Assembly (NCBI GenBank): GCA_009268125.1
Contig: WBOU01000003.1
Coordinates: 62,001 to 126,000 of the forward strand
Source of the DNA: Chloroflexia bacterium SDU3-3
GTDB lineage: Bacteria; Chloroflexota; Chloroflexia; Chloroflexales; Roseiflexaceae
DNA: 64,000 bases
Reading direction: 5' to 3'
Under the pieces are notes generated by a model that did no database searches, was not told the DNA's origin, and saw only the letters and a program-made list of their open reading frames with translations. The translations under genes were made by a program, and so were the position numbers. Shown here in pieces: positions 1-64,000 of the stretch. How positions within the stretch are numbered: position 1 is the stretch's first letter; every line of letters begins with the position of its first letter.

Positions 1-119
1 CTATGCTGCGTCTCCGAGGCCCACACCCCATCCAGCCCCAGCGCCTCGGCGGCGCGCGCCGTGGCCGCCACATCGCCCAGGCGGGCCGTCTCCATCGCCA
101 GCGTCGTATCGAGCCGCAT
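1..119 (-). CDS. LLM-class flavin-dependent oxidoreductase, N-terminus only (partial)
   Basis: Reading the minus strand from ATG at 119 gives 39 residues before the window edge. They begin MRLDTTLAMETARLGDVAAT and end with ALGLDGVWASETQH. The opening beta strand, an 'ARAAEALGLDG' helix and the 'SETQH' end resemble the start of luciferase-like (LLM) F420/FMN-dependent oxidoreductases of the TIGR03617 type. The start is supported by AAAGGA about 8 nt upstream on the minus strand. The rest of the gene lies left of the window, so catalytic residues cannot be judged. Substrate unknown. The next 180 bp to the right hold repeat elements rather than a gene. Confidence 0.6.
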   Translation of the reverse strand, partial: MRLDTTLAMETARLGDVAATARAAEALGLDGVWASETQH

Positions 120-144
120 CGCACGATCCTTTCTGCTAGGGATC

Positions 145-208
145 TACCACCAAGACTCCAAGGCTCCAAGTTTTTTCCTGTAGGGTATGTTGTACCATCA
201 AGACCCCA
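145..208. repeat. Degenerate 'ACCACCAAG' repeat pair
   Basis: Two tandem partial copies of the dispersed element: TACCACCAAGACTCCAAG followed by GCTCCAAG and a T run, then TACCATCAAGACCCCAGG about 20 bp later. No gene here. The same core recurs at ten or so intergenic places in the window. Confidence 0.6.
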
Positions 209-233
209 GGTTGTCGCATGATAGGGCATCGAC

Positions 234-284
234 AAAAAAAGACACCAAGGCACCAAGAAATAGAAACCTTGGTGCCTTGGTGTC
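234..284 (-). terminator. Repeat-derived hairpin terminator of the Gfo/Idh/MocA gene
   Basis: Perfect 17-bp inverted repeat, GACACCAAGGCACCAAG (241-257) against its complement at 268-284, with a 10-nt loop. A run of seven A on the plus strand (234-240) makes a U-tract for minus-strand transcripts. The hairpin is built entirely from the dispersed CACCAAG repeat and sits just downstream of the oxidoreductase stop codon, so a repeat copy probably works as its terminator. Confidence 0.7.
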
Positions 285-301
285 TTGGTGGTAAAAAACG
301 G

Positions 302-1378
302 CTACGAGATAGTGATCTCGCGGCCCTCGGCGGCGGACTGGTAGGCGGCGTCGAGCACCAGGTTGCGGCGCAGGCCGTCGTCGGCGCTGGGGATGGCCGG
401 GGTGCCATGCACCACCGCCGAAACAAAGCGGCTGATCACCTCCAGGTGACCGTCGCTCTTGGGGATCTTGGGGGCCATGTCGGTGGCCACCCCGCCGATA
501 TCGGTGAACACGCGCACCGTGTCCACCGTGGTGTAGTTACGCACCATCAGCTCCACGCCGCCCTCGGTGCCGTAGAGCGTCACACCGAAGTCGTCGCCCG
601 CCGAGCTGTGGGTGGCCCAGCTGGCCTCCAGCAGCAGGGTCGCGCCGCCGCCCAGGCGCACGAAGGCCGTGGCCAGATCCTCCACCTCGTAGGGCAGGCG
701 CTCGTCGCTGAACTGCTCGCGGCCCTGCCAGCCCTTCAGGCCGCGCGGCCCGAACTCGGCGTAGGCGCTGGCGCTCACCGCCAGCGGCGCAGGCTCGCCC
801 ATCAGGTACATGGCGATATCCAGCACGTGCACGCCCAGGTCCACCAGCGGGCCGCCGCCCGCCTGCTCCTTGCTCACGAACCAGCTGCCCAGGCGCGGGA
901 TGCCCGCGCGGCGCATCCAGTGGGCCTTGGCGTAGTAGATCTGGCCAAGCGCGCCCGAGTCGATGTAGCGCTTGATCCACTGCACATCGGCGCGGTGGCG
1001 CTTGTCGAAGCTGACCATCAGCACCTTGCTCTGGGCCTGGGCCGCATCCAGGATGGCGCGGGCCTCCTGGGCGTTGCGGGCCAGCGGCTTCTCGACCAGC
1101 ACATGCTTGCCAGCCTGCAGCGCGGCCAGGGCCACGGGGGCGTGCAGGGCATTAGGAAGGCAGACGCTCACCGCATCCACGTTGGGTGCGGCCAGCATCT
1201 GCTCGTACTCGCGGTAGGTCTGGGGCACGTGGTGCTCGGCGGCCACGCGGCGCACGCGGTCGTCGTCGAGTCCGGCCAGCGCCACCACCTCGGCATCGGG
1301 GATCTGGTTGTAGGCGGCCAGGTGCAGCGCGCCGATTCCCGCGCCGATCACACCAACCCGCAGCTTCTGGGTGCTCAT
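302..1378 (-). CDS. Gfo/Idh/MocA family NAD(P)-dependent oxidoreductase
   Basis: A 358-residue soluble dehydrogenase of the glucose-fructose oxidoreductase/inositol dehydrogenase family, usually acting on sugars, inositols or derivatives. An N-terminal Rossmann fold carries GVIGAGIGALHL (residues 9-20). The family's catalytic-site EKP motif is at 96-98, and a GGGPLVDLGVHVLDIAMYL stretch (174-192) contains the conserved Asp and His. Length is typical. The start at 1378 (MSTQKLRVGVIG) is preferred because the longer frame to 1465 adds 29 low-complexity Arg/Cys-rich residues before the fold. Substrate cannot be read from sequence and the neighbours give no pathway. A repeat-derived hairpin terminator follows. 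Confidence 0.9.
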   Translation of the reverse strand: MSTQKLRVGVIGAGIGALHLAAYNQIPDAEVVALAGLDDDRVRRVAAEHHVPQTYREYEQMLAAPNVDAVSVCLPNALHAPVALAALQAGKHVLVEKPLARNAQEARAILDAAQAQSKVLMVSFDKRHRADVQWIKRYIDSGALGQIYYAKAHWMRRAGIPRLGSWFVSKEQAGGGPLVDLGVHVLDIAMYLMGEPAPLAVSASAYAEFGPRGLKGWQGREQFSDERLPYEVEDLATAFVRLGGGATLLLEASWATHSSAGDDFGVTLYGTEGGVELMVRNYTTVDTVRVFTDIGGVATDMAPKIPKSDGHLEVISRFVSAVVHGTPAIPSADDGLRRNLVLDAAYQSAAEGREITIS

Positions 1379-1484
1379 GGGTACTCCGTTGTAGTTGGAA
1401 GAGAACAGCGGCCCGCAAGCGTGGCGGGCCAGCACCATCATACAGCGGCGGTGCGGGGCGGGCATCGGCTGAAGGGCGGGGCAA

Positions 1485-1517
1485 ACAAAAAGGCACCAGG
1501 GGTGGCCCCTGGTGCCT
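1485..1517 (-). terminator. Rho-independent terminator of the deformylase gene
   Basis: Perfect 12-bp stem AGGCACCAGGGG (1491-1502) / CCCCTGGTGCCT (1506-1517) with a 3-nt loop. An A5 run on the left gives a U-tract in the minus direction. It lies 14 nt past the def stop codon. Confidence 0.85.
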
Positions 1518-1530
1518 GGCGTGCGGCGCG

Positions 1531-2118
1531 CTACGCCTCGGTCGGCTCGGCCTCCTGCGGGCGGTGCGAGGGCGCGTCGGCCTTGTCCTTGCTGTAGTCC
1601 TTCAGCGTGGAGAGATCGCGCATGCGCTCGGTGAACATCACGCCATCCAAGTGGTCGATCTCGTGCTGCAGGGCGCGGCCCAGCAGGCCGTCGGCCTTGC
1701 GCAGGCGGTAGCGCTTGCCATCCAGCCCCGAGAACTCGACCGTGACCCAGGCGGGCCGGGGAACCTCGCCGTACCAGCCGGGCATGCTCAGGCAGCCCTC
1801 GTGGTCGGTCTCCTCCTGCTCGCTGCGCTTGATGATCTGGGGGTTGATCAGCGCGTACTCCTCGGCGGGGGCCACCTCGACCTGGCTGCCGTCCTCGCGC
1901 TCCTCGACCTCGGGCGGGATGTAGATCACGGCCAGCCGCTGCGAGATGCCGATCTGGGGCGCGGCCAGGCCCACGCCGTTGGCGGCGTGCATGGTCTCGA
2001 ACATGTCGGCGATCAGCGCCTTCAGCTTGGGGTTGGGCAGCTGCACCGGGCGAGCCTTGGCCTTTAGGATCTTCTTATCATCCGGATCTTCAATGTTTAG
2101 AATGCGGCGGATCGCCAT
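1531..2118 (-). CDS. def: Peptide deformylase
   Basis: Removes the N-formyl group from nascent proteins in the cytoplasm. The 195-residue product has all three metal-site motifs: GVGLAAPQIG (48-57), EGCLSMPG (107-114, metal ligand Cys109) and HEIDH (152-156, two His ligands and the catalytic Glu). About 18 acidic residues (around 68-86) form an insertion between motifs I and II, and the C-terminal tail is polar. The start at 2118 is chosen because AGGAG lies 7 nt upstream; the longer TTG/ATG options at 2133 and 2124 overlap or crowd that site. A hairpin terminator follows. No fmt gene is adjacent. Confidence 0.95.
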   Translation of the reverse strand: MAIRRILNIEDPDDKKILKAKARPVQLPNPKLKALIADMFETMHAANGVGLAAPQIGISQRLAVIYIPPEVEEREDGSQVEVAPAEEYALINPQIIKRSEQEETDHEGCLSMPGWYGEVPRPAWVTVEFSGLDGKRYRLRKADGLLGRALQHEIDHLDGVMFTERMRDLSTLKDYSKDKADAPSHRPQEAEPTEA

Positions 2119-2176
2119 TATCATGCTCCTCAAACGTATGACCGTAGGTAGCAGGCACGCAGCCTATGGAGAGCGT

Positions 2177-2198
2177 CGCCTGGCCGCATGGCCAGGCG
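2177..2198 (-). terminator. Hairpin between the acetyltransferase and def genes
   Basis: Perfect 9-bp stem CGCCTGGCC / GGCCAGGCG with a GCAT loop, 44 nt downstream of the acetyltransferase stop codon. There is no clear U-tract, so it may be a weak terminator or a 5' leader hairpin of def. Confidence 0.4.
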
Positions 2199-2241
2199 GC
2201 GGACATGCCCTGCAAGCGCCACCCGATGTGGCTGCATTATA

Positions 2242-2883
2242 TCACGGGGCCGGGGAAAGCGCCTTGGTCATGTAGTCGCAGGGGTAGGTGGCCCAGCCGA
2301 TCAGCGGCGAGGTGCGGGCGGTGGCGCGGTAGCCCAGGCGCTGGTAGAACGGGAGCGCGCGGGCGTTGGCCACAATCACCCGCAGGTGCGCGGCGCTGGC
2401 GCCATCGGCGGCGGCCAGCCGCTCGATCTGGCCCAGCATCCACGCGCCCACGCCCGATCCGCGCGCGCGCTCATCCACCACCAGGCTATGGATGTAGGCC
2501 CCATCGTTGCCCAGCTGCGACTCGGCCACCAGCCCGGCCCGCAGCAGCATCATGAACAGGAATGCGGTGTTGCCCAATCCCAGCTCGCTCACGCTGCGGC
2601 GCACCGTGCCGGGGGGTGCGGGCGAGAACACCTTGTCACGGGCCAGGCGGTAGCTGCCGGTGCCCACCAGCTGGCCGTCGGACGCGACGGCCACGTAGCG
2701 GCGGAACAGCGCGCCCTCGCCCTGCTCCAGGGTGTAGCGCATCAGGCGGCGCTGCCCTTCGGGCGGGCCGTGCAGCGCTCCGGGAAGCTCGGCGTTGTAG
2801 AGCTGCACCAGCAGGCCTGCGAGGGCCGGGATGTCCTCGGGCTGGGCGGGGCGGAAGGTGAGCGGCGCGTGTGGCTCGGTCAT
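2242..2883 (-). CDS. GNAT family N-acetyltransferase
   Basis: A 213-residue acetyl-CoA-dependent transferase. The N-terminal LTFRPAQPEDIPALAGLL is the typical GNAT strand 1/helix 1. The pantetheine-binding motif A reads IHSLVVDERARGSGVGAWML, with the R-x-x-G-x-G/A pyrophosphate loop, and ALPFYQRLGYRA is the usual C-terminal motif B. Between them sits a hydrophobic segment (NTAFLFMMLLRAGL) somewhat unusual for the family. Start at 2883 (MTEPHAP) is preferred over 2898. The acceptor is unknown and the neighbours are unrelated. Confidence 0.85.
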   Translation of the reverse strand: MTEPHAPLTFRPAQPEDIPALAGLLVQLYNAELPGALHGPPEGQRRLMRYTLEQGEGALFRRYVAVASDGQLVGTGSYRLARDKVFSPAPPGTVRRSVSELGLGNTAFLFMMLLRAGLVAESQLGNDGAYIHSLVVDERARGSGVGAWMLGQIERLAAADGASAAHLRVIVANARALPFYQRLGYRATARTSPLIGWATYPCDYMTKALSPAP

Positions 2884-3055
2884 GGGCGATCCTAACACTA
2901 GAGGCTTTGGGTTGGGCTATTGTACCACCGTGCGGCCCACCACACGCTAGGCCGATCAGCAGCGCATCAGGCGCGGCTCAGCGCGGCATCACCCAGCGAT
3001 CTCGTGGGCCTGCTAGGATAATTGCCGTACAAGACGAAGCGGAAAGAACAGGATC

Positions 3056-4012
3056 ATGCATCACATCGCATATACGGTGATCGGGAGCATAGCGCTGGCG
3101 GGGGCGCTCGTCGGCTGCCAGCAGAGCTCGGCCATGGCCCCCAGGCCCAGCGCCACGCTGGCCCCGCCCACCGCAGCCGCCATGGCTACCCAGCCCAGCG
3201 CCACGCTGGCCCCCGCAGCCACCCAGGCCCAGCCCACCGCAGCCGCAGCCAGCAGCGCCCAGCAGGCCGCCGAGATCATCGCCCGCTACTACCAGGCCAT
3301 CGGCCAGCGGCAGTACGCCCAGGCCTACCCGCTGTGGGCCGAGGGCGGCGCGGCCAGCGGCCAGAGCGCCGAGCAGTTCGCCCAGGGCTTCGCGCAGACC
3401 GCAGGGGTGCAGCTCGCGCTCGGCGAGGCCAGCGCGCAGGGGCAGGAGGCCAGCGTGCCCGTCACCATCACCTCGGTGGAAAATCTGAGCGGCGGCGCGC
3501 AGGAGGTGCGACAGTACAGCGGGGCCTACACGCTGCGGCAGGATGCGGGCGGCTGGAAGATCACCTCGGCCAGCATCCAGCAGAGCGCCACCAACCCCCA
3601 GCCGCCCGCCGAGCGCGGCGACCCGCAGGCGCTCATCCAGGCCTACTACAGCGCGATCAACGCCCAGCAGTATGGCCGGGCCTACACCTACTGGTCGGGC
3701 AGCGGCGCGGCCAGCGGCCAGGGCTTCGCCGCCTTCGCCCAGGGCTTTGCCACCACCGCCCAGGTCAATCTGGCCTTCGGCCAAGCCCAGCAGGATGTGG
3801 CGGCGGGATCGGCCTACGCCAGCCTGCCTGTGGGGATCGTGGCGCACCAGCGGGATGGCAGCACCACCGCGTTCTGCGGCAGCTACCAGCTGCGCCGGGT
3901 GAACGTCGAGCCGTTCCAGCTGCTGGGCTGGAGCATCGACAAGGCCCAGATCGGCCCCGCGGCCCTGGCGGCCAGCGCCAGCCAGGTGCTGGCCAATGGG
4001 TGCGGCAGCTAG
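3056..4012 (+). CDS. Lipoprotein with two tandem NTF2-like domains
   Basis: A 318-residue exported lipoprotein. The signal peptide ends in the lipobox LVGC, with Cys about 21 as the lipid-anchored residue. A low-complexity Ala/Pro/Thr linker (to about residue 65) carries a repeated QPSATLAP motif. Two homologous modules of about 110 residues follow. Each starts with a YYQAIGQRQYAQAYPLW / YYSAINAQQYGRAYTYW helix, then GAASGQ, F-A-Q-G-F-A-x-T and a beta-rich half, the hallmarks of a scavenger/transpeptidase-associated NTF2-like fold. No catalytic motif is visible; such domains often bind ligands or stabilise surface proteins. A 14-bp palindrome follows the gene. Confidence 0.75.
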   Translation: MHHIAYTVIGSIALAGALVGCQQSSAMAPRPSATLAPPTAAAMATQPSATLAPAATQAQPTAAAASSAQQAAEIIARYYQAIGQRQYAQAYPLWAEGGAASGQSAEQFAQGFAQTAGVQLALGEASAQGQEASVPVTITSVENLSGGAQEVRQYSGAYTLRQDAGGWKITSASIQQSATNPQPPAERGDPQALIQAYYSAINAQQYGRAYTYWSGSGAASGQGFAAFAQGFATTAQVNLAFGQAQQDVAAGSAYASLPVGIVAHQRDGSTTAFCGSYQLRRVNVEPFQLLGWSIDKAQIGPAALAASASQVLANGCGS

Positions 4013-4022
4013 GCACAGCAAA

Positions 4023-4056
4023 GCCCCGCGCGCGGCACGTGCGCCGCGCGCGGGGC
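4023..4056. terminator. Bidirectional GC-rich hairpin
   Basis: Perfect 14-bp stem GCCCCGCGCGCGGC (4023-4036) / its complement (4043-4056) with a 6-nt loop, between the converging lipoprotein and DUF2630-like genes. No long T-tract on either side, so termination efficiency is uncertain. Confidence 0.6.
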
Positions 4057-4072
4057 ACATGGCCGCCGCGCC

Positions 4073-4315
4073 CTAGCCGATCATGCTGCCCGGGTCGGCG
4101 GGCGGCATCACCGGCACCTCCGAGAGTCCCGCCGCCTTGGCAGCCTCGATTCGGCGGCGCAGATCCCACAGCCGCTCGATCTCGGCCTTGATCGCCGCCA
4201 GGCGCGGGTGCTCCTCCTCGGTCACCTGGTCATCCTCGTAGATCTGCAGCCGCTCGCGCTCCAGCTCGATGATCTGGGCCACCACCTGCGCAATCGCGCT
4301 ATCAAAATCGCTCAT
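4073..4315 (-). CDS. Small helical DUF2630-like protein
   Basis: An 80-residue protein made almost wholly of charged amphipathic helix. Its ERERLQ ... EEEHPRLAAIKAEIERLWDLRRRIEAA pattern resembles DUF2630, a short actinobacterial/Chloroflexota family with a conserved 'L-x-WDLLRxRRA' core. A good Shine-Dalgarno (AGGAAGG) precedes the ATG. Function unknown; the helix suggests dimerisation or a role as a small adaptor. The family assignment rests on the WDL-RRR pattern only. Confidence 0.6.
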   Translation of the reverse strand: MSDFDSAIAQVVAQIIELERERLQIYEDDQVTEEEHPRLAAIKAEIERLWDLRRRIEAAKAAGLSEVPVMPPADPGSMIG

Positions 4316-4479
4316 CGCCTTCCTCGTATCCTTTCCTCAGCGGTCATCGGCGCACGCCCGCGCGGCAGCCCCCGCACCGCTACAGCCAGAACCGGGCCAC
4401 AGATCCCCGCCGTGCAACCTTGGCCCGCGCCCAGCCGTCGTACCGACAGCAAAACGAGCAAGAGCAAAGGACAGCCCCC

Positions 4480-5151
4480 ATGATCGCACTCGATCAGCCA
4501 ACCGCCCGCCACTGCCGCCGCTGCGACACCCGCCTGCCCAACGGCGCGCAGTTCTGCGTGGTCTGCGGCAGCGCCTACGCCGCCACCGAGCCGCAGCAGG
4601 CCGCCGCCGAGCCGCAGCGCCAGACCGCTGCGGCGGTGGCATGCCCCACATGCGGGGCCGCCAACCCCACCAGCGCGGGCTTCTGCGTGAGCTGCGGGCG
4701 CGGGATGCACATACCGCCCGCCGCGCCCGGCTATGGCTACACGCCCGCCATGGTCAACAATACCAATATCTATGTCACCAACGCCATCACGCCGCAGCAG
4801 CCCCTGATCATCCGGGCGCTCTGGTTCTTGTTCATCGGGCTGTGGCTTGGCCCGCTGTGGATCGTGGCGGGCTGGCTGCTCAACCTGACAATTATCGGCA
4901 TGCCCCTAGGGCTGTGGATGCTCAACCACACCGGCACGGTGATGACGCTGCAGCAGCGCTCGCCCCGCGTGCCCGCTGGCTCGACGCTGGGGCTGCTGGC
5001 GCGGGCGATCTACTTCGTGCTGATCGGCTGGTGGGCCAGCCTAGTCTGGCTGGCGCTGGCCTGGGCCATGGCCGCCAGCGTGATCGGCCTGCCCGTGGCC
5101 TTCCTGATGTTCGACCGCGTGGGCACTGTCACCACCATGGATGAGATCTAG
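4480..5151 (+). CDS. Double zinc-ribbon protein with two YccF-type membrane modules
   Basis: A 223-residue protein. Two four-cysteine zinc ribbons (C12/C15/C26/C29 and C55/C58/C69/C72) are separated by a Gln/Ala-rich linker. The C-terminal half holds two copies of the YccF (inner membrane component) pattern: IRALWFLFIGLWLGPLWIVA ... TIIGMPLGLWML and a second AIYFVLIGWWASLVW ... VIGLPVAFLMF. Four membrane helices are expected, with the ribbons probably cytoplasmic. The start at 4480 is preferred over 4420 because AAAGGA lies just upstream and the ribbon begins right after. The stop overlaps that of the convergent kinase gene within CTAG. Role unknown. Confidence 0.8.
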   Translation: MIALDQPTARHCRRCDTRLPNGAQFCVVCGSAYAATEPQQAAAEPQRQTAAAVACPTCGAANPTSAGFCVSCGRGMHIPPAAPGYGYTPAMVNNTNIYVTNAITPQQPLIIRALWFLFIGLWLGPLWIVAGWLLNLTIIGMPLGLWMLNHTGTVMTLQQRSPRVPAGSTLGLLARAIYFVLIGWWASLVWLALAWAMAASVIGLPVAFLMFDRVGTVTTMDEI

Positions 5152-5954
5152 CCTGCGCGGATCAGCGTACCCTCGCCCTGCGCCCTGCCCAGCAGGGCGC
5201 GGGCCAGCAGCCCAGGCGCGCTGCCGATCAGGTGCACCTCCAGCGCCGGGTTCTGCTCGATCAGCTGCCACATCAGGGCCACCTTGCCGCGCATGCCGCC
5301 GGTCACATCCACGCCGTGCGACCCGCCCGCCAGCGCCAGCACCTCGCCGATATTGGCGCGGGTGATCTGCGGGATGCGCTCGGCGACGGGGTTGGCGCGC
5401 GGGTCGGCGGTGTAGACGCCCGACTCGCCCACCAGCACCACGCGGGCCGGGGCCAGCGCCGTATCGGCGGCCAGCGCCACCAGCAGCTGCTCGGTGGAGA
5501 TGATCGCCGAGCCTTGCGCGGCGTCAAACGCCACGTCGCCGTGCACCACCGGCACCAGCCCCCTGGCCAGCGCCCGCCCGAGCGCGCCGGTATCCCACCG
5601 CGTGAGGGTGCCCGCCTCGGCCTGCGCCGTGGCCGAGGGCTGCAGCGACAGCGCGGGCACGCCCGCCGCCAGCAGCGCATCCACCACGATCCGGTTCAGG
5701 CGCAGCGCCGCCGCCGAGGTCAGCGCGTAGCCCAGCCAGTCGCCGCCGTCGGCGATGCCGGTGTGCACGCCGTAGCGCTTGGCATACACGTGGCCATACG
5801 AGCCGCTGCCGTGGCCCAGCACCAGCGGCCCCGCGCCCGCATCCAGCGCCTGGCGCAGCTCGGCGGCCAGCTGGGCGATCATGGGCAGATCCGGCGTCTC
5901 GGGCTGGGTCTTGTCGGTGATCACCGAGCCGCCAAACTTCACAAATGTGCGCAT
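5148..5954 (-). CDS. Isopentenyl phosphate kinase (amino-acid kinase fold)
   Basis: Predicted to phosphorylate isopentenyl phosphate to isopentenyl diphosphate with ATP, the last step of the alternative (archaeal-type) mevalonate route. The 268-residue sequence begins with the KFGGS phosphate-binding lysine/glycine loop (6-10). It carries the IPK hallmark GHGSGSYGH (47-55), whose final His is the residue known to contact the substrate phosphate and to separate IPKs from other amino-acid kinases. VLVGESGVYTADPR and DVTGGMRGKV supply the nucleotide-binding half. It lies 12 nt downstream of the UbiA gene, so the two are probably co-transcribed. IPK genes are known in some Chloroflexota. Confidence 0.88.
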   Translation of the reverse strand: MRTFVKFGGSVITDKTQPETPDLPMIAQLAAELRQALDAGAGPLVLGHGSGSYGHVYAKRYGVHTGIADGGDWLGYALTSAAALRLNRIVVDALLAAGVPALSLQPSATAQAEAGTLTRWDTGALGRALARGLVPVVHGDVAFDAAQGSAIISTEQLLVALAADTALAPARVVLVGESGVYTADPRANPVAERIPQITRANIGEVLALAGGSHGVDVTGGMRGKVALMWQLIEQNPALEVHLIGSAPGLLARALLGRAQGEGTLIRAG

Positions 5955-5966
5955 CGCAGCCCCACC

Positions 5967-6965
5967 CTAGCGCGAAAACAGCGGCGCGAGCACCAGCAGC
6001 GCCATCGACAGCACGCCCCACAGCACCAGCGAGATGGTGAACGGGCGGTCGCCGATCACGATGTCCGCCGGGTTGCCGCCGCCGCCCTTCTTGTAGATCA
6101 GGTAGAGATAGCGGAAAATCGCGTAGACCACCAGCGGCACCGTGAACAGCATCACCGAGAAGCCGCCGTGGGTTTTGGGCAGTGTGGGCGAGGACGTGGT
6201 GAAGAAGGTGTAGGCCACGATGATCGCCGCCGTCACGATCGACATCATCTGGTCGAGCATGGGCAGCGAGTACTCCTGCAGGATCTTGCGGTGCTCGCCC
6301 GCGCCGCCCTCCAGCAGCACCAGCTCGGCGCGGCGCTTGGCGAAGGCCAGGAACAGCGACAGCAGACCCATGCACACCAGCAGCCACTCGGTGATCTGGA
6401 TGTCGAGCACCATCGCGCCCGCGATCGCCCGCAGCACAAAACCAGCGGCGATCGTAAACACATCCAGCAGCACCACATTTTTCAGATAGTATGAGTAGAG
6501 AATGCCCTGGATCACCATGTAGCTGAGCAGCACCACGCCAAAGTCGATCTGGTGCCACCACGGCTGGGCATCGCCCTGCCAGCTCACCCAGATGGCATCC
6601 AGCGCGAAGGCCGAAGGGATGGCCACGCACAGAAACACCACCGCCGCCACCTTGGCCACCGTGGGGCTGAGCCGCCCCGAGGCCAGCGGGCGGTTGCGCT
6701 TCTTGGGGTGCGCGCGGTCCTTCTCGATATCCACCAGGTCGTTGATCAGGTAGATCGAGCCTGCGACCATACAGAACAGCAAGAATGCGGCGATAACAAT
6801 CGCCACCGCAACAGGGTTCATCCAGAGTCGGCCCGAGGAAAAAGCGATCGCCGCGAAAACGAAGACGTTCTTGATCCAGTCTTTCGGGCGCATCGCCAGA
6901 AGCAGCTCTTTCGCCACCGCAGCGCCCTGCGCGCGGTTCGATTCAAGCTCTGCTGAGTGTGCCAT
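5967..6965 (-). CDS. UbiA-family prenyltransferase, decaprenyl-phosphate phosphoribosyltransferase-like
   Basis: A 332-residue polytopic membrane enzyme that transfers to or from a polyprenyl chain. Helix-1 entry MRPKDWIKNVFVFAA, first Asp-rich motif NDLVDIEKDRAHPKKRNRP (75-93) and a C-terminal NPADIVIGDRPF match the phosphoribosyltransferase branch (5-phosphoribosyl-1-diphosphate:decaprenyl-phosphate type) better than quinone-pathway UbiA. About eight to nine hydrophobic helices are present. Start 6965 (MAHSAEL) is preferred over 7040. Pairing with isopentenyl phosphate kinase supports polyprenyl metabolism; the true acceptor could be another sugar donor or an aromatic ring. Confidence 0.8.
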   Translation of the reverse strand: MAHSAELESNRAQGAAVAKELLLAMRPKDWIKNVFVFAAIAFSSGRLWMNPVAVAIVIAAFLLFCMVAGSIYLINDLVDIEKDRAHPKKRNRPLASGRLSPTVAKVAAVVFLCVAIPSAFALDAIWVSWQGDAQPWWHQIDFGVVLLSYMVIQGILYSYYLKNVVLLDVFTIAAGFVLRAIAGAMVLDIQITEWLLVCMGLLSLFLAFAKRRAELVLLEGGAGEHRKILQEYSLPMLDQMMSIVTAAIIVAYTFFTTSSPTLPKTHGGFSVMLFTVPLVVYAIFRYLYLIYKKGGGGNPADIVIGDRPFTISLVLWGVLSMALLVLAPLFSR

Positions 6966-7106
6966 AGATATTTGTGCCCTTATGATTGTGACGCTCGGTG
7001 AAATCGGCTCCATTCTACCTGAGCGCCCATACCGCGTCAACAGTTGACAGCGCCCGCAAAAACCGCTACTCTGCCGGGCGTCATATTCACAACCGCGAGG
7101 ACACCT

Positions 7107-7709
7107 GTGGAAGACACGACTCCCATCCCGCTCGCCGCCGACGCCGAGCCGATCAAGACAGCGCCCAAAGCGGCGTTTCCGTGGCGCTCGGTGCTGCTGG
7201 TGGCAGGCACCATCGCGCTTACTGTTGCCCTGGCCTTTATCCCCAAAGGGTTTCTTGAAAGCCTGGGCAACTATGGCTATATCGGCCTGTTTGTCTTCAC
7301 GCTGCTCTCTAGCGCCACGCTAGTGCTGCCATCGCCTGCCATTGGGCTCAGCTTCGTGGCGGGCAGCACGCTGAACCCATGGCTGGTGGGCATTATCAGC
7401 GGCGTGGCGGCTGCGCTGGGCGAGATCACCGGCTATATGGCGGGTATAGGCGGGAATGCATTCGCCCAACGAACCACGTTCTACACCACGATCGAGCGCT
7501 TTGTCCGCCGCTGGGGCATGCTCACGATCTTTGTGCTGGCGATCATCCCCAGCCCGCTCTTCGACTTCGCGGGCATCGCCGCAGGCACCATGCGCATGCC
7601 ATTCTGGCGCTATCTGGCCGCGTGTCTGGCCGGCAAGACGCTGCGCTTCATCGGCATCGCCTGGCTGGGCAGGCTGGCCCCCGATCTGATCCATATGTTC
7701 GTTCAATAA
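7107..7709 (+). CDS. VTT-domain (DedA/SNARE-associated type) membrane protein
   Basis: A 200-residue integral membrane protein. A polar N-terminus (about 27 residues) precedes a hydrophobic helix. The VTT-like core then has a re-entrant loop LSSATLVLPSPAIGLSFVAGS, the GEITGYMAGIGG helix and a C-terminal FDFAGIAAGTMRMPFWRYLAACLAGK motif. DedA/VTT proteins include flippases of polyprenyl phosphate and phospholipids. The start is set at GTG 7107 because GAGGA lies about 7 nt upstream; the longer frame to 7044 would overlap the upstream promoter region. It is 24 nt ahead of rdgB and probably co-transcribed. Confidence 0.75.
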   Translation: MEDTTPIPLAADAEPIKTAPKAAFPWRSVLLVAGTIALTVALAFIPKGFLESLGNYGYIGLFVFTLLSSATLVLPSPAIGLSFVAGSTLNPWLVGIISGVAAALGEITGYMAGIGGNAFAQRTTFYTTIERFVRRWGMLTIFVLAIIPSPLFDFAGIAAGTMRMPFWRYLAACLAGKTLRFIGIAWLGRLAPDLIHMFVQ

Positions 7710-7733
7710 CCAAGGCAAATGAGGTAGAAACCC

Positions 7734-8348
7734 ATGCAGACGCTGCTTATCGCCACCACCAATCTCCACAAGCTCGAAGAGTACAGCGCGATCTTCGCGG
7801 GTCTGCCCGTCGCGCTGCGCTCGCTGCGCGATGTCGGCATCAGCGACGATGTGGAGGAAACCGGCACCACCTTCGCGGCCAACGCCCAGCTCAAGGCCGA
7901 ATACTACGCCCAGCGCAGCGGCCTGGCCACCCTGGCCGACGACTCGGGGCTAGAGGTGGCGGCGCTGGGCGGCGACCCAGGCGTGCGCTCGGCCCGCTAT
8001 GCTGGCCCCGGCGCGACCGACGCCGACCGCATCAACCTGCTGCTCAAGAACCTGGCCAGCGTGCCCTTCCACGAGCGGCTGGCCCGCTTCGTGTGCGCCA
8101 TCGCCATCACCAGGCCGGGCGGCCCCATCGAGCTGGTGGAGGGCACGGTCTCGGGCGTGATCGAGAACGAGCCGCGCGGCAGCTTCGGCTTTGGCTACGA
8201 CCCGGTGTTCTACGTGCTGGATGAGAACAAGACCATGGCCGAGCTGCCGCCCGAGCGCAAGAACCAGATCAGCCACCGCGCCGTCGCATCCAAGGGCGCG
8301 CGCGAGATCATCGAGCGCTGGCTGGCCGAGGGCAAGCTCGACGCCTGA
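7734..8348 (+). CDS. rdgB: RdgB/HAM1 non-canonical purine NTP pyrophosphatase
   Basis: Hydrolyses ITP, dITP and XTP to the monophosphate, cleaning the nucleotide pool. The 204-residue sequence has the family order: TTNLHKLEEY (8-17), substrate loop DDSGLEV (69-75, catalytic Asp), FGFGYDPVF, and the C-terminal SHRAVASKGA motif. GAGGTA sits upstream of the ATG. It follows the VTT gene on the same strand. Two hairpins lie past its stop codon. Confidence 0.95.
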   Translation: MQTLLIATTNLHKLEEYSAIFAGLPVALRSLRDVGISDDVEETGTTFAANAQLKAEYYAQRSGLATLADDSGLEVAALGGDPGVRSARYAGPGATDADRINLLLKNLASVPFHERLARFVCAIAITRPGGPIELVEGTVSGVIENEPRGSFGFGYDPVFYVLDENKTMAELPPERKNQISHRAVASKGAREIIERWLAEGKLDA

Positions 8349-8357
8349 CACCAATTA

Positions 8358-8416
8358 GTCGGGGGTTCCTCGTATGTCGACCCGACGCCCGTAGCTCCCG
8401 TTAGGAGGCTGCGGGC
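8358..8416 (+). terminator. Double hairpin downstream of rdgB
   Basis: First stem GTCGGG (8358-8363) / CCCGAC (8381-8386). Second stem GCCCGTAGC (8387-8395) / GCTGCGGGC (8408-8416), nine pairs counting one G-U. They abut with no gap. There is no U-tract (GATTCC follows), so this may be a processing or attenuation structure ahead of pepF rather than a plain terminator. Confidence 0.4.
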
Positions 8417-8502
8417 GATTCCATTCCTATTCATGTGCTGGAGGCGTCACCACTATGATTCTTTGAGCGGCCAACACCGCTCGTAATAAAAGGAGTAGCC
8501 CT

Positions 8503-10308
8503 ATGACAACGGCCGTTCGCCCGCGCGCCGAGATCCCGCTCGAATCCACCTGGGACACCGCCAGCGTCTTTCCATCCGATGCCGAGTGGGAGCGCGAGAT
8601 AGCGCTTGTCGAGTCCCAGCTCCCCGCGCTGGCGGCCTTCCGCGGGCGGCTGCACGAAGGCCCCGCCACTATTGCCACCTGGTTCAGCGCGCTGGAGCAG
8701 ACCATGGGCAGCGTGGAAAAGATCGTCCTCTACGCCACCATGTTCTACACCGTCGATGTCGGCAACCAAGATGCCCTGGCCCGCCAGGCGCGCGCGGTCG
8801 GTATCGTGGCCCGCGCCCAGGCCGCCGCCGCCTTCGCCGAGCCAGAGCTGCTGGCGATCAGCTCGCAGCAGCTGGCCGAGTGGACCGCGCATGACGAGCG
8901 CATGAAGCCACTGGCCCACTACTTCACGAGCCTGGCCAAGCGCAAAGAGCATATCGGATCTGCCGATGTCGAAGCCCTGCTCAGCGCAGTGAGCGAGCCG
9001 TTCGCCAACGCCGCATCCATCCACGCCATCCTGGCCGATGCCGACCTGCAGTTTGGCCACGCCACCGCCGCCGACGGCACCCAGATTCCCATCGCCCAGG
9101 GCAACATCAACGCCCTGCTGGCATCCCCCGACCGCGAGACCCGCCGCACCGCATGGCAGGGCTACGCCGACGCCCACCTGGCCGTCAAAAACACTATGGC
9201 CACCTGCCTCTCCACCGGGGTCAAGCAGAACATCTTCACCGCCCAGGCCCGCCGCTACCCCTCGGCGCTCGATGCGGCCCTGGCCGAGACCCACATCCCC
9301 AGCGAGGTCTTCCACCAGCTGATCAAAACCTTCCAGGCCAACCTGCCTACCTGGCATCGCTACTGGCGGCTGCTGCGCAAGACCCACGGCTACGATCAGC
9401 TGCACGTGTACGACATCAAAGCGCCGCTGGCCAAAAAGCAGATCGTGGTGCCCTACGAGCAGTCGATCGAGTGGATAGTTGAGGGGCTCAAGCCGCTGGG
9501 GCCGGAGTACAGCGCGATCATGCGGCGCGGGATGACCACCGACCGTTGGGTTGACATCTACCCCAACAAAGGCAAGCGCATGGGCGCATTTTCCACTGGC
9601 ACGGTGGGTGCACGCCCATTCATCCTGATGAACTACAACGACGACATTTTTAGCATGAGCACGCTGGCCCACGAGCTGGGGCACTCGATGCACTCGTACC
9701 TCACCTGGGGCAGCCAGCCCTATATCTACGCCAACTACGGCATCTTTGTGGCCGAGGTCGCGTCCAACTTTAACCAGGCGCTGGTGCGCGACCACCTGCT
9801 GCGCACCAACCCCGACCGCGACTTCCAGATCAGCCTGATCGAAGAGGCGATGAGTAACTTCCACCGCTACTTCTTTGTCATGCCCACCCTGGCCCGCTTC
9901 GAGCTGGAGATCCACCAGCGAGCCGAGCGCGGCGAGGGCCTCACGGCGCAGAGCATGATCCAGCTGATGGCCGATCTGTTCCGCGAGGGCTACGGCGACG
10001 AGGTGGTGATCGACGCCGACCGGATCGGCAGCACCTGGTGCCAGTTCTCCACCCACCTCTATGCCAACTTCTATGTCTACCAGTACGCCACCGGTATCTC
10101 GGCGGCCCACACGCTGGCTCGCCACGTGCTGGATGGCGAGCCGGGCGCGGTGGATCGCTACCTCACCTTCCTGCGCTCGGGCAGCTCGCTTTACCCGATC
10201 GATGTGCTGAAGCGCGCCGGGGTGGACATGCTCTCGCCCGAGCCGGTCAACGATGCGTTCAGCGTCCTTTCGCATTATGTCGATCGTCTTGAGCAGCTGC
10301 TGGGGTAG
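8503..10308 (+). CDS. pepF: Oligoendopeptidase F (M3B zinc metallopeptidase)
   Basis: Cytoplasmic endopeptidase that cleaves short peptides. The 601-residue protein has the M3 zinc site HELGH at residues 390-394 within AHELGHSMHSYL. The third ligand region follows in IFVAEVASNFNQALV, and a C-terminal FYVYQYATGISAA motif is diagnostic of the PepF branch. The N-terminal helical domain (about 1-200) is complete, and length matches the family. AAAGGAG precedes the ATG. A 17-bp hairpin terminator follows, so it is likely monocistronic. Confidence 0.95.
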   Translation: MTTAVRPRAEIPLESTWDTASVFPSDAEWEREIALVESQLPALAAFRGRLHEGPATIATWFSALEQTMGSVEKIVLYATMFYTVDVGNQDALARQARAVGIVARAQAAAAFAEPELLAISSQQLAEWTAHDERMKPLAHYFTSLAKRKEHIGSADVEALLSAVSEPFANAASIHAILADADLQFGHATAADGTQIPIAQGNINALLASPDRETRRTAWQGYADAHLAVKNTMATCLSTGVKQNIFTAQARRYPSALDAALAETHIPSEVFHQLIKTFQANLPTWHRYWRLLRKTHGYDQLHVYDIKAPLAKKQIVVPYEQSIEWIVEGLKPLGPEYSAIMRRGMTTDRWVDIYPNKGKRMGAFSTGTVGARPFILMNYNDDIFSMSTLAHELGHSMHSYLTWGSQPYIYANYGIFVAEVASNFNQALVRDHLLRTNPDRDFQISLIEEAMSNFHRYFFVMPTLARFELEIHQRAERGEGLTAQSMIQLMADLFREGYGDEVVIDADRIGSTWCQFSTHLYANFYVYQYATGISAAHTLARHVLDGEPGAVDRYLTFLRSGSSLYPIDVLKRAGVDMLSPEPVNDAFSVLSHYVDRLEQLLG

Positions 10309-10322
10309 AGATTCTCCGCATC

Positions 10323-10365
10323 ACAGCGCCCCATTCCACAAGAAAAGCGTGGAATGGGGCGCTGT
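10323..10365 (+). terminator. Strong hairpin terminator after pepF
   Basis: Perfect 17-bp stem ACAGCGCCCCATTCCAC (10323-10339) / complement (10349-10365), 9-nt loop. It is followed by CGTCT rather than a long U-run. Confidence 0.7.
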
Positions 10366-10389
10366 CGTCTATCCTAGGTTATCTGCCTA

Positions 10390-10418
10390 TTGACAGTATA
10401 ACGTAATACTGTTATAAT
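10390..10418 (+). promoter_or_regulatory. Consensus sigma-70 promoter with internal MerR-type palindrome
   Basis: Exact TTGACA (10390-10395) and exact TATAAT (10413-10418) with a 17-bp spacer. The spacer region carries an inverted repeat ACAGTAT (10393-10399) / ATACTGT (10406-10412) around AACGTA. The full 20 bp is palindromic except at one position pair. MerR dimers bind dyads lying exactly here, between -35 and -10. The first gene downstream is itself a MerR regulator (start 10439), so autoregulation is likely. Confidence 0.85.
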
Positions 10419-10438
10419 CCCTGCAACAAGGACACACG

Positions 10439-11083
10439 ATGAGCGATACCGACACCACAACCGACATGCTCACCATCGGCGAGCTAGCCAGCCAGGCGGA
10501 TGTGACCCCGCGCACCATCCGCTACTACACCAGCGAGGGGCTGCTACCGCCGCCGCATGTGCAGGGCAAGTACACGCGCTACACCGCCGACTATGTGCAG
10601 CGGCTGCGCCTGATCGCGCGGCTCAAGGCCGCCTACCTGCCGCTGAACGAGATCCGCGACCGCATCGCCGCACTCGATACCGAAGGGGTCGAGGCCATGC
10701 TGCGCGAGCTCGGCGAAATGCAGCCAGCCGCCGCGCCCGCGCCCGAGAGCGCCAGCGACTATATCACCGGCATCCTTGAGCAGCAGAAGCGCAGCAGCCA
10801 GCTGCCGCGCCCAGCGCCGCCAGCGCCAATGGCACCGCCACCGGCGCCCGCTGGGGCACCAGCGCCCAGTGCGCCGCCCCCAGCCGCGCCCAAGCAGGCC
10901 GAGGGCTTCCTACGGCGGCTGATCGCCCCCAAGCCCAGCGTCGAAGAGGCGGCGCACGAGCACTGGCAGCGCATCCCGCTGGCCCCTGGCGTCGAACTGC
11001 ACATCCGCAGCGACATCCAGGAGCAGGCGCAGAAACAGATCCAAAAGCTGATCGAGCACGCGCGCTCGATCTTCCGTAGCTAG
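10439..11083 (+). CDS. MerR-family transcriptional regulator with Pro/Ala linker and C-terminal helical tail
   Basis: A 214-residue DNA-binding protein. The winged-helix MerR domain (about 11-80) reads LTIGELASQADVTPRTIRYY ... EGLLPPP ... YVQRLRLIARLKAAYLPL. Residues about 97-160 form a flexible Pro/Ala-rich linker. The C-terminal module (about 160-214), EHWQRIPLAPGVELHIRSD followed by a Gln/Lys-rich helix, is neither a metal-binding loop nor a known drug-binding domain. No conserved metal-ligand cysteines are present. The gene has a consensus promoter with an embedded operator and stands 34 nt upstream of the VWA gene, likely in one operon. Signal sensed is unknown. Confidence 0.85.
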   Translation: MSDTDTTTDMLTIGELASQADVTPRTIRYYTSEGLLPPPHVQGKYTRYTADYVQRLRLIARLKAAYLPLNEIRDRIAALDTEGVEAMLRELGEMQPAAAPAPESASDYITGILEQQKRSSQLPRPAPPAPMAPPPAPAGAPAPSAPPPAAPKQAEGFLRRLIAPKPSVEEAAHEHWQRIPLAPGVELHIRSDIQEQAQKQIQKLIEHARSIFRS

Positions 11084-11117
11084 GCCCAGCGCCCGCCGCT
11101 GGAAAAGGAGCACCACC

Positions 11118-12347
11118 ATGGCAGCACGGATCACTCTTACGGCCCTAAGCGATCAGAGCCTGGTCGCCAGCGAGGTCTCGTCGCAGCGTATCATCGAGTG
11201 GGTCGTCGAAGCCGCCGAGCAGCCCAAGGCCGCAGCGCGCGCCCCGCTCAACATCGCCCTGGTGATCGACCGCAGCGGCTCGATGCACGGCGAGAAGCTC
11301 CACTATGTCCAGCAGGCCGCCTGCCACGTGCTCGACCTGCTGGGGCCAGGCGACCGCGCCGCGATCATCGCCTACGACGACACCATCACCACTATCGCGC
11401 CCAGCACCCTGGTGACGCCCAGCGCCAAGCAGGCCATGCAGCGCGACATCCTGCAGCTGCGCCCCGGCGGCTCCACCAACCTCAGCGGGGGCTGGCTGGA
11501 GGGCTGCCGCCTGATCGCCGAGCAGCTGCAGGCCGAGAATATCACCCGCGCGCTGCTGCTGACGGATGGGCTGGCCAATGCCGGGATCGTGGATGTGGAG
11601 GAGCTGTCGGTGCACGCCCGCGAGCTGCGCAAGCGCGGGGTGGCCACCTCGACCTTTGGCGTGGGGCTGGACTTCAACGAGCAGCTGCTGGAGCTGCTGG
11701 CCGAGCAGGGCGGCGGGCACTTCTACTTCATCGAGCGCCCCCAGCAGATCCCCGAGGTCTTCCGCAGCGAGCTGGGCGAGCTGCTCACCATCACCGCGCG
11801 CGAGGCCACGCTCAGCATCGGCGCGCCGCGCGGGGTGGCGGTCGAGATCATGGGCGGGCTGCCCCACGAGCGCAGCGCCGAGCGCCTGCGGGTGTTCCTG
11901 GGCGACATGTGCGCGGGCGAGCGCCGCATGATCTACACGCGGGTCACGACGCCGACCGATACGGTGGGCACCAGCGTGGTGATCGGCGGCGAGCTAAGCT
12001 ACGCGGATCTGAGCGGGAAGCACCAGCATCTGGCCACCTCGGTAGCCTTCAGCTACCAGGCCGACGCGATCGTGCAGCAGGTGGGGGTGCGCGAGGATCT
12101 GCTGGCGCGGGCCGCCGAGGTGGAGCTGGCCGCCGCCGCCCGCGAGGCGCTGCGGCTGGAGCGCGAGGGCCAGCGCGAGCAGGCCCAGGCCGTGATGCAG
12201 GCCAGCCTGGCTGCCGCACCAGCCATGCCCGCGCCCGCCGCCGCCGCCTACCAGGATCTAGCCTCGCAGCTTGGGCAGGGCATGGAGGAGAGCGAGCGCA
12301 AGCAGGCCCACTTCAGCGCCTACAAGAAGCGCCAGAGCCGCAGCTAG
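11118..12347 (+). CDS. Cytoplasmic VWA-domain protein with intact MIDAS
   Basis: A 409-residue protein with no signal peptide or membrane segment. After an N-terminal beta region comes a von Willebrand factor A domain (about 44-215) with a complete metal-ion-dependent adhesion site: DRSGS (51-55), Thr120 in GGSTNLSGG and Asp150 in LLLTDGLANAG. A beta-sandwich-like middle region follows, then an Ala/Glu-rich helical tail ending in KKRQSRS. The architecture resembles YfbK/Ca-activated-channel-like VWA proteins but lacks their membrane part. AAGGAG precedes the start. Its stop codon overlaps that of the convergent clpS. Partnership with the MerR protein is inferred from the operon. Confidence 0.8.
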   Translation: MAARITLTALSDQSLVASEVSSQRIIEWVVEAAEQPKAAARAPLNIALVIDRSGSMHGEKLHYVQQAACHVLDLLGPGDRAAIIAYDDTITTIAPSTLVTPSAKQAMQRDILQLRPGGSTNLSGGWLEGCRLIAEQLQAENITRALLLTDGLANAGIVDVEELSVHARELRKRGVATSTFGVGLDFNEQLLELLAEQGGGHFYFIERPQQIPEVFRSELGELLTITAREATLSIGAPRGVAVEIMGGLPHERSAERLRVFLGDMCAGERRMIYTRVTTPTDTVGTSVVIGGELSYADLSGKHQHLATSVAFSYQADAIVQQVGVREDLLARAAEVELAAAAREALRLEREGQREQAQAVMQASLAAAPAMPAPAAAAYQDLASQLGQGMEESERKQAHFSAYKKRQSRS

Positions 12348-12685
12348 CTATCTGGCTCCAGGTAGAAGCTCAGCGGGTACCCCGAGTCGCGCGCGATGCT
12401 CTGGGCCGCGTACACGCGATCCTGCGCCTCCTGAAAGGGCAGCACGGTCACGAGTGCGTGGCCCTGATGGTGGGCCTCGAACATCACCTGATACGCCTGA
12501 TCCACATCAAGCGCGAAGATCGTCACCAGCACGGCCACCACAAAGTCCATCGGCGTCACATCATCGTTCTCGATGATCACGCGGTAGGGCTTCTCAAGCT
12601 CCTCATCGCTGGCGACCACAAGCTCCAGGTCGATGGCGGGCTTCGTCTCGACCTGTGGCGAGGGCGGGGGTGCGTCAAGCGGCAT
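12344..12685 (-). CDS. clpS: ATP-dependent Clp protease adaptor ClpS
   Basis: Delivers N-degron substrates to ClpAP/ClpCP. The 113-residue sequence carries the ClpS core PYRVIIENDDVTPMDFVVAVL, including the conserved N-D-D that binds the substrate N-terminus. MFEAHHQGHALVTV and the C-terminal GYPLSFYLEP follow. The N-terminal 30 residues are a variable acidic/Pro-rich extension. No clpA/clpC is adjacent. It converges on the VWA gene, the two stop codons sharing a CTAG. Confidence 0.92.
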   Translation of the reverse strand: MPLDAPPPSPQVETKPAIDLELVVASDEELEKPYRVIIENDDVTPMDFVVAVLVTIFALDVDQAYQVMFEAHHQGHALVTVLPFQEAQDRVYAAQSIARDSGYPLSFYLEPDS

Positions 12686-13046
12686 AGGCGCGGTTATTCC
12701 TCACTTGCCCCGATGGGCAACAATGCTATTCAGCCGATCTGATGCACAAATTATAGTACATCTGGCCAGATCATTCGCCGCTGCCCGCGTACAAAAGCAC
12801 CAATTCACCACCAAAACGACCCAAGAGCCGGTTTACCACGAGGACGCGAGCGCGCGCAAAAGCCGGTTTACCACCAAGGGGAAAAGCCGGAAGTCCACAC
12901 CCAGTCCATATGGCAATAATTACATTACTAGTGCGGTATGGGCCGCCGGGGGTGCCGCCATCTGCCCTTGGCCGACCAGCGCAGCGCCGGTAAAAAACAC
13001 GGGCGAGGCAGCAATGCCTCGCCCGCGCGCATGCTATTTGCCAGCA
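12686..13046. other. Intergenic region with degenerate CCACCAAG/CCACGAG repeats and a terminator
   Basis: No gene is seen. Bases 12798-12880 contain three degenerate copies of the dispersed element (TTCACCACCAAAACG, GGTTTACCACGAGGACGCGAG, GGTTTACCACCAAGGGG), two of them preceded by the same AGCCGG pentamer-plus-G. The ndh terminator occupies the right end (12991-13025). Confidence 0.6.
12991..13025 (-). terminator. Rho-independent terminator of ndh
   Basis: Perfect stem CGGGCGAGGC (13000-13009) / GCCTCGCCCG (13016-13025), 6-nt loop. A6 on the left gives a U-tract for minus-strand transcripts. It lies just downstream of the NDH-2 stop. Confidence 0.85.
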
Positions 13047-14459
13047 TCAGCTGTGCTCGGCCACGGCCTCGGGGGCCACGGCCACCGCATCCACCGCAAA
13101 CGCATCCACCGCAGGCCGCGCCGCCTCGGCGGGCTGGCGCTTCAGGCCGCTGATCAGGCGCACGCCTCGGTCGTAGGTAAAGTAGTTGTAGGCCCAGTTG
13201 GTCATCACGATCAGGCGGTTGCGGAAGCCGATCAGGTAGAGCAGGTGCACGAACAGCCAGCCGACCCAGGCCACGAAGCCGCTCATGCGGATGCCAAACG
13301 AGTCGAACACCGCCGAGCTGCGCCCGATCGTGGCCATCTGGCCCTTGTCGAAGTAGTGGAAGGCATGCTGCGGCTCGCCCTGCTCGCTGCGCAGGATGTT
13401 CTCGGCGGCCAGCTTGCCCATCTGCACCGCCACCGGCGCAACCATGGGGTAGGCCACGCCGGGCTTGTAGCCCTCCAGGTAGGCCATGTCGCCGATCACG
13501 AACACCTCGGGCTTGTCGGGCAGGGTCAGGGTCGGCGTGATCTTCACGCGCGCGCCGCGGGCCTGCTCCACCCCCAGCGCATCGGCTACCTTGGCGGCGC
13601 GCACGCCTGCGGCCCACACCACCGTATCCGAGCGGATGACCGTGCCATCCTTCAGCGCCACCTCGCCCTGCCGCGCCTCGGCCACGGCGGCCTGCAGCCG
13701 CACCTCCACGCCCATGCGGGTGAGCCGCTTGAGCGCCTTGCGCTGCAGCGAGGCGGGGAACGGGGCCAGCAGCTTATCGGCGGCCTCTAGCAGCACCACC
13801 TTGGCCTCACGCACATCCAGCGCCGGATAGTCCTTCTTTAGCACGTGGCGGATCAGCTCCTCGAACGCGCCCACCAGCTCCACGCCGGTCGGACCGCCGC
13901 CGATCACCACAAAGGTCATCATGGCCCTGCGGCGCTCGGGGTCGCGCTCGCACATGGCCCGCTCGAACGAGCCGAGCACCTGGTTGCGCAGCAGCTCGGC
14001 CTCGTCGATATCTTTCAGGCCAAAGGTGTATTTCGCCAGCTCATCGTTGCCAAAGTAGTTATTGGCGCTGCCTGCGGCCAGCACCAGGTAGTCGTAGGGC
14101 ACCCGCCCAGCCTCGGTGATCACGCGCTTCTGGGCGAAGTCGACCCCGCTCACCTCGGTCATCAGGAAGTCGATGTTGCTGTGGCGGCGGATGATGCCGC
14201 GCACCGCCGAGGCGATCGACTCCGGCTCAAGGCCGGCGGTGGCCACCTGGTAGAGCAGCGGCCAGAAGCCGTGGTAGTTGTTGCGATCGAGGATCAGCAC
14301 ATCCACCGGCTGGCCGCCCAGCGCCTTGGCCACATTCAGGCCGCCGAAGCCAGCGCCAACCACCACCACGCGCGGGCGGGTGCCGCCCACGCGGTGGGAG
14401 ATCGGAGCCTGCGCCACGCCGTCGGTCGGATTGCCCTGCGTATTCTGTACCATATCCAT
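13047..14459 (-). CDS. ndh: Type II NADH:quinone oxidoreductase (NDH-2)
   Basis: Single-subunit flavoenzyme that passes electrons from NADH to quinone without pumping protons. The 470-residue protein has the FAD-binding GAGFGG (35-40) and a second Rossmann motif VVIGGGPTGVELVGAFEEL for NADH. It also has ATAG-like VLAAGSANNYFG and the EVFVIGDMAYLE flavin motif. A C-terminal hydrophobic/amphipathic segment (MSGFVAWVGWLFVHLLYLIG) is expected to attach it to the membrane. The last 35 residues are Ala/Val-rich and variable. GGGAG stands 8 nt before the ATG. Divergent from the downstream histidine kinase. Confidence 0.92.
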   Translation of the reverse strand: MDMVQNTQGNPTDGVAQAPISHRVGGTRPRVVVVGAGFGGLNVAKALGGQPVDVLILDRNNYHGFWPLLYQVATAGLEPESIASAVRGIIRRHSNIDFLMTEVSGVDFAQKRVITEAGRVPYDYLVLAAGSANNYFGNDELAKYTFGLKDIDEAELLRNQVLGSFERAMCERDPERRRAMMTFVVIGGGPTGVELVGAFEELIRHVLKKDYPALDVREAKVVLLEAADKLLAPFPASLQRKALKRLTRMGVEVRLQAAVAEARQGEVALKDGTVIRSDTVVWAAGVRAAKVADALGVEQARGARVKITPTLTLPDKPEVFVIGDMAYLEGYKPGVAYPMVAPVAVQMGKLAAENILRSEQGEPQHAFHYFDKGQMATIGRSSAVFDSFGIRMSGFVAWVGWLFVHLLYLIGFRNRLIVMTNWAYNYFTYDRGVRLISGLKRQPAEAARPAVDAFAVDAVAVAPEAVAEHS

Positions 14460-14852
14460 ATGTCAAGCTCCCTTCGCGCACTCAGTCGAATTGAGTCACG
14501 TGGGCTTCGTCGCCGCACATTTGCTCGCTGGTTACGACAGCTGTTCGTTTTCAGCCCTGTACTACCGGGGCGCATAGGCCCTGGAGTATGGCCGTGGCAG
14601 CGTTGCCGCTCTATGGTGCAACAATCAGACCACAGCATGCAGCGTTCTAAAAGGATCGTGGCATCTTTGCTGCATCGCCTGCTAGGGTGATCCATTTCTG
14701 ATTGTGCTTTTTGTAACAAGTATACGTGAATTATATCACAATTTCAAGTAGCAAAAGCGTTGACATCGCTATGGCCATGCAGTACAGTTATTATCCACAC
14801 TCCGCTGTGGCAGCACCGCACTGCGGCCCTACAACATTCGCGAGGTTGAGTT
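14460..14852. other. Divergent intergenic region between ndh and the GAF kinase
   Basis: About 390 bp, AT-richer near 14700-14800 than the surrounding genes. A plausible plus-strand promoter lies at 14760-14788 (next entry). No ORF with a ribosome site and no RNA gene was recognised. Confidence 0.5.
14760..14788 (+). promoter_or_regulatory. Likely sigma-70 promoter of the GAF histidine kinase
   Basis: Exact TTGACA (14760-14765), 17-bp spacer, then TACAGT (14783-14788) as -10. This puts transcription start near 14795, about 58 nt ahead of the kinase ATG. Confidence 0.5.
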
Positions 14853-16487
14853 ATGTCTCCGTCGATTATCGACCAGCGTCAGATCCAAACCCTTGGGCAG
14901 CTCATTTCCGCAGGTGGCTACCCGGATGTGCCCAGCCTTCTCCGCGCCTCCCTTGAGCGCCTGATCACCTTCTGGCCCGCTCAGGCTGGGGCGCTAATCT
15001 ATCAAGCCCCCCACGGCGAACTGCTGGCCTTCGAGTACGGCAATCTCGACGCCGAGGTGGCCAACACCATCGCCGAGGCCCGCGACTCGTTCTCGCGCCG
15101 CACCGAAAATACCGAGCCAGCCATCGGCTACTACGCCCTCGACGACGACCGCCAGCTCGTCGAGCTGACTATCCGCAGCAACAACCAGATGGTCGGCCTG
15201 CTGCACCTGGTGGTGCGCGAGGGCGAGCCAGAGAACACCGCCGCCGCCCACGCCGAGGAAGATATGGTGGTGCTGGTGGTGCGCGCCCTGGGCGGCGAGG
15301 CCGACAAGCTGGCCATGCTGCACCGCGCCGAGCAAGACCTGCGCGAGCTGCACCTGCTCTACGATGTCAGCCAGTCGCTGGCCGCCAACCTCGATCTGCC
15401 CAGCCTGATGGAGGAGATCAAGCGCCGCGCGCCCGAGGTGATCGGGGCTGAGCGCATCTCGATCATGCTCGTGGATGAGCAGCAGCACGAGCTGGTGCTG
15501 GAGGCCAGCGACCTGGGGCCGAACGAGACCCGCGACTTCCGCATCCCCCTCGATAAGGGCATCGCCGGGTGGGTTGCCACCAACGGCATCGGCCAGATCG
15601 TCAACGATGTCGAGCAGGATCCCCGCTGGTTCGATGGCATCTCGCTGGCCACCGACTACATCACCAAATCCATGCTCTGCGTGCCCATGAAGCGCGGCGA
15701 GCGCGTGGTGGGCGTCATCCAGATCCTCAACAAGCGCTCCGGCGGCCCCTTCACCGACCAAGACCTGCGCCTGATGAACACCCTGGCCAGCCAGGCCGCC
15801 GTGGCGGTGGAAAACGCCCAGTTGGTGCGCAGCCTGAAAGAGGAGCGCGACCGGCTGCTGAGCAAAGAGGCCGAGGTGCGCACCGCCATCGCCCGCGACC
15901 TGCACGATGGCCCCACCCAGAGCGTCGCCGCCATCGCCATGAACATCGAGTTCATCAAACGGCTGCTGCGCGCCATGCCCGAGCGCGTGCCCCAGGAGCT
16001 CGACATCCTCTCGGAGCTGGTGCAGAAAACCGCCAACGACATCCGCACCCTGCTGTTCGAGCTGCGCCCGCTGGGCCTGGAGACCCAGGGCCTGCTGGCC
16101 ACGCTCCAGCAGTACGCCGCCCGCTTCCGCGACCCCAACGGTATGCAGGTGCGCCTAGAGGCCCCCGCCAACATCCCTCGCCTGCCGATCGAGATCGAGG
16201 GCGCGATCTTCATCATCGTGCAGGAGGCCGTGAACAACGCCCGCAAGCACGCCAAATCGCCCGAGGTGGTGATCTACCTCTACCAGGAGGAGGACAACCT
16301 GGTGGCCAGCGTGCGCGACCGTGGCAAGGGCTTCAACGTGGCCCAGGTGGAGGCCACCTACACCTCGCGCGGGTCGCTGGGCCTGCTGAACATGCGCGAG
16401 CGCGCCGCCCTGATCGGCGGCGAGTGCCGCATCCGCTCGGTCGAGGGCGAGGGCACCACCATCGAGCTGCGCGTGCCGCTGGCCTAG
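14853..16487 (+). CDS. GAF-domain sensor histidine kinase, NarL/DegS type
   Basis: A 544-residue soluble kinase. The N-terminal 155 residues resemble a degenerate GAF domain. A second, clear GAF domain spans about 175-330 (LPSLMEEIKRRAPEVIGAER ... VAVENAQLV). The HisKA_3 dimerisation domain follows with phospho-acceptor His351 in ARDLHDGPTQS, and a HATPase_c domain carries N-box EAVNNARKHA, G1 RDRGKGF and G2 GSLGLLNMRERA. No transmembrane segment, so the signal is probably cytoplasmic. GAGGT precedes the ATG. There is no response regulator alongside: the next gene is a PucR regulator. Confidence 0.9.
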   Translation: MSPSIIDQRQIQTLGQLISAGGYPDVPSLLRASLERLITFWPAQAGALIYQAPHGELLAFEYGNLDAEVANTIAEARDSFSRRTENTEPAIGYYALDDDRQLVELTIRSNNQMVGLLHLVVREGEPENTAAAHAEEDMVVLVVRALGGEADKLAMLHRAEQDLRELHLLYDVSQSLAANLDLPSLMEEIKRRAPEVIGAERISIMLVDEQQHELVLEASDLGPNETRDFRIPLDKGIAGWVATNGIGQIVNDVEQDPRWFDGISLATDYITKSMLCVPMKRGERVVGVIQILNKRSGGPFTDQDLRLMNTLASQAAVAVENAQLVRSLKEERDRLLSKEAEVRTAIARDLHDGPTQSVAAIAMNIEFIKRLLRAMPERVPQELDILSELVQKTANDIRTLLFELRPLGLETQGLLATLQQYAARFRDPNGMQVRLEAPANIPRLPIEIEGAIFIIVQEAVNNARKHAKSPEVVIYLYQEEDNLVASVRDRGKGFNVAQVEATYTSRGSLGLLNMRERAALIGGECRIRSVEGEGTTIELRVPLA

Positions 16488-16511
16488 CCCGCCGCACCAT
16501 ACGCCGCGCCG

Positions 16512-16557
16512 AAAACCAGCGCGATCGGGTAGTCTTTCACCCGACCGCGCTGGTTTT
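16512..16557 (+). terminator. Long hairpin terminator after the GAF kinase
   Basis: A 19-bp stem with one mismatch: AAAACCAGCGCGATCGGGT (16512-16530) pairs with 16539-16557, ending in TTTT. The 8-nt loop and flanking A/T runs make it usable in both directions. Confidence 0.8.
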
Positions 16558-16622
16558 CTGGTAAGATAGCCCCATCCAAAAGACGCCCCAGCCGTTTTCG
16601 GCGCAAGATCGCGGCAGAGCCT

Positions 16623-18221
16623 GTGCAACTGACAGAAGCCTTAACGTTCGACTCGCTGCGCAAAGCCAGCATCGTCGCTGGCGCGCCCGCCATCCAGCGC
16701 GAGGTGCGCTGGGTCCACGTGATCGACACCCCCGACCCCGCCGCGTGGGTGCGCCCCGGCATGCTGCTGCTGAGCACCGGCTACGCCTGGCCCCGCGAGG
16801 AGGCTGACCTGGTGGCCCTGCTGCGCGCCCTGGAGGCCCGTGGCATCGCCGCCATCGCCCTGGCTGTGCCCCAGTTCTTCACGCACTTCCCCACCTGCAT
16901 GCGCGAGGAGGCCGACCGCATCGGCCTGCCGCTGATCGAGATCCCGTGGGAGATCCCCTTCGCCCAGATCGCCGAGGAGCTGCTCCAGGCACTGGTGGTG
17001 CAGCAGTACCATCAGATCCAGCAGTCCGAGGTCATCCACCGCGCCCTCACCAGCGCGGCGGTGGAGGCCGAGAGCCTGCAGGACATCGCCGACGCGCTGG
17101 GGCGGCTGATCGACCGCGCGGTGACGATCGAGGACATGGAGGGCAGCCTGCTGGCCGCCCACCGCGCCCCGCAGATCGAGGACACCGTGCGCCTGCGCAC
17201 CCTAGAGGATGGCCGCACGCCCTCGGACTACGAGCATTTTCTGGAGCTGGGCGGCTACGCCGGGCAGCTGGCCGCCGCCTATGGCCCCGTGCGCATCCCT
17301 TCCGCCCCCGATATGGGCGCGACGGGCCGCGTGATCTGCCCCATCCGCCTGAAGCACGAGACGGTAGGCCGCATCTGGATCATCGAGGGCGCGCGCCCGC
17401 TCAGCGAGCTGGATCTGCGCGCCGCCGAGCAGGCCGCCTTCATCGCCGCGCTCCACATCCTGCACCAGCGCGAGCTGGAGACCCGCGAGGCCCGCGTGGG
17501 CTACGCCTTCCTCGACTCGCTGCTCGATGGGACGTTCGCCCATACCCCCCAGACCTTCGAGCGCGCCCGCCTGCTGGGCTTCGACCCCAGCGCCAGCTAC
17601 CACGTGGGCCTGTTCCAGCTGCACGTCGAGCTGCCGCTCTCCGCCGAGGCCTTCCAGCGCCGCGAGCGCCTGGCCACCCGCCTGCGCCAGCGGCTCGCCC
17701 GCGTGGGCGGCCCGGCCCTGCTCTCGCTCAACGGCGACCAGATCCCCTTCCTGCTGCCTCAGGGCGCGCCCGGCGAGCAGATCTGGGCCGAGCTGGCCGC
17801 CGATGATGTGTCGCTCACCATCAGCCGCGTGCGCCAGGGCGTCGCGGGCATCCAGCAGAGCTACCGCGACATCCAGTCGCTCATCCCGCTGATCGGCGCG
17901 GGCAGCTTTGTGCCCGCCGAGCGGCTGCTGCTGCCCCGCGTGCTGGGCGGCGACCAGGCCGCCCAGGCCGATTTCCTCGACGAGCTGCTCGGCCCGCTGG
18001 AGCAGGCCCGCAGCGGCCAGACCCTGATCGCCACGCTGGTGGAGTTTGCCAACCATGGCTTCCACCTGGCCCAGGCGGCCCAGGCCCTGTTCATCCACCC
18101 CAAGACCCTGCGCTACCGCCTTGAGCGCATCGCCGAGATCAGCCACCTCGACCTGAATGACTCGGATACCCGCTTCCGCATCCAGCTCGCCGCCCAGCTG
18201 CTGCGCCTGCGACCACACTAG
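16623..18221 (+). CDS. PucR-family transcriptional regulator
   Basis: A 532-residue regulator starting at GTG 16623. The N-terminal PucR domain (about 1-125) has the typical REVRWVHVIDTPDPAAWVRP and LLLSTGYAW motifs. A GAF-like/CdaR middle region follows (RVICPIRLKHETVGRIWII). The C-terminal PucR-type HTH reads FANHGFHLAQAAQALFIHPKTLRYRLERI. PucR proteins usually control purine, amino-acid or amine catabolism. The nearest metabolic gene is the downstream aminotransferase on the same strand (about 680 bp away across a repeat array), a candidate target by inference only. Confidence 0.9.
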   Translation: MQLTEALTFDSLRKASIVAGAPAIQREVRWVHVIDTPDPAAWVRPGMLLLSTGYAWPREEADLVALLRALEARGIAAIALAVPQFFTHFPTCMREEADRIGLPLIEIPWEIPFAQIAEELLQALVVQQYHQIQQSEVIHRALTSAAVEAESLQDIADALGRLIDRAVTIEDMEGSLLAAHRAPQIEDTVRLRTLEDGRTPSDYEHFLELGGYAGQLAAAYGPVRIPSAPDMGATGRVICPIRLKHETVGRIWIIEGARPLSELDLRAAEQAAFIAALHILHQRELETREARVGYAFLDSLLDGTFAHTPQTFERARLLGFDPSASYHVGLFQLHVELPLSAEAFQRRERLATRLRQRLARVGGPALLSLNGDQIPFLLPQGAPGEQIWAELAADDVSLTISRVRQGVAGIQQSYRDIQSLIPLIGAGSFVPAERLLLPRVLGGDQAAQADFLDELLGPLEQARSGQTLIATLVEFANHGFHLAQAAQALFIHPKTLRYRLERIAEISHLDLNDSDTRFRIQLAAQLLRLRPH

Positions 18222-18270
18222 GTCTGGGGGCACCCCTGCAGCACGGCCCTCCACATCCCCGCTAAAGACA

Positions 18271-18350
18271 CGTTTTGCACGCCATGATCGATTACTGGCA
18301 CTGCATTGTCATTTTTTGCACTGCATGATTATTTTTTGCGCTGCATGATC
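18271..18350 (+). repeat. Left block of 20-bp tandem units (4 copies)
   Basis: Four diverged 20-bp units at 18271, 18291, 18311 and 18331. The clearest two are ATTTTTTGCACTGCATGATT and ATTTTTTGCGCTGCATGATC. Three related units reappear on the far side of the 21-bp array. A 20-bp period shifts the reading frame at each unit, arguing against coding. Confidence 0.7.
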
Positions 18351-18599
18351 ACTCACCCGCACCCCTCGATCACTCACCCGCACTCCTCGATCACTCACCC
18401 GCACCCCTCGATCACTCACCCGCACTCCTCGATCACTCACCCGCACTCCTCGATCACTCACCCGCACTCCTCGATCACTCACCCGCACCCCTCGATCACT
18501 CACCCGCACCCCTCGATCACTCACCCGCACTCCTCGATCACTCACCCGCACCCCTCGATCACTCACCCGCACCCCTCGATCACTCACCCGCACCCCTCG
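18348..18599 (+). repeat. 21-bp minisatellite, 12 units
   Basis: Twelve head-to-tail units of ATCACTCACCCGCA followed by CYCCTCG, 21 bp each, differing only at one C/T position. The order of the C and T variants is C T C T T T C C T C C C. The period equals seven codons, so frames stay open on both strands, but there is no ribosome site or codon bias suggesting a gene. Confidence 0.9.
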
Positions 18600-18602
18600 A
18601 TC

Positions 18603-18662
18603 ACTTTTTGCGCTGCATGAGCACTTTTTAGGCTGTATGAGCACTTTTTGCCCAATCATCGC
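18603..18662 (+). repeat. Right block of 20-bp tandem units (3 copies)
   Basis: Units at 18603, 18623 and 18643: ACTTTTTGCGCTGCATGAGC, ACTTTTTAGGCTGTATGAGC and a decayed third copy. They match the left-hand block and bracket the 21-bp array. Confidence 0.7.
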
Positions 18663-18903
18663 CCCTCAGCTGCACGACATCGCCGCTCACCCGCATAGCA
18701 CGAGCGCCGCCGCTTTATCCGCACGGCGATATGTTCGCATGGCAGTCTTATCCCTAAGGGGAATAGTAATCGCCTAGCGAACCCGCTACACTCAGCGCAG
18801 ACCTCGGCAAAAAGACAGCGAGCATTAATGGCCCAAGCGGCGCAGGCAAGCGGCCAGGGGCCACATGTTCCAGCGCCACGCCGGGCCAAAAGGAGCAGCA
18901 CAC

Positions 18904-20196
18904 ATGGTTGTCGCAGAAACACGCACCGATAGCCTCCAATCCCTGCGCGAGGCGGTGCTGCCGCGCGGGCTATCGACCGCCCACCCGATCATCGTTGCTC
19001 GGGCCGAGGGTTCGCGGGTGTGGGATGTGGACGGACGCGAGTACATCGACTTTGCGGGCGGGATCGGCGTGCTGAACGTGGGCCACAACCACCCCCAGGT
19101 GGTGCAGGCGGTGAAGGCCCAGCTTGAGCGGGTGGTGCACACCTGCTTCCAGGTGGCCATGTACGAGCCATACCTGCGCCTGGCCGAGCGCCTGGCCGCC
19201 CTGGCCCCCGGCGAGGAGGCCAAGAAGGTTATCCTGCTTTCCACCGGGGCCGAGGCGGTGGAGAATGCGGTAAAAATTGCCCGCAGCGCCACCGGGCGCA
19301 GCGCCATCATCAGCTTCAACCGCAGCTTCCACGGGCGCACCCTGCTGGGGATGACGCTGAACGGCAAGACCACGCCCTACCAGCAAAACTTTGGCCCCTT
19401 CGCGCCGGATGTGTTTCACACGCCCTACCCCATGGAGTACCGGGGCTGGACCAGCGAGCGGGCCATCGAAGCGCTAGAAGAGCTGTTCGCCACCCAGGTC
19501 GCCCCCGAGCGGGTGGCAGCCATCCTGATCGAGCCAGTGATGGGCGAGGGTGGCTTTGTGCCAGCGCCCGCCGCCTTTCTGCAAACCCTGCGCGAGATCG
19601 CCACGCGCCACGGCATCCTGCTGATCGCCGACGAGGTGCAGAGCGGCTTCGGGCGCACATCCAAGCTGTTTGCCATCGAGCACAGCGGCGTGGTGCCCGA
19701 CCTGATCACGGTGGCCAAGAGCCTGGCGGGCGGCCTGCCGCTCTCGGCGGTGATCGGCAGGGCCGACCTGATGGACGCGCCCAACCCTGGCGGGCTGGGT
19801 GGCACCTACGCCGGTAACCCGCTGGCCTGCGCCGCCGCCCTGGCGGTGCTGGATCTGTTCGAGCACGGCCTGCTTGATCAGGCCGAAAGGCTAGGCGGCA
19901 AGCTGGAGTCCCGGCTTGCCGCCTTCTACGACATGTTCCCCCAGGTGGGCGAGGCGCGCGGACTGGGGGCCATGCGGGCGATCGAGTTTGTGCGCGACCG
20001 CCAGAGCCGGGCCGAAGACCCCGAGATCGTCAAGCGCATCATCGTGAGCGCCCGCGAGCGCGGCCTCATCCTGCTAAGCGCGGGGCTGCACGGCAACGTC
20101 ATCCGCATCCACGCGCCGCTCACCACCGAGGATGCCGTGCTTGAGCGCGGCATGGACATCCTGGAAGAAGCGATCCGCGAGGCCGCACGCGCCTAG
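18904..20196 (+). CDS. gabT: PLP-dependent class III aminotransferase, 4-aminobutyrate aminotransferase-like
   Basis: A 430-residue fold-type I aminotransferase. Key features are FAGGIGVLNVGHNHP near the N-terminus, STGAEAVENAVKIAR (cofactor phosphate site), SFHGRT, DEVQSGFGRT (Asp contacting the pyridine N) and the Schiff-base Lys272 in ITVAKSLAGGLP. GGTYAGNPLA then closes the site. Length and motifs fit GabT/ornithine-type enzymes; exact substrate (GABA, ornithine or similar) is not certain. Start 18904 is chosen because AAGGAG lies 9 nt upstream. The PucR regulator upstream could control it. Confidence 0.85.
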   Translation: MVVAETRTDSLQSLREAVLPRGLSTAHPIIVARAEGSRVWDVDGREYIDFAGGIGVLNVGHNHPQVVQAVKAQLERVVHTCFQVAMYEPYLRLAERLAALAPGEEAKKVILLSTGAEAVENAVKIARSATGRSAIISFNRSFHGRTLLGMTLNGKTTPYQQNFGPFAPDVFHTPYPMEYRGWTSERAIEALEELFATQVAPERVAAILIEPVMGEGGFVPAPAAFLQTLREIATRHGILLIADEVQSGFGRTSKLFAIEHSGVVPDLITVAKSLAGGLPLSAVIGRADLMDAPNPGGLGGTYAGNPLACAAALAVLDLFEHGLLDQAERLGGKLESRLAAFYDMFPQVGEARGLGAMRAIEFVRDRQSRAEDPEIVKRIIVSARERGLILLSAGLHGNVIRIHAPLTTEDAVLERGMDILEEAIREAARA

Positions 20197-20206
20197 CCCC
20201 GCCCAT

Positions 20207-20244
20207 GTGCGAATTCGCACCGCCGCACGGGTGCGATAGCGCAC
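20207..20244 (+). promoter_or_regulatory. Tandem palindromic operator candidates upstream of the ABC importer
   Basis: Two 14-bp dyads with identical outer arms, GTGCGAATTCGCAC (20207-20220) and GTGCGATAGCGCAC (20231-20244), centres 24 bp apart. They lie about 110-145 bp before the importer start and just upstream of a possible -10 TACAAT (20267-20272). The layout suggests cooperative binding of a dimeric repressor or activator; identity unknown. Confidence 0.5.
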
Positions 20245-20352
20245 CGCACGCTCGCCGCACTCCTTCTACAATCAAACTATCTTCATCCCAGGCACGCCAG
20301 CAGCTGCGGCACGCCTGGGATGCGCTTTGATACAGAAGGAGAACCCAGACCC

Positions 20353-21939
20353 ATGCGACGCCCCCTGTTCTTCGCAGCCCGCGCCGCCGCTGTGGCGGCG
20401 GTGCTTTCAGCCTGCGGCGGCACCCCGGCCAGCCCCAGCATGCCCAGCGCTGCCTCTGGTCAAGCCGCCAGCGCCGCGCCCAGCAATAGACCCCTGCGCA
20501 TCGGCACGCCCTTCCTCAGCGCGCCACTCGACCCGCTGAGCGGCGGCGGGTTCCACGCCATCCAGTTTGGCGTGGGCGAGACCCTGACGCGGCTGGATGA
20601 CCAGTTTGCGGCGGTGCCCTGGCTGGCCGAGGCGATCGCGCAGCGCGACGAGACCACCTGGGCGATCACGCTGCGCCAGGGCGCGCTGTTCCAGGATGGC
20701 GCACCAGTCACCGCCGAGGCCGTCAAGCGCTCGCTTGAGCGCGCGGTGGAAGGTGTGGCCGGGGCCAAGGCCTTGCTGGGTGCCGCCCAGATCGTGGCCA
20801 GCGACGAGCGCACCGTGCAGATCACCACCAGCCGCGCTAGCCCGCTGCTGCCCAACATCCTGACCGACCCGGCCTTTATCATTGTCAATGCCGATGCCGC
20901 CCAGCAGCAGGGCGACGCCTTCGCGCTCAAGCCAGTGATGACCGGCGTCTACCAGGTGGCCGAGTTCGCGGTCGATCAGCGCCTGGTGCTGCAGGCCAAC
21001 CCGCGCTACTGGGGCGGCGTGGCCAAGACCAGCCGCGTGGAGGTCACGGTGCTGGCCGAGGCCAGCGCGCGCATCCTGGGGCTGCAGAGCGGCGAGCTTG
21101 ACATCGCCGTAGACCTGCGGCCCGAGAGCGTGGATGTGGCCAGCGCCAGCCCCGAGCTGAAGGTGGTGCACGCGCAGCCAATCTCGACGATCTTCATGTA
21201 TCTCAATGAGCAGCGGCCCGCGCTGGCCGATCTGCGGGTGCGCCAGGCCATCGCCCACGCCATCCCCCAGCGCGACGTGCTGGTGAGCGCGGTGCTGCGC
21301 GGCCAAGGCCTGCCCGCCGCCGGGCAGATCCCGCCCAGCATCCTGGCCTGCCAAAACGCCCAGGCTCCGGCCTACGACCTAGAGAAGGCCAAGCAGCTGC
21401 TGGCCGAGGCTGGCTACGCCGACAGCGACGGCGACGGCGTGGTGGAAACGGGCGGCGCGCCGCTGAAACTGCTGGTGGTCAGCTACCCGCAGCGCCCGGC
21501 GCTTACCCCGATGGCCGAGATCATCCAGGCCAGCCTCAAGCAGGCGGGCATCGCCATGGAGATCCAGAGCACCGAGCAGATCAACAGCACCCTGAGCGCT
21601 GGCGGTTGGGATGGCGCGATGTACTTCAACAACATGGCCGCCACCGGCGACGCCTATGGCTCGCTGGATGCGTTCTTCCGCACGGGCGGCGCGGCCAACC
21701 GTGGCGGCTACAGCAGCGTGAGCATCGACCAGCAGCTCGATGCGCTCCAGCCAGTGAGCGACCGCGCCGCCCGCACCGCCCAGGCCTGCGCCATCCAGCA
21801 GCAGCTGCTGGATGAGGCCGCCACCATCCCGCTGGCCTACCCCAACTACTCCTACGGCGTCTCCAGGCAGGTCGGCGGCTTCGACACGGCGCACCCCTTC
21901 TTCCTCTACTTCCTGAACGGGGGCTTCAGCATCGCATGA
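20353..21939 (+). CDS. ABC importer substrate-binding lipoprotein, family 5 (peptide/nickel type)
   Basis: A 528-residue extracytoplasmic binding protein. Signal peptide and lipobox LSAC (Cys21) are followed by the SBP_bac_5 fold: PLRIGTPFLSAPLDPL, TLTRLDDQFAAVPWLAE, TWAITLRQGALFQDGAPVTAEAVKRS and FDSADSDGDG-like GYADSDGDGVVETGGAPLKL. It probably binds oligopeptides, nickel chelates or another small ligand. Start 20353 has AGAAGGAG upstream. Its stop overlaps the permease start (ATGA), showing translational coupling. No ATPase genes accompany the operon. Confidence 0.85.
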   Translation: MRRPLFFAARAAAVAAVLSACGGTPASPSMPSAASGQAASAAPSNRPLRIGTPFLSAPLDPLSGGGFHAIQFGVGETLTRLDDQFAAVPWLAEAIAQRDETTWAITLRQGALFQDGAPVTAEAVKRSLERAVEGVAGAKALLGAAQIVASDERTVQITTSRASPLLPNILTDPAFIIVNADAAQQQGDAFALKPVMTGVYQVAEFAVDQRLVLQANPRYWGGVAKTSRVEVTVLAEASARILGLQSGELDIAVDLRPESVDVASASPELKVVHAQPISTIFMYLNEQRPALADLRVRQAIAHAIPQRDVLVSAVLRGQGLPAAGQIPPSILACQNAQAPAYDLEKAKQLLAEAGYADSDGDGVVETGGAPLKLLVVSYPQRPALTPMAEIIQASLKQAGIAMEIQSTEQINSTLSAGGWDGAMYFNNMAATGDAYGSLDAFFRTGGAANRGGYSSVSIDQQLDALQPVSDRAARTAQACAIQQQLLDEAATIPLAYPNYSYGVSRQVGGFDTAHPFFLYFLNGGFSIA

Positions 21940-22877
21940 TCGGCTATCTTTTTCGGCGGCTGCTGGCCACAGCGGGGGTGCTGCTGGGCATCTCGGCGCT
22001 GGCTTTCGGCCTCTCGGCGCTGGCCCCCGGCGACCCCGCCGAGATCCTGCTGGTGATGCGGATGGAAGGCAGCACCCCCAGCAAAGCGGCCATCGAATCG
22101 TTCCGGCACGAGCTAGGCCTGAGCCAGCCCGCCCCGCTGCGCTACACGCGCTGGCTGGCCCGCACGGCCCAGGGCGACCTCGGCACATCCTACCGCAGCG
22201 GCAGGCCGGTGGCCGCCGAGATCGCGGCGCGGCTGCCCGCCACCCTGGCGCTGGCCGCCAGCAGCATGGCGCTGGCGGCGCTGGTCGGGGTGCCGCTGGG
22301 CGTGCTCGCGGCCATCCAGCGCGGCGGCGTGATCGACCGCGCGGGGCTGGCGCTGGCAACCCTGGGGGCCAGCATGCCCAGCTACCTGCTGGCGCTGCTG
22401 CTGGTGCTGCTGTTCGCGGCGGCGCTGGGCTGGCTGCCCGCCTTTGGCTATGGCACGCCGCGCCACATGGTGCTGCCCAGCGTAGCCCTGGCCGCCGGGG
22501 TGGCCACCACGGTGTTGCGGCTGGTGCGCGCCAGCATGCTGGAGGCCCTGAGGCAGGACTACGTGCGGCTGGCCCGCGCCAAGGGCCTGGCCGAGTGGCG
22601 CGTGGTTGGCGGGCACGTGCTGCGCAACGCCGCCGCGCCGATCATCACCGCGCTGGCCATGAGCGCGGGCAGGCTGCTGAGCGGCGCGGTGGTGGTGGAG
22701 CGGATCTTCGCGTGGCCGGGGGTGGGCCGCTACGCGGTGGATGCGATCAGCGCCCGCGACTACCCGGTGATCCAGGGTGTGATGGTCTACATGGCCGCGA
22801 TCTTCGCGCTGGTGAACCTGCTGGCCGACCTGCTCTGCGGCTGGCTCGACCCGCGCATCACCGATAGGCAGGCCTAG
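21936..22877 (+). CDS. ABC importer permease, DppB/NikB type
   Basis: A 313-residue inner-membrane permease with about six helices. The N-terminal MIGYLFRRLLATAGVLLGISALAF is the family entry, and the EAA loop reads DYVRLARAKGLAEWRVVGGHVLRNAAAPII (the site that docks the ATPase). VVVERIFAWPGVGRYAVDAI and DYPVIQGVMVYMA follow. It overlaps the binding-protein gene by 4 nt and is followed 1 nt later by the second permease. Confidence 0.9.
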   Translation: MIGYLFRRLLATAGVLLGISALAFGLSALAPGDPAEILLVMRMEGSTPSKAAIESFRHELGLSQPAPLRYTRWLARTAQGDLGTSYRSGRPVAAEIAARLPATLALAASSMALAALVGVPLGVLAAIQRGGVIDRAGLALATLGASMPSYLLALLLVLLFAAALGWLPAFGYGTPRHMVLPSVALAAGVATTVLRLVRASMLEALRQDYVRLARAKGLAEWRVVGGHVLRNAAAPIITALAMSAGRLLSGAVVVERIFAWPGVGRYAVDAISARDYPVIQGVMVYMAAIFALVNLLADLLCGWLDPRITDRQA

Positions 22878-22878
22878 C

Positions 22879-23709
22879 ATGGCCCACGCGCGACGACGCC
22901 ATAGCCACCCGCCCGACATGCTGGCCGGGGCAGGCCTGCTGGCCCTAGTGGTCGCCCTCACGCTGGGGGCGCCCATGCTCGGCCTGGCCGACCCTGCCGA
23001 GCAGCACCTGCTCGATGCCTTCGGCGGGCCGAGCGCCGCCCACCCGCTGGGCACCGACCACCTGGGGCGCGACATGCTGGCCCGCCTAGCCTATGGCGGG
23101 CGGGCCACGCTGGCCACCGCCGCCGCCACTATGGTCGCCACGCTGGCCCTGGCCACCATGGCCGGGCTGGCGGCGGGCTACCTGGGCGGCTGGGCCGACG
23201 CCCTGCTAATGCGGCTGTGCGACCTGCTGATGGCCATCCCCGGCTTCATCCTCGCGGTGGCGGTGGCGGGCACCCTGGGCGGTGGCCTAGCCAGCGTGGT
23301 GCTGGCGCTCGCCATCACGGGCTGGACCCGCTACGCCCGCGTGATCCGCGCCGGGGTGCAGGTGGCTCGCAGGCAAGAGTATATCCAGGCTGCGCGGGCG
23401 CTGGGCTTCGCGCCGCCGCGCATCCTGCTGCGCCACATCCTGCCGAACATCGCCGGGCCGCTGGTAGTGCTGACCGCCGTCGACTGCGGCCAGATCATCC
23501 TCGCCATCGCGGGTCTGAACTTCCTGGGCCTGGGCACCCAGCCGCCCAGCCCCGAGTGGGGCGCGCTGCTGAACGACGCCCAGCCCTACATCCAGACCGA
23601 CCCGCAGCTGGTGCTGTGGCCCGCCGCCGCCCTGTTCGGCACCGCGCTGGGCTGCAACCTGCTGGGCGACGGCCTGCGCGACATGCTCGACCCCCAGCGC
23701 CGCCCCTAG
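22879..23709 (+). CDS. ABC importer permease, DppC/NikC type
   Basis: A 276-residue partner permease. HPLGTDHLGRDMLARLAYGGR is the signature of the DppC branch. The EAA loop reads EYIQAARALGFAPPRILLRHILPNI, and GLNFLGLGTQPPSPEWGALLND is also diagnostic. Complete length for the family. Last gene of the transcript before a hairpin; dppD/dppF-like ATPases, normally next, are absent. Confidence 0.9.
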   Translation: MAHARRRHSHPPDMLAGAGLLALVVALTLGAPMLGLADPAEQHLLDAFGGPSAAHPLGTDHLGRDMLARLAYGGRATLATAAATMVATLALATMAGLAAGYLGGWADALLMRLCDLLMAIPGFILAVAVAGTLGGGLASVVLALAITGWTRYARVIRAGVQVARRQEYIQAARALGFAPPRILLRHILPNIAGPLVVLTAVDCGQIILAIAGLNFLGLGTQPPSPEWGALLNDAQPYIQTDPQLVLWPAAALFGTALGCNLLGDGLRDMLDPQRRP

Positions 23710-23718
23710 GCACGCCAA

Positions 23719-23746
23719 AGGCGGCGCGGTCCACCCCACGCCGCCT
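23719..23746. terminator. Hairpin between converging permease and MFS genes
   Basis: Perfect 8-bp stem AGGCGGCG / CGCCGCCT with a 12-nt loop, 10 nt past the permease stop codon and 24 nt from the convergent MFS stop. No strong U-tract. Confidence 0.5.
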
Positions 23747-23769
23747 CCAGCCACTGCACGAGGCCAACC

Positions 23770-25041
23770 CTAGGCCGCAGGCGCGGCTACCAGCCGCCCC
23801 AGCCTGCGCAGCTCGGGGAAGGCCAGGGCGATCAGCACCACCACGGCCAGCGTGCCAAAGCCGCCAAACACCACCGACGCCACCGACGAGCCAAGCAGCG
23901 CCGCCACCGTGCCCGACTCGAAGGAGCCAAGCTCGTTGGAGATGCCCACAAACACGTAGTGCACCGCATTCACGCGCCCGCGCATCTCATCCGGCGTGCG
24001 GGTGAGCAGCAGCGTGCTGCGGATGACCACGCTGATGTTGTCGAGCGCGCCCAGCACCACCAGCATAGCCAGCGAGAGCGGGAAGAACGTGGAGACGCCA
24101 AACACCAGCGTCGCCACACCGAACCCGGCCACCGCATACAGCAGGGCGCGGCCCGCATGCTTCATAGGCGGCATATGCGCGATCAGGAAGGCCATCGCCA
24201 CCGCGCCGATCGAAGGCGCGGCGCGCATCACGCCGTAGCCCAGCTCGCCCACGTGCAGCACATCGCTGGCGTAGACTGGCAGCAGCGCCACCGCCCCGCC
24301 GAACAGCACCGCAAACATGTCGAGCGAGATCGAGGCCAGGATGATCTTGTTCTGCCACACGAAGCGCAGGCCCACCAGCATCGACGACATGGTCATCGGC
24401 TCGCCAGCGTGCTGGGCCGCCGTCTGCGCACGAATGGTGGAAAGCGCCAGTGCGACGCCCAGCAGGGTCACGCTGGAGAGGATGTAGACCAGCGTCGCGC
24501 CAGTGGGTAGGGCCAGCAGCAGCCCGCCCAGCGCCGGGCCGAGGATGGCTGACAGCTGCCAGGCGGTGCTCTGCCAGGTGGCCGCGTTGGCGTAGGCCTC
24601 GACGGGCACCACCTGGGCCTGAAGCGCCGAGAAAGCCGGGCTTTGGAAGGCCCGCCCGATGCCCATACCCAAGATGCACAGATAGATCAGCACAATCGGC
24701 CCCTGCACCCACGACAGGGCCGCCAGGGCCAAACTACATAGCGCCAGACCCGACATGGCCAGCACCACCACGCGCTTGCGGTCGGCGGTATCGGCGATGT
24801 GGCCCGCAGGCAGGGCCAGCAGCAGCACGGGGATGATCTGGACCAGGCCAACCAGGCCCAGGTCGAAGGGATTCTTGGTGCGGGCGTACAGCTCCCAGGC
24901 GATGGCGGCCCCCAGCATCTGCTCGGCGATCACCGAGAACAGCGTGCTGAAGAACAGCAGGCGGAAGTCGCGGAACCGCAGGGCCTGGTAGGCGTCGGGC
25001 CGGGCGGCGGGGGGTGAAGAGGGCGAATCGGCAGCGCTCAT
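23770..25041 (-). CDS. MFS exporter of the MFS_3 (EntS-like) family
   Basis: A 423-residue, twelve-helix major facilitator. It opens with ALRFRDFRLLFFSTLFSVIAEQM and has the loop-2/3 signature LPAGHIADTADRKRVVVLAM. GIGRAFQSPAFSALQAQVVP and a second-half TPDEMRGRVNAVHYVFVGISNELGSFESG are characteristic of EntS/MFS_3 proteins, which export siderophores or drugs. Start 25041 has GGAG 6 nt upstream. Substrate unknown. Confidence 0.85.
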   Translation of the reverse strand: MSAADSPSSPPAARPDAYQALRFRDFRLLFFSTLFSVIAEQMLGAAIAWELYARTKNPFDLGLVGLVQIIPVLLLALPAGHIADTADRKRVVVLAMSGLALCSLALAALSWVQGPIVLIYLCILGMGIGRAFQSPAFSALQAQVVPVEAYANAATWQSTAWQLSAILGPALGGLLLALPTGATLVYILSSVTLLGVALALSTIRAQTAAQHAGEPMTMSSMLVGLRFVWQNKIILASISLDMFAVLFGGAVALLPVYASDVLHVGELGYGVMRAAPSIGAVAMAFLIAHMPPMKHAGRALLYAVAGFGVATLVFGVSTFFPLSLAMLVVLGALDNISVVIRSTLLLTRTPDEMRGRVNAVHYVFVGISNELGSFESGTVAALLGSSVASVVFGGFGTLAVVVLIALAFPELRRLGRLVAAPAA

Positions 25042-25081
25042 GTGGTGCTCCAGCATAGCGGGGCGAGCAAAGGCGATAACA

Positions 25082-25120
25082 AAGACTGGCCTGCCTATGT
25101 GAGCATAGCAGGCCAGTCTT
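25082..25120 (-). terminator. Hairpin between the HEAT-protein gene and the MFS gene
   Basis: Arms AAGACTGGCCTGC plus TATG against CATA plus GCAGGCCAGTCTT: 17 pairs with one bulged C. TTTGTT follows in the minus direction. It lies 141 nt past the HEAT-gene stop codon and 41 nt before the MFS start, so it probably insulates the two. Confidence 0.6.
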
Positions 25121-25260
25121 GCACAGGGTCGCGCTTTGTCCGCTCAGAAGGAAACGGTGATGTACTCGCCCCTGAGTAGCTCGTATTTCTATAGCCGTAT
25201 TATAGCCGCTTTTGCGCCGCCGCCCCCAGGGCCAAAGGCCCGATCTTCGCTAAGGCTACG

Positions 25261-28200
25261 CTAAGCATCCGGCGGGAAGACGAACTGGGCGGCGGCGGCC
25301 ACCAGCGGCGCGGGGTCGGCGCGGTAGACCGCTAGGCGCTCGCGCAGCGGGGCCGACCAGCCCGCGCAGGCGGCGTGGGCCACCAGCGCGGCCAGCGCCA
25401 CGCGGCGCAGCGCGGCATCCGGCTCCTCGGCCAGCGCCGCCTCGATGGCGGCGAAGCGCGTGGGCTTCCAAGCGTGGGCATAGCCCACCAGGGCATTGGC
25501 GCAGGCCACCAGGGCGTCGGCGTGAAGCTGGCCGGTGGCGGCCAGGCGGCGCACGTGCTGCACGAACTCATTGCGGTTCAGCACAGCGGCGGACAGGATG
25601 ACCTGCTGCTGCACCGCCAGCGGATCCTCGGCCAGCGCGGCCAGCACCGCGCTGGCGGCGGCCTTGGTCGGCTCGAACGAGCCTTTGCAGGCGAACCAAT
25701 CGACCAGCAGCACCAGCGCCTGGCGATGGGGCAGCACATGCCGCGCCAGCTTCCCAGCCAGATCGGGCTGGTGCTGCGCGTAGGTGGCCAGCGCGGCGGG
25801 CACAGCGGCTCGCCACTCGCTGGGGATGGGCGAGGCCGCGAGCGCCAGCAGCGGCGCAAACAGCGCCTGCTCGGGGTCGCTCACCGGCATGTGCGCGCAC
25901 CGCCCCAGCGCTGCGGCGCGCACCTGGGCATCGGGGTGGGCCAGCAATGCGGCCAGCAGCGCCGCGAGCCGCCGCCGCCCCTCGGGCGCGAGCCGCAGGT
26001 CGGGGATGTCGGCCAGGCTGGCGGCCAGGGCTGGCTCGGCGGTAGCCGCGCGCTCCAGCACCTGCCAGGCCTCCTCGCGCCCTAGGTGGTCCCAGAGGGC
26101 GCGCAGCAGCGCCACCCGCACGTCGCGGTGCAGGCCCTCGCGCCGGTCGAAGGCCAGCAGCGCGGCAAAGGCCTCGTCGGTGGGCAGCTCGCCGATCAGG
26201 CGCACCACCTCTTTCGCCACCGTCACCTTGGCCAGCGGCACGCCGAGCAGCAGCGGCAGCGCGCGCGGCGGTGGCAGCGCCAGCATGGCGGGGCGTAGCG
26301 CATAGATCGCCACCCTGGCCCGCTCATCGCCCATCGCATCCAGCAGGGCCGGGGTGCCGTCGCCGGTGTCGCGGCGAGCTAGCGCCAGCAGCGCGGTGTC
26401 GCGGAGGGCCTGGCGGGGGTTCGCTAGCGAGGCCAGGGCGATCAGCGCATCGGGCGGCACCATGGGCAGGGCGGCCAGCTGGTGCGCCGCCATGAACAGC
26501 GCGGGCGTGTCGCGCTGCTTGTCGTCGATCAGCTCGGTCAGCACCTTGGCAAACTCCCGCTGCTGGCCGGGCGTCCAGCGAAAAAAGCCATCCATCAGCG
26601 GTAGCACGAAGCGCGTCTTGCCGGTGGCGAAGCGGCCCTTGTAGGCCTGCTGCCCCAGGAAGGGCGCGAGCAGATCTTGGCGGCGGCGGTGCAGGAACTG
26701 GTAGACCACGGGCTGTGTCACCCAGCTGGGGTCGCTGACCAGCAGCTCGGGCACCAGCTGCGGCAGGCGCTTGGGCAGGTACTGGGCGATGATGCCGAGG
26801 GCCTGGGCGGCGACCCAGCCGCGCTTGTCGCCCACCAGCCGCTCCAGCAGCGCTACCAGCTCGGGGAACAGCTCCAGCCGCTGCTTGAACATCCGGGCGG
26901 CCTGGAAGATCGCCTGCTCGCGCTCGCGCGGCTCCCAGGCCAGCAGCACGGGCAGCAGCGCGGGGGCAATGGCCCGCACCTCGGCGGGCGCGAGCAGCCC
27001 GCGCAGGCCACCGCCCAGCACCACGCCGCGCTCGCGGCTGAGCGTAGCCAGCCAGGGAGCGGCCCAGCCGGGGTGGAAGGGCAGCAGCCGCAGCACCAGC
27101 CGCGCCGCCCAGTTGGCCGTGCCCGGCGAGCAGTCGCGGGCATCCAGCGCGGCGCGGATGACCTGCCCCAGCGCCTCCAGATGCTCGACGCGCCAGCGCG
27201 AGGGCGGCAGCGCGGCCAGCGCCTGGATCATGGCCACGCGCACGGGATCCTGCTCGTTGCGGCGGGCGTTGGCCACCTGCAGCAGATCGGCCAGGTGATC
27301 GGGGTAGTAGCGCGTCACGCCCACCAGTGCGGTGAGCGCGGCGGTGCGCACATCCGGCTCGGGGCTGCCGAGGTGCGGCGCGAGCGCGGCCTGGGCCTCG
27401 GGCCAGGGCAGGAAGGCCGCATAGGCCAGCCGCTCCAGCGGCTTGGGCAGCAGCGCGGGCAGGGCCATGTTGCGCCGCGCCTCCGGCTCGCGCAGGTCGG
27501 CGGGCAGGCCGCCCACCACCGTGGCGGGCAGGCTGCCATCGTCACCCCGCCAGAGCAGGGAGGCCGCCTCGTAGGCGATGCGGCGCTGGGCGGGCGCGAG
27601 CCGCGCGAACAGGTGGGGCAGGTGGCGCTGATAGGGCAGGGAGCTCTGGCGCAGCAGGGCGGCCAGGCGCTCACCATCCACCTGCAGGGCCAGATCCACA
27701 ATGTCTAGGCCAAACGCGCTGCCCCGCGCCGCGATCAGCTCGGCCACCTGGTTGGGGCGGGCCTGCGCCAGCACGGCCAGCGGCAGATCGGTGTAGCCAG
27801 CGGCCAGCGCACCGTGGGCCAGGGCCAGCCCCACATCGGGCGCGAGCCGCCCCAGCGGATGCAGCGCCGCCGCCATGCAGCGGGCTAGGTGCGCGTCGGG
27901 CTGCGGGGCGGCCTGCACCTGGGCCAGCAGGGCATCGGCGGCGAACTGCGGCTGGAGCCGGGCCAGCCTGGCCCACTCCTCGGGGGCCATCTGGGCCTGC
28001 CCGGCGGCCACCAGCGCCACCAGCTCGGCGTCGCCCAGGGCCTGGCCAGCCAGGCGGTCGAGCACGCCCGGCTTGCCGCGCATCAGGATGGCGCGAGCGG
28101 CCAGCAGCTGCTCGTGGGTGCCCAGCTTGAGCACCAGCCGCCTGGCCCGCCTGCGGATGGTGGCCGACGCATCCTCCAGCATGCGCAGCGCCAGCGCGCC

Positions 28201-28389
28201 ATCGCCGCTGCCCTGGCACGACTGGAGCGCCAGCATGCGCTCGTACATCGACTCGCTCGCGGCCAGCTCGTCGACGAGCTGCGCCGCACCCGCATCGGCG
28301 CGGGCGGCCTGCCCCAGCTCGGACATGCGCCGCATCCGCCCGTCGTGGGGCAGGCGCTCTAGCTCGGCCAGCAGTGTGTTCAGCTTCAT
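25261..28389 (-). CDS. Giant HEAT/ARM-repeat protein
   Basis: A 1042-residue soluble protein with no signal peptide, membrane segment or catalytic motif. It is a succession of paired Leu/Ala-rich helices of the HEAT type. Visible repeats include LRMLEDASATIRRRARRLVLKLG near the N-terminus, GSPEPDVRTAALTALVGVTRYYP, KRGWVAAQALGIIAQYLP and HPDAQVRAAALGRCAHMPV. Such solenoids are scaffolds for protein or nucleic-acid partners. Start 28389 (MKLNTLL) has GAGGGG upstream. It is transcribed divergently from the Pnkp gene 168 bp away, so shared regulation and a role in RNA repair are possible but unproven. Confidence 0.8.
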   Translation of the reverse strand: MKLNTLLAELERLPHDGRMRRMSELGQAARADAGAAQLVDELAASESMYERMLALQSCQGSGDGALALRMLEDASATIRRRARRLVLKLGTHEQLLAARAILMRGKPGVLDRLAGQALGDAELVALVAAGQAQMAPEEWARLARLQPQFAADALLAQVQAAPQPDAHLARCMAAALHPLGRLAPDVGLALAHGALAAGYTDLPLAVLAQARPNQVAELIAARGSAFGLDIVDLALQVDGERLAALLRQSSLPYQRHLPHLFARLAPAQRRIAYEAASLLWRGDDGSLPATVVGGLPADLREPEARRNMALPALLPKPLERLAYAAFLPWPEAQAALAPHLGSPEPDVRTAALTALVGVTRYYPDHLADLLQVANARRNEQDPVRVAMIQALAALPPSRWRVEHLEALGQVIRAALDARDCSPGTANWAARLVLRLLPFHPGWAAPWLATLSRERGVVLGGGLRGLLAPAEVRAIAPALLPVLLAWEPREREQAIFQAARMFKQRLELFPELVALLERLVGDKRGWVAAQALGIIAQYLPKRLPQLVPELLVSDPSWVTQPVVYQFLHRRRQDLLAPFLGQQAYKGRFATGKTRFVLPLMDGFFRWTPGQQREFAKVLTELIDDKQRDTPALFMAAHQLAALPMVPPDALIALASLANPRQALRDTALLALARRDTGDGTPALLDAMGDERARVAIYALRPAMLALPPPRALPLLLGVPLAKVTVAKEVVRLIGELPTDEAFAALLAFDRREGLHRDVRVALLRALWDHLGREEAWQVLERAATAEPALAASLADIPDLRLAPEGRRRLAALLAALLAHPDAQVRAAALGRCAHMPVSDPEQALFAPLLALAASPIPSEWRAAVPAALATYAQHQPDLAGKLARHVLPHRQALVLLVDWFACKGSFEPTKAAASAVLAALAEDPLAVQQQVILSAAVLNRNEFVQHVRRLAATGQLHADALVACANALVGYAHAWKPTRFAAIEAALAEEPDAALRRVALAALVAHAACAGWSAPLRERLAVYRADPAPLVAAAAQFVFPPDA

Positions 28390-28557
28390 GCAATCCCCTC
28401 GCAGATAGACGGTCCGCGCAGAGTATAGCACGGCCTATGCCAGAGCACAATTCCTTTTGAACCCTATTGACCCACCAAGAACCACATAGTATACTCACTG
28501 AGCCATAGCGAGCGCAGCGGCAGCCGAGGCTACCGCGCGCAGAAATCGAGCAACACC

Positions 28558-31104
28558 GTGAAGATAACCATACCCGAGCTTGCGCTGGTGGTGCTGGTCG
28601 GCCCGTCGGGCGCGGGCAAGTCGACCTTCGCGCGCCAGCACTTCCTGCCCACCGAGGTGCTCTCCTCGGACGCCTGCCGCGCCCTGGTGGCCGACGACGA
28701 GAACGACCAGAGCGCCACCACCGACGCCTTCGACGTGCTGCACTACATCGCCCGCAAGCGGCTGGCCGCCGGGCGCATATGCGTGGTGGATGCCACCAAC
28801 GTGCAGCCCGAGGCCCGCAAGCCGCTGCTGGCGCTGGCCCGCGAGCAGCACGTGCTGGCCGTGGCCATCGTGTTCGACCTGCCCGAGCGCATCTGCCAGG
28901 AGCGCAACGCCGCCCGACCCGACCGCAGCTTCGGGCCGCAGGTCATCCGGCGGCAGCAGGGCCAGCTGCGCCGCTCGCTGCGCGGCCTTGGGCGCGAGGG
29001 CTTCCGCCACGTGTTCACCTTCCGCAGCGCGGATGAGGTGGGTGCGGCCAGCGTGGCCCGCGAGCCGCTGTGGAACAACCGCAAGGGCGACCACGGCCCC
29101 TTCGACATCATCGGCGATGTGCACGGCTGCGCCGACGAGCTGCGCGAGCTGCTGGGCGCGCTGGGCTACGCGCCCGACGCGGGCGGCGTGTGGGCGCACC
29201 CGCAGGGCCGCAAGGCCGTGTTCCTAGGCGATCTGGTAGACCGCGGGCCGGACTCGCCCGGCGTGCTGCGGCTGGCCATGGGCATGGTGGCCGCAGGCGC
29301 GGCGCTGTGCGTGCCCGGCAACCACGACACGCGGCTGGATAAGAAGCTGCGCGGGCGCGACGTGCAGATCACCCATGGCCTGGCCGAGACCTTGGCCCAG
29401 CTCGATCGCGAGCCTGCTGCATTCCGCGCCCAGGTGGCCGAGTTCATCCACGGGCTAGTGAGCCACTATGTGCTGGATGATGGAAAGCTGGTGGTGGCCC
29501 ACGCAGGCCTGAAGCAGAAGCTGCAGGGCCGCAGCTCGGCCAGCGTGCGCGAGTTCGCGCTGTACGGCGAGACCACCGGCGAGACCGACGAGTTCGGCCT
29601 GCCGGTGCGCTACAACTGGGCATCCGAGTACCGTGGCCGGGCCGCCGTGGTCTACGGCCACACGCCCACACCCGAGGCCGAGTGGCTGAACGGCACGCTG
29701 AACATCGACACCGGCTGCGTGTTCGGCGGCAGGCTCACGGCGCTGCGCTACCCCGAGCGCGAGCTGGTGAGCGTGGCCGCCCGCCAGACCTACGCCGAGC
29801 CTGCGCGACCGTTCCTGGCCGAGCCTGCGCCGCTGCTCACCGCCCAGCAGCAGCACGACGACCTGCTGGACGTGGGCGAGCTGCTGGGCAAGAAGATCAT
29901 CCGCACCGCGCTAGGCGGGCAGGTGATCATCCGCGAGGAGAACGCCATCGCCGCGCTGGAGGTGATGAGCCGCTTCGCCGCCAACCCGAAGTGGCTGATC
30001 TACCTGCCGCCCACCATGTCGCCATCCGAGACCACGCAGCAGCCCGGGCTGCTGGAGCACCCGGCGGAGGCCTTCGCCTACTACCGCTCGCAGGGCGTGC
30101 CCACGGTGGTGTGCGAGGTGAAGCACATGGGCTCGCGCGCGGTCGCCATCGTCTGCCGCGACGAGGATGTGGCGCGGCGGCGCTTTGGCGTGGTGGGCGA
30201 GGGCGCGGGGATCATCTACACCCGCACGGGCCGCCGCTTCTTCGACGACCGCGTGCTGGAGGAAGGGCTGCTGGGCGTCGTACGCGCCGCGATGGATCGG
30301 GCGGGGCTATGGGACGAGCTGCGCACCGACTGGGTGTGCCTCGACTGCGAGCTAATGCCGTGGTCGGCCAAGGCCCAGGAGCTGCTGCGCCGCCAGTATG
30401 CGCCGGTGGGCGCGGCGGCTATGGCCAGCCTGGGCGCGGCGCGAGCGGCGATCGGGGCCGCCCAGGCGCGCGGCGTGGATGTGGCCGAGGTCGGCCCGTG
30501 GTTCGCCGAGCGCGAGGCGATGGCCCAGGACTACGTGCGGGCCTACGGCCACTACTGCTGGCCGGTGGAGACGCTGGCCAGCCTGCGGCTCGCGCCCTTC
30601 CACCTGCTGGCCAGCGAGGGCGCGACCCACACCCGCGACGACCACCGCTGGCACATGGCCACCCTGGCCCGCCTGGCCCAGGCCGACCGCACCGGCGTGC
30701 TGCTGGCCACGCCCACCCTAGAGGTGGACGTGGCCGACGCCGAGAGCGTGGCCGCCGGCTGCCGCTGGTGGGAGGAGCTGACCGAGCAGGGCGGCGAGGG
30801 CATGGTGGTGAAGCCGCTGCCGTTCGTCGCGCGCGGGCCGCGCGGCATCACCCAGCCCGCCGTGAAGTGCCGGGGCCGCGAGTACCTGCGGATCATCTAC
30901 GGGCCGGAGTACACCGCGCCGCACAACCTGGGGCGGCTACGCTCGCGCGGGGTGGGGGCCAAGCGCGCCCTGGCGCTGCGCGAGTTCGCGCTGGGCGTCG
31001 AGGCGCTGGAGCGCTTCACGCGGGGCGAGCCGCTGCAGCGGGTGCACGAGTGCGTGTTCGGGGTGCTGGCGCTGGAGAGCGAGCCGGTGGACCCTCGGCT
31101 GTAG
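28558..31104 (+). CDS. pnkp: Polynucleotide kinase-phosphatase-ligase (bacterial Pnkp)
   Basis: RNA end-healing and sealing enzyme of 848 residues in three modules. (1) 5'-OH kinase with P-loop GPSGAGKS (15-22). (2) Binuclear metallophosphoesterase with GDVHGC (186-191), GDLVDRG (224-230) and GNHD (254-257), acting on 2',3'-cyclic and 3'-phosphate ends. (3) C-terminal adenylyltransferase module with KHMGSR (lysine nucleophile 522), DWVCLDCELMPW and EGMVVKPL. Order and length match studied bacterial Pnkp proteins. Start is GTG 28558. Hen1 follows 208 bp later. In known systems Pnkp seals RNA only together with the N-terminal part of Hen1. Confidence 0.95.
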   Translation: MKITIPELALVVLVGPSGAGKSTFARQHFLPTEVLSSDACRALVADDENDQSATTDAFDVLHYIARKRLAAGRICVVDATNVQPEARKPLLALAREQHVLAVAIVFDLPERICQERNAARPDRSFGPQVIRRQQGQLRRSLRGLGREGFRHVFTFRSADEVGAASVAREPLWNNRKGDHGPFDIIGDVHGCADELRELLGALGYAPDAGGVWAHPQGRKAVFLGDLVDRGPDSPGVLRLAMGMVAAGAALCVPGNHDTRLDKKLRGRDVQITHGLAETLAQLDREPAAFRAQVAEFIHGLVSHYVLDDGKLVVAHAGLKQKLQGRSSASVREFALYGETTGETDEFGLPVRYNWASEYRGRAAVVYGHTPTPEAEWLNGTLNIDTGCVFGGRLTALRYPERELVSVAARQTYAEPARPFLAEPAPLLTAQQQHDDLLDVGELLGKKIIRTALGGQVIIREENAIAALEVMSRFAANPKWLIYLPPTMSPSETTQQPGLLEHPAEAFAYYRSQGVPTVVCEVKHMGSRAVAIVCRDEDVARRRFGVVGEGAGIIYTRTGRRFFDDRVLEEGLLGVVRAAMDRAGLWDELRTDWVCLDCELMPWSAKAQELLRRQYAPVGAAAMASLGAARAAIGAAQARGVDVAEVGPWFAEREAMAQDYVRAYGHYCWPVETLASLRLAPFHLLASEGATHTRDDHRWHMATLARLAQADRTGVLLATPTLEVDVADAESVAAGCRWWEELTEQGGEGMVVKPLPFVARGPRGITQPAVKCRGREYLRIIYGPEYTAPHNLGRLRSRGVGAKRALALREFALGVEALERFTRGEPLQRVHECVFGVLALESEPVDPRL

Positions 31105-31312
31105 GGCGTCGCTGGCTCATGCGGGTGGTGCGCCAGCCATGGAATCATCGCCGTAGTGGCGGATCTTGTGTCCGCCCGCGCCGTAGGCATCGGTAATGCA
31201 CGCGGCGTGGGGAGCATCGTAACGCACCGTCACTTGGCGTTCAACACCTCCGGTCATTTTTCTTGGAAACGCAGCTATCTAGCGCAAAGTACCCGAATTG
31301 AGGATTAGAACC

Positions 31313-32695
31313 ATGCTTCTGACCATAAGCACCACCCATCGGCCAGCCACCGACCTGGGGTTCCTGCTGGTGAAGAACCCCGTGCGGGCGCAGAGCTTCG
31401 AGCTGAGCTTCGGCAAGGCCCACGTGCTCTACCCCGAGGCCAGCGAGGAGCGCTGCACCGCCGCGCTGCTGCTCGACATCGACCCGGTGGGGCTGGTGCG
31501 TGGGCGCAGCCCAGGGGCCGACGGCCCGCTCGATCAATATGTCAACGACCGGCCCTATGTGGCCTCGTCGTTCCTGAGCGTGGCGCTGGCCCAGGTGTTC
31601 GGCAGCGCGCTGAACGGCAAGTCGCGCGACCGCCCCGAGCTGGCGGGCCTGGCGCTACCGATGGAGGCCAGCATATCGGCCCTGCCCGCGCGCGGCGGCG
31701 AGCCGCTGCTGCGGCGGCTGTTCGAGCCGCTGGGCTACGCGGTGGAGGTGGAGCGCCTGCCGCTCGACGAGCGCTTCCCCGACTGGGGCGCGAGCGACCT
31801 CTACCGGCTGCGGCTGGCCGCCACCTGCACTGTGGCCGACCTGCTGGCGCACCTGTATGTGCTCATCCCCGTGCTGGATGCCGACAAGCACTACTACTTC
31901 GGCCCCGACGAGGTGGAGAAGCTGCTGCGGCGCGGTGAGGGCTGGCTGGCCAGCCACCCCGAGAAGAACCTGATCACGCTGCGCTACCTGAAGCGCCGCC
32001 AGCTCATCCGCAGCGCCCTGGCCCAGCTGGTCGAGCCGGGGGACGAGGGCGAGGATGATGAGGACGAGAGCGCAGACAGAGCTAGGCGCGAGCGCCGCGA
32101 GAGCCTGCACGAGCTGCGGCTGGGCGCGGCGCTGGCCGTGCTGAAGGGCTGCGGGGCCGCGCGCGTGCTCGACCTGGGCTGCGGCGAGGGCAAGCTGACC
32201 GTGCTGCTGGCCAAGGAGCCGCAGTTCCGCGAGATCGTGGGGATGGATGTGGCCTACCGCAGCCTGGAAGTGGCGCAGCGGCGCGTGGAGCGGCTGGCCG
32301 CCGCGCAGCGCCAGCGCGTGCGGCTGTTCCAAGGATCGCTGACCTACGCCGACGCGCGGCTGGCAGGCTACGACGCAGCGGCGGTGGTGGAGGTAATCGA
32401 GCACATGGACGAGGGGCGGCTGGGCGCATTCGAGCGCGTGCTGTTCGAGCGGGCCAGGCCGGGCACGGTGGCGATCACCACGCCCAACGCCGAGTACAAC
32501 ATCCGCTTCGAGACGCTGGAGCAGGGGCGGTTTCGCCACCGCGACCACCGCTTCGAGTGGACGCGGGCGCAGCTGGCCGCGTGGGCGGCGGGCGTGGCCG
32601 AGCGCCACGGCTACAGCGTCAGCATCCTGCCGGTGGGGCCAGAAGACGCCGAGGTGGGCGCGCCCAGCCAGATGGCCGTGTTCACCCGCGCATAA
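31313..32695 (+). CDS. hen1: Hen1 3'-terminal RNA ribose 2'-O-methyltransferase
   Basis: A 460-residue bacterial Hen1. The N-terminal half (about 1-235) is the bacterial-specific region known to bind and activate the Pnkp ligase. The C-terminal half is a SAM-dependent methyltransferase with DLGCGEGKLTVLLA (motif I) and the Mg-binding signature E360-V-I-E363-H364. TTPNAEYN and an RHRDHRFEW segment, containing a further candidate His ligand, follow. It methylates the 2'-OH at the 3' end of broken RNA before ligation, so the repaired site resists the same ribotoxin. GAGGA precedes the ATG at 31313. The acidic linker near 240-255 (EDDEDESADRA) is unusually charged. Confidence 0.95.
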   Translation: MLLTISTTHRPATDLGFLLVKNPVRAQSFELSFGKAHVLYPEASEERCTAALLLDIDPVGLVRGRSPGADGPLDQYVNDRPYVASSFLSVALAQVFGSALNGKSRDRPELAGLALPMEASISALPARGGEPLLRRLFEPLGYAVEVERLPLDERFPDWGASDLYRLRLAATCTVADLLAHLYVLIPVLDADKHYYFGPDEVEKLLRRGEGWLASHPEKNLITLRYLKRRQLIRSALAQLVEPGDEGEDDEDESADRARRERRESLHELRLGAALAVLKGCGAARVLDLGCGEGKLTVLLAKEPQFREIVGMDVAYRSLEVAQRRVERLAAAQRQRVRLFQGSLTYADARLAGYDAAAVVEVIEHMDEGRLGAFERVLFERARPGTVAITTPNAEYNIRFETLEQGRFRHRDHRFEWTRAQLAAWAAGVAERHGYSVSILPVGPEDAEVGAPSQMAVFTRA

Positions 32696-32728
32696 AAAAG
32701 CGGCGCGCTGGATCAGATCCAGCGCGCC
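32696..32728 (-). terminator. Palindromic terminator of the quinone oxidoreductase gene (copy 1)
   Basis: Perfect 13-bp stem GGCGCGCTGGATC (32702-32714) / complement (32716-32728) around a central A, with an A6 run on the left (U-tract for the minus strand). Nearly identical to the hairpin at 33935-33971. It starts directly after the hen1 stop codon and may act on both genes. Confidence 0.85.
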
Positions 32729-32733
32729 ACTAC

Positions 32734-33705
32734 CTAGGCGACCTGGAGGACCAGCTTGCCTAGGTAGTGGCTGGCCAGGGCGCGGTGCGCCTCGGCGGCC
32801 TGGGCCAGCGGGAAGGTCTGGGCGACATGCAAATCGAACGGCTCCACCTCGATCAGGCGGTTCAGCCGCTGGATGATGTCGGCATCCGGCTCGCCATTGT
32901 AGCTGCTCACCCGCAGGCTAGGGTGCGCATGGGCCTCGATAGGCACGCCGCTGGGATAGGCGACGCGACCGCCCTCGCGCAGCGCGCCGAGCGCTCGCTG
33001 CGCTGCCTCGCCGCCTGCGGCGAACAGGGCGGCATCCAGCCCCTGCGGGGCAAATTGGCGAGCGGCGGCAAGCACATCATCGCGGCGGCCATCGAGGGCC
33101 GCGTCGGCACCCAGCCGCCGCGCCAGCGCCACGCCATCCGCCCCCGATGCGACGGCCAGCACGCGTGCGCCAAGCCGCTTGGCCAGCTGCACGGCCACAT
33201 GGCCCACGCCGCCGCTGGCCCCAAAGATCATCACAGACTCGCCCTGGCCCAGCCCCAGCGTATCCTCCAGCCCGCGCAGCGCGGTCACGCCCACCCCGCC
33301 CACGGCGGCGGCCTGCGCGGTGCTCAGGCCGCTGGGTACAGGCGAGACGCAGGCCGCATCCACTGCGGCATACTCGGCGTAGAAGCCGCCCTTGGGGTTC
33401 AGAAAGCCGAGCGCGTAGACGGAGTCGCCCACGCGCAGATGCGACACATCCGCGCCGAGGGCAGCCACAGTCCCCGCACCCTCGGAGCCAAGCACATAGG
33501 GAAACGGCGGCGTGAACCCCAGCATCTCGGCATAGCCGCCCTCGCGCTCGAAGGCATCCCACTCGCCCACGCCCGCGACATCCACCCGCACAAGCACCTC
33601 GTTGGGGGCAATCGCTGGCACCGGAAGGTTTTGGAGCCGCATAGCCTCAATGCCGCCGAAGCGGTCAAGCGCGATCGCGCGCATGGTCTCTGTCAGGTGT
33701 CCCAT
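32734..33705 (-). CDS. NADPH:quinone oxidoreductase-like (zinc-independent MDR superfamily)
   Basis: A 323-residue medium-chain dehydrogenase/reductase. The N-terminal GroES-like domain reads PAIAPNEVLVRVDVAGVGEWD, with SEGAGTVAALG replacing the zinc-binding GHE of alcohol dehydrogenases. The Rossmann domain has FGASGGVGHVAVQLAKRLGARV. No structural zinc cysteines are present. This fits quinone oxidoreductase-type enzymes that reduce quinones or enones with NADPH. AGGAGG stands 6 nt before the ATG. Flanked on both sides by near-identical terminator palindromes. Confidence 0.85.
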   Translation of the reverse strand: MGHLTETMRAIALDRFGGIEAMRLQNLPVPAIAPNEVLVRVDVAGVGEWDAFEREGGYAEMLGFTPPFPYVLGSEGAGTVAALGADVSHLRVGDSVYALGFLNPKGGFYAEYAAVDAACVSPVPSGLSTAQAAAVGGVGVTALRGLEDTLGLGQGESVMIFGASGGVGHVAVQLAKRLGARVLAVASGADGVALARRLGADAALDGRRDDVLAAARQFAPQGLDAALFAAGGEAAQRALGALREGGRVAYPSGVPIEAHAHPSLRVSSYNGEPDADIIQRLNRLIEVEPFDLHVAQTFPLAQAAEAHRALASHYLGKLVLQVA

Positions 33706-33934
33706 CGTTGGCCTCCTCGTTCTCGCTTCGTCTTATGGAAACTTTTCCCAGCATGTGCCATATCAATAAGCACACCAGAGCAGGCGATACGAGCAAGAAA
33801 TTTTGGTGTGGAGTAGAGTGGTGGGGTGCGACGTGCTCATCAACGGCACAGATGCCGAAACATGCTAGCAGCCTAGTGGGACAGGTAGCGTCACAACACC
33901 GGGGATCTTCTGCCCAGCGGCCTGCGCGTGGCGC

Positions 33935-33971
33935 AAAAAAGCGGCGCGCTGGATCTGATCCAGCGCGCCGC
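33935..33971 (-). terminator. Palindromic terminator of the efflux adaptor gene (copy 2)
   Basis: Perfect 15-bp stem GCGGCGCGCTGGATC (33941-33955) / complement (33957-33971) around a central T, preceded on the plus strand by A6. Differs from copy 1 over the shared stretch only in the central base. Confidence 0.85.
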
Positions 33972-33985
33972 AGTGCGGGCGGGCG

Positions 33986-35437
33986 CTACTTCACCGAGAT
34001 GATGGTGCGGGCGCGCATGCCGGGGCGCAGGCCATCGATGCTATCGAGGGCCACACGCACCACGTAGGTGCGCACGTTGCCGCTGACCGTGGCCGTGGGC
34101 GCGATATAGGTCACCTTGCCGGTGTACTCATCCTTCTCGGCGCCCTCGACCACCACCTTCACCGACTGATCCTTCTTGACCTTGGCGATATCGACATCGC
34201 TGATGTTCACATCCACGTGCAGCTTGCTCACATCCACCACAGTGACAGCGGCTTGGCCACCGGCGCTGCTGGAGTCGCCGGGGTCGATGTTGACCGCCGA
34301 GACCACGCCGTCAAACGGCGCGCGCAGCGTGGCCGAGTCGAAGTCGATCTGGGCCGACTCCAGGGCGGCCTGGGCCTGGGCCACCGACGCGGCGGTCTGG
34401 GCCTTCTGCGACTTGGTGGGGTTGGGGTTCAGCTGGGCGAGGCCAGCCACGGCGGCATCCACCTGGGCCTGGGCCAGCGCCACCGAGTCCACGCCGGTGG
34501 GCAGATTCTGCTTGTTCACCGTGGTCTGCACCTGGGTCAGCTGCTCCTCAGCCTGCTTCACGCCCGTGACCTCGGCCTGGCGGGCGTTGTCGTAGGCCAC
34601 CTGGGCCACCTGCACCTGCGACTGAGCGCTGCTGAGCGCGGCCTCGGCCTTCACAAACGCGTCGTAGTAGGCCTGGCGCTGGGTGTCCTTCAGCTTGTTA
34701 TCAACCTTCTTGCCGCTGGAGTTCACCGTGGTCGGGTTCGTCGGGTCGTTGCCGGTCTCCTGCACATAGTCCCAGTTCTTCTTGGCCGTGGCGTAGCTGG
34801 TCTGCGCCTGGGTGAGGCCGTTGGTGGCCTGGGTCAGCGACTGCTCGGCCTGGGTCTTGGCCGCCGAGAGCTGGTTGCGGGTCGACTCTAGGCTGGTCTG
34901 GGCCGCAGTCAGCTGCGAGTTCACCGCCGTGGTGTTCTGGGCCTGGGCATTTTTGGTCTGCTCCAGGGTGATCTGGGCCTGGCGCACCTGGGCCTTGGCC
35001 TGGGCCACGCGGCTCTTATCGGGGGCCTCGGTGAGCGCGGCCTGGGCGGCCTCGGCGCTGGCCAGGCTGGCCTGGGCCGAGTTCAGCGACTGGGTGAAGC
35101 GGCGCATATCGAGCTGGGCCAGCTCCTGGGTGGCCGTCACCACATCGCCCTCCTCCACCAGCACGCGCTGCACCGTGCCGTTGACGGTGAAGGACAGGTC
35201 GGCGGTCTGCTCGGCCTTGATCTCGCCGATGGCCGAGACCGTGTTATCGGACAGCTCGACCGCCGCTGCGGTGGGGGCGGCGGTGGCCAGCGGGGTGGGC
35301 GTGGCGGCCTGGGCCACCGCCGAGGCGGCGGCGGTGGCATCGGTGCGGGCCGCGCCCGCGCTGGGGGCGGAGCCGCAGCCAGAGAGGATGACCGCGGCCA
35401 GGGTCAGCCCCGCGCCTGCGGTAAGCATTCGTTTCAT
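33986..35437 (-). CDS. RND/HlyD-type periplasmic adaptor lipoprotein
   Basis: A 483-residue membrane fusion protein. The lipobox LSGC near residue 21 is followed by a Thr/Ala/Pro linker. The first half-lipoyl motif is VRVLVEEGDVV-like VQRVLVEEGDVVTATQELAQLD. A long coiled-coil hairpin (about 110-340, rich in Gln/Ala heptads) follows, then the second half-lipoyl ATLRAPFDGVVSAVNIDPGD and a beta-barrel ending GLRPGMRARTIISVK. The hairpin is longer than in AcrA. It is downstream of, and probably co-transcribed with, the RND pump. GTG 35440 is an alternative start. Confidence 0.88.
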   Translation of the reverse strand: MKRMLTAGAGLTLAAVILSGCGSAPSAGAARTDATAAASAVAQAATPTPLATAAPTAAAVELSDNTVSAIGEIKAEQTADLSFTVNGTVQRVLVEEGDVVTATQELAQLDMRRFTQSLNSAQASLASAEAAQAALTEAPDKSRVAQAKAQVRQAQITLEQTKNAQAQNTTAVNSQLTAAQTSLESTRNQLSAAKTQAEQSLTQATNGLTQAQTSYATAKKNWDYVQETGNDPTNPTTVNSSGKKVDNKLKDTQRQAYYDAFVKAEAALSSAQSQVQVAQVAYDNARQAEVTGVKQAEEQLTQVQTTVNKQNLPTGVDSVALAQAQVDAAVAGLAQLNPNPTKSQKAQTAASVAQAQAALESAQIDFDSATLRAPFDGVVSAVNIDPGDSSSAGGQAAVTVVDVSKLHVDVNISDVDIAKVKKDQSVKVVVEGAEKDEYTGKVTYIAPTATVSGNVRTYVVRVALDSIDGLRPGMRARTIISVK

Positions 35438-35569
35438 CACGGGATCTTCTCCATGGTGAGCGCGGGCCAGCTCGGCGCGGCGCGCTCGGTAACATCTATT
35501 TCAATCAACGCTCTGCGTCGGATCATCGCCCAGGCCGGGGTCGCCCCAGCGGCCTGGGAGGGCGGCGGC

Positions 35570-38500
35570 CTAGTCGGCGGCCTGCGGCGCTGCCGCTGCG
35601 GCGCGCGCGCGGCGGCTAAACAGCCGACCCATGCGCACCTGGATGGAGTCGAGCAGGCTGTAGGCGATCGGCACCACCAGCAGCGTCAGCAGCGTAGAGG
35701 TGACCATACCGCCGATCAGCACCACCGCCAGGCCGCGCCGGAACTCCGAGCCGGAGCCGCCGCTGAAGAAGTGGATGCCCAGCGCGGTGGGCAGCGCGCC
35801 CGCCACGATGGCCAGCGAGGTCATCAGGATGGGGCGGAGCCGGACCGCACCAGCGCGGGCGATCGCCTCGTGCTTGGCGTAGCCGCTCTGGCGCAGGTGG
35901 TTGGTGAAGTCCACCAGCAGGATGGAGTTCTTCGTCACCAGGCCCAAAAGCATGATCAGGCCGATCATGCCGGTGATGTCGAGCGGCTGGCCGAACAGGC
36001 GCAGGCCGATGAACGCACCCAGGAAGCTGAACGGCATGGCGAGCATGATGATCAGCGGCTGCGAGAACGAGCCGAACTGCGAGGCCAGCACCATGTAGAC
36101 GAACAGCACGGCCAGGCCCATGGCGATAAACAGGCCGCTGAAGCCCTCGGCCAGGTCCTCCTGGTCGCCGCCGTAGGTCACGGTGACGTTCGAGGGTATC
36201 TGCACCTTGGCGATCGCCGCCTGGATGTCCTGCTGGACCTTGGTGGCCACGCCGCCCTCGGCCACGTTCGCGCCGATGGTGATCTGGTTCTGCAGCGCCG
36301 AGCGGCTAATGCTGGTCGGGCTGTTGGCGTAGCGCACCGTGGCCACCGTCTCCAGCGGCACCGACCCGCTGGCAGCGGGGATGCTGATGTCGCGGATGGA
36401 GTCGAGGCTGGCGCGCTGATCCTTGGGCAGCTGCACCACCACCGAGATATCGTCGCCATTCTGGCGCAGCGAGGTGGCCGTGTTGCCGTTGATCAGGGCG
36501 CGCACCGTGGATGCGATGCTGGCCGTGTTGATGCCCAGGTCACGCACGCGGGTCTTGTCCACATCGAACTGGATCTCGGGCTGGCCGTTGGTGAACGACG
36601 AGCCGACGTCGGCGGTGCCGGGCACCTGCTTGACGACCTCTTCGATCTGGGCCGCGATCGGAGCCAGGGACTCCAGATCGGCGCTGCTGCGCACCTGGAT
36701 CTGGATGTTGCGAGATGTGACGCCGGTGCCGCCGCCGCCCTCGTAGCTCTGCGCGCCCAGGGTCAGATCGGGCAGGAAGGCCAGGCTCTGGCGCAGCTGC
36801 TCGCGCACAGCGTCGGTGGCGTGCTCATCCTTCACGCGCACCGTGAACGAGCCCGAGTCGGCGTTCACCTGGCTCTGCACGGCGGTCACGTCGGCGGTGC
36901 CCATGATGATCTGCTCGCCCTGGCGGGCCAGCTTGTCGGTCTCCTCAAGGGCGGTGCCGGGTTCCATGGTGTAGGCCACCGAGATGGTGTCGCTAGCCTG
37001 CGAGGGCAGGAAGTTCAGCGTCATGCCAGCGGCCACAAAAATGCTGAACACCAGGAAGGCCACGGCGATGCCCACCACGGCGAAGCGGTGCACCAGGCCC
37101 CAGTGCAGGATACGCTCGTACCAGCGCGAGAGCGCGCCCATCTCCTCGTGCTCGTCGATGGCGCTGTGCTCCTGCGGAGCCTCGGCGGCCTCCTCGGCGG
37201 GCGGGGGCTGGTGCCTGTCCTTGAACAGGTGGGCCGAGAGCATCGGCGCGAAGGTAAACGCCTCGACCAGCGAGATGGCCATGGCGATTGCCACCGTGAG
37301 GCCGAACGACTTGAAGATCATACCCGTGATGCCGCTGACCATGGCCACCGGCAGGAACACCGCGATGATCGTCAGCGTCATGGCCAGCACCGAGAGCGAA
37401 ACCTCGGCGGTGGCGCGGCTGGCGGCCTGGGCGGGCGAGTAGCCGCGCTCAAGGTAGCGGAAGATATTTTCACGCACCACGATCGCGTCGTCGATCACCA
37501 GACCGACCGAGAGCGACAGCGCCAGCAGCGAGATCACGTTGATGGTGATGCCGAACAGGCGCAGGCCGGTGAAGGTGAAGATCAGGATGATCGGCAGGCC
37601 GGCCATGGTCACGATGGTGTTGCGCAGATCGCGGAAGAACAGCAGCACCACCAGGAAGGCCGCCAGCACCGAGAGGATGATCTCCTCAATCGATGACGAG
37701 ACCGACTCGTTCACCTGCTCGGACTGGTCGCTGGTGATCACGTGGCTGAGCTGGGGGTACTGGGTGAACAGCTGCTCAAGCACCTTCAGCGAGCCTTCGG
37801 CCACCGACACCGTGTTGGTGTTGGTCTGCTTCACGATGCTGAGCGTGACCGCATCCTTGCCGTCGAGCCGCGCGTAGCTGGTGGCCTCTTTGGTGGCATC
37901 CGTCACCGTGGCCACATCGCCCACCGCGTACGAGGTGCCGCTGATCGGCACCGCCGCGATGTCCTCGGCGGTCTGCAGGTTGGTGGGCACGCGTAGGTTG
38001 TAGCTCTTGCCGTCGGAGTCGATGCTGCCCAGGCCCTGGTTGGTGTTGGCGTCGCTGATTGCGGCGCTCACCTGGGCGGGCGTCAGCGCGTAGGCCTGCA
38101 GCCGATCCAGGTCTAGCTGGACGTTGATCTGCCGCTCTGCGCCGCCGCTCACATCCACCGAGCCGACGCCCGACACGCGCTGAAGCGCCGGCACGAAGGT
38201 GTCGTCGATCAGGTTGCGCAGCTCCAGCGGGGTCATCGTACCGTCGCCGGCCACGGCCAGCTGCAGCACCGGCAGCGAGTTCGGGTCGAATTTGAAATAG
38301 GTCGGGGTTCCGACATCGTCGGAAAGGCTGGGAAGGACGCCATTGACCTTCTCACGCACATCTTCTAGCGCTCGGTCGGTGTCGACAGAGTCCTCGAACT
38401 GGATGAGGACCTGCGACGTGCCTTCGCTGGATGTGGATGTGATCTTCTTGACACCGCTGATCGTGTTCACCGACTGCTCGATTGGGTCGGTGACCTGCTC

Positions 38501-38716
38501 GGCCACGCTCTCGGGGCCTGCGCCCGAGTAGCTCACCACCACCGCCACCACCGGCACCGAGATCTCGGGGAAGTAGTTGACCGGCAGGGCGCTGTAGGAC
38601 AGCAGGCCCACCACCACCGCCAGCAGCATCATCATCGAGATGAAAACCGGCTGGCGGATCGCGGTATCAGAAATCGCCATCCCATGCAGGGTATCGCCGC
38701 TGCGTGGGGTGCTCAT
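35570..38716 (-). CDS. RND-family multidrug efflux pump (HAE1/AcrB-like)
   Basis: A 1048-residue proton-driven exporter with the usual twelve-helix, two-fold layout. Helix 1 is DTAIRQPVFISMMMLLAVVVG. Two large extracytoplasmic porter loops (about 45-330 and 560-860) follow helices 1 and 7. Helix 4 has SLSVGLVIDDAIVVREN with the proton-relay Asp pair. The second half carries GFSGLFIAMGLAVLFVYMVLASQFGS and LVTKNSILLVDFTNHLRQSG, both hallmark motifs. AGGAGG precedes the ATG. The adaptor gene follows 129 bp later; no outer-membrane channel gene is nearby, in line with a single-membrane organism. Confidence 0.93.
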   Translation of the reverse strand: MSTPRSGDTLHGMAISDTAIRQPVFISMMMLLAVVVGLLSYSALPVNYFPEISVPVVAVVVSYSGAGPESVAEQVTDPIEQSVNTISGVKKITSTSSEGTSQVLIQFEDSVDTDRALEDVREKVNGVLPSLSDDVGTPTYFKFDPNSLPVLQLAVAGDGTMTPLELRNLIDDTFVPALQRVSGVGSVDVSGGAERQINVQLDLDRLQAYALTPAQVSAAISDANTNQGLGSIDSDGKSYNLRVPTNLQTAEDIAAVPISGTSYAVGDVATVTDATKEATSYARLDGKDAVTLSIVKQTNTNTVSVAEGSLKVLEQLFTQYPQLSHVITSDQSEQVNESVSSSIEEIILSVLAAFLVVLLFFRDLRNTIVTMAGLPIILIFTFTGLRLFGITINVISLLALSLSVGLVIDDAIVVRENIFRYLERGYSPAQAASRATAEVSLSVLAMTLTIIAVFLPVAMVSGITGMIFKSFGLTVAIAMAISLVEAFTFAPMLSAHLFKDRHQPPPAEEAAEAPQEHSAIDEHEEMGALSRWYERILHWGLVHRFAVVGIAVAFLVFSIFVAAGMTLNFLPSQASDTISVAYTMEPGTALEETDKLARQGEQIIMGTADVTAVQSQVNADSGSFTVRVKDEHATDAVREQLRQSLAFLPDLTLGAQSYEGGGGTGVTSRNIQIQVRSSADLESLAPIAAQIEEVVKQVPGTADVGSSFTNGQPEIQFDVDKTRVRDLGINTASIASTVRALINGNTATSLRQNGDDISVVVQLPKDQRASLDSIRDISIPAASGSVPLETVATVRYANSPTSISRSALQNQITIGANVAEGGVATKVQQDIQAAIAKVQIPSNVTVTYGGDQEDLAEGFSGLFIAMGLAVLFVYMVLASQFGSFSQPLIIMLAMPFSFLGAFIGLRLFGQPLDITGMIGLIMLLGLVTKNSILLVDFTNHLRQSGYAKHEAIARAGAVRLRPILMTSLAIVAGALPTALGIHFFSGGSGSEFRRGLAVVLIGGMVTSTLLTLLVVPIAYSLLDSIQVRMGRLFSRRARAAAAAPQAAD

Positions 38717-39128
38717 GCGTCCTCCTCCTTCATTGCTCGCAACATGTGGCCATACAGATACGAAAATCTAGCATCAGTGTAGCGGGGAACATTCCGCATA
38801 GCGACGGGGGATGTGGTGATTGCCAAGATGAAGATCGGGTGAGTGCCCAATCACCCAAATAGGTGATAGCTTCTAGGCCCGAAAGACCATGCCCCGCCCG
38901 CGCCGCTGCCGCGCGCCAAAGCCCCGCAAACACAAAGCAGCAGCATCGCCAAGCCGATGGCCCGCGACGCCGCTGCTGCCAGATACCGCCATGCGTGTTA
39001 GGTGTGAAAAGTGCCCACAGCTAGAACGACCGCCCGTCGCAGAATGTTGCAGGCCCGACCATACAATACCACAAAAAAACGCGGGGCATCATTGCCCCGC
39101 GTCGCAATCTAGCTAACGCCGTTGTTCG
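38717..39128. other. Intergenic region between the RND and secreted-protein genes
   Basis: About 410 bp holding the RND gene's upstream region and, at the right, the terminator of the next gene (39073-39101). A tandem echo ATCACCCAAATAGGTGAT near 38860 could be an operator dyad (ATCACC / GGTGAT). No gene recognised. Confidence 0.5.
39073..39101 (-). terminator. Rho-independent terminator of the secreted-protein gene
   Basis: Stem CGCGGGGC / GCCCCGCG (39080-39101) with an ATCATT loop, preceded by A7 on the plus strand, giving a U-tract in the gene's direction. Confidence 0.85.
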
Positions 39129-39920
39129 CTAGTGTGCCTGGAAGGTGCCAACTGCGGTCAGGCCGCTCCAGTTGCCGCGCGCCACCATCGTGTAGGTGCC
39201 AGCGGCCAGGTCGACCGTGGAGAACTGCACGCGGATCGAGCCATCGCTGGCGATCACGTACGGCACGGCGTCCTCGCTCAGGTCATCGCCGGTGGCCGGG
39301 GTCACCACGTTCTGGTTCTGCACCACCTCGACCGGCACCACCGCGCCCGACGGCGTATTGTACCACAGCGTCACCGGCTCGCCCGCCGAGAAGATGTCCG
39401 ACTCGAACACGCTCATCGCGCCGTTGCCGCCGGTGGTCAGGCTGTAGGTGGGCGCGTAGGGCAGCGGGGTGTTGCTGACGCCGCTGCCGCCGTTCCAGGT
39501 GAAGCTCAGCGGGGCGCTCAGGCTGGCGTTATCGTGCAGCTTCTGCAGCACCAGGTGCAGCGTGGCGGTCTGATCCTCATCCAGCTTCTCGACGCGGAAC
39601 TCGATCAGGCTGGATGTGCTGGTGGCCAGCCACGAGGGCGTGCCGCTCAGCGTGGTGCTCTCCACCGCCAGGGCCGAGCTGTCGATCGGGATGACCACGT
39701 TGGTATACTTGGCCTGGCCGTTGCCGTAGTTGCGGGCGGTGATGTCGTAGGCCACCGTGCCGTCGGCGCTGGGCGTGGCCGCCACCGATACCGCCACGTT
39801 CGGCGTGACCTTCTTCTCCGCCGCCGAGGCGGTGCCAGCAGCCATGCCGACGCCGAGGGTTATTGCCAGAAGGCTGCTCGCGCCGACCTGCGCGATGTGT
39901 CGCCCAAATGAGATGCTCAT
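39129..39920 (-). CDS. Secreted beta-sandwich protein of unknown function
   Basis: A 263-residue exported protein. A signal peptide with hydrophobic core SSLLAITLGVGMAAGTASAA ends in a probable ASA-AE signal-peptidase I site. The mature part begins with VTPNVAVSVAATPSADGTVAYDITARNYGNGQAKYTNVVIPID, typical of DUF11/CARDB-like beta sandwiches. It continues with Ser/Thr-rich strands and a C-terminal DLAAGTYTMVARGNWSGLTAVGTFQAH. No LPXTG or membrane anchor, so it is released or bound non-covalently. Start 39920 has GGAAGG upstream. Monocistronic with its own terminator. Confidence 0.7.
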   Translation of the reverse strand: MSISFGRHIAQVGASSLLAITLGVGMAAGTASAAEKKVTPNVAVSVAATPSADGTVAYDITARNYGNGQAKYTNVVIPIDSSALAVESTTLSGTPSWLATSTSSLIEFRVEKLDEDQTATLHLVLQKLHDNASLSAPLSFTWNGGSGVSNTPLPYAPTYSLTTGGNGAMSVFESDIFSAGEPVTLWYNTPSGAVVPVEVVQNQNVVTPATGDDLSEDAVPYVIASDGSIRVQFSTVDLAAGTYTMVARGNWSGLTAVGTFQAH

Positions 39921-40124
39921 GGTAGTTCCTTCCATCTATTGATATCCGGCGCTTACAGGTGCGCCGTGCTGATGGGATTACTATACCAAGCGCGGGCCAA
40001 GCCCACATCAGCGGAACCGAGCATTCGCACCACGAAGAAGCGGTGATGCCCGCTCACCCCAAACGCCGAGCGCCAGGTCATCCAGGAAGACGAGCGCGCA
40101 TCATCCGCTTGGCCAGCCCGCTGG

Positions 40125-40160
40125 CAAAAAAGAGGCCGCCCGAGCGATGCTCGGGCGGCC
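40125..40160 (-). terminator. Rho-independent terminator of the glycan cluster's minus-strand operon
   Basis: Perfect 12-bp stem GGCCGCCCGAGC (40134-40145) / complement (40149-40160), 3-nt loop, A6 on the left. Ends the three-gene transcript 45283-40193. Confidence 0.85.
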
Positions 40161-40192
40161 CTGCGAGCGGCAAGATCGCGCATCCCAGCGGG

Positions 40193-41200
40193 CTAGGGCT
40201 GGGGCTGCTCGGCCACAGTCTGATCCCCGCGCGAGCCGCGCGCCATCAGCAGGCCGCCGGGCAAGCTGGCGATCAGGCGGATGATGAAGATCATCAGCGA
40301 GAAGGCCATGGCCGCCTCGGATGGGATGCCCAGCACGCCCAGCAGCGCGATATACACGCCCTCGCGCGCGCCCAGGCTGTTCCAGAAGATCGGCACCAGG
40401 CCGAAGATGTCGCTCAGCGGCACGATCATGCCCACCACCAGCCAGGGGATGGGCAGCCCCAGCGCGCTGCACACCAGGATGTTCACCATCACCCACGAGC
40501 ACTGGTAGAGCACCGAGATGCCCAGCAGCACCAGCAGCGTGCGCGTGTCGGCGGCGGCCTCGCGCAGCGAGCGGCTGAACGAGCCAAGCCGCGAGCGCCA
40601 GCGCAGCACATCGGGGATGGGCAGCTTCTCCAGCCAGCCCAGCGTCCACGGGCTAGAGATCGCGGCGGCGATGCCACTGGTGGCCACGGCCAGCGCCAGC
40701 AGCGCGCTCAGGCGCAGCTCGGGCGCGGGGTCGAACAGCGCCCACGAGCTGAGCAGGCCCACCCAGCCGATCACAGTGAGCACCACAAAGCCCGAGACAC
40801 GCTCGACCAGCACCGAGGCGATGGCCGGGCCAGGGCGCTTGGTGCGCTGGGTCAGGCTCAGCACACGCACGGCGTCGCCGCCCACCATGGTGGGCAGGAA
40901 GTTGCTGGCGAAGCTGCCCAGGAAGTAGGTGCGCAGCGACCAGCGGTAGGGCAGCGTGGGGTCCTGGATGCGGATGAGCTGCCACCACTTCCAGGCGCTG
41001 ATCGCCACGCCGCCCAGCTGCAGCAGCAGCGCGGCCAGCAGCAGCGCGCGGTCGGCCCGCTGCCAGAACTCGGCCATCTTGGCAAAGTCGATCCGCCAGA
41101 TCAGCACGCCCACCAGGGCCAGGCTCACCACCACCCGGGCGATCACGGTGAGCTGCTTGCGCAGGGTTGGCCGGGCGGCCTGCGGTTCAGGTTGTTGCAT
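40193..41200 (-). CDS. Flippase-like membrane protein (lysylphosphatidylglycerol-synthase TM / UPF0104 family)
   Basis: A 335-residue polytopic protein with about eight helices. It shows the family pattern GVLIWRIDFAKMAEFW near the N-terminus, LRTYFLGSFASNFLPTMVGGDAVRVLSL, ASVLVERVSGFVVLTVIG and LVPIFWNSLGAREGVYIALLGVLGIPSEAAMAFSL. Members are linked to glycolipid export or regulation of glycan synthesis (AglD/MprF-like TM region without the synthase). Start 41200 is chosen because AGAGGA lies upstream; it overlaps the preceding gene by 14 nt. Confidence 0.82.
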   Translation of the reverse strand: MQQPEPQAARPTLRKQLTVIARVVVSLALVGVLIWRIDFAKMAEFWQRADRALLLAALLLQLGGVAISAWKWWQLIRIQDPTLPYRWSLRTYFLGSFASNFLPTMVGGDAVRVLSLTQRTKRPGPAIASVLVERVSGFVVLTVIGWVGLLSSWALFDPAPELRLSALLALAVATSGIAAAISSPWTLGWLEKLPIPDVLRWRSRLGSFSRSLREAAADTRTLLVLLGISVLYQCSWVMVNILVCSALGLPIPWLVVGMIVPLSDIFGLVPIFWNSLGAREGVYIALLGVLGIPSEAAMAFSLMIFIIRLIASLPGGLLMARGSRGDQTVAEQPQP

Positions 41201-43196
41201 GGGTTTCCTCTTGAGGTTGTACAGGCCCGCGCCGCCACGCCCGCCAGCCCAGGGTGAGCATATGCGCCAGCAGGATGCCCAGCGCCACCAGGTTGGTCGC
41301 AGACAGCAGCTTCGGCAGCGGCGAGGATGCGATAGCCGTGTTGGCATCCTCCCAGAAGCCGGAGAGCGTGCCAAGGATGTTCAGGGTCGCGCTGATCATC
41401 ACATAGATGGCCAGCGGCAGCAGCAGGCGCGGCGCGCGCACCGCGCTGAGCACCAGCAGCGCCAGCGCCAAAAAGAGGTAGCGCTCGTGGATCTGGGTAG
41501 GCAGCAGGAAGAAGCCCAGCGCGATCAGCGCGCCCGCCTCCAGGCGCATGGCCGTGTCGGCGCGGGCCAGCAGCGCGGCGCAGGCCAGCGCGGCCACCGC
41601 GCCGATCAGCAGCATGCCGATGGTGCGGTAGCTCAGCAGGCCAAACAGCAGCACCGTGTCCGGCCCGCCGTCCGGCTCCAGCAGCAGGTACCACAGGTTG
41701 TAGGCGCGGTTGGTGACGTAGGGGAAGCGCCCGACCGAGCCGACGTAGGCCTGCAGCATGCCCGCGCCCTGGCCGATCAGGGCCAGCGGGGCGCAGCCAG
41801 CCACCAGCAGGCCCGCCCCGGCGGCCCCGCCGCGCAGCAGGCCGCGCGCCCCATGCTGGCGGGCGGTGGCCGCGTACAGCACCGGCGCGAAGATGATCGC
41901 CTGGGGCTTGATCAGCAGCGCCAGCGCCCAGCACAGCCAGGCCCACACGCCGTCGGCCCGGTCGAGCACCAGCAGCATGGCGATCAGCGGCAGGATCAGG
42001 ATAGCGTCCACCTGTCCCCACCATGCCACGTTGATCCACACCGGCGGCGCGAAGGCGTACAGCGCGGCAAACCCGACCGAGGCCAGCCGCCCGTAGCTGC
42101 GCCGAGCCCAGGCGTAGATCATGCCAATCACCGCCAGGTCGGCCAGCAGGCCGGGCAGCTTGATCAGCACCATGGTGAGCGGCGGCAGCGGGTCGAGAAA
42201 GCCCGCGCCGCCCGCCGCCGCGATCTCGGCAAACGCGCGCAGCCAGTAGAGCCGCACCGGCATATAGTCGCCGCCGCCGGTGAAGGCCCCCGCGAAGCCC
42301 AGATCGTGCAGCGCTGCCATGCGCCGCCCCGACAGCTCCAGGTCGCCCACCGGGTCGGGCGCGAACAGCAGCGGGATGCGCACGCACAGCGCCAGCGCCA
42401 GCAGCCCCGCGATCAGCAGCCAGTCGGCGCGGGCCAGCGGCGCGGCGGGCTGGCCGCGCACGGTCGGGCGCGGCAGCAGCGCATCCAGCGCCGCCCCGGC
42501 CAGCCCTGCCGCACCCACCGCCAGCATGCCCTGCCCGAAGATCATGAAGCGCCAGCCGCCCGCCTGGCCCTGCCACAGCGCCAGCGCCGCCTCCAGCGCC
42601 AGCGCCGCGCCTGCGGCCCACCAGCGGCCCAGGCCGCCCCGCCGCATCAGGGCGTAGCCGCCCAGCGCGGCGAAGGCCAGCGCCAGCGCCACATCGCGCG
42701 GGGCCGCGCCGCCGCCATCCGCGCCAGCGCCGCCCAGCACCACGCCCAGCTCGCGGCTGCGGATCTCCTCGGCGGGGGCGGTCAGCCGCAGCTTCAGGCT
42801 CTCGCCGGGCTGGGCGGGCAGGTACACCTGGTAGCGGCGCGGCTCGGGGCGCACCTCGAAGCTGGCCGAGTAGGCCCCCACATCCACCCGCAGCGGCACC
42901 GCGCCGCGCGCGCCGCCCGCCAGCATCAGCGTGGCCACGCTCGGCCCGCCGGGGTTGGGCAGCCGCACCTGGGCCTCGCCGGATGTCCAGCGGAACGATC
43001 CGGCCTGGTCGGCGTACTGCTCCACGTCATACACGCCCTTCAGCGGCAGCATCACCGACTCGGCGTCCACGGCCAGCGTGGTGGCGCGGCCCGTGCGATA
43101 GGCGGCGCTGGCCAGCAGCGCGGCGGCCAGGGCCAGGGCCAGCGCCACCAGCAGATCGGCCCGCGCGCGGCGGGCGGCGGAGAGCACGCGGATCAT
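41187..43196 (-). CDS. Polytopic GT-C glycosyltransferase
   Basis: A 669-residue membrane protein. The N-terminal part has one helix, then a beta-rich extracytoplasmic domain (about 30-165), then ten or more helices. Conserved-looking features are the first-loop acidic GDLELSGRRMAAL, FAPPVWINVAWWGQVDAILILP (also seen in GT39/GT87-type mannosyltransferases) and PTQIHERYLFLALALLVLSA. It probably transfers a sugar from a polyprenyl-phosphate donor on the outer membrane face. Start 43196 overlaps the upstream gene's stop by 4 nt (ATGA), showing coupling. Confidence 0.75.
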   Translation of the reverse strand: MIRVLSAARRARADLLVALALALAAALLASAAYRTGRATTLAVDAESVMLPLKGVYDVEQYADQAGSFRWTSGEAQVRLPNPGGPSVATLMLAGGARGAVPLRVDVGAYSASFEVRPEPRRYQVYLPAQPGESLKLRLTAPAEEIRSRELGVVLGGAGADGGGAAPRDVALALAFAALGGYALMRRGGLGRWWAAGAALALEAALALWQGQAGGWRFMIFGQGMLAVGAAGLAGAALDALLPRPTVRGQPAAPLARADWLLIAGLLALALCVRIPLLFAPDPVGDLELSGRRMAALHDLGFAGAFTGGGDYMPVRLYWLRAFAEIAAAGGAGFLDPLPPLTMVLIKLPGLLADLAVIGMIYAWARRSYGRLASVGFAALYAFAPPVWINVAWWGQVDAILILPLIAMLLVLDRADGVWAWLCWALALLIKPQAIIFAPVLYAATARQHGARGLLRGGAAGAGLLVAGCAPLALIGQGAGMLQAYVGSVGRFPYVTNRAYNLWYLLLEPDGGPDTVLLFGLLSYRTIGMLLIGAVAALACAALLARADTAMRLEAGALIALGFFLLPTQIHERYLFLALALLVLSAVRAPRLLLPLAIYVMISATLNILGTLSGFWEDANTAIASSPLPKLLSATNLVALGILLAHMLTLGWRAWRRGPVQPQEETHATT

Positions 43197-45283
43197 TGGC
43201 CGACCGTGAAGGTTGCAAGCTGGATAGCGTTTGGCCCATCCACCGCCTCGGGCAGCGCGCCCGCATCCACCGCCAGCCGCCCGCTCTCGCGGTAGAGGCC
43301 CATCACCACGCGGTACTCGCCCGCAGGCAGGTCGGCGGGCAGGCCGATCGGCAGCGTGATGCCAAACTGCTGGCCGCGCTGCCACGTGGGGAACATGCCC
43401 TCGTCCACCGCCGCGTCGATCTGGCCCACCCGCTCGCCCCGCTCGTTCAGCACGTGCAGAAACAACATCACGCCACCCGGCTGGTCGCGGCGCACATCCC
43501 ACGACGGCCAGACCGACAGCGTCGCGCCGTCGCGCTTGAGCGTGTAGCCGCGCAGGGCCAGCGCGCCGCCGTCGAATGTGGCGGCCAGCGGCGTCTCATA
43601 GGGGCGCGGCAGCTGGTGGATGGTGGCGTAGGGGATGCCGAACATCTCCAGCGTATACAGCGGCGGCGTCTGGCGCACGTACGCCTCTGGCTCGGGCGTC
43701 TCCTCGCGCATGGCGGCCCGCTCGTAGAGCACCGCGTAGTTTGGCATAGGGTCGGGCTGGTGGATGGTGGTGGTGCGGATGTCGTACAGCGGGAAGCCGC
43801 GCGGCAGGAAGGGCGCGAGCGTGGGCGGGATCCACGAGAGCACCGCGCCGCGCTCGAAGTCGGGGCGCTGCTGCAGCCACGCGCCGATATGCTCCATACC
43901 CTCGCCCCAGCCGATCAGCAGCACGTGCTGGGCCACCGCGCCGCCGCCCAGCGCGGGGTTGTAGTAGGACATATAGTAGGGCTGGTGCGAGAGATCGCCC
44001 AGCGCCACGCTGAGCACGGCCAGCGCGCCCGCCGCCCAGGCCGCCGCCCGCCCGCGCAGCGCCGCCACGCGCGGGCCGAGCAGCCCGGCCAGCCAGCGCC
44101 AGATCGCCACCAGCCCGTAGGCCGCCAGCACCTCTAGCGCGGGCCACGCGGGCAGCGAGTAGCGGTCGAACTTCTTGGCCGCGATGCTCAGCGCCAGGCC
44201 GAACAGCAGGATGGCGCCGCACAGCGCCCCCAGCACCCAGCGGTCGCGCAGCCACCACGCGGGCGCGGGCGCGCGCCGCCGCCAGGCCAGCAGCCGCCAT
44301 ACCAGCACGCCCGCGAAGCCCAGCAGCCCCAGCAGCGTGATCGGGTCGCTGCGCCACAGCACCACGGCGATATAGAACAGCCCGCCGGGGTCGGGCACCG
44401 GCACGCCCAGGAAGAAGTTGCCCGAGGCGTGCGGCTGGCCGCCGTTGTTGATCGCCTCGTCGATCACGCCCATGAAGCTGGCCCACGGCGCGACCCACAT
44501 GGCCGGCCAGCAGGCCCAGAAGGTCAGCGCCGCCGCCGCCAGCCAGGCCAGATACATGGCGGCCACATCGCGCACCCAGGCCAGCCAGCCGCGCCGCTCG
44601 GCCAGCACGAAGGCGGCCATGGCCAGGCCAGCCCAGGGCAGCAGCACCAGCCCCGACGACTTGCTGAGCACCGCCAGCCCGGCGCAGCAGCCCGATCCGA
44701 TCAGCGCCAGCCAGCGCCCCCGGCCCGTGCGCGCGGCCCCCGGCAACAGCGCCACCAGCAGCAGCAGTATGCTCAGGCTGGCAAACGAGGTGGTCAGCCC
44801 ATCCACGTGCAGCAGGCGGTCGAAGCCCACGATGAACGGGGCCAGCGCCCACAGGAAGGCGGCCAGCAGCGCCACCGGCTCGGCCAGCAGCCTGCGCAGC
44901 AGCAGGTAGCCCGGCACCACCACCAGCCCGTTGAGCACCGCCAGCGGCAGCCGCAGCATGGCCAGGTAGGCCGTGGTGGCACCGGCGGCGCGGTCGTCGG
45001 GCACACCCCAGGCGGCGGCCAGCGCGCGGCCCAGGCTACCCAGCCACGTGGTCGTCACACCGGGGTGGCCGGTCAGGTAGGTCGCGCTCCACTTTTGGTC
45101 GGCCAGCGCCTCGCTGAACAGGCGCACCCGCTGGATCCAGTGGTAGCCCTCGTCGATCGTAAAGTAGTCGGCCAGGCCCCAGCAGCGCGGCAGCAGGGCC
45201 GCGACCAGCAGCAGGGCGCACCACAGCCAGACCTGGGATGGGCGAAACGTGGCCCCGCGAGAAGAGGTCAAAGGTTGATTCAT
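43193..45283 (-). CDS. GT39-family (PMT/ArnT-like) glycosyltransferase
   Basis: A 696-residue polytopic enzyme. After helix 1, the first extracytoplasmic loop has DYFTIDEGYHWIQR, with the catalytic acidic DE typical of GT39 polyprenyl-phosphate-sugar transferases, and YLTGHPGVTTTWLG. About eleven helices lead to a C-terminal beta domain (about 500-696) starting near YNPALGGG and resembling a carbohydrate-binding sandwich. First gene of the 45283-40193 operon. No clear ribosome site precedes the ATG. A long repeat-rich region separates it from the divergent GT2 gene. Confidence 0.8.
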   Translation of the reverse strand: MNQPLTSSRGATFRPSQVWLWCALLLVAALLPRCWGLADYFTIDEGYHWIQRVRLFSEALADQKWSATYLTGHPGVTTTWLGSLGRALAAAWGVPDDRAAGATTAYLAMLRLPLAVLNGLVVVPGYLLLRRLLAEPVALLAAFLWALAPFIVGFDRLLHVDGLTTSFASLSILLLLVALLPGAARTGRGRWLALIGSGCCAGLAVLSKSSGLVLLPWAGLAMAAFVLAERRGWLAWVRDVAAMYLAWLAAAALTFWACWPAMWVAPWASFMGVIDEAINNGGQPHASGNFFLGVPVPDPGGLFYIAVVLWRSDPITLLGLLGFAGVLVWRLLAWRRRAPAPAWWLRDRWVLGALCGAILLFGLALSIAAKKFDRYSLPAWPALEVLAAYGLVAIWRWLAGLLGPRVAALRGRAAAWAAGALAVLSVALGDLSHQPYYMSYYNPALGGGAVAQHVLLIGWGEGMEHIGAWLQQRPDFERGAVLSWIPPTLAPFLPRGFPLYDIRTTTIHQPDPMPNYAVLYERAAMREETPEPEAYVRQTPPLYTLEMFGIPYATIHQLPRPYETPLAATFDGGALALRGYTLKRDGATLSVWPSWDVRRDQPGGVMLFLHVLNERGERVGQIDAAVDEGMFPTWQRGQQFGITLPIGLPADLPAGEYRVVMGLYRESGRLAVDAGALPEAVDGPNAIQLATFTVGQ

Positions 45284-45434
45284 GGAATGGTACTTTATCA
45301 GCTGCTCTGCGGCAGCCTGTGTGCGGCTTCAGGAGATCTCGGCGTTCGGGGAAAGATAATACCATACTCCAGCAGGGCCTATGCGCTCTCGCCCCAGCGG
45401 TCAAGGTCTATGCGTTCCCGATGGCCGAACCGTT

Positions 45435-45470
45435 CTTACCACCAAGACTCCAAGACACCAAAGAAGAAAA
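45435..45470 (+). repeat. ACCACCAAG element, left arm of an inverted pair
   Basis: TTACCACCAAGACTCCAAGA followed by CACCAAAGAAG. It matches the complement of 45704-45735 at about 27 of 30 positions. A GGTCTATGCG motif lies 20 bp outside it (45405-45414). Confidence 0.75.
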
Positions 45471-45520
45471 AGAGGCAGCGGCTCAGGGCAATTTCGATAG
45501 CATGCGATACTCTACGAATC

Positions 45521-45600
45521 CCAGGCCGGATGCGCTAATCTCAGGTCAGATGTGTTCATCTCAGGCCGGATGTTTCCATCCCAGGCCGGATGCCTGATGT
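45521..45600 (+). repeat. 20-bp tandem repeat, 4 units
   Basis: Units begin at 45521, 45541, 45561 and 45581, consensus YCAGGCCGGATGNNNNNATC: for example CCAGGCCGGATGCGCTAATC and TCAGGCCGGATGTTTCCATC. The array lies inside the inverted pair of ACCACCAAG elements. Confidence 0.85.
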
Positions 45601-45682
45601 TCAAGGTGATTCATACGTGCCTCGCAAATCATGGCGGTAAAAAGGCATCCTGACACCACATCCCACACCCTCGCTTTCTCCC

Positions 45683-45744
45683 CTTCGCGCCTTCGTGGTA
45701 TTCGTTTCTTGTATTCCTTGGAGTCTTGGAGTCTTGGTGGTAAA
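45683..45744 (-). repeat. ACCACCAAG/ACCACGAAG element, right arm
   Basis: CTTCGCGCCTTCGTGGTA followed about 20 bp later by CCTTGGAGTCTTGGAGTC and TTGGTGGTAA. It combines the 'CGAAG' and 'CCAAG' versions of the element, the latter inverted relative to 45435-45470. Confidence 0.75.
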
Positions 45745-45943
45745 CATGGTCTGCCGAATGCGAGCGCATATCGCTTTGCCGCCCTAGGACGGCCTAGCAC
45801 GACCGCCAGCCAGACTGTGTTAGAATACGCGGCAGTACCGTATCGAGATAACCGCAAGAGTGCGCCCCTGCAGCCCAGCAGCTGCGTGCCATGGCCGCCA
45901 GGAGGCGACAACCGCGCTACCGCCTGCGATAGCGCCCACACAC

Positions 45944-46945
45944 ATGATTGCAGAACTGAACCATTCCGAGCAAGCGCTGATCGCCGCCACCCCCAGGCCC
46001 GCCATCTCGGTGGTGGTGCCGATCTACAACGAGGAGGAGTCCATCCCCTCGCTCTACACGCGGCTCACCGAGGCCCTCACCGAGCTTGGCAGGCCCTACG
46101 AGATCGTGGCCGTGGATGACGGCAGCCGCGACCGCAGCTACCAGCTGCTGGCCGAGCTGGCCGCCAAAGACGAGCGGCTCAAGGTCATCCGCTTCCGCCG
46201 CAACTTCGGCCAGACGCCCGCCTTCTCCGCCGGGTTCGACCACGCCAGCGGCGAGGTGGTGATCACCATCGATGCCGACCTGCAGAACGACCCCAAGGAC
46301 ATCGGGCTGCTGATGGAGAAGGTGGATGAGGGCTACGACGTGGTGAGCGGCTGGCGTGCCAACCGCCAGGATGCCTTCATCAACCGCACGCTGCCCTCGC
46401 GCATCGCCAACTGGCTGATCTCGCGCGTCACCGGCGTGCATCTGCACGACTTCGGCTGCTCGCTCAAGGCCTACCGCGCCGAGATCGTGCGCGACATCCA
46501 TCTCTACGGCGAGCTGCACCGCTTCATCCCGGCCATCGCCAGCTGGCAGGGCGTCTCCGTCACCGAGATCCCGGTCAACCACTCGGCCCGCCAGTTCGGC
46601 AAGTCGAAGTACGGCATCGACCGCACGATCCGCGTCATCCTTGACCTAATCACCGTGCGTTTCCTGCTGCAGTTCGGCACTCGGCCCATGCAGATCTTCG
46701 GCCTGTTCGGCATCACATCCGGCGTGGTCGGCTTCGTGATCGCCGCCTACCTGACTCTGGTCAAGATCTTCACCCAGCAGTCGATCGGCGACCGACCGCT
46801 GCTGCTGCTGGCCGTGCTGCTGATTGTGATCGGCGTGCAGTTCATCAGCCTGGGCCTGATCGGCGAGCTGGTGATCCGCAGCTACTACGAGGCGCAGAAC
46901 AAGCCGATCTACGTGGTGCGCGAGAAGCTCAACACCGCTGGCTAG
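45944..46945 (+). CDS. GT2 glycosyltransferase, polyprenyl-phosphate type (DPM1/GtrB-like)
   Basis: A 333-residue enzyme predicted to charge a polyprenyl phosphate with a sugar from a nucleotide donor. The GT-A domain has ISVVVPIYNEEESIPSLYTRL, VAVDDGSRDRS, the DxD-type ITIDADLQNDP and DFGCSLKAYRAEI. Two C-terminal helices (about 235-310) anchor it, as in GtrB/DPM1-like proteins. It could supply polyprenyl-linked sugars to the neighbouring GT-C enzymes. The ATG at 45944 lacks a nearby Shine-Dalgarno. Confidence 0.88.
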   Translation: MIAELNHSEQALIAATPRPAISVVVPIYNEEESIPSLYTRLTEALTELGRPYEIVAVDDGSRDRSYQLLAELAAKDERLKVIRFRRNFGQTPAFSAGFDHASGEVVITIDADLQNDPKDIGLLMEKVDEGYDVVSGWRANRQDAFINRTLPSRIANWLISRVTGVHLHDFGCSLKAYRAEIVRDIHLYGELHRFIPAIASWQGVSVTEIPVNHSARQFGKSKYGIDRTIRVILDLITVRFLLQFGTRPMQIFGLFGITSGVVGFVIAAYLTLVKIFTQQSIGDRPLLLLAVLLIVIGVQFISLGLIGELVIRSYYEAQNKPIYVVREKLNTAG

Positions 46946-46960
46946 GGCCGCGCGGGGCGT

Positions 46961-46993
46961 AAAAAGCGGGGCGGTGGGTATGCCACCGCCCCG
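46961..46993. terminator. Terminator between converging GT2 and GT87-like genes
   Basis: Perfect 11-bp stem CGGGGCGGTGG (46967-46977) / CCACCGCCCCG (46983-46993), 5-nt loop. A5 on the left serves the minus-strand gene; it may also stop GT2 transcripts. Confidence 0.8.
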
Positions 46994-47014
46994 TTCGCAT
47001 GCTTCCGATCGCCG

Positions 47015-49207
47015 CTAGCGATCGGCGGCCAGCGTGTGCCGGGGCGGCGCGGCCAGCCCGGCGCGGCCAGCCCGCCACGCGCGCAGCAGCGCCAGGGCGC
47101 GCGGCGCGAGCACGCTGGCCAGCAGCGCGCCCAGCAGCAGCATGCCGTAGCCCTTGTACGACACCCCCGCCACCGTCAGCACGCCCATCACCTTGCCGGT
47201 GTAGTAGCTCCACTGGTTGCCATAGCTGATCAGCCCGAAGCTCAGCGCCAGCAGCGCGGCCTGGGGCAGCGGCAGGCGGCGCGGCAGGAAGTAGATCACC
47301 AGCGTGGCGAAGGGGATGACCAGCAGCGTCTCGTAGTGCATCCAGGCGGCGGGCACCACCAGCACCATCGCCAGCAGGAACTGGCCGTACTGCAGCGCAA
47401 ACTCGGGCGAGCGGCGCTCGGCGTGGGGCAGCGACAGCAGGCAGGCGACCAGCCCGATCAGGCCCGAGATCAGCGTGGCCGCCAGCGAGAACAGCGGCTG
47501 GTGGAAGATCAGCGACTTGTTGGGCGGCTCGACCAGCCGGGCCACCATGCCGCTGACGGTCTGATTTTCCACCCAGGATGTGGTGCCGCCGATCTTGGGG
47601 AAGACCTCGAACAGGTAGATCCGGTGCATCTCCCAGCCCATCACCGCCACGGCCAGGCCGTTGAACAGCAGCATGCCCAGCGCGAAGCCCAGCAGGCCCT
47701 TCCAGCTGCGCTTCACCACAAAGAAGGCCAGCAGCAGCACCGGGTAGATCTTGAACAGGGTGCCCAGCGCCACCAGCACCCCGGCCAGCAGGTCGCGCTC
47801 GCCGCGCAGCGCCCACAGCGCCATCGTGAGCGTCAGCAGCAGCACCAAGTCGATCTGGCCAAAGGCCACGGTGTCGGCCAGCGGGCGGAAGTTGAACAGC
47901 ACCAGCATGGCCCCACCCAGCACGCTAGCCACGCGGATGCCCCAGATGCGATACCACACCACCATGGTGGCGGCCAGGATCACGATGTTGAGGATGCGGT
48001 GGCCCAGCAGCACCAGCGTGCCATCCTGGAACACGAAGGGCACGAACAGCATGCCGTAGAACGGCGGCACCTTGAACACGCTGCCGAAGTGGTTGGTCAC
48101 CACATCCTGCAGGTTGTAGAGCGAGCCGCCCCTGGCCCAGTCGCGCGCGCCCTTGAACAAGATCCAGAAGTCGGGGCCGCTGCGGGTCAGCGAGAACTGC
48201 AGCATGGTGCCCAGGTGGCACAGCCCGGCCACCGCGAAGATCGGCAGCGCCCAGCGCCGCACCAGGGCTAGGCGCTGGCCAGCGGGCCGCGTGGCAAAGG
48301 CCCACACGCCCACCCCAGCGAAGGCCAGGGCCACCCCGGCCAGCACCACGGCGGTGGCGGGCGGCGGCGTCACGCCCTCGGCCCCGTCCCAGGTCTCAAA
48401 CCACTGGAACAGCGGCCCCATCCACGGCGCAACCGCCAGGTACAGCGGCAGGTCGCGCCCGGCGACCGACCAGCCGCGCCCGGCGCGCTCGGGCGGGGCC
48501 AGGGCGCGGGCCAGGCTCACCCCCAGCACCCCAATGCCCAGCAGCGCCGCCACGCGGGGCAGGAAGGGCAGCACCTCGTTGGGCCTTTGCCACGCGGCGG
48601 CGGCCAGCGCCAGCAGCGCCGCCGCCGCCACGCCGCCCGCCAGCCCGTGGCCCAGGCCAGCGCGGCGCGGCAGCGCGTAGGCCAGCGCGGCCAGCAGCGC
48701 GATCAGGCCCAGCGCCCATGGGCTGGGCAGGCCGCCGCCCAGCGGCGCGGCGCTGGCCCAGTCCACCACCACCCCCAGCGGGCGTGGGTCGCTGGGCGAG
48801 ATCAGCGGGGTGGCGCTGATCTGCACCTGCTGCGCCCAGCCCGGCGCGGCGCTAGCGGGCAGCAGCAGCATATAGCGGCGCGCCTCGCTCGGGCCGATCG
48901 GCAGGCTGCCCAGATCGCGGCCATCCACCGCCACGCGCACATCGGGCAGCGCCGCGCCCTGGGGGCGGGCGTTGATCAGCCGTAGCGTCAGCACCTGCTG
49001 GGCCACCCGCGCCGAGCGCGGCAGCAACAACAGCGAGCGGTCGCTCGTCCAACGAGCGAGGCTCGTAGCGAAGGTCTCGGGGTCGTGGAAATCGGCGGTG
49101 AAGCGCAGGTCGCGCTCGCCCACATCCACCGCGATCGGCGCGGTGAACCAGGCGGCCAGCAGCAGCAGCGCGGCCACCGCCACGGCAAGGGTAGAAAGTG
49201 TTCTCAT
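47015..49207 (-). CDS. GT87-like (DUF2029) polytopic mannosyltransferase
   Basis: A 730-residue membrane protein. A signal-anchor-like first helix leads to a beta-rich extracytoplasmic domain (about 25-165), then twelve or so helices. The GT87-like half has FWILFKGARDWARGGSLYNLQD, the VFKVPPFYGMLFVPF loop, FNFRPLADTVAFGQIDLVLLL and GTLFKIYPVLLLAFFVVKRSW, matching the mannosyltransferase family that uses polyprenyl-phosphate mannose. Start is uncertain: 49207 is used, but 49228 and 49237 are in frame with no better ribosome site. Confidence 0.78.
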   Translation of the reverse strand: MRTLSTLAVAVAALLLLAAWFTAPIAVDVGERDLRFTADFHDPETFATSLARWTSDRSLLLLPRSARVAQQVLTLRLINARPQGAALPDVRVAVDGRDLGSLPIGPSEARRYMLLLPASAAPGWAQQVQISATPLISPSDPRPLGVVVDWASAAPLGGGLPSPWALGLIALLAALAYALPRRAGLGHGLAGGVAAAALLALAAAAWQRPNEVLPFLPRVAALLGIGVLGVSLARALAPPERAGRGWSVAGRDLPLYLAVAPWMGPLFQWFETWDGAEGVTPPPATAVVLAGVALAFAGVGVWAFATRPAGQRLALVRRWALPIFAVAGLCHLGTMLQFSLTRSGPDFWILFKGARDWARGGSLYNLQDVVTNHFGSVFKVPPFYGMLFVPFVFQDGTLVLLGHRILNIVILAATMVVWYRIWGIRVASVLGGAMLVLFNFRPLADTVAFGQIDLVLLLTLTMALWALRGERDLLAGVLVALGTLFKIYPVLLLAFFVVKRSWKGLLGFALGMLLFNGLAVAVMGWEMHRIYLFEVFPKIGGTTSWVENQTVSGMVARLVEPPNKSLIFHQPLFSLAATLISGLIGLVACLLSLPHAERRSPEFALQYGQFLLAMVLVVPAAWMHYETLLVIPFATLVIYFLPRRLPLPQAALLALSFGLISYGNQWSYYTGKVMGVLTVAGVSYKGYGMLLLGALLASVLAPRALALLRAWRAGRAGLAAPPRHTLAADR

Positions 49208-49296
49208 ATACGGTAGGGAGTTTATCGGCATAAGCATATACGTACCATAGATAGTACAATCAAAAGGATGAGAGAAACAACATCCAAGGAGATGAT

Positions 49297-49365
49297 ATGC
49301 GATCCACCAATGTGATGATCAAAGCTCCCCCGCACGGGGCTTCTCATCGCATCGGGCGCATATAG
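49297..49365 (+). CDS. Possible 22-residue leader peptide upstream of the histidine kinase
   Basis: ATG at 49297 stands 5 nt after a strong AAGGAG and opens a 22-codon frame (begins MRSTNVMIKAPPHGASHR) ending in TAG at 49363-49365, 23 nt before the kinase start. The kinase itself has only a weak ribosome site. The frame contains an AAGC-CCCG / CGGGGCTT hairpin. It may be a translational leader, or a chance frame. Confidence 0.35.
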   Translation: MRSTNVMIKAPPHGASHRIGRI

Positions 49366-49388
49366 CATGCAGGCTACCGACGCATGCC

Positions 49389-51236
49389 ATGAAAGAAGCC
49401 ATGATGCACCTCGCCAACATTGATGAAGAGCGCGACCGCCGCAGCGCCCTGCTCCTACGCACCCTGCCGCTCTCGCTCATACCCACCATCCTCTGCATTG
49501 CCATCGCGCTGTTTATCCGCATGCGGCTCACGCCGATCGACAGCGACGCCATCGCCAACCCCGCGCGGCTTGAGATCAACCTGCTGAGCGTGCTGGCCGT
49601 CGTGATCATCCTGGCCTGCTCGCAGGTGATGCTGGTGCGCCTAGGCAGGCCCACGGTCTCGGCCACCATCTTCATCGGCGCGTGGACTCTGGTGACGACC
49701 ATCCTGACCATCGAGAACGGTATCTCGTCGTTCTGGCCCGCCATGATGCTGCTGCCGATCTGCGCCGCCGGTATTTTGCTGGATGGCCTAGCCAGCACCT
49801 TCCTGGCGCTGCTGGCATCCTTCCTGGTGGTCTGCTTCGCCGGCATGGAGCTGCACGGCGCGCCGCTGCACAGCATGATCTACCCGCCCATGCCCGACCG
49901 CATGCGCCCGATCTTCGCCGCCAGCTTCTGGGTGGCGATCTTCTGGGTGATCGCCGGGCTGACCGGCATGCTGGCCAGGGGCTTCCGCCACGCCCTGGCC
50001 CAGAGCCGCGAGAAGGCCGAGGAGCTGCGCCGCCTGAGCAGCGAGCTAGAGGAGCGCGTGGCCGCCCAGACCGCCGAGCTGGCCCGCCGCGCCGAGCGCG
50101 CCGAGGTGCTCTACGAGGTCAGCCGCGCGCTGGCCACCACCCTCGATCTGGCCAAGACGCTCGACCTGATTGCGCGGCGGGCCGCCAAGCTGCTGCGCTT
50201 CGATATGGCGCTCATCCTGATGGTGGATGAGGAGGAGCTGCAGCTCTCGATCATCGGCTCGTACAACGCGCCCACCCAGCTGGGCACGATCATCGATATC
50301 AAGCGCAGCGACATGATCGCGGTCTGCCACAGCCAGCCCTTCGTCATCCCGATCAAGGAGACCGCCGCGCTCATCCTGCCCATGCACTCCCCCGACGGCA
50401 GCCAGGGCTACCTGGCGCTGATCGCCGCCGACGGCAGCGCCGAGCGCAGCCCCGACGACCTAGCCCTGGCCGAGGGGCTGGCCGACCAGGCCGTGATCGC
50501 CATCACCAACGCCCAGCTGATCACCCAGCTGCGCGAGAACGCCACGCTGGAGGAGCGCACCCGGCTGGCCCGCGAGATCCACGACACCATCGCCCAGGAG
50601 CTGACCGGCATCGTGGTGCAGCTGAGCGCGGCCAAGGGCATCTACGAGAGCGAGCCAGCCAAGGCCGGGCCGCACCTTGAGCTGGCCCGCAAGATGGCCC
50701 GCGAGGCCCTGGCCGAGGCCCGCCGCTCGGTGTGGAACCTGCGCACACCCACGCTTGAGCGCGCCACGCTGGCCGAGGCCCTGGCCGCCCTGGCCAGCCA
50801 GTCCAGCGGCGAGGCCACACGCATCACCTTCGAGCAGCGCGGCCAGCCGTGGAGCATCCCCTACAGCGCCGAGTCGGCGCTGCTGCGCGTGGCCCAGGAG
50901 TCCCTGGCCAACGTGGCCAAGCACGCCCAGGCCAGCGCCGCCCAGATCACGCTCGACTACCGCGACGATGGCCTCTCGCTCTGCATCAGCGACGACGGCG
51001 TGGGCATCGACACCCTACGGCACCGCGCGCGGCCCGTGCCCAGCATCAGCGGCGGGTTTGGCATCATCGGCATGCGCGAGCGGCTGGAGGCGCTGGGCGG
51101 CAGGCTGGATGTGACCAGCCAGCAGGGCACCCAGGTGCGCGCGTGGCTGCCCCGCCAGGCCCGCCCCAGCCTGATCGAGCCGATGCTGCAGCCCGCCGCG
51201 CCAGCGCTGCAGTTGGCCTTCTCAGATCATGTATGA
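49389..51236 (+). CDS. Membrane GAF sensor histidine kinase, NarL/DegS type
   Basis: A 615-residue kinase. About five to six helices fill residues 20-200 (e.g. TLPLSLIPTILCIAIALFI). A short coiled coil (EKAEELRRLSSELEERVAAQTAELARRAE) leads to a GAF domain (about 250-380). HisKA_3 has His398 in REIHDTIAQELTG, and HATPase_c has ESLANVAKHAQA, DDGVGID and GGFGIIGMRERLEALGG. The response regulator gene follows 60 bp later, forming a classical pair. ATG 49401 or 49404 are alternative starts since AAAGAAG lies before them. Confidence 0.9.
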   Translation: MKEAMMHLANIDEERDRRSALLLRTLPLSLIPTILCIAIALFIRMRLTPIDSDAIANPARLEINLLSVLAVVIILACSQVMLVRLGRPTVSATIFIGAWTLVTTILTIENGISSFWPAMMLLPICAAGILLDGLASTFLALLASFLVVCFAGMELHGAPLHSMIYPPMPDRMRPIFAASFWVAIFWVIAGLTGMLARGFRHALAQSREKAEELRRLSSELEERVAAQTAELARRAERAEVLYEVSRALATTLDLAKTLDLIARRAAKLLRFDMALILMVDEEELQLSIIGSYNAPTQLGTIIDIKRSDMIAVCHSQPFVIPIKETAALILPMHSPDGSQGYLALIAADGSAERSPDDLALAEGLADQAVIAITNAQLITQLRENATLEERTRLAREIHDTIAQELTGIVVQLSAAKGIYESEPAKAGPHLELARKMAREALAEARRSVWNLRTPTLERATLAEALAALASQSSGEATRITFEQRGQPWSIPYSAESALLRVAQESLANVAKHAQASAAQITLDYRDDGLSLCISDDGVGIDTLRHRARPVPSISGGFGIIGMRERLEALGGRLDVTSQQGTQVRAWLPRQARPSLIEPMLQPAAPALQLAFSDHV

Positions 51237-51296
51237 TTTTCCTTCGCACCATACCGCAGGCGCAGCCGCGCCCTATCAGAAATAGCAGGTGACTGT

Positions 51297-51932
51297 GTGA
51301 TTCGCGTTGTAGTTGTCGATGACCACCCGATCGTCCGCCATGGCCTCGTCTCGCTGCTTGAGCAAAAGCCCGATATCGATCTGGTCGGCGAGGCCGCCGA
51401 TGGGGCCGAGGCGGTGCAGGTCATCCTGGCCGCCCAGCCCGACGTGGTGCTGCTCGACCTGCGCATGCCGATCATGAGCGGGGTGGATGTGATGCGCCAC
51501 GCCCGCGAGCACGGCAGCACCGCCCGCTTCCTCGTGCTCACCACCTACGACTCCGACGAGTACATCGGCCCCGCGATCAGCGCGGGCGCGCAGGGCTACC
51601 TGCTGAAGGACTCGGAGCCGGACGAGCTGCTGCAGGCCATCCGCTCGCTGGTGCGCGGCGGGGCCGCCCTTGAGTCGAGCATCGCCGCGCGGCTGCTGGA
51701 GCGCGTGACCCAGCCGCACGAGGAGGAGAGCCTCTCGGCGCGCGAGCTGGATGTGCTGCGGCTGCTGGTGTCGGGGGCAAGCAACAAGGCGATCGCGGTG
51801 CGCCTGATGCTCTCGGAGAACACAGTGCGCTCGCACGTGAGCCACATCCTGCAAAAGCTCAACGCCCAGAGCCGGGGCGAGGCGGTGGCGATCGCGCTGC
51901 GGCGCGGGCTGGTGCCGGTGGACCAGGCCTAG
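51297..51932 (+). CDS. NarL/FixJ-family response regulator
   Basis: A 211-residue two-component regulator starting at GTG 51297. The receiver domain has acidic D8-D9, phospho-acceptor D54 in VVLLDLRMP, the T/S residue in LVLTTYD, and Lys in YLLKDSEPDELL. The LuxR-type HTH (about 145-200) reads LSARELDVLRLLVSGASNKAIAVRL then SENTVRSHVSHILQKL. It is partner of the upstream kinase. Targets not visible; the nearest genes are rpmG and tRNA on the other strand. Confidence 0.93.
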   Translation: MIRVVVVDDHPIVRHGLVSLLEQKPDIDLVGEAADGAEAVQVILAAQPDVVLLDLRMPIMSGVDVMRHAREHGSTARFLVLTTYDSDEYIGPAISAGAQGYLLKDSEPDELLQAIRSLVRGGAALESSIAARLLERVTQPHEEESLSARELDVLRLLVSGASNKAIAVRLMLSENTVRSHVSHILQKLNAQSRGEAVAIALRRGLVPVDQA

Positions 51933-51945
51933 CGGCGCGGGGCGC

Positions 51946-51981
51946 AAAAAAGCACTTGGTCGCCAGAGCGAGACCAAGTGC
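51946..51981 (-). terminator. Distal terminator for the rpmG-tRNA transcript
   Basis: Perfect 10-bp stem GCACTTGGTC (51952-51961) / GACCAAGTGC (51972-51981), A6 on its left. Orientation fits transcripts from the right, and it also lies 20 nt past the response-regulator stop. Confidence 0.7.
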
Positions 51982-52044
51982 CGGGGCGGGGGCACGACGC
52001 TGCGCCAAGACGAGGGGCGCAGCCAGCAGGCTTTTCAGGTGCGC

Positions 52045-52076
52045 AAAAAAGGGAGGCAGATTGCTCTACCTCCCCC
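52045..52076 (-). terminator. Proximal terminator for the tRNA-Val transcript
   Basis: Stem GGGAGG-c-AGA / TCT-a-CCTCCC (one mismatch) at 52051-52076, with A6 on the left making a U-tract just past the first tRNA's 3' end. Confidence 0.7.
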
Positions 52077-52084
52077 TATGTGCG

Positions 52085-52161
52085 TGGTGGGCGATACTGG
52101 ACTCGAACCAGTGACCTCATCCGTGTGAAGGATGCGCTCTAGCCAACTGAGCTAATCGCCC
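52085..52161 (-). tRNA. tRNA-Val (anticodon CAC), copy 1
   Basis: Full cloverleaf on the minus strand: acceptor GGGCGAT / ATCGCCC, D-arm with AGCTCAGTTGGC, anticodon stem CATCC / GGATG around TTCACAC (anticodon CAC, reads GUG), T-arm GGTTCGAGTCC. The 3' CCA is encoded (52085-52087). Identical to copy 2, 140 bp upstream in transcription order. Confidence 0.95.
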
Positions 52162-52191
52162 GCGTATGTGGATGTTGTTGAGGCAAGCGGC

Positions 52192-52219
52192 GGGGGAGAG
52201 TAGGGAACTACTCTCCCCC
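52192..52219 (-). other. Hairpin between the two tRNA-Val genes
   Basis: Perfect 11-bp stem GGGGGAGAGTA / TACTCTCCCCC with a 6-nt loop and no U-tract. A likely RNase processing signal in a dicistronic tRNA precursor rather than a terminator. Confidence 0.5.
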
Positions 52220-52224
52220 AGCTG

Positions 52225-52301
52225 TGGTGGGCGATACTGGACTCGAACCAGTGACCTCATCCGTGTGAAGGATGCGCTCTAGCCAACTGAGCTAATCGCC
52301 C
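52225..52301 (-). tRNA. tRNA-Val (anticodon CAC), copy 2
   Basis: Same 77-nt sequence as copy 1, with encoded CCA (52225-52227). Upstream member of the tandem pair, between rpmG and copy 1. Confidence 0.95.
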
Positions 52302-52378
52302 GCGCTTTTCAGTTTTCCTGCCCTCACGACGCTGGCGATTTTAGCACAGGTCGCAGATCTTGTCAAACCGGCGCGGCG

Positions 52379-52409
52379 GGGTGCGCTTGGGCAGCGCTCA
52401 GGCGCACCC
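52379..52409 (-). terminator. Hairpin after rpmG
   Basis: Stem GGGTGCGC (52379-52386) / GCGCACCC (52402-52409), 12 nt past the rpmG stop codon. No U-tract, so read-through into the tRNA genes is plausible. Confidence 0.5.
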
Positions 52410-52421
52410 TACCGCCAAACG

Positions 52422-52586
52422 TTACTTCGACTCGCGGTACAGCACGTGCCGCCGAACCAGCGGATCGTAGCGCTTCAGCTCAAGGCGGTTCGGATCATTC
52501 TTGCGGTTCTTCATGCTGGTGTACATATGACCGCTCTCCGAGCTGCGGAGCTTGATAACGATGCGGTTGCCCTTCTTGCTCGCCAT
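52422..52586 (-). CDS. rpmG: 50S ribosomal protein L33, zinc-free (C-minus) form
   Basis: A 54-residue basic ribosomal protein. It begins [18 protein letters not shown], has the core [20 protein letters not shown] and ends [10 protein letters not shown], as expected for bacterial L33. The four zinc-binding cysteines of the C-plus form are absent. Encoded just upstream of the two tRNA-Val genes on the same strand. secE and nusG, common neighbours elsewhere, are not present. Confidence 0.95.
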
Positions 52587-52707
52587 GGTGTCCTCTACTC
52601 AATCATTTTTCAGTCAAGAAAATTAGCACTGCCGCTTATTGTAGCAGGGAATGGCGCTTCTGGCAAGTAGCCTCAGTGGCCCATGCGTTCTTGATTCACC
52701 GCAGATT

Positions 52708-52795
52708 TTTTACCACGAAGACGCGAAGGTTGCGCTTCTCTTTGTGTCTTCGTGGTATTCATTTCCGTTTGTTCCTTGGTGTCCTGGTGGTAAAA
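52708..52795 (+). repeat. ACCACGAAG/ACCACCAAG element, between GT4 and rpmG
   Basis: A 12-bp stem TACCACGAAGAC (52711-52722) / GTCTTCGTGGTA (52746-52757), followed by CCTTGGTGTCCTGGTGGTAAAA (split as CCTTGGTGTCC and TGGTGGTAAAA). A CGCATAGACC motif (complement of GGTCTATGCG) lies 4 bp outside the right end. Located immediately downstream of the GT4 stop, it may also end its transcript. Confidence 0.75.
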
Positions 52796-52809
52796 GCATC
52801 GCATAGACC

Positions 52810-54078
52810 CTAGTGCCGCTCGACCGCCCGCCCTGGCTCGCCTGCGGCTGCCTTGTGGCTGCGGCGGCTGGCGCGCGCGCGGTTGGCGATCGCCGCCTCA
52901 TACACCGCCTCGATCTCGGGGCCGGCGCGGTCGCTGGAGAGGTCGTGCACCGCTTTCTGGCGGCCCAGCGCGCCCAGCCGCCCGGCCCGCTCGGGGTCGG
53001 CCAGGGCCTGCGCGATCTTGTCGGCCAGATCATCCACGCTGCCGAAGCGGGCGTAGATGCCCAGATCGCCCAGGTACTCGCGGCTCACCGGCGTGTCGAA
53101 GGTGACGACCGGCAGTCCCATGGCCATGTAGTTAGGGATCTTGCCGCTGCCCTCGGTCTCGCTCATCTTGGGGGCCACGGCCACATCGCCCAGCGACAGG
53201 TAGGCGTGGGCATCGCGGTACAGGATGCGCCCCGGCAGCGTCACGTGGTCGGCCAGCCCCAGCGACTCGGCCAGCGCGCGGTAGCGATCCACCCCTGGGT
53301 AGCCCATGATCAGGAAGTGCGTGTCGGGCTGGCGCTGGATGATCTGCTGGGCCGCCTCCATCAGCGCATCGATGCCCTGGTAGGGGGCCAGCACGCCCAG
53401 GTAGACCACCACCTTGCGGCCCTCGGGGATGCCCAGCACGGCCCGCAGGTAGCGCCGCTCGCTGTCCCAGGCCGCGCTGCCGTCGGACGGGCGGAAGCGG
53501 TCGGTGTTGATGCCGTCGATCACGGTGTAGAGCCGCTCCTCGGGGAAGCCGAAGTCGCGGCGCAGCAGCTCGGCGGCGTTGTGGCTGGATGTGATCAGGG
53601 CGTCGGCCTGGCGGTTGATCCAGCGCTCCAGGTGCCAGAGCGGCTGGTAGGCCATGCCGCGCTTGCTCTTCAGAAAGCCGTGGTCGAGCATCTCGGATGT
53701 GAGGCTGCCCTGGAAGTCGAAGACCATAGGCAGGCCGGTGATCCGCCGCAGCGCAGCGCCGATCAGCGCGCCCTCGTGGATGTGGGCGTGAATGATGGTG
53801 GGCCGCACGCGCAGCGCCACATCCAGCGCGCGGTACGAGAGCGCCATGTCGAGGTAGATCTTGTGGCGCGACGAGCCGACCATGGCGCGCTTGATCCAGG
53901 GCACATCCCACGAGCGGTGGATCTCCAGCCCCGGCATATCGTCGCCGTTATGGTAGGTTGTCAGCACCACCCTGTGCCCACGCTTCTGCAGCGCCTGCGC
54001 CTCCTGCCAGATCCGTATATGGTTCCCGTAGTCGGCGAAGAAGCTGGTTGGGGCGATCATGAGAATGGTGTGCACCAC
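52810..54078 (-). CDS. GT4-family glycosyltransferase
   Basis: A roughly 422-residue GT-B enzyme that transfers a sugar from a nucleotide donor. The N-terminal half has ADYGNHIRIWQEAQALQKRGH (glycine/acceptor loop) and HAHIHEGALIGAALRRITGLPMVFDFQG. The C-terminal half has VVYLGVLAPYQGIDALMEAA (donor phosphate loop) and the E-x7-E type motif PKMSETEGSGKIPNYMAMGLPVV. Cytoplasmic, possibly membrane-associated. Start taken at GTG 54078 (AAGAAGG 5 nt upstream); GTG 54075 is equally possible. The last 30 residues are Ala/Arg-rich. Confidence 0.85.
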   Translation of the reverse strand: MVHTILMIAPTSFFADYGNHIRIWQEAQALQKRGHRVVLTTYHNGDDMPGLEIHRSWDVPWIKRAMVGSSRHKIYLDMALSYRALDVALRVRPTIIHAHIHEGALIGAALRRITGLPMVFDFQGSLTSEMLDHGFLKSKRGMAYQPLWHLERWINRQADALITSSHNAAELLRRDFGFPEERLYTVIDGINTDRFRPSDGSAAWDSERRYLRAVLGIPEGRKVVVYLGVLAPYQGIDALMEAAQQIIQRQPDTHFLIMGYPGVDRYRALAESLGLADHVTLPGRILYRDAHAYLSLGDVAVAPKMSETEGSGKIPNYMAMGLPVVTFDTPVSREYLGDLGIYARFGSVDDLADKIAQALADPERAGRLGALGRQKAVHDLSSDRAGPEIEAVYEAAIANRARASRRSHKAAAGEPGRAVERH

Positions 54079-54317
54079 GGCGACCTTCTTTGTTAGAGCT
54101 GTCTGGATGGCCCGATTGTACCGCGTGGCGGTGCGCACCGCAATCACGCCGGGCTTCGTTTCTGCTGATACTGCGCTGACGCTATTCTACACGCATTATG
54201 GCGGCGCTTGGTCGGCGGCTAGCCCCAATTCTCTGGCACATATCATCGCACAGCCTCGGGGCAGCGAGCGGCCCACCGCAGCATAGGGTCTATGCGGTCT
54301 CGACAGCGCGCCAATGC

Positions 54318-54370
54318 TTTTACCACCAAGACCAAGGAACAAAGGGAGCCACTACCCACGAAGGCTCGAA
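54318..54370 (+). repeat. TTTTACCACCAAG element, left terminus
   Basis: TTTTACCACCAAGACCAAGG then ACAAAGGGAGCC and CCCACGAAGGCTCGAAAATG. The same 'CCAAG' plus 'CGAAG' halves as elsewhere. Pairs with the inverted copy ending at 54761. Confidence 0.7.
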
Positions 54371-54437
54371 AATGCGAAAAACGGGGTAGAGTCTTCACGC
54401 CTCATATGGTGTCACTGTTTTGAAGTGTTTCCCATCA

Positions 54438-54677
54438 GCGATGGCAGTGGTACGTGTTCGGTGGGTGCGTGCCCTGCGCGGGCAGCGCCGAGGGGCCTGC
54501 CCCTAGGAACCCCGCCAGGGGGCATCGCCCCCTTGGAACCCCCAATGTGAGGCGTTCCGATGCTGAACGCTGGCGGCTGATGTTCATGCATATGGCCATC
54601 AAAACACCAGCAGCACCTTCGCCGCATGGGCAAGGTGGATGAGATCCCCGATCTCGCGTGCCGTGCATGGCCATGCA
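54438..54677 (+). repeat. Dispersed ~240-bp intergenic repeat, copy A
   Basis: Shares with 60971-61186, in the same order, GCGATGGCRGTGG, CGTGTTCGGTGG, GCGCCGAGGGGCC, CCCAATGTRAGGCGTTCCGAT, GCATATGGCCATCAAAACA, GCACCTTCGCCRCATGGG and GCGTGCCGTGCAYGGC. Copy A has about 24 extra bases containing a GGGGGC/GCCCCC hairpin (54518-54532). Both strands lack a conserved frame, so it is probably non-coding. Confidence 0.8.
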
Positions 54678-54735
54678 GGCTTGATGGAGCGCTTTACCGC
54701 ATTCCGATACCCTTCCCACAAACGTGACACCTGCT

Positions 54736-54764
54736 AAAGTCTTCGCGCCTTGGTGGTAAAAAAT
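54736..54764 (-). repeat. ACCACCAAG element, right terminus
   Basis: AAAGTCTTCGCGCCTTGGTGG then TAAAAAAT: the complement begins TTTTTTACCACCAAGGCGCG. It is inverted relative to 54318-54331. Confidence 0.7.
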
Positions 54765-54857
54765 CTCCGGTGAATCAAGAACACATAGGCTCTGCGCCGC
54801 AGCGCGCGGGCGAAGCGGGTATAATGCCCGCATCCGCACAGCACCAGGTACACACCA

Positions 54858-55526
54858 ATGCCAACCGACCCACGAACCCGCGATGAGCTGATCGAGGCGC
54901 TGCCTGAGCGCGGCTGCCCGATCTGCGCCCTTGTGGAGCGCGCCGAGCGCAAGGCCATCGACCACTTCCTCTACGATCAGGTGAACGACATCCGCCTGCG
55001 CGACCAGCTGCGCGCCAGCCGGGGCTACTGCCTGCACCACACCGCCATGCTCTCCCAGGGCCGCAGCGCGCTGGGCATCGCCATCGTCAGCCGCGACATC
55101 CTGCGGGCCATGACCGCCGAGCTAGAGGCGGGGGCGGCGGGTGGCTGGCCATGGCAGCGTGGCGGCGCGGCGCTGGCCGGGCGCGTGGGGCCGCACGCGG
55201 ACTGCCCTATGTGCACCCTCCGCCCGCAGATCGAGGAGCCGCTGCTGCTGGGGCTGCTGCAGAACCTCGACGACCCCAGCTTCCACCAGGCCTTCGCGCA
55301 GGGCGACGGGATGTGCCGCAGCCACCTGGCCCAGGCCCTGCGCATGGCCAGCCCCGCCCAGGCCAGCGCCCTGGCCCAGGTGGCCGCCCAGCAGTGGCGG
55401 CGCGCCGAGGCCGCGCTGGATGAGTTCATCCGCAAGCACGACTACCGCTTCAACGACGAGTCGATGGACGAGGAGCGCGATATCTGGCTGCGCGCGCTTC
55501 AGCTAAGCAGCGGCTGGCGCGCCTAG
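54858..55526 (+). CDS. Cys-motif protein resembling DUF6062
   Basis: A 222-residue soluble protein. The N-terminal CPIC (residues 20-23) and C-H-H in RGYCLHH are followed about 55 residues later by a second CPMC and a GMCRSHLAQALRM. The layout of two C-P-x-C ... G-x-C-x-x-H units suggests two zinc or redox sites on a helical protein, as in DUF6062-type families. The C-terminus is acidic and ends in an amphipathic helix. Function unknown. Upstream gene of a same-strand row of three, but gaps of 270 and 71 bp make an operon uncertain. Confidence 0.65.
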   Translation: MPTDPRTRDELIEALPERGCPICALVERAERKAIDHFLYDQVNDIRLRDQLRASRGYCLHHTAMLSQGRSALGIAIVSRDILRAMTAELEAGAAGGWPWQRGGAALAGRVGPHADCPMCTLRPQIEEPLLLGLLQNLDDPSFHQAFAQGDGMCRSHLAQALRMASPAQASALAQVAAQQWRRAEAALDEFIRKHDYRFNDESMDEERDIWLRALQLSSGWRA

Positions 55527-55560
55527 CTGGGGAAACCAATTTTCTAAGAGGGCAAAAAAA

Positions 55561-55645
55561 CCGTTTACCACGAAGGCACGAAGCGAACGATTGGGAAGCC
55601 TTCGTCTTTCTGCCCCTGGTATCTTCGCATCTTCGTGGTAAAAAA
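55561..55645 (+). repeat. ACCACGAAG element
   Basis: TTTACCACGAAG (55564-55575) is mirrored by CTTCGTGGTAAA (55631-55642), a perfect 12-bp inverted pair enclosing 55 bp. Between a stop codon and the CpXC gene; could act as a terminator for the DUF6062-like gene. Confidence 0.75.
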
Positions 55646-55796
55646 CTGCTGGCTGCCCAGAACGCGCAACGCCTGCGTGCCTAGCGGCAGGCATAGCCAG
55701 CCGGGCCGCGTGTGCTATAATGCAGCCCATCGCACCCGCATCATCTACGCGCCAACTGACGGCGCGTTTTGTTCGCTATAGAAAGGACGCTCCCCG

Positions 55797-57122
55797 ATGA
55801 CCGCTCCCGCACAGGTGGTCCAGCTCACCTGCCCCAACTGCGGCTCGCCCCTGCGCGCCCAGATCATCACGTTCGTCGACGCCACCCAGCAGCCGCAGCT
55901 CAAGAGCTACCTGCTCTCGGGGCAGATGAACGCCGCGCCCTGCGCCACCTGCGGCAACGTGGCCATGATCGCCGCCCCGCTAATCTACCACGACGCCGAG
56001 AAGCAGCTGTTCCTCGTGTTCTTCCCGCAGCAGGTCAACGCCCGCCCCGAGGAGCAGGAGCGCTTCATCGGCGAGGCCACCTCGTTCCTGATGCGCAGCC
56101 TGCCCGCCGACCTGCCCAAGGGCTACATCCTCTCACCCAAGCGCTTCCTCACGCTCAACTCGCTGATCGAGGCCGTGCTTGAGGCCGACGGCATCACCAA
56201 GGAGATGATCGACCGCCAGCGCAGCCAGATCGACCTGATCAGCCAGCTGGCCGAGAGCTACGACCAGAACCCCGAGGGCTTCGACGCGCTGGTCGAGTCG
56301 CGCAAGGCCGATATCGACGATGCGATCTTCACCATGCTGGATGCCTTCGTGGCCTCGGCGCGGCAGAGCGGGCGCGAGGAGTCGATCGCTATGCTCACCG
56401 GCCTGCGCGACCGCCTGGCCGATCTGGTGGGCTACGAGGGGCCTGCGGGCGAGGAGGGGGCCGAGGACGACGTGGACATGGCCGCTGTGGTCGACCGCAT
56501 GGTGTCCGTGGAGGATGAGGAGCTGGAGCAGGCGATCGTCGAGCTGCGCCCGGCCATCGACTACGAGTTCTTTGAGCTGCTGACCGAGCGGATCGACGCC
56601 GCCGCCCAGGCGGGCGAGGCCGACGAGGCTGCGCGCCTGACCGTGCGGCGCGACACCATCCTGGCCACCGTCGAGCGCATGGACCGCGAGGCCCGCGAGC
56701 TGTTCGACGCGGGCGCGCAGCTGCTGCGCGAGACCATGGCCTCGCCCGACAGCGAGGCCACACTGCGCGAGAACGCCAGCAAGATCAACGATGCCTTCTT
56801 GCTGGTGCTGGAGGCCAACCAGGCCGCCGCCGCCCGCGCGGGCGAGGCCGCGATCGCCGAGCAGCTGAACACCATCCGCAACCAGGCGCTGGCCATCCTG
56901 GAAGAGTCGCTGCCGCCCGAGGAGCGCTTCATCAACCAGCTGCTCAACGCCGAGACGCCGCAGGACGCCACCAAGCTGCTGCGGTCCAATCTGGCCATGA
57001 TCAACACGCCGCTGGTGCGCCGCATGAACGAGATGGCCGACGAGCTTGAGAAGGGCGGCCAGCCCGAGGTCGGCGCGCGGCTGCGCCAGCTGGCCCGCGA
57101 GGCCGGGGCCATGCTGTTCTAG
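55797..57122 (+). CDS. CpXC-domain protein with long helical C-terminus
   Basis: A 441-residue soluble protein. The N-terminal CpXC domain (about 9-125) has CPNCGSPL and CATCGN, a pair of C-x-x-C knuckles probably binding zinc, and LVFFPQQV. Residues about 135-440 are mostly charged amphipathic helices with acidic stretches (GEEGAEDDVDMAAVVDRMVSV) and likely coiled coils. No membrane part or enzymatic motif. CpXC proteins have no assigned function. AAAGGA lies upstream of the ATG. GT9 follows 71 bp downstream. Confidence 0.8.
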   Translation: MTAPAQVVQLTCPNCGSPLRAQIITFVDATQQPQLKSYLLSGQMNAAPCATCGNVAMIAAPLIYHDAEKQLFLVFFPQQVNARPEEQERFIGEATSFLMRSLPADLPKGYILSPKRFLTLNSLIEAVLEADGITKEMIDRQRSQIDLISQLAESYDQNPEGFDALVESRKADIDDAIFTMLDAFVASARQSGREESIAMLTGLRDRLADLVGYEGPAGEEGAEDDVDMAAVVDRMVSVEDEELEQAIVELRPAIDYEFFELLTERIDAAAQAGEADEAARLTVRRDTILATVERMDREARELFDAGAQLLRETMASPDSEATLRENASKINDAFLLVLEANQAAAARAGEAAIAEQLNTIRNQALAILEESLPPEERFINQLLNAETPQDATKLLRSNLAMINTPLVRRMNEMADELEKGGQPEVGARLRQLAREAGAMLF

Positions 57123-57193
57123 CCGCTGTAGAAGCCCTGCGCTGGGCGCGGCCACGTGCCGCGCCCAGCGCCCGCACCCACACAGACACCCAC

Positions 57194-58351
57194 ATGCGCT
57201 TTCTCCGCCTGATGCTGCTGCACGCGCTCGCGCTGGTGGCGCGACGCCTCGCCCGCCGCCCGTCCGACGATCCCGCCCACATCCTCTTCATCAAGCCCGA
57301 CCACCTCGGCGACGTGCTGCTGGCCACCCCGGCGCTGGCCGCGCTGCGCGCGCGCTACCCCGACGCGCGGATCACGGCCCTGGTCGGCCCCTGGTCGCGG
57401 CCCATGCTGGAGCGCAGCCCCCACATCGACACGTTGCAGACATGCCCCTTCCCCGGGTTCGAGCGCGAGCGGGCGCAGCGCGGGCCGCTGGCGCGGCTGC
57501 TGTGGCCCTATGCCGTGCTGCTGCGCCAGGCCGCGCTGCTGCGCGCCGCCCGCTACGACATCGCGATCGTGGCGCGCGACGACCACTGGTGGGGCGCGGC
57601 GCTGGCGCTGCTGGCGGGCGTGCCGCGGCGCGTGGGCTTCGCCACCCCCGAGTGCGCCCCGCTGCTCACCGACGCGCTGCCCTGGAACCCCGCCGAGCAC
57701 GTGACGCGGCAGGCCCTAGCGCTGGTGGGCCACCTGCGCCCGCCCGCCCCCGGCGAGATGCTGATGCGCACGCTGTTTCGCCCCGCCCCGCAGGACATAG
57801 CCTGGGCCGACGCGTGGCTGGCCGCGCGCCTAGGCCAGCGGCGGCTGGTGATCATCCAGCCCGGCACGGGCGGCGCGGCTAAGCACTGGCTCGATGAGCG
57901 CTGGGCCGAGGTGGGCGATGCGCTTGCGGAGGATGACGGGCTGCTGCTGGTGATGGCGGGTGGCCCCGGCGAGGAGGAGCGGGCCGGGCGGATCATGGGG
58001 GCGATGCGGCAGATGCCGCTGGACCTGGTGGGGAAGACCAGCCTGGGCCAACTGGCGGCGCTGATGGCGCGGGCCGCGCTGGTGCTGGGGGTGGACAGCG
58101 GGCCGCTGCACCTGGCGGCGGCGGCGGGCGCGCCCACGGTGCAGATCTACGGCCCCGGCAACGAGCGGCGCTTTGGCCCGTGGGGGCACCCTGGCCGCCA
58201 CACCGTGCTGCGCGCCGAGCTGTGGTGCAGGCCCTGCGGCGTGCTGGACGCCTGCCCGCGCGGTCTGGCCACGCCCGAGTGCATGGCCAAGGTGCCCGCG
58301 CGGCAGCTGCTGGCGGCAGCCGCCAGCAGCCTCGCGCGGGAGACGCGGTAG
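57194..58351 (+). CDS. GT9-family glycosyltransferase (heptosyltransferase-like)
   Basis: A 385-residue GT-B enzyme of the ADP-heptose:LPS heptosyltransferase family. The N-terminus has HILFIKPDHLGDVLLATPALAALRARYPDARI. The donor domain has LVIIQPGTGGAAKHWLDERW, VGKTSLGQLAALMARAALVLGVDSGPLHLAAAAG and VQIYGPGN. C-terminal Cys residues (WCRPCGVLDACPRGLATPECM) are common in the family. In an organism without LPS it would act on another surface glycan. No ribosome site stands directly before the ATG. Confidence 0.88.
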   Translation: MRFLRLMLLHALALVARRLARRPSDDPAHILFIKPDHLGDVLLATPALAALRARYPDARITALVGPWSRPMLERSPHIDTLQTCPFPGFERERAQRGPLARLLWPYAVLLRQAALLRAARYDIAIVARDDHWWGAALALLAGVPRRVGFATPECAPLLTDALPWNPAEHVTRQALALVGHLRPPAPGEMLMRTLFRPAPQDIAWADAWLAARLGQRRLVIIQPGTGGAAKHWLDERWAEVGDALAEDDGLLLVMAGGPGEEERAGRIMGAMRQMPLDLVGKTSLGQLAALMARAALVLGVDSGPLHLAAAAGAPTVQIYGPGNERRFGPWGHPGRHTVLRAELWCRPCGVLDACPRGLATPECMAKVPARQLLAAAASSLARETR

Positions 58352-58795
58352 CTAGGTGCCCTCCATGGGGGCGGGCGGGGCGGCGTCGGGGTTATCGATC
58401 TGCTGCCGCGCCTGCTTCATCAGCTGCTCCAGGCGTGCGTTGACGATCTCCTGCCACTCGGCGGCCTCGCTGTCCTCCAGCGCGCCGCCGCCATACTTCA
58501 GCTCCATGGCCATATCCCAGCCGCGCTTCAGGGCGAAGCGCTCAAGCCCATCCTGGCGCTCGGGCGACCAGCGCGTGATAAAGCGCTGGAATGCGCGCAT
58601 CAGCACATTCGAGCCATCCGGGTTCAGCGAGGGCAGGGCAAACCACTCGTGATCGTCGTGTGTGGCATCGTGGTTCTTGGCCGATGTCATAAAGATCAGG
58701 CCGCATGTGCGGCAGTATCGGTACTCGCCCGCCCCATCAAACACCCCAGGGTTCCCGGCGATAGCACCAATGAGCATACGATCAGTAACAGGCAT
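58352..58795 (-). CDS. Uncharacterised 147-residue protein with a C-x-x-C motif
   Basis: No family recognised. Residues 26-40 read YRYCRTCGLIFMTSA, one zinc knuckle, with nearby His residues (HDATHDDHEW) that could complete a metal site. The rest is helical with Trp and Arg (RWSPERQDGLERFALKRGW) and a proline-rich acidic end. GTAGGAT precedes the ATG. Its stop codon directly abuts that of the convergent GT9 gene. It lies downstream of uup on the same strand, about 75 bp away. Confidence 0.6.
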   Translation of the reverse strand: MPVTDRMLIGAIAGNPGVFDGAGEYRYCRTCGLIFMTSAKNHDATHDDHEWFALPSLNPDGSNVLMRAFQRFITRWSPERQDGLERFALKRGWDMAMELKYGGGALEDSEAAEWQEIVNARLEQLMKQARQQIDNPDAAPPAPMEGT

Positions 58796-58871
58796 ACGTG
58801 CACATCCTACCCATGTTCAAACTTCTTTGTAGCATAGCATATATTCCACAAAAAGGTAGCGCTGCCTTACG

Positions 58872-60755
58872 CTAGCCCTCGGCGCGCTCGGCCAGCGCGG
58901 CCCAGCGCTCGAAGGCGGCCTCTAGCTCGTGGGCGCTGCGCTCTAGCTCGGAAGAGAGCCTGGTCAGCTCGGCGTGGCCGGGCGCGGCGGCCAGCGCGGC
59001 CTGGATCTGCTCCTGCTCAGCCTCTAGCTGCGGGATGCGCTCCTCCAGCTCCTTCAGCTCGCGCTGCTCCTTGAAGCTCAGGCGGCGCGACTTGGCGGCG
59101 GGGGCCTGGGCGGCCTGGGCAGGCTTAGGCGTGGGCTTGGCCTGCGCGGCCTCGGCCTCGCGGGCGGCGCGGCGGGCCTCGTAGGCGCTGTAGCCGCCCG
59201 GGTACTCGTTCACCGCGCCCTGCTCGAAGACCAGCAGCCGCTCCGCGGTGCGGTCGAGGAAGTAGCGGTCGTGCGAGACGGTGATCAGCGCGCCCGCAAA
59301 CTCATCCAGGTAGTCCTCTAGCACCGAGAGGGTCTGGATGTCGAGGTCGTTCGTCGGCTCGTCGAGCAGCAGCACGTTGGGGGCCTCGATCAGCTTGCGC
59401 AGCAGGTAGAGCCGCCGCCGCTCGCCGCCGGAAAGCTTACCGATCAGCGAGTAGTGCGTGTTGGGCGGGAACAGGAAGCGCTGGAGCATCTGCGAGGCGG
59501 TGATCAGCGCGCCCTCGCCGGTGCGCTGCAGCTCGGCCCCCTCCTTCACATAGTCGATCACGCGCTGGCTGGGGTCCAGCCCGGCGCTCTCCTGGTCGTA
59601 GTAGACCATGTGCACGGTCTCGCCCACCTCCACCGCGCCCGCGTCCGGCTCCAGCCGCCCCGCGATCATGTTCAGCAGGGTGGTCTTGCCCTGGCCGTTC
59701 GGCCCGACAATGCCGATGCGGTCGCGCCGCCCCACGCTCAGGCTGAGGTCGCGGATGAGCGCGCGCCCGCCCATGGCCTTGCTGATCTGCTTCACCTCGA
59801 TCACGCGCTTGCCCAGCCGCCGCGACTCGACCGAGATCTCTAGCTCGCCACGCTGGGGGTCGCGCTCCACCGCCTGCATGTCGGCGATGCGGTCGATGCG
59901 GGCCTGCTGCTTGGTGGTGCGGGCCTGCGCGCCCTGCCGCAGCCAGGCGATCTCCTTGCGCAGGATGGTCTGGCGGCGGGCCTCCTCGGAGGCCTGGGCC
60001 ACAGCGCGGGCCTCCTTCATCTCAAGGAAGCGGGCGTAGTTGCCGGGGTAGCTATAGAGCTTGCCCATGTCCACCTCGACGATCCGGTTGACCACGCGCT
60101 CCAGAAAGTAGCGGTCGTGGGTGACCAGCAGCAGCGCGAAGGTGGCGCGGGAGAGGAAGCCCTCCAGCCAGGCGATGGTCTCGGTGTCGATATGGTTGGT
60201 CGGCTCATCGAGGATGAGCAGGTCGGCGGGCGAGATCAGGGTCTGGGCCATGGCCACGCGGCGGCGCTGCCCGCCGGAGAGCGTGCCCACCGGCGCGCTC
60301 AGGTCGGCGATGCCCAGCTTGGAGAGGATGGTGCGGGCGTCCTGCTCGATCTGCCACGCGCCCGCCGCATCCATGCGGCCCACCAGGTCGGCCACGCGCT
60401 GCTGCAGCGCGGCGTCGGCGGGGCTGGCGGCCAGGGCGGCGCTGGCCTGCTCGTAGGCGCGCAGCACCTGCATGGCCTCGCTATCGCCCTGGAAGATCTG
60501 CTCCAGCGCGGTGCGCTCGGGGTCCATCACGGGGTTCTGGGGCAGGTAGGCCACCCGCATGTCGCGGGCCACGCTCACGCGGCCCGTGTCGGGCTGCTCG
60601 ACGCGGGCCGCGATGCGCAGCAGTGTGGTCTTGCCGCTGCCGTTGACGCCCACCAGGCCCACGCGCTCGCCCTGCGCGACGCCCAGGTCGATGCCGCGCA
60701 GCAGCGGTCGCTCGTCAAACTGTTTGGTTATGGCTTCGAGTGTAAGGATGGTCAT
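58872..60755 (-). CDS. uup: ABC-F family ATPase, Uup-like
   Basis: A 627-residue soluble protein with two nucleotide-binding domains and no membrane segments. NBD1 has GVNGSGKTT, LSGGQRRRVAMAQTL and LLILDEPTNHID. NBD2 has GPNGQGKTT, LSGGERRRLYLLRKL and LLLDEPTNDLD. Between them lies the ABC-F interdomain linker (KEIAWLRQGAQARTTKQQARIDR). The C-terminal 70 residues form the coiled coil that binds branched DNA in Uup. ABC-F proteins act on ribosomes or DNA repair intermediates. Length fits Uup rather than Ettr/YbiT types. Confidence 0.92.
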   Translation of the reverse strand: MTILTLEAITKQFDERPLLRGIDLGVAQGERVGLVGVNGSGKTTLLRIAARVEQPDTGRVSVARDMRVAYLPQNPVMDPERTALEQIFQGDSEAMQVLRAYEQASAALAASPADAALQQRVADLVGRMDAAGAWQIEQDARTILSKLGIADLSAPVGTLSGGQRRRVAMAQTLISPADLLILDEPTNHIDTETIAWLEGFLSRATFALLLVTHDRYFLERVVNRIVEVDMGKLYSYPGNYARFLEMKEARAVAQASEEARRQTILRKEIAWLRQGAQARTTKQQARIDRIADMQAVERDPQRGELEISVESRRLGKRVIEVKQISKAMGGRALIRDLSLSVGRRDRIGIVGPNGQGKTTLLNMIAGRLEPDAGAVEVGETVHMVYYDQESAGLDPSQRVIDYVKEGAELQRTGEGALITASQMLQRFLFPPNTHYSLIGKLSGGERRRLYLLRKLIEAPNVLLLDEPTNDLDIQTLSVLEDYLDEFAGALITVSHDRYFLDRTAERLLVFEQGAVNEYPGGYSAYEARRAAREAEAAQAKPTPKPAQAAQAPAAKSRRLSFKEQRELKELEERIPQLEAEQEQIQAALAAAPGHAELTRLSSELERSAHELEAAFERWAALAERAEG

Positions 60756-60831
60756 GGCTTTCTTTCTTGGCTATTGTACCGCCATTGTACACAGGCTGCC
60801 ACCTGCGTCAATCGGCGGATAGCGAGAACGC

Positions 60832-60895
60832 ATACCACGAAGACCCGAAAGCACGAAGGGCCGGGCTGGGCTGTTTAACCACCAACACACCAAGG
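60832..60895 (+). repeat. ACCACGAAG/ACCACCAA element upstream of uup
   Basis: TACCACGAAGACCCGAAAGC with ACGAAGGG, then TTTAACCACCAACACACCAAG. Both the CGAAG and CCAAG versions of the dispersed element in the same orientation, a short distance before repeat copy B. Confidence 0.65.
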
Positions 60896-60970
60896 GAACA
60901 CAGGGGTTCCAGAGAGACCCTATCCCTCAACAGGGGTCTTTGTACCTCAGCGCTGGGCTATTCCCCTGGA

Positions 60971-61186
60971 GCGATGGCGGTGGCGCGTGTTCGGTGGATG
61001 GATGCCCTGCACGGGCGGCGCCGAGGGGCCAGCCCCTTGACCACCCCAATGTAAGGCGTTCCGATCCTGTTTTCCTGGTAGCTAGTATTCGTGCATATGG
61101 CCATCAAAACACAATCGGCACCTTCGCCACATGGGTCGGGTGGGTAAGGTTGGCAATTCTGCGTGCCGTGCACGGCTTGGCACGCC
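60971..61186 (+). repeat. Dispersed ~220-bp intergenic repeat, copy B
   Basis: Second copy of the repeat at 54438-54677, same orientation, about 24 bp shorter because the inner hairpin segment after GAGGGGCC is missing. It lies 76 bp after an ACCACCAA element, as copy A lies about 90 bp after its element. Confidence 0.8.
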
Positions 61187-61537
61187 ATCGCTTATTATTT
61201 GCCACATCCGCCCTGCGTGAGAACCCATGTGAGGAGCAAAGCCCTCACATGGGGCACTTTTCACAGGCGTTCCCAGGTCTTTTTGGAAACCAAGCATGAT
61301 CGGCTGCCGATGATCTCGCATCGCGGTCATCGCCCCCGGCCCGATAGCCGCAATACCCCGCATGGGGCGATGCCGTCGCAGGCGAACCTCCCGTCGCCAG
61401 CAGCGCCAACCGATCAAGCTCGTGTGTGCACCGCACGAAAGCACCAAGGGCGAACATTCGTGAGTATGTCTTTTGTTTCTGCTGGCTATGTATTCTTCGC
61501 GGCCATTCTCTTGTTCTTCGACCTCTTTCTGCTCTCT

Positions 61538-61810
61538 TCCTGCCCTTCCGTCACCCCTTCGCGGCCTGCCGCCATCCCTTCGCCGCCTTCCATCACCCCT
61601 TCGCGGCCTGCTGCCATCCCTTCGCGCTCTTCCGTCACTCCTTCGCGCTCTTCCGTCACCCCTTCGCGCCCTGCTGCCATCCCTTCCTGCCCTTCCGTCA
61701 CCCCTTCGCGCCCTGCCGCCATCCCTTCGCCGCCTTCCGTCACTCCTTCGCGGCCTGCCGCCATCCCTTCGCCGCCTTCCATCACCCCTTCGCGCCCTGC
61801 TGCCGCACGC
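61538..61810 (+). repeat. 21-bp tandem array, ~13 units of two alternating types
   Basis: Twelve full 21-bp units from 61538 plus a decayed thirteenth. Type A resembles TCGCGGCCTGCCGCCATCCC plus T; type B resembles TCGCCGCCTTCCATCACCCC plus T. The order B A B A B B A B A B A B A gives an almost 42-bp higher order. The seven-codon period keeps frames open on both strands (VTPSRPAAIPS on plus, EGVTEGREGMAAG-like on minus) without evidence of translation. Confidence 0.85.
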
Positions 61811-61845
61811 AAAAAACGCCCAAGGACCATGCGGCCCTTGGGCGT
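61811..61845 (-). terminator. Rho-independent terminator of the penicillin-binding protein gene
   Basis: Perfect 10-bp stem ACGCCCAAGG (61816-61825) / CCTTGGGCGT (61836-61845), 10-nt loop, then six U in the minus direction (A6 at 61811-61816). Starts 14 nt past the PBP stop codon and abuts the tandem array. Confidence 0.9.
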
Positions 61846-61859
61846 CGGGGTAGAGTGCG

Positions 61860-64000
61860 CTAGGGCTGCGGCGGCCCTGGCACCTCGGGCTGGGGCGCGC
61901 CGCCGTCGGCGGGGGGCTGCGGGCCGCCCTCGACGGGAAGCTGCGGCAGCGCGCCGCCGTCGGCGGGGGCGGGCGTGGGCGCGGGCTGGCCGCCCTCGAC
62001 GGGAGCAGGTGTGGGCTGGCCACCGTCGGCAGGCGCAGGCGTGGGCGCGGGCTGGCCGCCATCGGCGGGCAGCGGCGTGGATGTCACCGAGCCGGGCGGG
62101 CCAGCGCCCACGGGCGTCTCGGTCGGGCCTGCCGGGGCCGCATCATCCGGCGCACGCACGCCCAGGATGATGAACTCGTCGGGCTGCACCCAGGTGTTGG
62201 CGGCGGGCATCGAGCTGACCACCGCGTAGGCCGGGAACTTGTCGTAGTCGTCGGGGATCTGGCTGCGATCCTGGTACTGCACGAAGATCATGCCGGTGTT
62301 GAAGCCCAGCGCGGCCAGCTTCTCCTTGGCCTGATTCTCGCCGAACCCGCGCAGGTCGGGCATGCGCACCGAGCCAGGCGGCGCGACCGAGTAGATCATA
62401 TCGGATGTGCAGTCGGGGATGGAGCCAGCGCCCACCGCGCCGCCCGCGCTGCCGCCCTGCCAGACATACTGGACCTTCTCGTCCTTGCTGGGCTTGGGGG
62501 TCTTCCAGACCGTGATCGTGGTGATCATGTCGCCGGGCACGTTCACACCATCGACCACGCGGCAGTAGTTGGCGCTAGATTTCTCCTCGGTCTCACCGGC
62601 ATCATTCACCACCTGGGTGGTGGTCTGGCCCAGCTTAGCGACCGTCATCTTGGCGAAGGAGTTGCAGCCGAACTGATCCGCCAGGATATCGTCCTCGGGC
62701 GAGGAGGTGGCGGTGGTGGCGGGCGTGCCGAAGAACATGCCGTCGCCTGCAGTGGCGGTGGCGGCGGCGCTGGTGCGCTTCTTGAGCATATCGGGCGAGA
62801 ACAGCTCCTCGCCGTAGTAGTTGAACGGGCCGGGCAGCTTGCAGATCTGCTTGCGCACGATGTCGCTGGGCAGCGTAAAGCTGGTGGGCAGCTTGCCGCC
62901 ATAGGGTGCGGCCAGCTCCTGCTGGAAGCGGGCATCGGCGAAGATCGCCTCCATCACATCGTGCCAGATCGCGCCGCCGCTGGTCACGCTCTCGACCTTG
63001 GCGGTCGGCTCGTTGTTGTTGTTGCCCGTCCACACGCCCACAGTGACATAGGGCGTGAAGCCCACGGCCCAGGCGTCGCGCCAATCGTTGGTGGTGCCGG
63101 TCTTCACGGCGGCGGGGCGCGAGAGCCTGAGCTTGCTCTGGGTGGTGAATACCGGGGCGCGCGCGGCGTTGTCGGCCAGCATGTCGGTGATGATCGCCAC
63201 GTGGTCGGGGTTCAGCACCTGCTCGCCAGCGGTGGGCGGCGTGGCCACCTTCTCGGGGTCGAAGCTCTCCACGCTCTGGGCCGCCGTGGGCGTGAACTGC
63301 TCTAGCACCTCGCCGCGCGAGTTGACCACCTTGAGCACGGCCACCGGCGGGTAGTAGTGGCCCTGCGAGGCCAGGGTGTTGTAGGCCGTGGTCAGGTCGA
63401 GCGGCGTCACCTCGCCGCCGCCCAGGGTGAGCGAGAGGCCGTAGAAGCCCTCGCCGCGCTGCAGGCCGGTGATGCCCGCGCGGTGCAGCAGATCGAGGGT
63501 ATGATCCAGCCCTGCGAACTTGAGCGCCTTGACGGCGGGCATGTTCAGCGAGTTGGCCAGGGCGGTGCGGGTGCGCAGCGGGCCGTTCCAGCGCCCGTTG
63601 TAGTTCTCGGGGGCGTAGGCATCTAGCCCGCCCAGAAACTCGGTGGGCACATCCCACCACACTGTGGCTGGGGTCGCGCCCTTCTCCATGGCCGAGAGAT
63701 AGGTGAAGGGCTTGAGGGCCGAGCCGGGCTGGCGCTCGCGGGTGGCCACGTTCACCTGGCCATCCAGCACATTGCCGGTCTGGCCCCGGGTGGTGGAAGC
63801 CTTGGTGGCGTTATAGTCGATGCTGCCGACCATGGCCAGCACCTGCCCGGTGTTGGGCTGCATCACCACCACGGCGGCGTTGTGGATGTTGCGCTCGGCC
63901 AGCTCCTGGATGCGGTCCTTGGCCTTCTCCTGCACCATGTGCTGCATGTTCAGATCGAGCGAGGTGTAGATCGACAGGCCCTCGTTGGCGAACTGCTGGC
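61860..64000 (-). CDS. Class A penicillin-binding protein, C-terminal part (5' end beyond window)
   Basis: Transpeptidase region of a bifunctional peptidoglycan synthase; the frame stays open to 64000 (QQFANEGLSIYTSLDLN before the first in-window Met at 63947), so the transglycosylase half lies outside. Visible: SALK in PGSALKPF (catalytic Ser), SLN in ALANSLNMPAVKAL, KTG in AAVKTGTTNDWRDAWAVG, and a PASTA-like domain (VRMPDLRGFGENQAKEKLAALGF). A long Pro/Gly/Ala tail then repeats ADGGQPAPTPAP. The tail could span the thick wall or mediate protein contacts. A strong terminator follows. Confidence 0.92.
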   Translation of the reverse strand, partial: QQFANEGLSIYTSLDLNMQHMVQEKAKDRIQELAERNIHNAAVVVMQPNTGQVLAMVGSIDYNATKASTTRGQTGNVLDGQVNVATRERQPGSALKPFTYLSAMEKGATPATVWWDVPTEFLGGLDAYAPENYNGRWNGPLRTRTALANSLNMPAVKALKFAGLDHTLDLLHRAGITGLQRGEGFYGLSLTLGGGEVTPLDLTTAYNTLASQGHYYPPVAVLKVVNSRGEVLEQFTPTAAQSVESFDPEKVATPPTAGEQVLNPDHVAIITDMLADNAARAPVFTTQSKLRLSRPAAVKTGTTNDWRDAWAVGFTPYVTVGVWTGNNNNEPTAKVESVTSGGAIWHDVMEAIFADARFQQELAAPYGGKLPTSFTLPSDIVRKQICKLPGPFNYYGEELFSPDMLKKRTSAAATATAGDGMFFGTPATTATSSPEDDILADQFGCNSFAKMTVAKLGQTTTQVVNDAGETEEKSSANYCRVVDGVNVPGDMITTITVWKTPKPSKDEKVQYVWQGGSAGGAVGAGSIPDCTSDMIYSVAPPGSVRMPDLRGFGENQAKEKLAALGFNTGMIFVQYQDRSQIPDDYDKFPAYAVVSSMPAANTWVQPDEFIILGVRAPDDAAPAGPTETPVGAGPPGSVTSTPLPADGGQPAPTPAPADGGQPTPAPVEGGQPAPTPAPADGGALPQLPVEGGPQPPADGGAPQPEVPGPPQP

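Follow-up and report, generated by a model that had tools for sequence, protein, structure and literature searches.

The window analysed here, 64,000 nucleotides of contig WBOU01000003.1 from Chloroflexia bacterium SDU3-3, carries a gene for an isopentenyl phosphate kinase (IPK) directly downstream of a gene for a UbiA-superfamily protein. What does an IPK do beside such an enzyme, and why are the two genes paired? The initial annotation, made from the DNA letters and their open reading frames, placed the two genes on one transcript and away from mevalonate genes, and suggested that the kinase might recycle isoprenoid monophosphates or serve polyprenyl-phosphate sugar synthesis. We consider it highly probable that the IPK finishes an alternative mevalonate pathway, that the UbiA-type protein ribosylates a carrier lipid, and that the two genes are paired mainly for co-expression. 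The computed basis for this proposal consists of the gene identities, the catalytic residues, the pathway gene content of the genome and the conserved adjacency of the two genes.

The UbiA and IPK genes form a compact pair

Both genes lie on the minus strand, in the order first annotated: the UbiA-superfamily gene (5967..6965; 332 aa from its ATG) is followed, 12 bp downstream, by the IPK gene (5148..5954; 268 aa). Direct reading of the 12-bp spacer between the UbiA stop codon and the IPK ATG (5955..5966, minus strand) reveals a G-rich stretch, GGTGGGG, that could be the ribosome-binding site of the IPK gene. A consensus scan placed a sigma-70-like site, TTGACG-17-TAGAAT, 5′ of the UbiA gene (7012..7040, minus strand; 10/12 matches), which is a candidate promoter for the pair. 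Note that four sigma-70-like sites were found between positions 4300 and 8500, where 0.5 were expected from shuffled sequences, and that such a count is not by itself functional evidence. The same scan detected no minus-strand site between the candidate promoter and the start of the IPK gene. Terminator-like sites in the region numbered four, with 2.0 expected; one of these, a weak site of 5 pairs, occupies 5995..5982 of the minus strand, at the extreme 3′ end of UbiA and ahead of the IPK gene, and we count it against our proposal. We infer co-transcription, as we do the substrates of the two enzymes and the fate of the lipid-linked ribose; the UbiA and IPK genes would thus form one two-gene transcription unit.

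Two plus-strand genes diverge from the pair. The nearer encodes a membrane protein with a VTT/DedA domain (7044..7709; Pfam VTT_dom, 47.3 bits), and the farther an XTP/dITP diphosphatase of the RdgB/Ham1 type (7734..8348; NF011397 and TIGR00042, both above cut-off). The true start of the VTT-domain open reading frame is possibly further inside.

The kinase probably belongs to an alternative mevalonate pathway

The protein encoded at 5148..5954 scores 152.7 bits against the NCBIfam isopentenyl phosphate kinase model NF040647 (cut-off 120), contains a Pfam AA_kinase domain, and has 16 matches in the PDB, the top six of which are all named IPK. Its closest named relative, at 83%, comes from a locus labelled Roseiflexaceae (L066). 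Dellas et al. 2013 (PMC3857490) list 11 highly conserved IPK residues, among which the catalytic histidine is H60 of the M. jannaschii enzyme. All 11 are present here (K5, G7, G8, K14, G48, H54, P134, G138, D215, T217 and G218, with the correspondence read by eye from the alignment), and all are invariant across a ten-sequence alignment. We conclude that the gene product is an isopentenyl phosphate kinase, its activity being predicted, as the initial annotation had proposed.

The initial annotation recommended looking in the rest of the genome for mevalonate kinase and phosphomevalonate decarboxylase versus MEP-pathway genes, and the outcome points to the mevalonate side. A GHMP-domain search of the genome yielded four genes: a heptose-kinase-like gene (best model NF049969, score below cut-off), a galactokinase (assigned by eye), a mevalonate kinase (TIGR00549, above cut-off) and one decarboxylase of the diphosphomevalonate decarboxylase (MDD) family. 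Subject to search sensitivity, none of the four is a phosphomevalonate kinase or IspE, and no IspH was found. HMG-CoA reductase (HMGR) and a type-2 IPP isomerase are present. We count the failure to find an HMG-CoA synthase (HMGS) of the common type (PF08540) in the genome against the scheme, although an archaeal-type HMGS adjoins HMGR, with a match that starts 225 bp past the HMGR match. Within the sensitivity of the searches, the alternative mevalonate pathway thus has its gene set in this genome: HMGS, HMGR, mevalonate kinase, decarboxylase, IPK and isomerase were found, and phosphomevalonate kinase was not. Since IspH, IspE and phosphomevalonate kinase were not found, IPK is the sole enzyme detected that could finish IPP. 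The pathway genes do lie elsewhere than the kinase, as had been noted, but they are scattered over contigs 2, 3, 7 and 12, with HMGR and HMGS alone together; because the genes stand at separate places, an IPK with no mevalonate genes beside it is nothing out of the ordinary here.

The decarboxylase gene lies at 166726-167766 of contig 2, and the substrate of its product bears directly on this scheme. Its best PDB match is 6n0x, at 294 bits, with the next distinct enzyme at 168; 6n0x is the phosphomevalonate decarboxylase (PMD) of A. thermophila with mevalonate 5-phosphate bound (PMC9254496). Counting against the scheme, the protein scores 237 bits with the NCBIfam diphosphomevalonate decarboxylase model TIGR01240 (cut-off 171), and its 165 bits with the phosphomevalonate model NF040704 fall below the cut-off of 475. 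Dellas et al. 2013 (PMC3857490) list six active-site positions, four of which are given as differing between the phospho and diphospho kinds. As read by eye, one of these four departs from MDD (Lys21, here Val30) and the other three (Ile27, Ser139 and Ser192) are as in MDD; the Anaerolinea PMD likewise keeps both serines. Two decarboxylase lineages occur among 150 genomes of the host's class, with 55-79% and 32-38% identity, respectively, to the decarboxylase of this genome, and the more distant lineage is found in most of the families that we number f1 and f2. The decarboxylases of the single-contig genomes G040, G042, G048 and G060 are 33-37% identical to that of this genome.

In the proposed scheme, archaeal-type HMGS and HMGR, mevalonate kinase, phosphomevalonate decarboxylase, IPK and the type-2 isomerase would act in that order, with IPK converting isopentenyl phosphate to IPP in what would be the last ATP-using step. 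For Roseiflexus castenholzii, a 2013 study demonstrated an alternative mevalonate pathway and assayed the IPK and the decarboxylase (MPD) of that organism (PMC3857490). We conclude that the IPK of this genome is probably not a salvage oddity and probably makes bulk IPP in the alternative mevalonate pathway. This assigns the genome to that pathway, and an IPK that looked odd becomes a routine core enzyme.

The UbiA-superfamily protein resembles polyprenyl-phosphate phosphoribosyltransferases

The UbiA-superfamily protein exceeds the cut-offs of two models named for decaprenyl-phosphate phosphoribosyltransferase, NF008977 (247 bits, cut-off 234) and NF008978 (217 bits, cut-off 207), and falls below that of a third model of the same name, NF008976 (154 bits, cut-off 474). 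It also scores 148 bits with NF006088, named only 'UbiA family prenyltransferase' (cut-off 351), in a match confined to the C-terminal part of that model; after these, the best model reaches 41 bits. Its single Pfam domain is PF01040 (63 bits). The only two PDB matches, 8j8j and 8j8k, are both decaprenyl-phosphate phosphoribosyltransferase, in agreement with the type first assigned to the protein, and 8j8j is Rv3806c of M. tuberculosis (PMC10994848).

The same paper (PMC10994848) names twelve residues of Rv3806c that bind PRPP and Mg2+: Arg22, Lys28, Tyr70, Asn73, Asp77, Lys87, Arg90, Gln135, Tyr138, Lys143, Tyr157 and Lys208. With positions counted by eye in the alignment to 8j8j, 11 of the 12 are identical in our protein (R26, K32, Y72, N75, D79, K89, R92, Q153, Y157, K162 and K227), and the twelfth is F176 in place of Tyr157, a position at which some mycobacteria also have Phe (PMC10994848). 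Across 18 relatives drawn from both mevalonate and MEP lineages, 10 of the 12 columns are invariant, including nine of the 11 kept ones; Q153 is kept in 11/18 relatives and K227 varies. According to that paper, ordinary UbiA enzymes do not share the phosphoribose site, although they have Asn73, Asp77 and Tyr138 in common with Rv3806c. We conclude that the protein is most likely a polyprenyl-phosphate phosphoribosyltransferase.

We also considered the protein as a menaquinone enzyme, a grouping that the initial annotation had named as contrary to its view, and rejected this: no MenA model matched at E ≤ 0.001, and the genome has its own MenA elsewhere (L178; TIGR00751, 227 bits, cut-off 102). 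A separate gene encodes heme O synthase.

By our proposal, the UbiA-fold enzyme would load a polyprenyl phosphate built from pathway IPP with 5-phosphoribose taken from PRPP, yielding polyprenyl-phosphoryl-5-phosphoribose, which would then presumably be dephosphorylated and serve outside the membrane as a lipid-linked donor of pentose. By analogy with the enzyme described by Kelly et al. 2024 (PMC11127046), which makes polyprenyl-phosphate ribose for extracytoplasmic pentofuranose addition, we infer that the product would be polyprenyl-phosphate ribose.

The pairing is conserved in two families

Matches to IPK at E ≤ 0.001 occur in 80 of the 150 genomes of the class, 12 of which were dropped as other amino-acid kinases (best 5.2e-11), leaving 68 with a clear IPK (E 3.7e-30 or better). 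We set the IPK positions in the 68 against the UbiA positions listed for the host's order and for genome G005, taking the strongest match where a genome had more than one. By this count, 51 of the 54 IPK-bearing genomes of families f1 and f2 have UbiA upstream of IPK and on its strand, and none of the 14 of families f3, f4 and f9 do. The gaps between the matches are 5 to 227 bp in 49 genomes and 813 and 844 bp in two, with a median of 47; we count the two wide gaps against our proposal. The three non-adjacent genomes of f1 and f2 are G074 and G117, in both of which IPK sits close to the end of a contig and UbiA was not detected in the genome, and G143, which is 71% complete and has IPK and UbiA on two contigs.

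Among 80 named IPK loci, 45 are linked to UbiA, 29 are unlinked despite 1.5 kb or more of sequence upstream, and 6 end too soon. The linked loci include Roseiflexus, Chloroflexus, Oscillochloris, Viridilinea and Chloroploca; the unlinked loci include Herpetosiphon, Anaerolineae and Caldilineae. In a midpoint-rooted IPK tree built without L109, a 175-residue fragment, the linked IPKs form one group that also contains one unlinked and three contig-edge loci. The support for this group is 0.605, which makes a single origin of the pairing likely rather than proven. A locus from a metagenome-assembled genome labelled Gracilibacteria (L090) groups with the linked IPKs although the 1.7 kb upstream of it contain no UbiA. 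One linked locus (L095) is labelled, as recorded, Thermoflexus, outside families f1 and f2.

The pair sits within a larger set of neighbours. Of the 42 named linked loci with room for it, 34 have a divergent RdgB no more than 1.2 kb from UbiA and 5 have a VTT-domain gene at the place it takes here, and SpoIIM lies downstream in 22 of 36 with room; the genes after IPK differ between the two families. In one f4 genome (L052), UbiA lies beside VTT and RdgB without IPK, which suggests that VTT, RdgB and UbiA are part of a block older than the pairing of UbiA with IPK. A shallow look at open-licence PubMed Central found no description of the IPK-UbiA pairing.

UbiA occurs independently of IPK

IPK goes with the mevalonate pathway: HMGR is present in 66 of the 68 IPK-bearing genomes, and an IspH match was found in just one, as a fragment in G143. 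Counting against our proposal, HMGR occurs with no clear IPK in eight genomes, namely seven of the host's order (72-94% complete) and G016 from outside it. UbiA matches occur in 136 of the 150 genomes (one of them, G130, at E 5.6e-4 only), made up of 66/68 with IPK and 70/82 without. UbiA is also present in 63 of the 69 genomes that have IspH and no IPK, indicating that it is independent of IPK. Since IPK tracks the mevalonate pathway and UbiA tracks neither pathway, the adjacency is a feature of one line. In our scheme, the two genes would have come together in the ancestry of the Roseiflexaceae- and Chloroflexaceae-like families, and the pair would have been kept mainly for co-expression of the IPP-forming step with a consumer of carrier lipid, without UbiA needing IPK.

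Alternative explanations of the pairing

Two alternatives concern what the enzymes do. The kinase might re-phosphorylate monophosphates, isopentenyl or longer prenyl ones, that phosphatases have set free, with the main supply of IPP coming from another route. IPKs in plants and other organisms that have complete classical pathways suggest salvage roles, and here IPK adjoins an enzyme that would consume polyprenyl phosphate. However, such a role is hard to reconcile with a genome in which no other complete route to IPP was found (no IspH, and no IspE or phosphomevalonate kinase among the four GHMP-domain genes) and the rest of the alternative mevalonate pathway is present, or with the accompaniment of IPK by HMGR in 66 of 68 genomes; we regard this explanation as improbable, and the recycling first suggested for the kinase is not favoured. 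The UbiA protein, for its part, might be a conventional aromatic or glycerol-phosphate prenyltransferase that uses prenyl diphosphate and is simply fed by IPK. Its superfamily, its PF01040 domain and its score with NF006088, though below cut-off, would be compatible with that, whereas the two best models, both above cut-off, are phosphoribosyltransferases, the PRPP-binding residues are kept, and MenA and heme O synthase have genes of their own. We therefore give a conventional prenyltransferase very little credence.

The main rival to our proposal concerns the adjacency itself, which might be a frozen accident inherited in one clade without selection for joint expression. The larger conserved block around the pair, whose other members (RdgB, 34/42; SpoIIM, 22/36) have no evident isoprenoid role, is in keeping with such an accident, as is the occurrence of UbiA in 70 of 82 genomes without IPK. 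Yet 51 of 54 genomes in the two families retain order and strand, mostly with 5 to 227 bp between the matches, and the pair persists while the genes after IPK differ between the families. We consider a frozen accident a real but clearly less probable explanation than retention for co-expression. Our best reading of the pairing is that the two genes are expressed together as part of an old gene block; functional coupling of the two enzymes is no more than a possibility. Of the two roles first suggested for the locus, polyprenyl-phosphate sugar synthesis fits the UbiA protein, but IPK would feed all isoprenoids and not that branch alone.

Possible fates of the lipid-linked ribose

In mycobacterial-style arabinose formation, a DprE1-type oxidase would be expected; a search for its C-terminal domain (PF04030) gave no match in this genome and did give a signal, though not necessarily one above cut-off, in the control genome of C. 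glutamicum. PF04030 occurs in 41 of the 150 genomes of the class, a number that takes DprE1 and other oxidases together. Since no DprE1-type oxidase was found here, arabinose is less likely than ribose, and mycobacterial-style arabinose formation is unsupported. Among the neighbouring genes looked at, part of which were Pfam-scanned, we saw no flippase, no GT-C transferase and no other downstream glycosyltransferase for a ribose donor; the failure to identify such a glycosyltransferase counts against our proposal. We also considered a general glycan cluster around UbiA and rejected it from the neighbourhoods in 17 other genomes, again with part of the genes Pfam-scanned. The four f10 UbiA loci all have a DUF4015 protein and a polyprenyl synthase in common. 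The single loci of f3, f6, f7, f9 and f11 have no neighbour gene common to them; that of f11 shares Lon and one more gene, further off, with the f10 loci.

If the predicted UbiA activity is real, the enzyme would channel PRPP and carrier lipid into lipid-linked ribose in mevalonate and MEP lineages alike, and a ribose or pentose glycan or glycolipid would be widespread in Chloroflexota. More speculatively, Chloroflexia might possess a near-universal, DprE1-independent route to polyprenyl-phosphate-ribose that feeds a surface or lipid glycan, and in the Roseiflexaceae/Chloroflexaceae line an operon with IPK might tune the supply of IPP, and with it of carrier lipid, to glycan demand; we think this extension unlikely. 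No papers joining decaprenyl-phosphate phosphoribosyltransferase with 'Chloroflex' were found in open-licence PubMed Central.

Comparison with known systems

IPK and UbiA each add a member to an established family; less is understood of their long-standing association and of how the lipid-linked sugar is used. The closest parallel for the kinase is the pathway of R. castenholzii, a related organism: the IPK here has the same conserved residues, mevalonate kinase, HMGR and an MDD-family decarboxylase are present, and phosphomevalonate kinase and MEP genes were not found. The decarboxylase probably sets this genome apart from the R. castenholzii-type pathway, since it belongs to a second lineage, nearer to the Anaerolinea enzyme.

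For the UbiA protein, the family models and the 11 of 12 identical PRPP- and Mg-binding residues match Rv3806c, whereas the gene was not seen within an arabinan gene cluster and the search for a DprE1-type gene in the genome gave none. The three-component pentofuranose systems (Kelly et al. 2024, PMC11127046) offer a second comparison. The protein here differs in having no fused HAD phosphatase domain, and we noticed neither a MATE flippase gene nor a GT-C gene beside UbiA. What our protein shares with the polyprenyl phosphoribofuranose synthase of those systems is its enzyme class and its expected product, polyprenyl-phosphate ribose.

Genes flanking the IPK-UbiA locus

The 3′ end of the isopentenyl phosphate kinase (IPK) gene meets a convergent zinc-ribbon/YccF gene (4420-5151, + strand), with a CTAG palindrome at window positions 5148-5151 supplying the stop codons of IPK, on the − strand, and of its neighbour alike. 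The resulting tail-to-tail overlap is four bases, and there is therefore no space for a terminator between the two genes. On the other side of the locus, a gene encoding a VTT/DedA domain (7044-7709) is divergent to UbiA. Certain members of the DedA family translocate undecaprenyl phosphate from one side of a membrane to the other. A VTT/DedA gene occupies this position in only 5 of the 42 named linked loci with enough contig to judge the neighbour.

In all four loci of family f10 that we read (L054, L055, L059 and L061), UbiA comes after a gene for a DUF4015 putative glycosyl hydrolase, and a polyprenyl diphosphate synthase gene lies on the opposite strand, just past these two genes. The setting of UbiA in these loci is a second, separate neighbourhood containing an isoprenoid gene. 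Two loci carry unexpected labels: L090, on a contig of a MAG labelled Candidatus Gracilibacteria, has a Chloroflexaceae-like IPK without UbiA, and L095, on a contig labelled Thermoflexus, bears a linked IPK-UbiA pair. Both labels are likely errors of binning or naming.

Mevalonate and MEP pathways in the class

Among the 150 genomes of the class sample, HMGR (mevalonate marker) is present in 74 and IspH (MEP marker) in 70; the resulting lineage split largely follows order boundaries. Both markers occur in G016 and in G143, where IspH is represented by a fragment, and neither in eight genomes. Two genomes with HMGR, G005 and G016, lie outside the order.

Comparison of L146-L170, together with identities across the class sample, separated the MDD-family decarboxylase into two distinct lineages inside one order, with 55-79% and 32-38% identity to the source genome's protein. 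The lineage switches among genera of the same family, as in G084 and G117 versus most of f2.

The common HMG-CoA synthase family, PF08540, is absent from the source genome; an archaeal-type HMG-CoA synthase adjoins HMGR (G000:C12:105187-107544). The upper mevalonate pathway of this genome thus also includes an archaeal-type enzyme.
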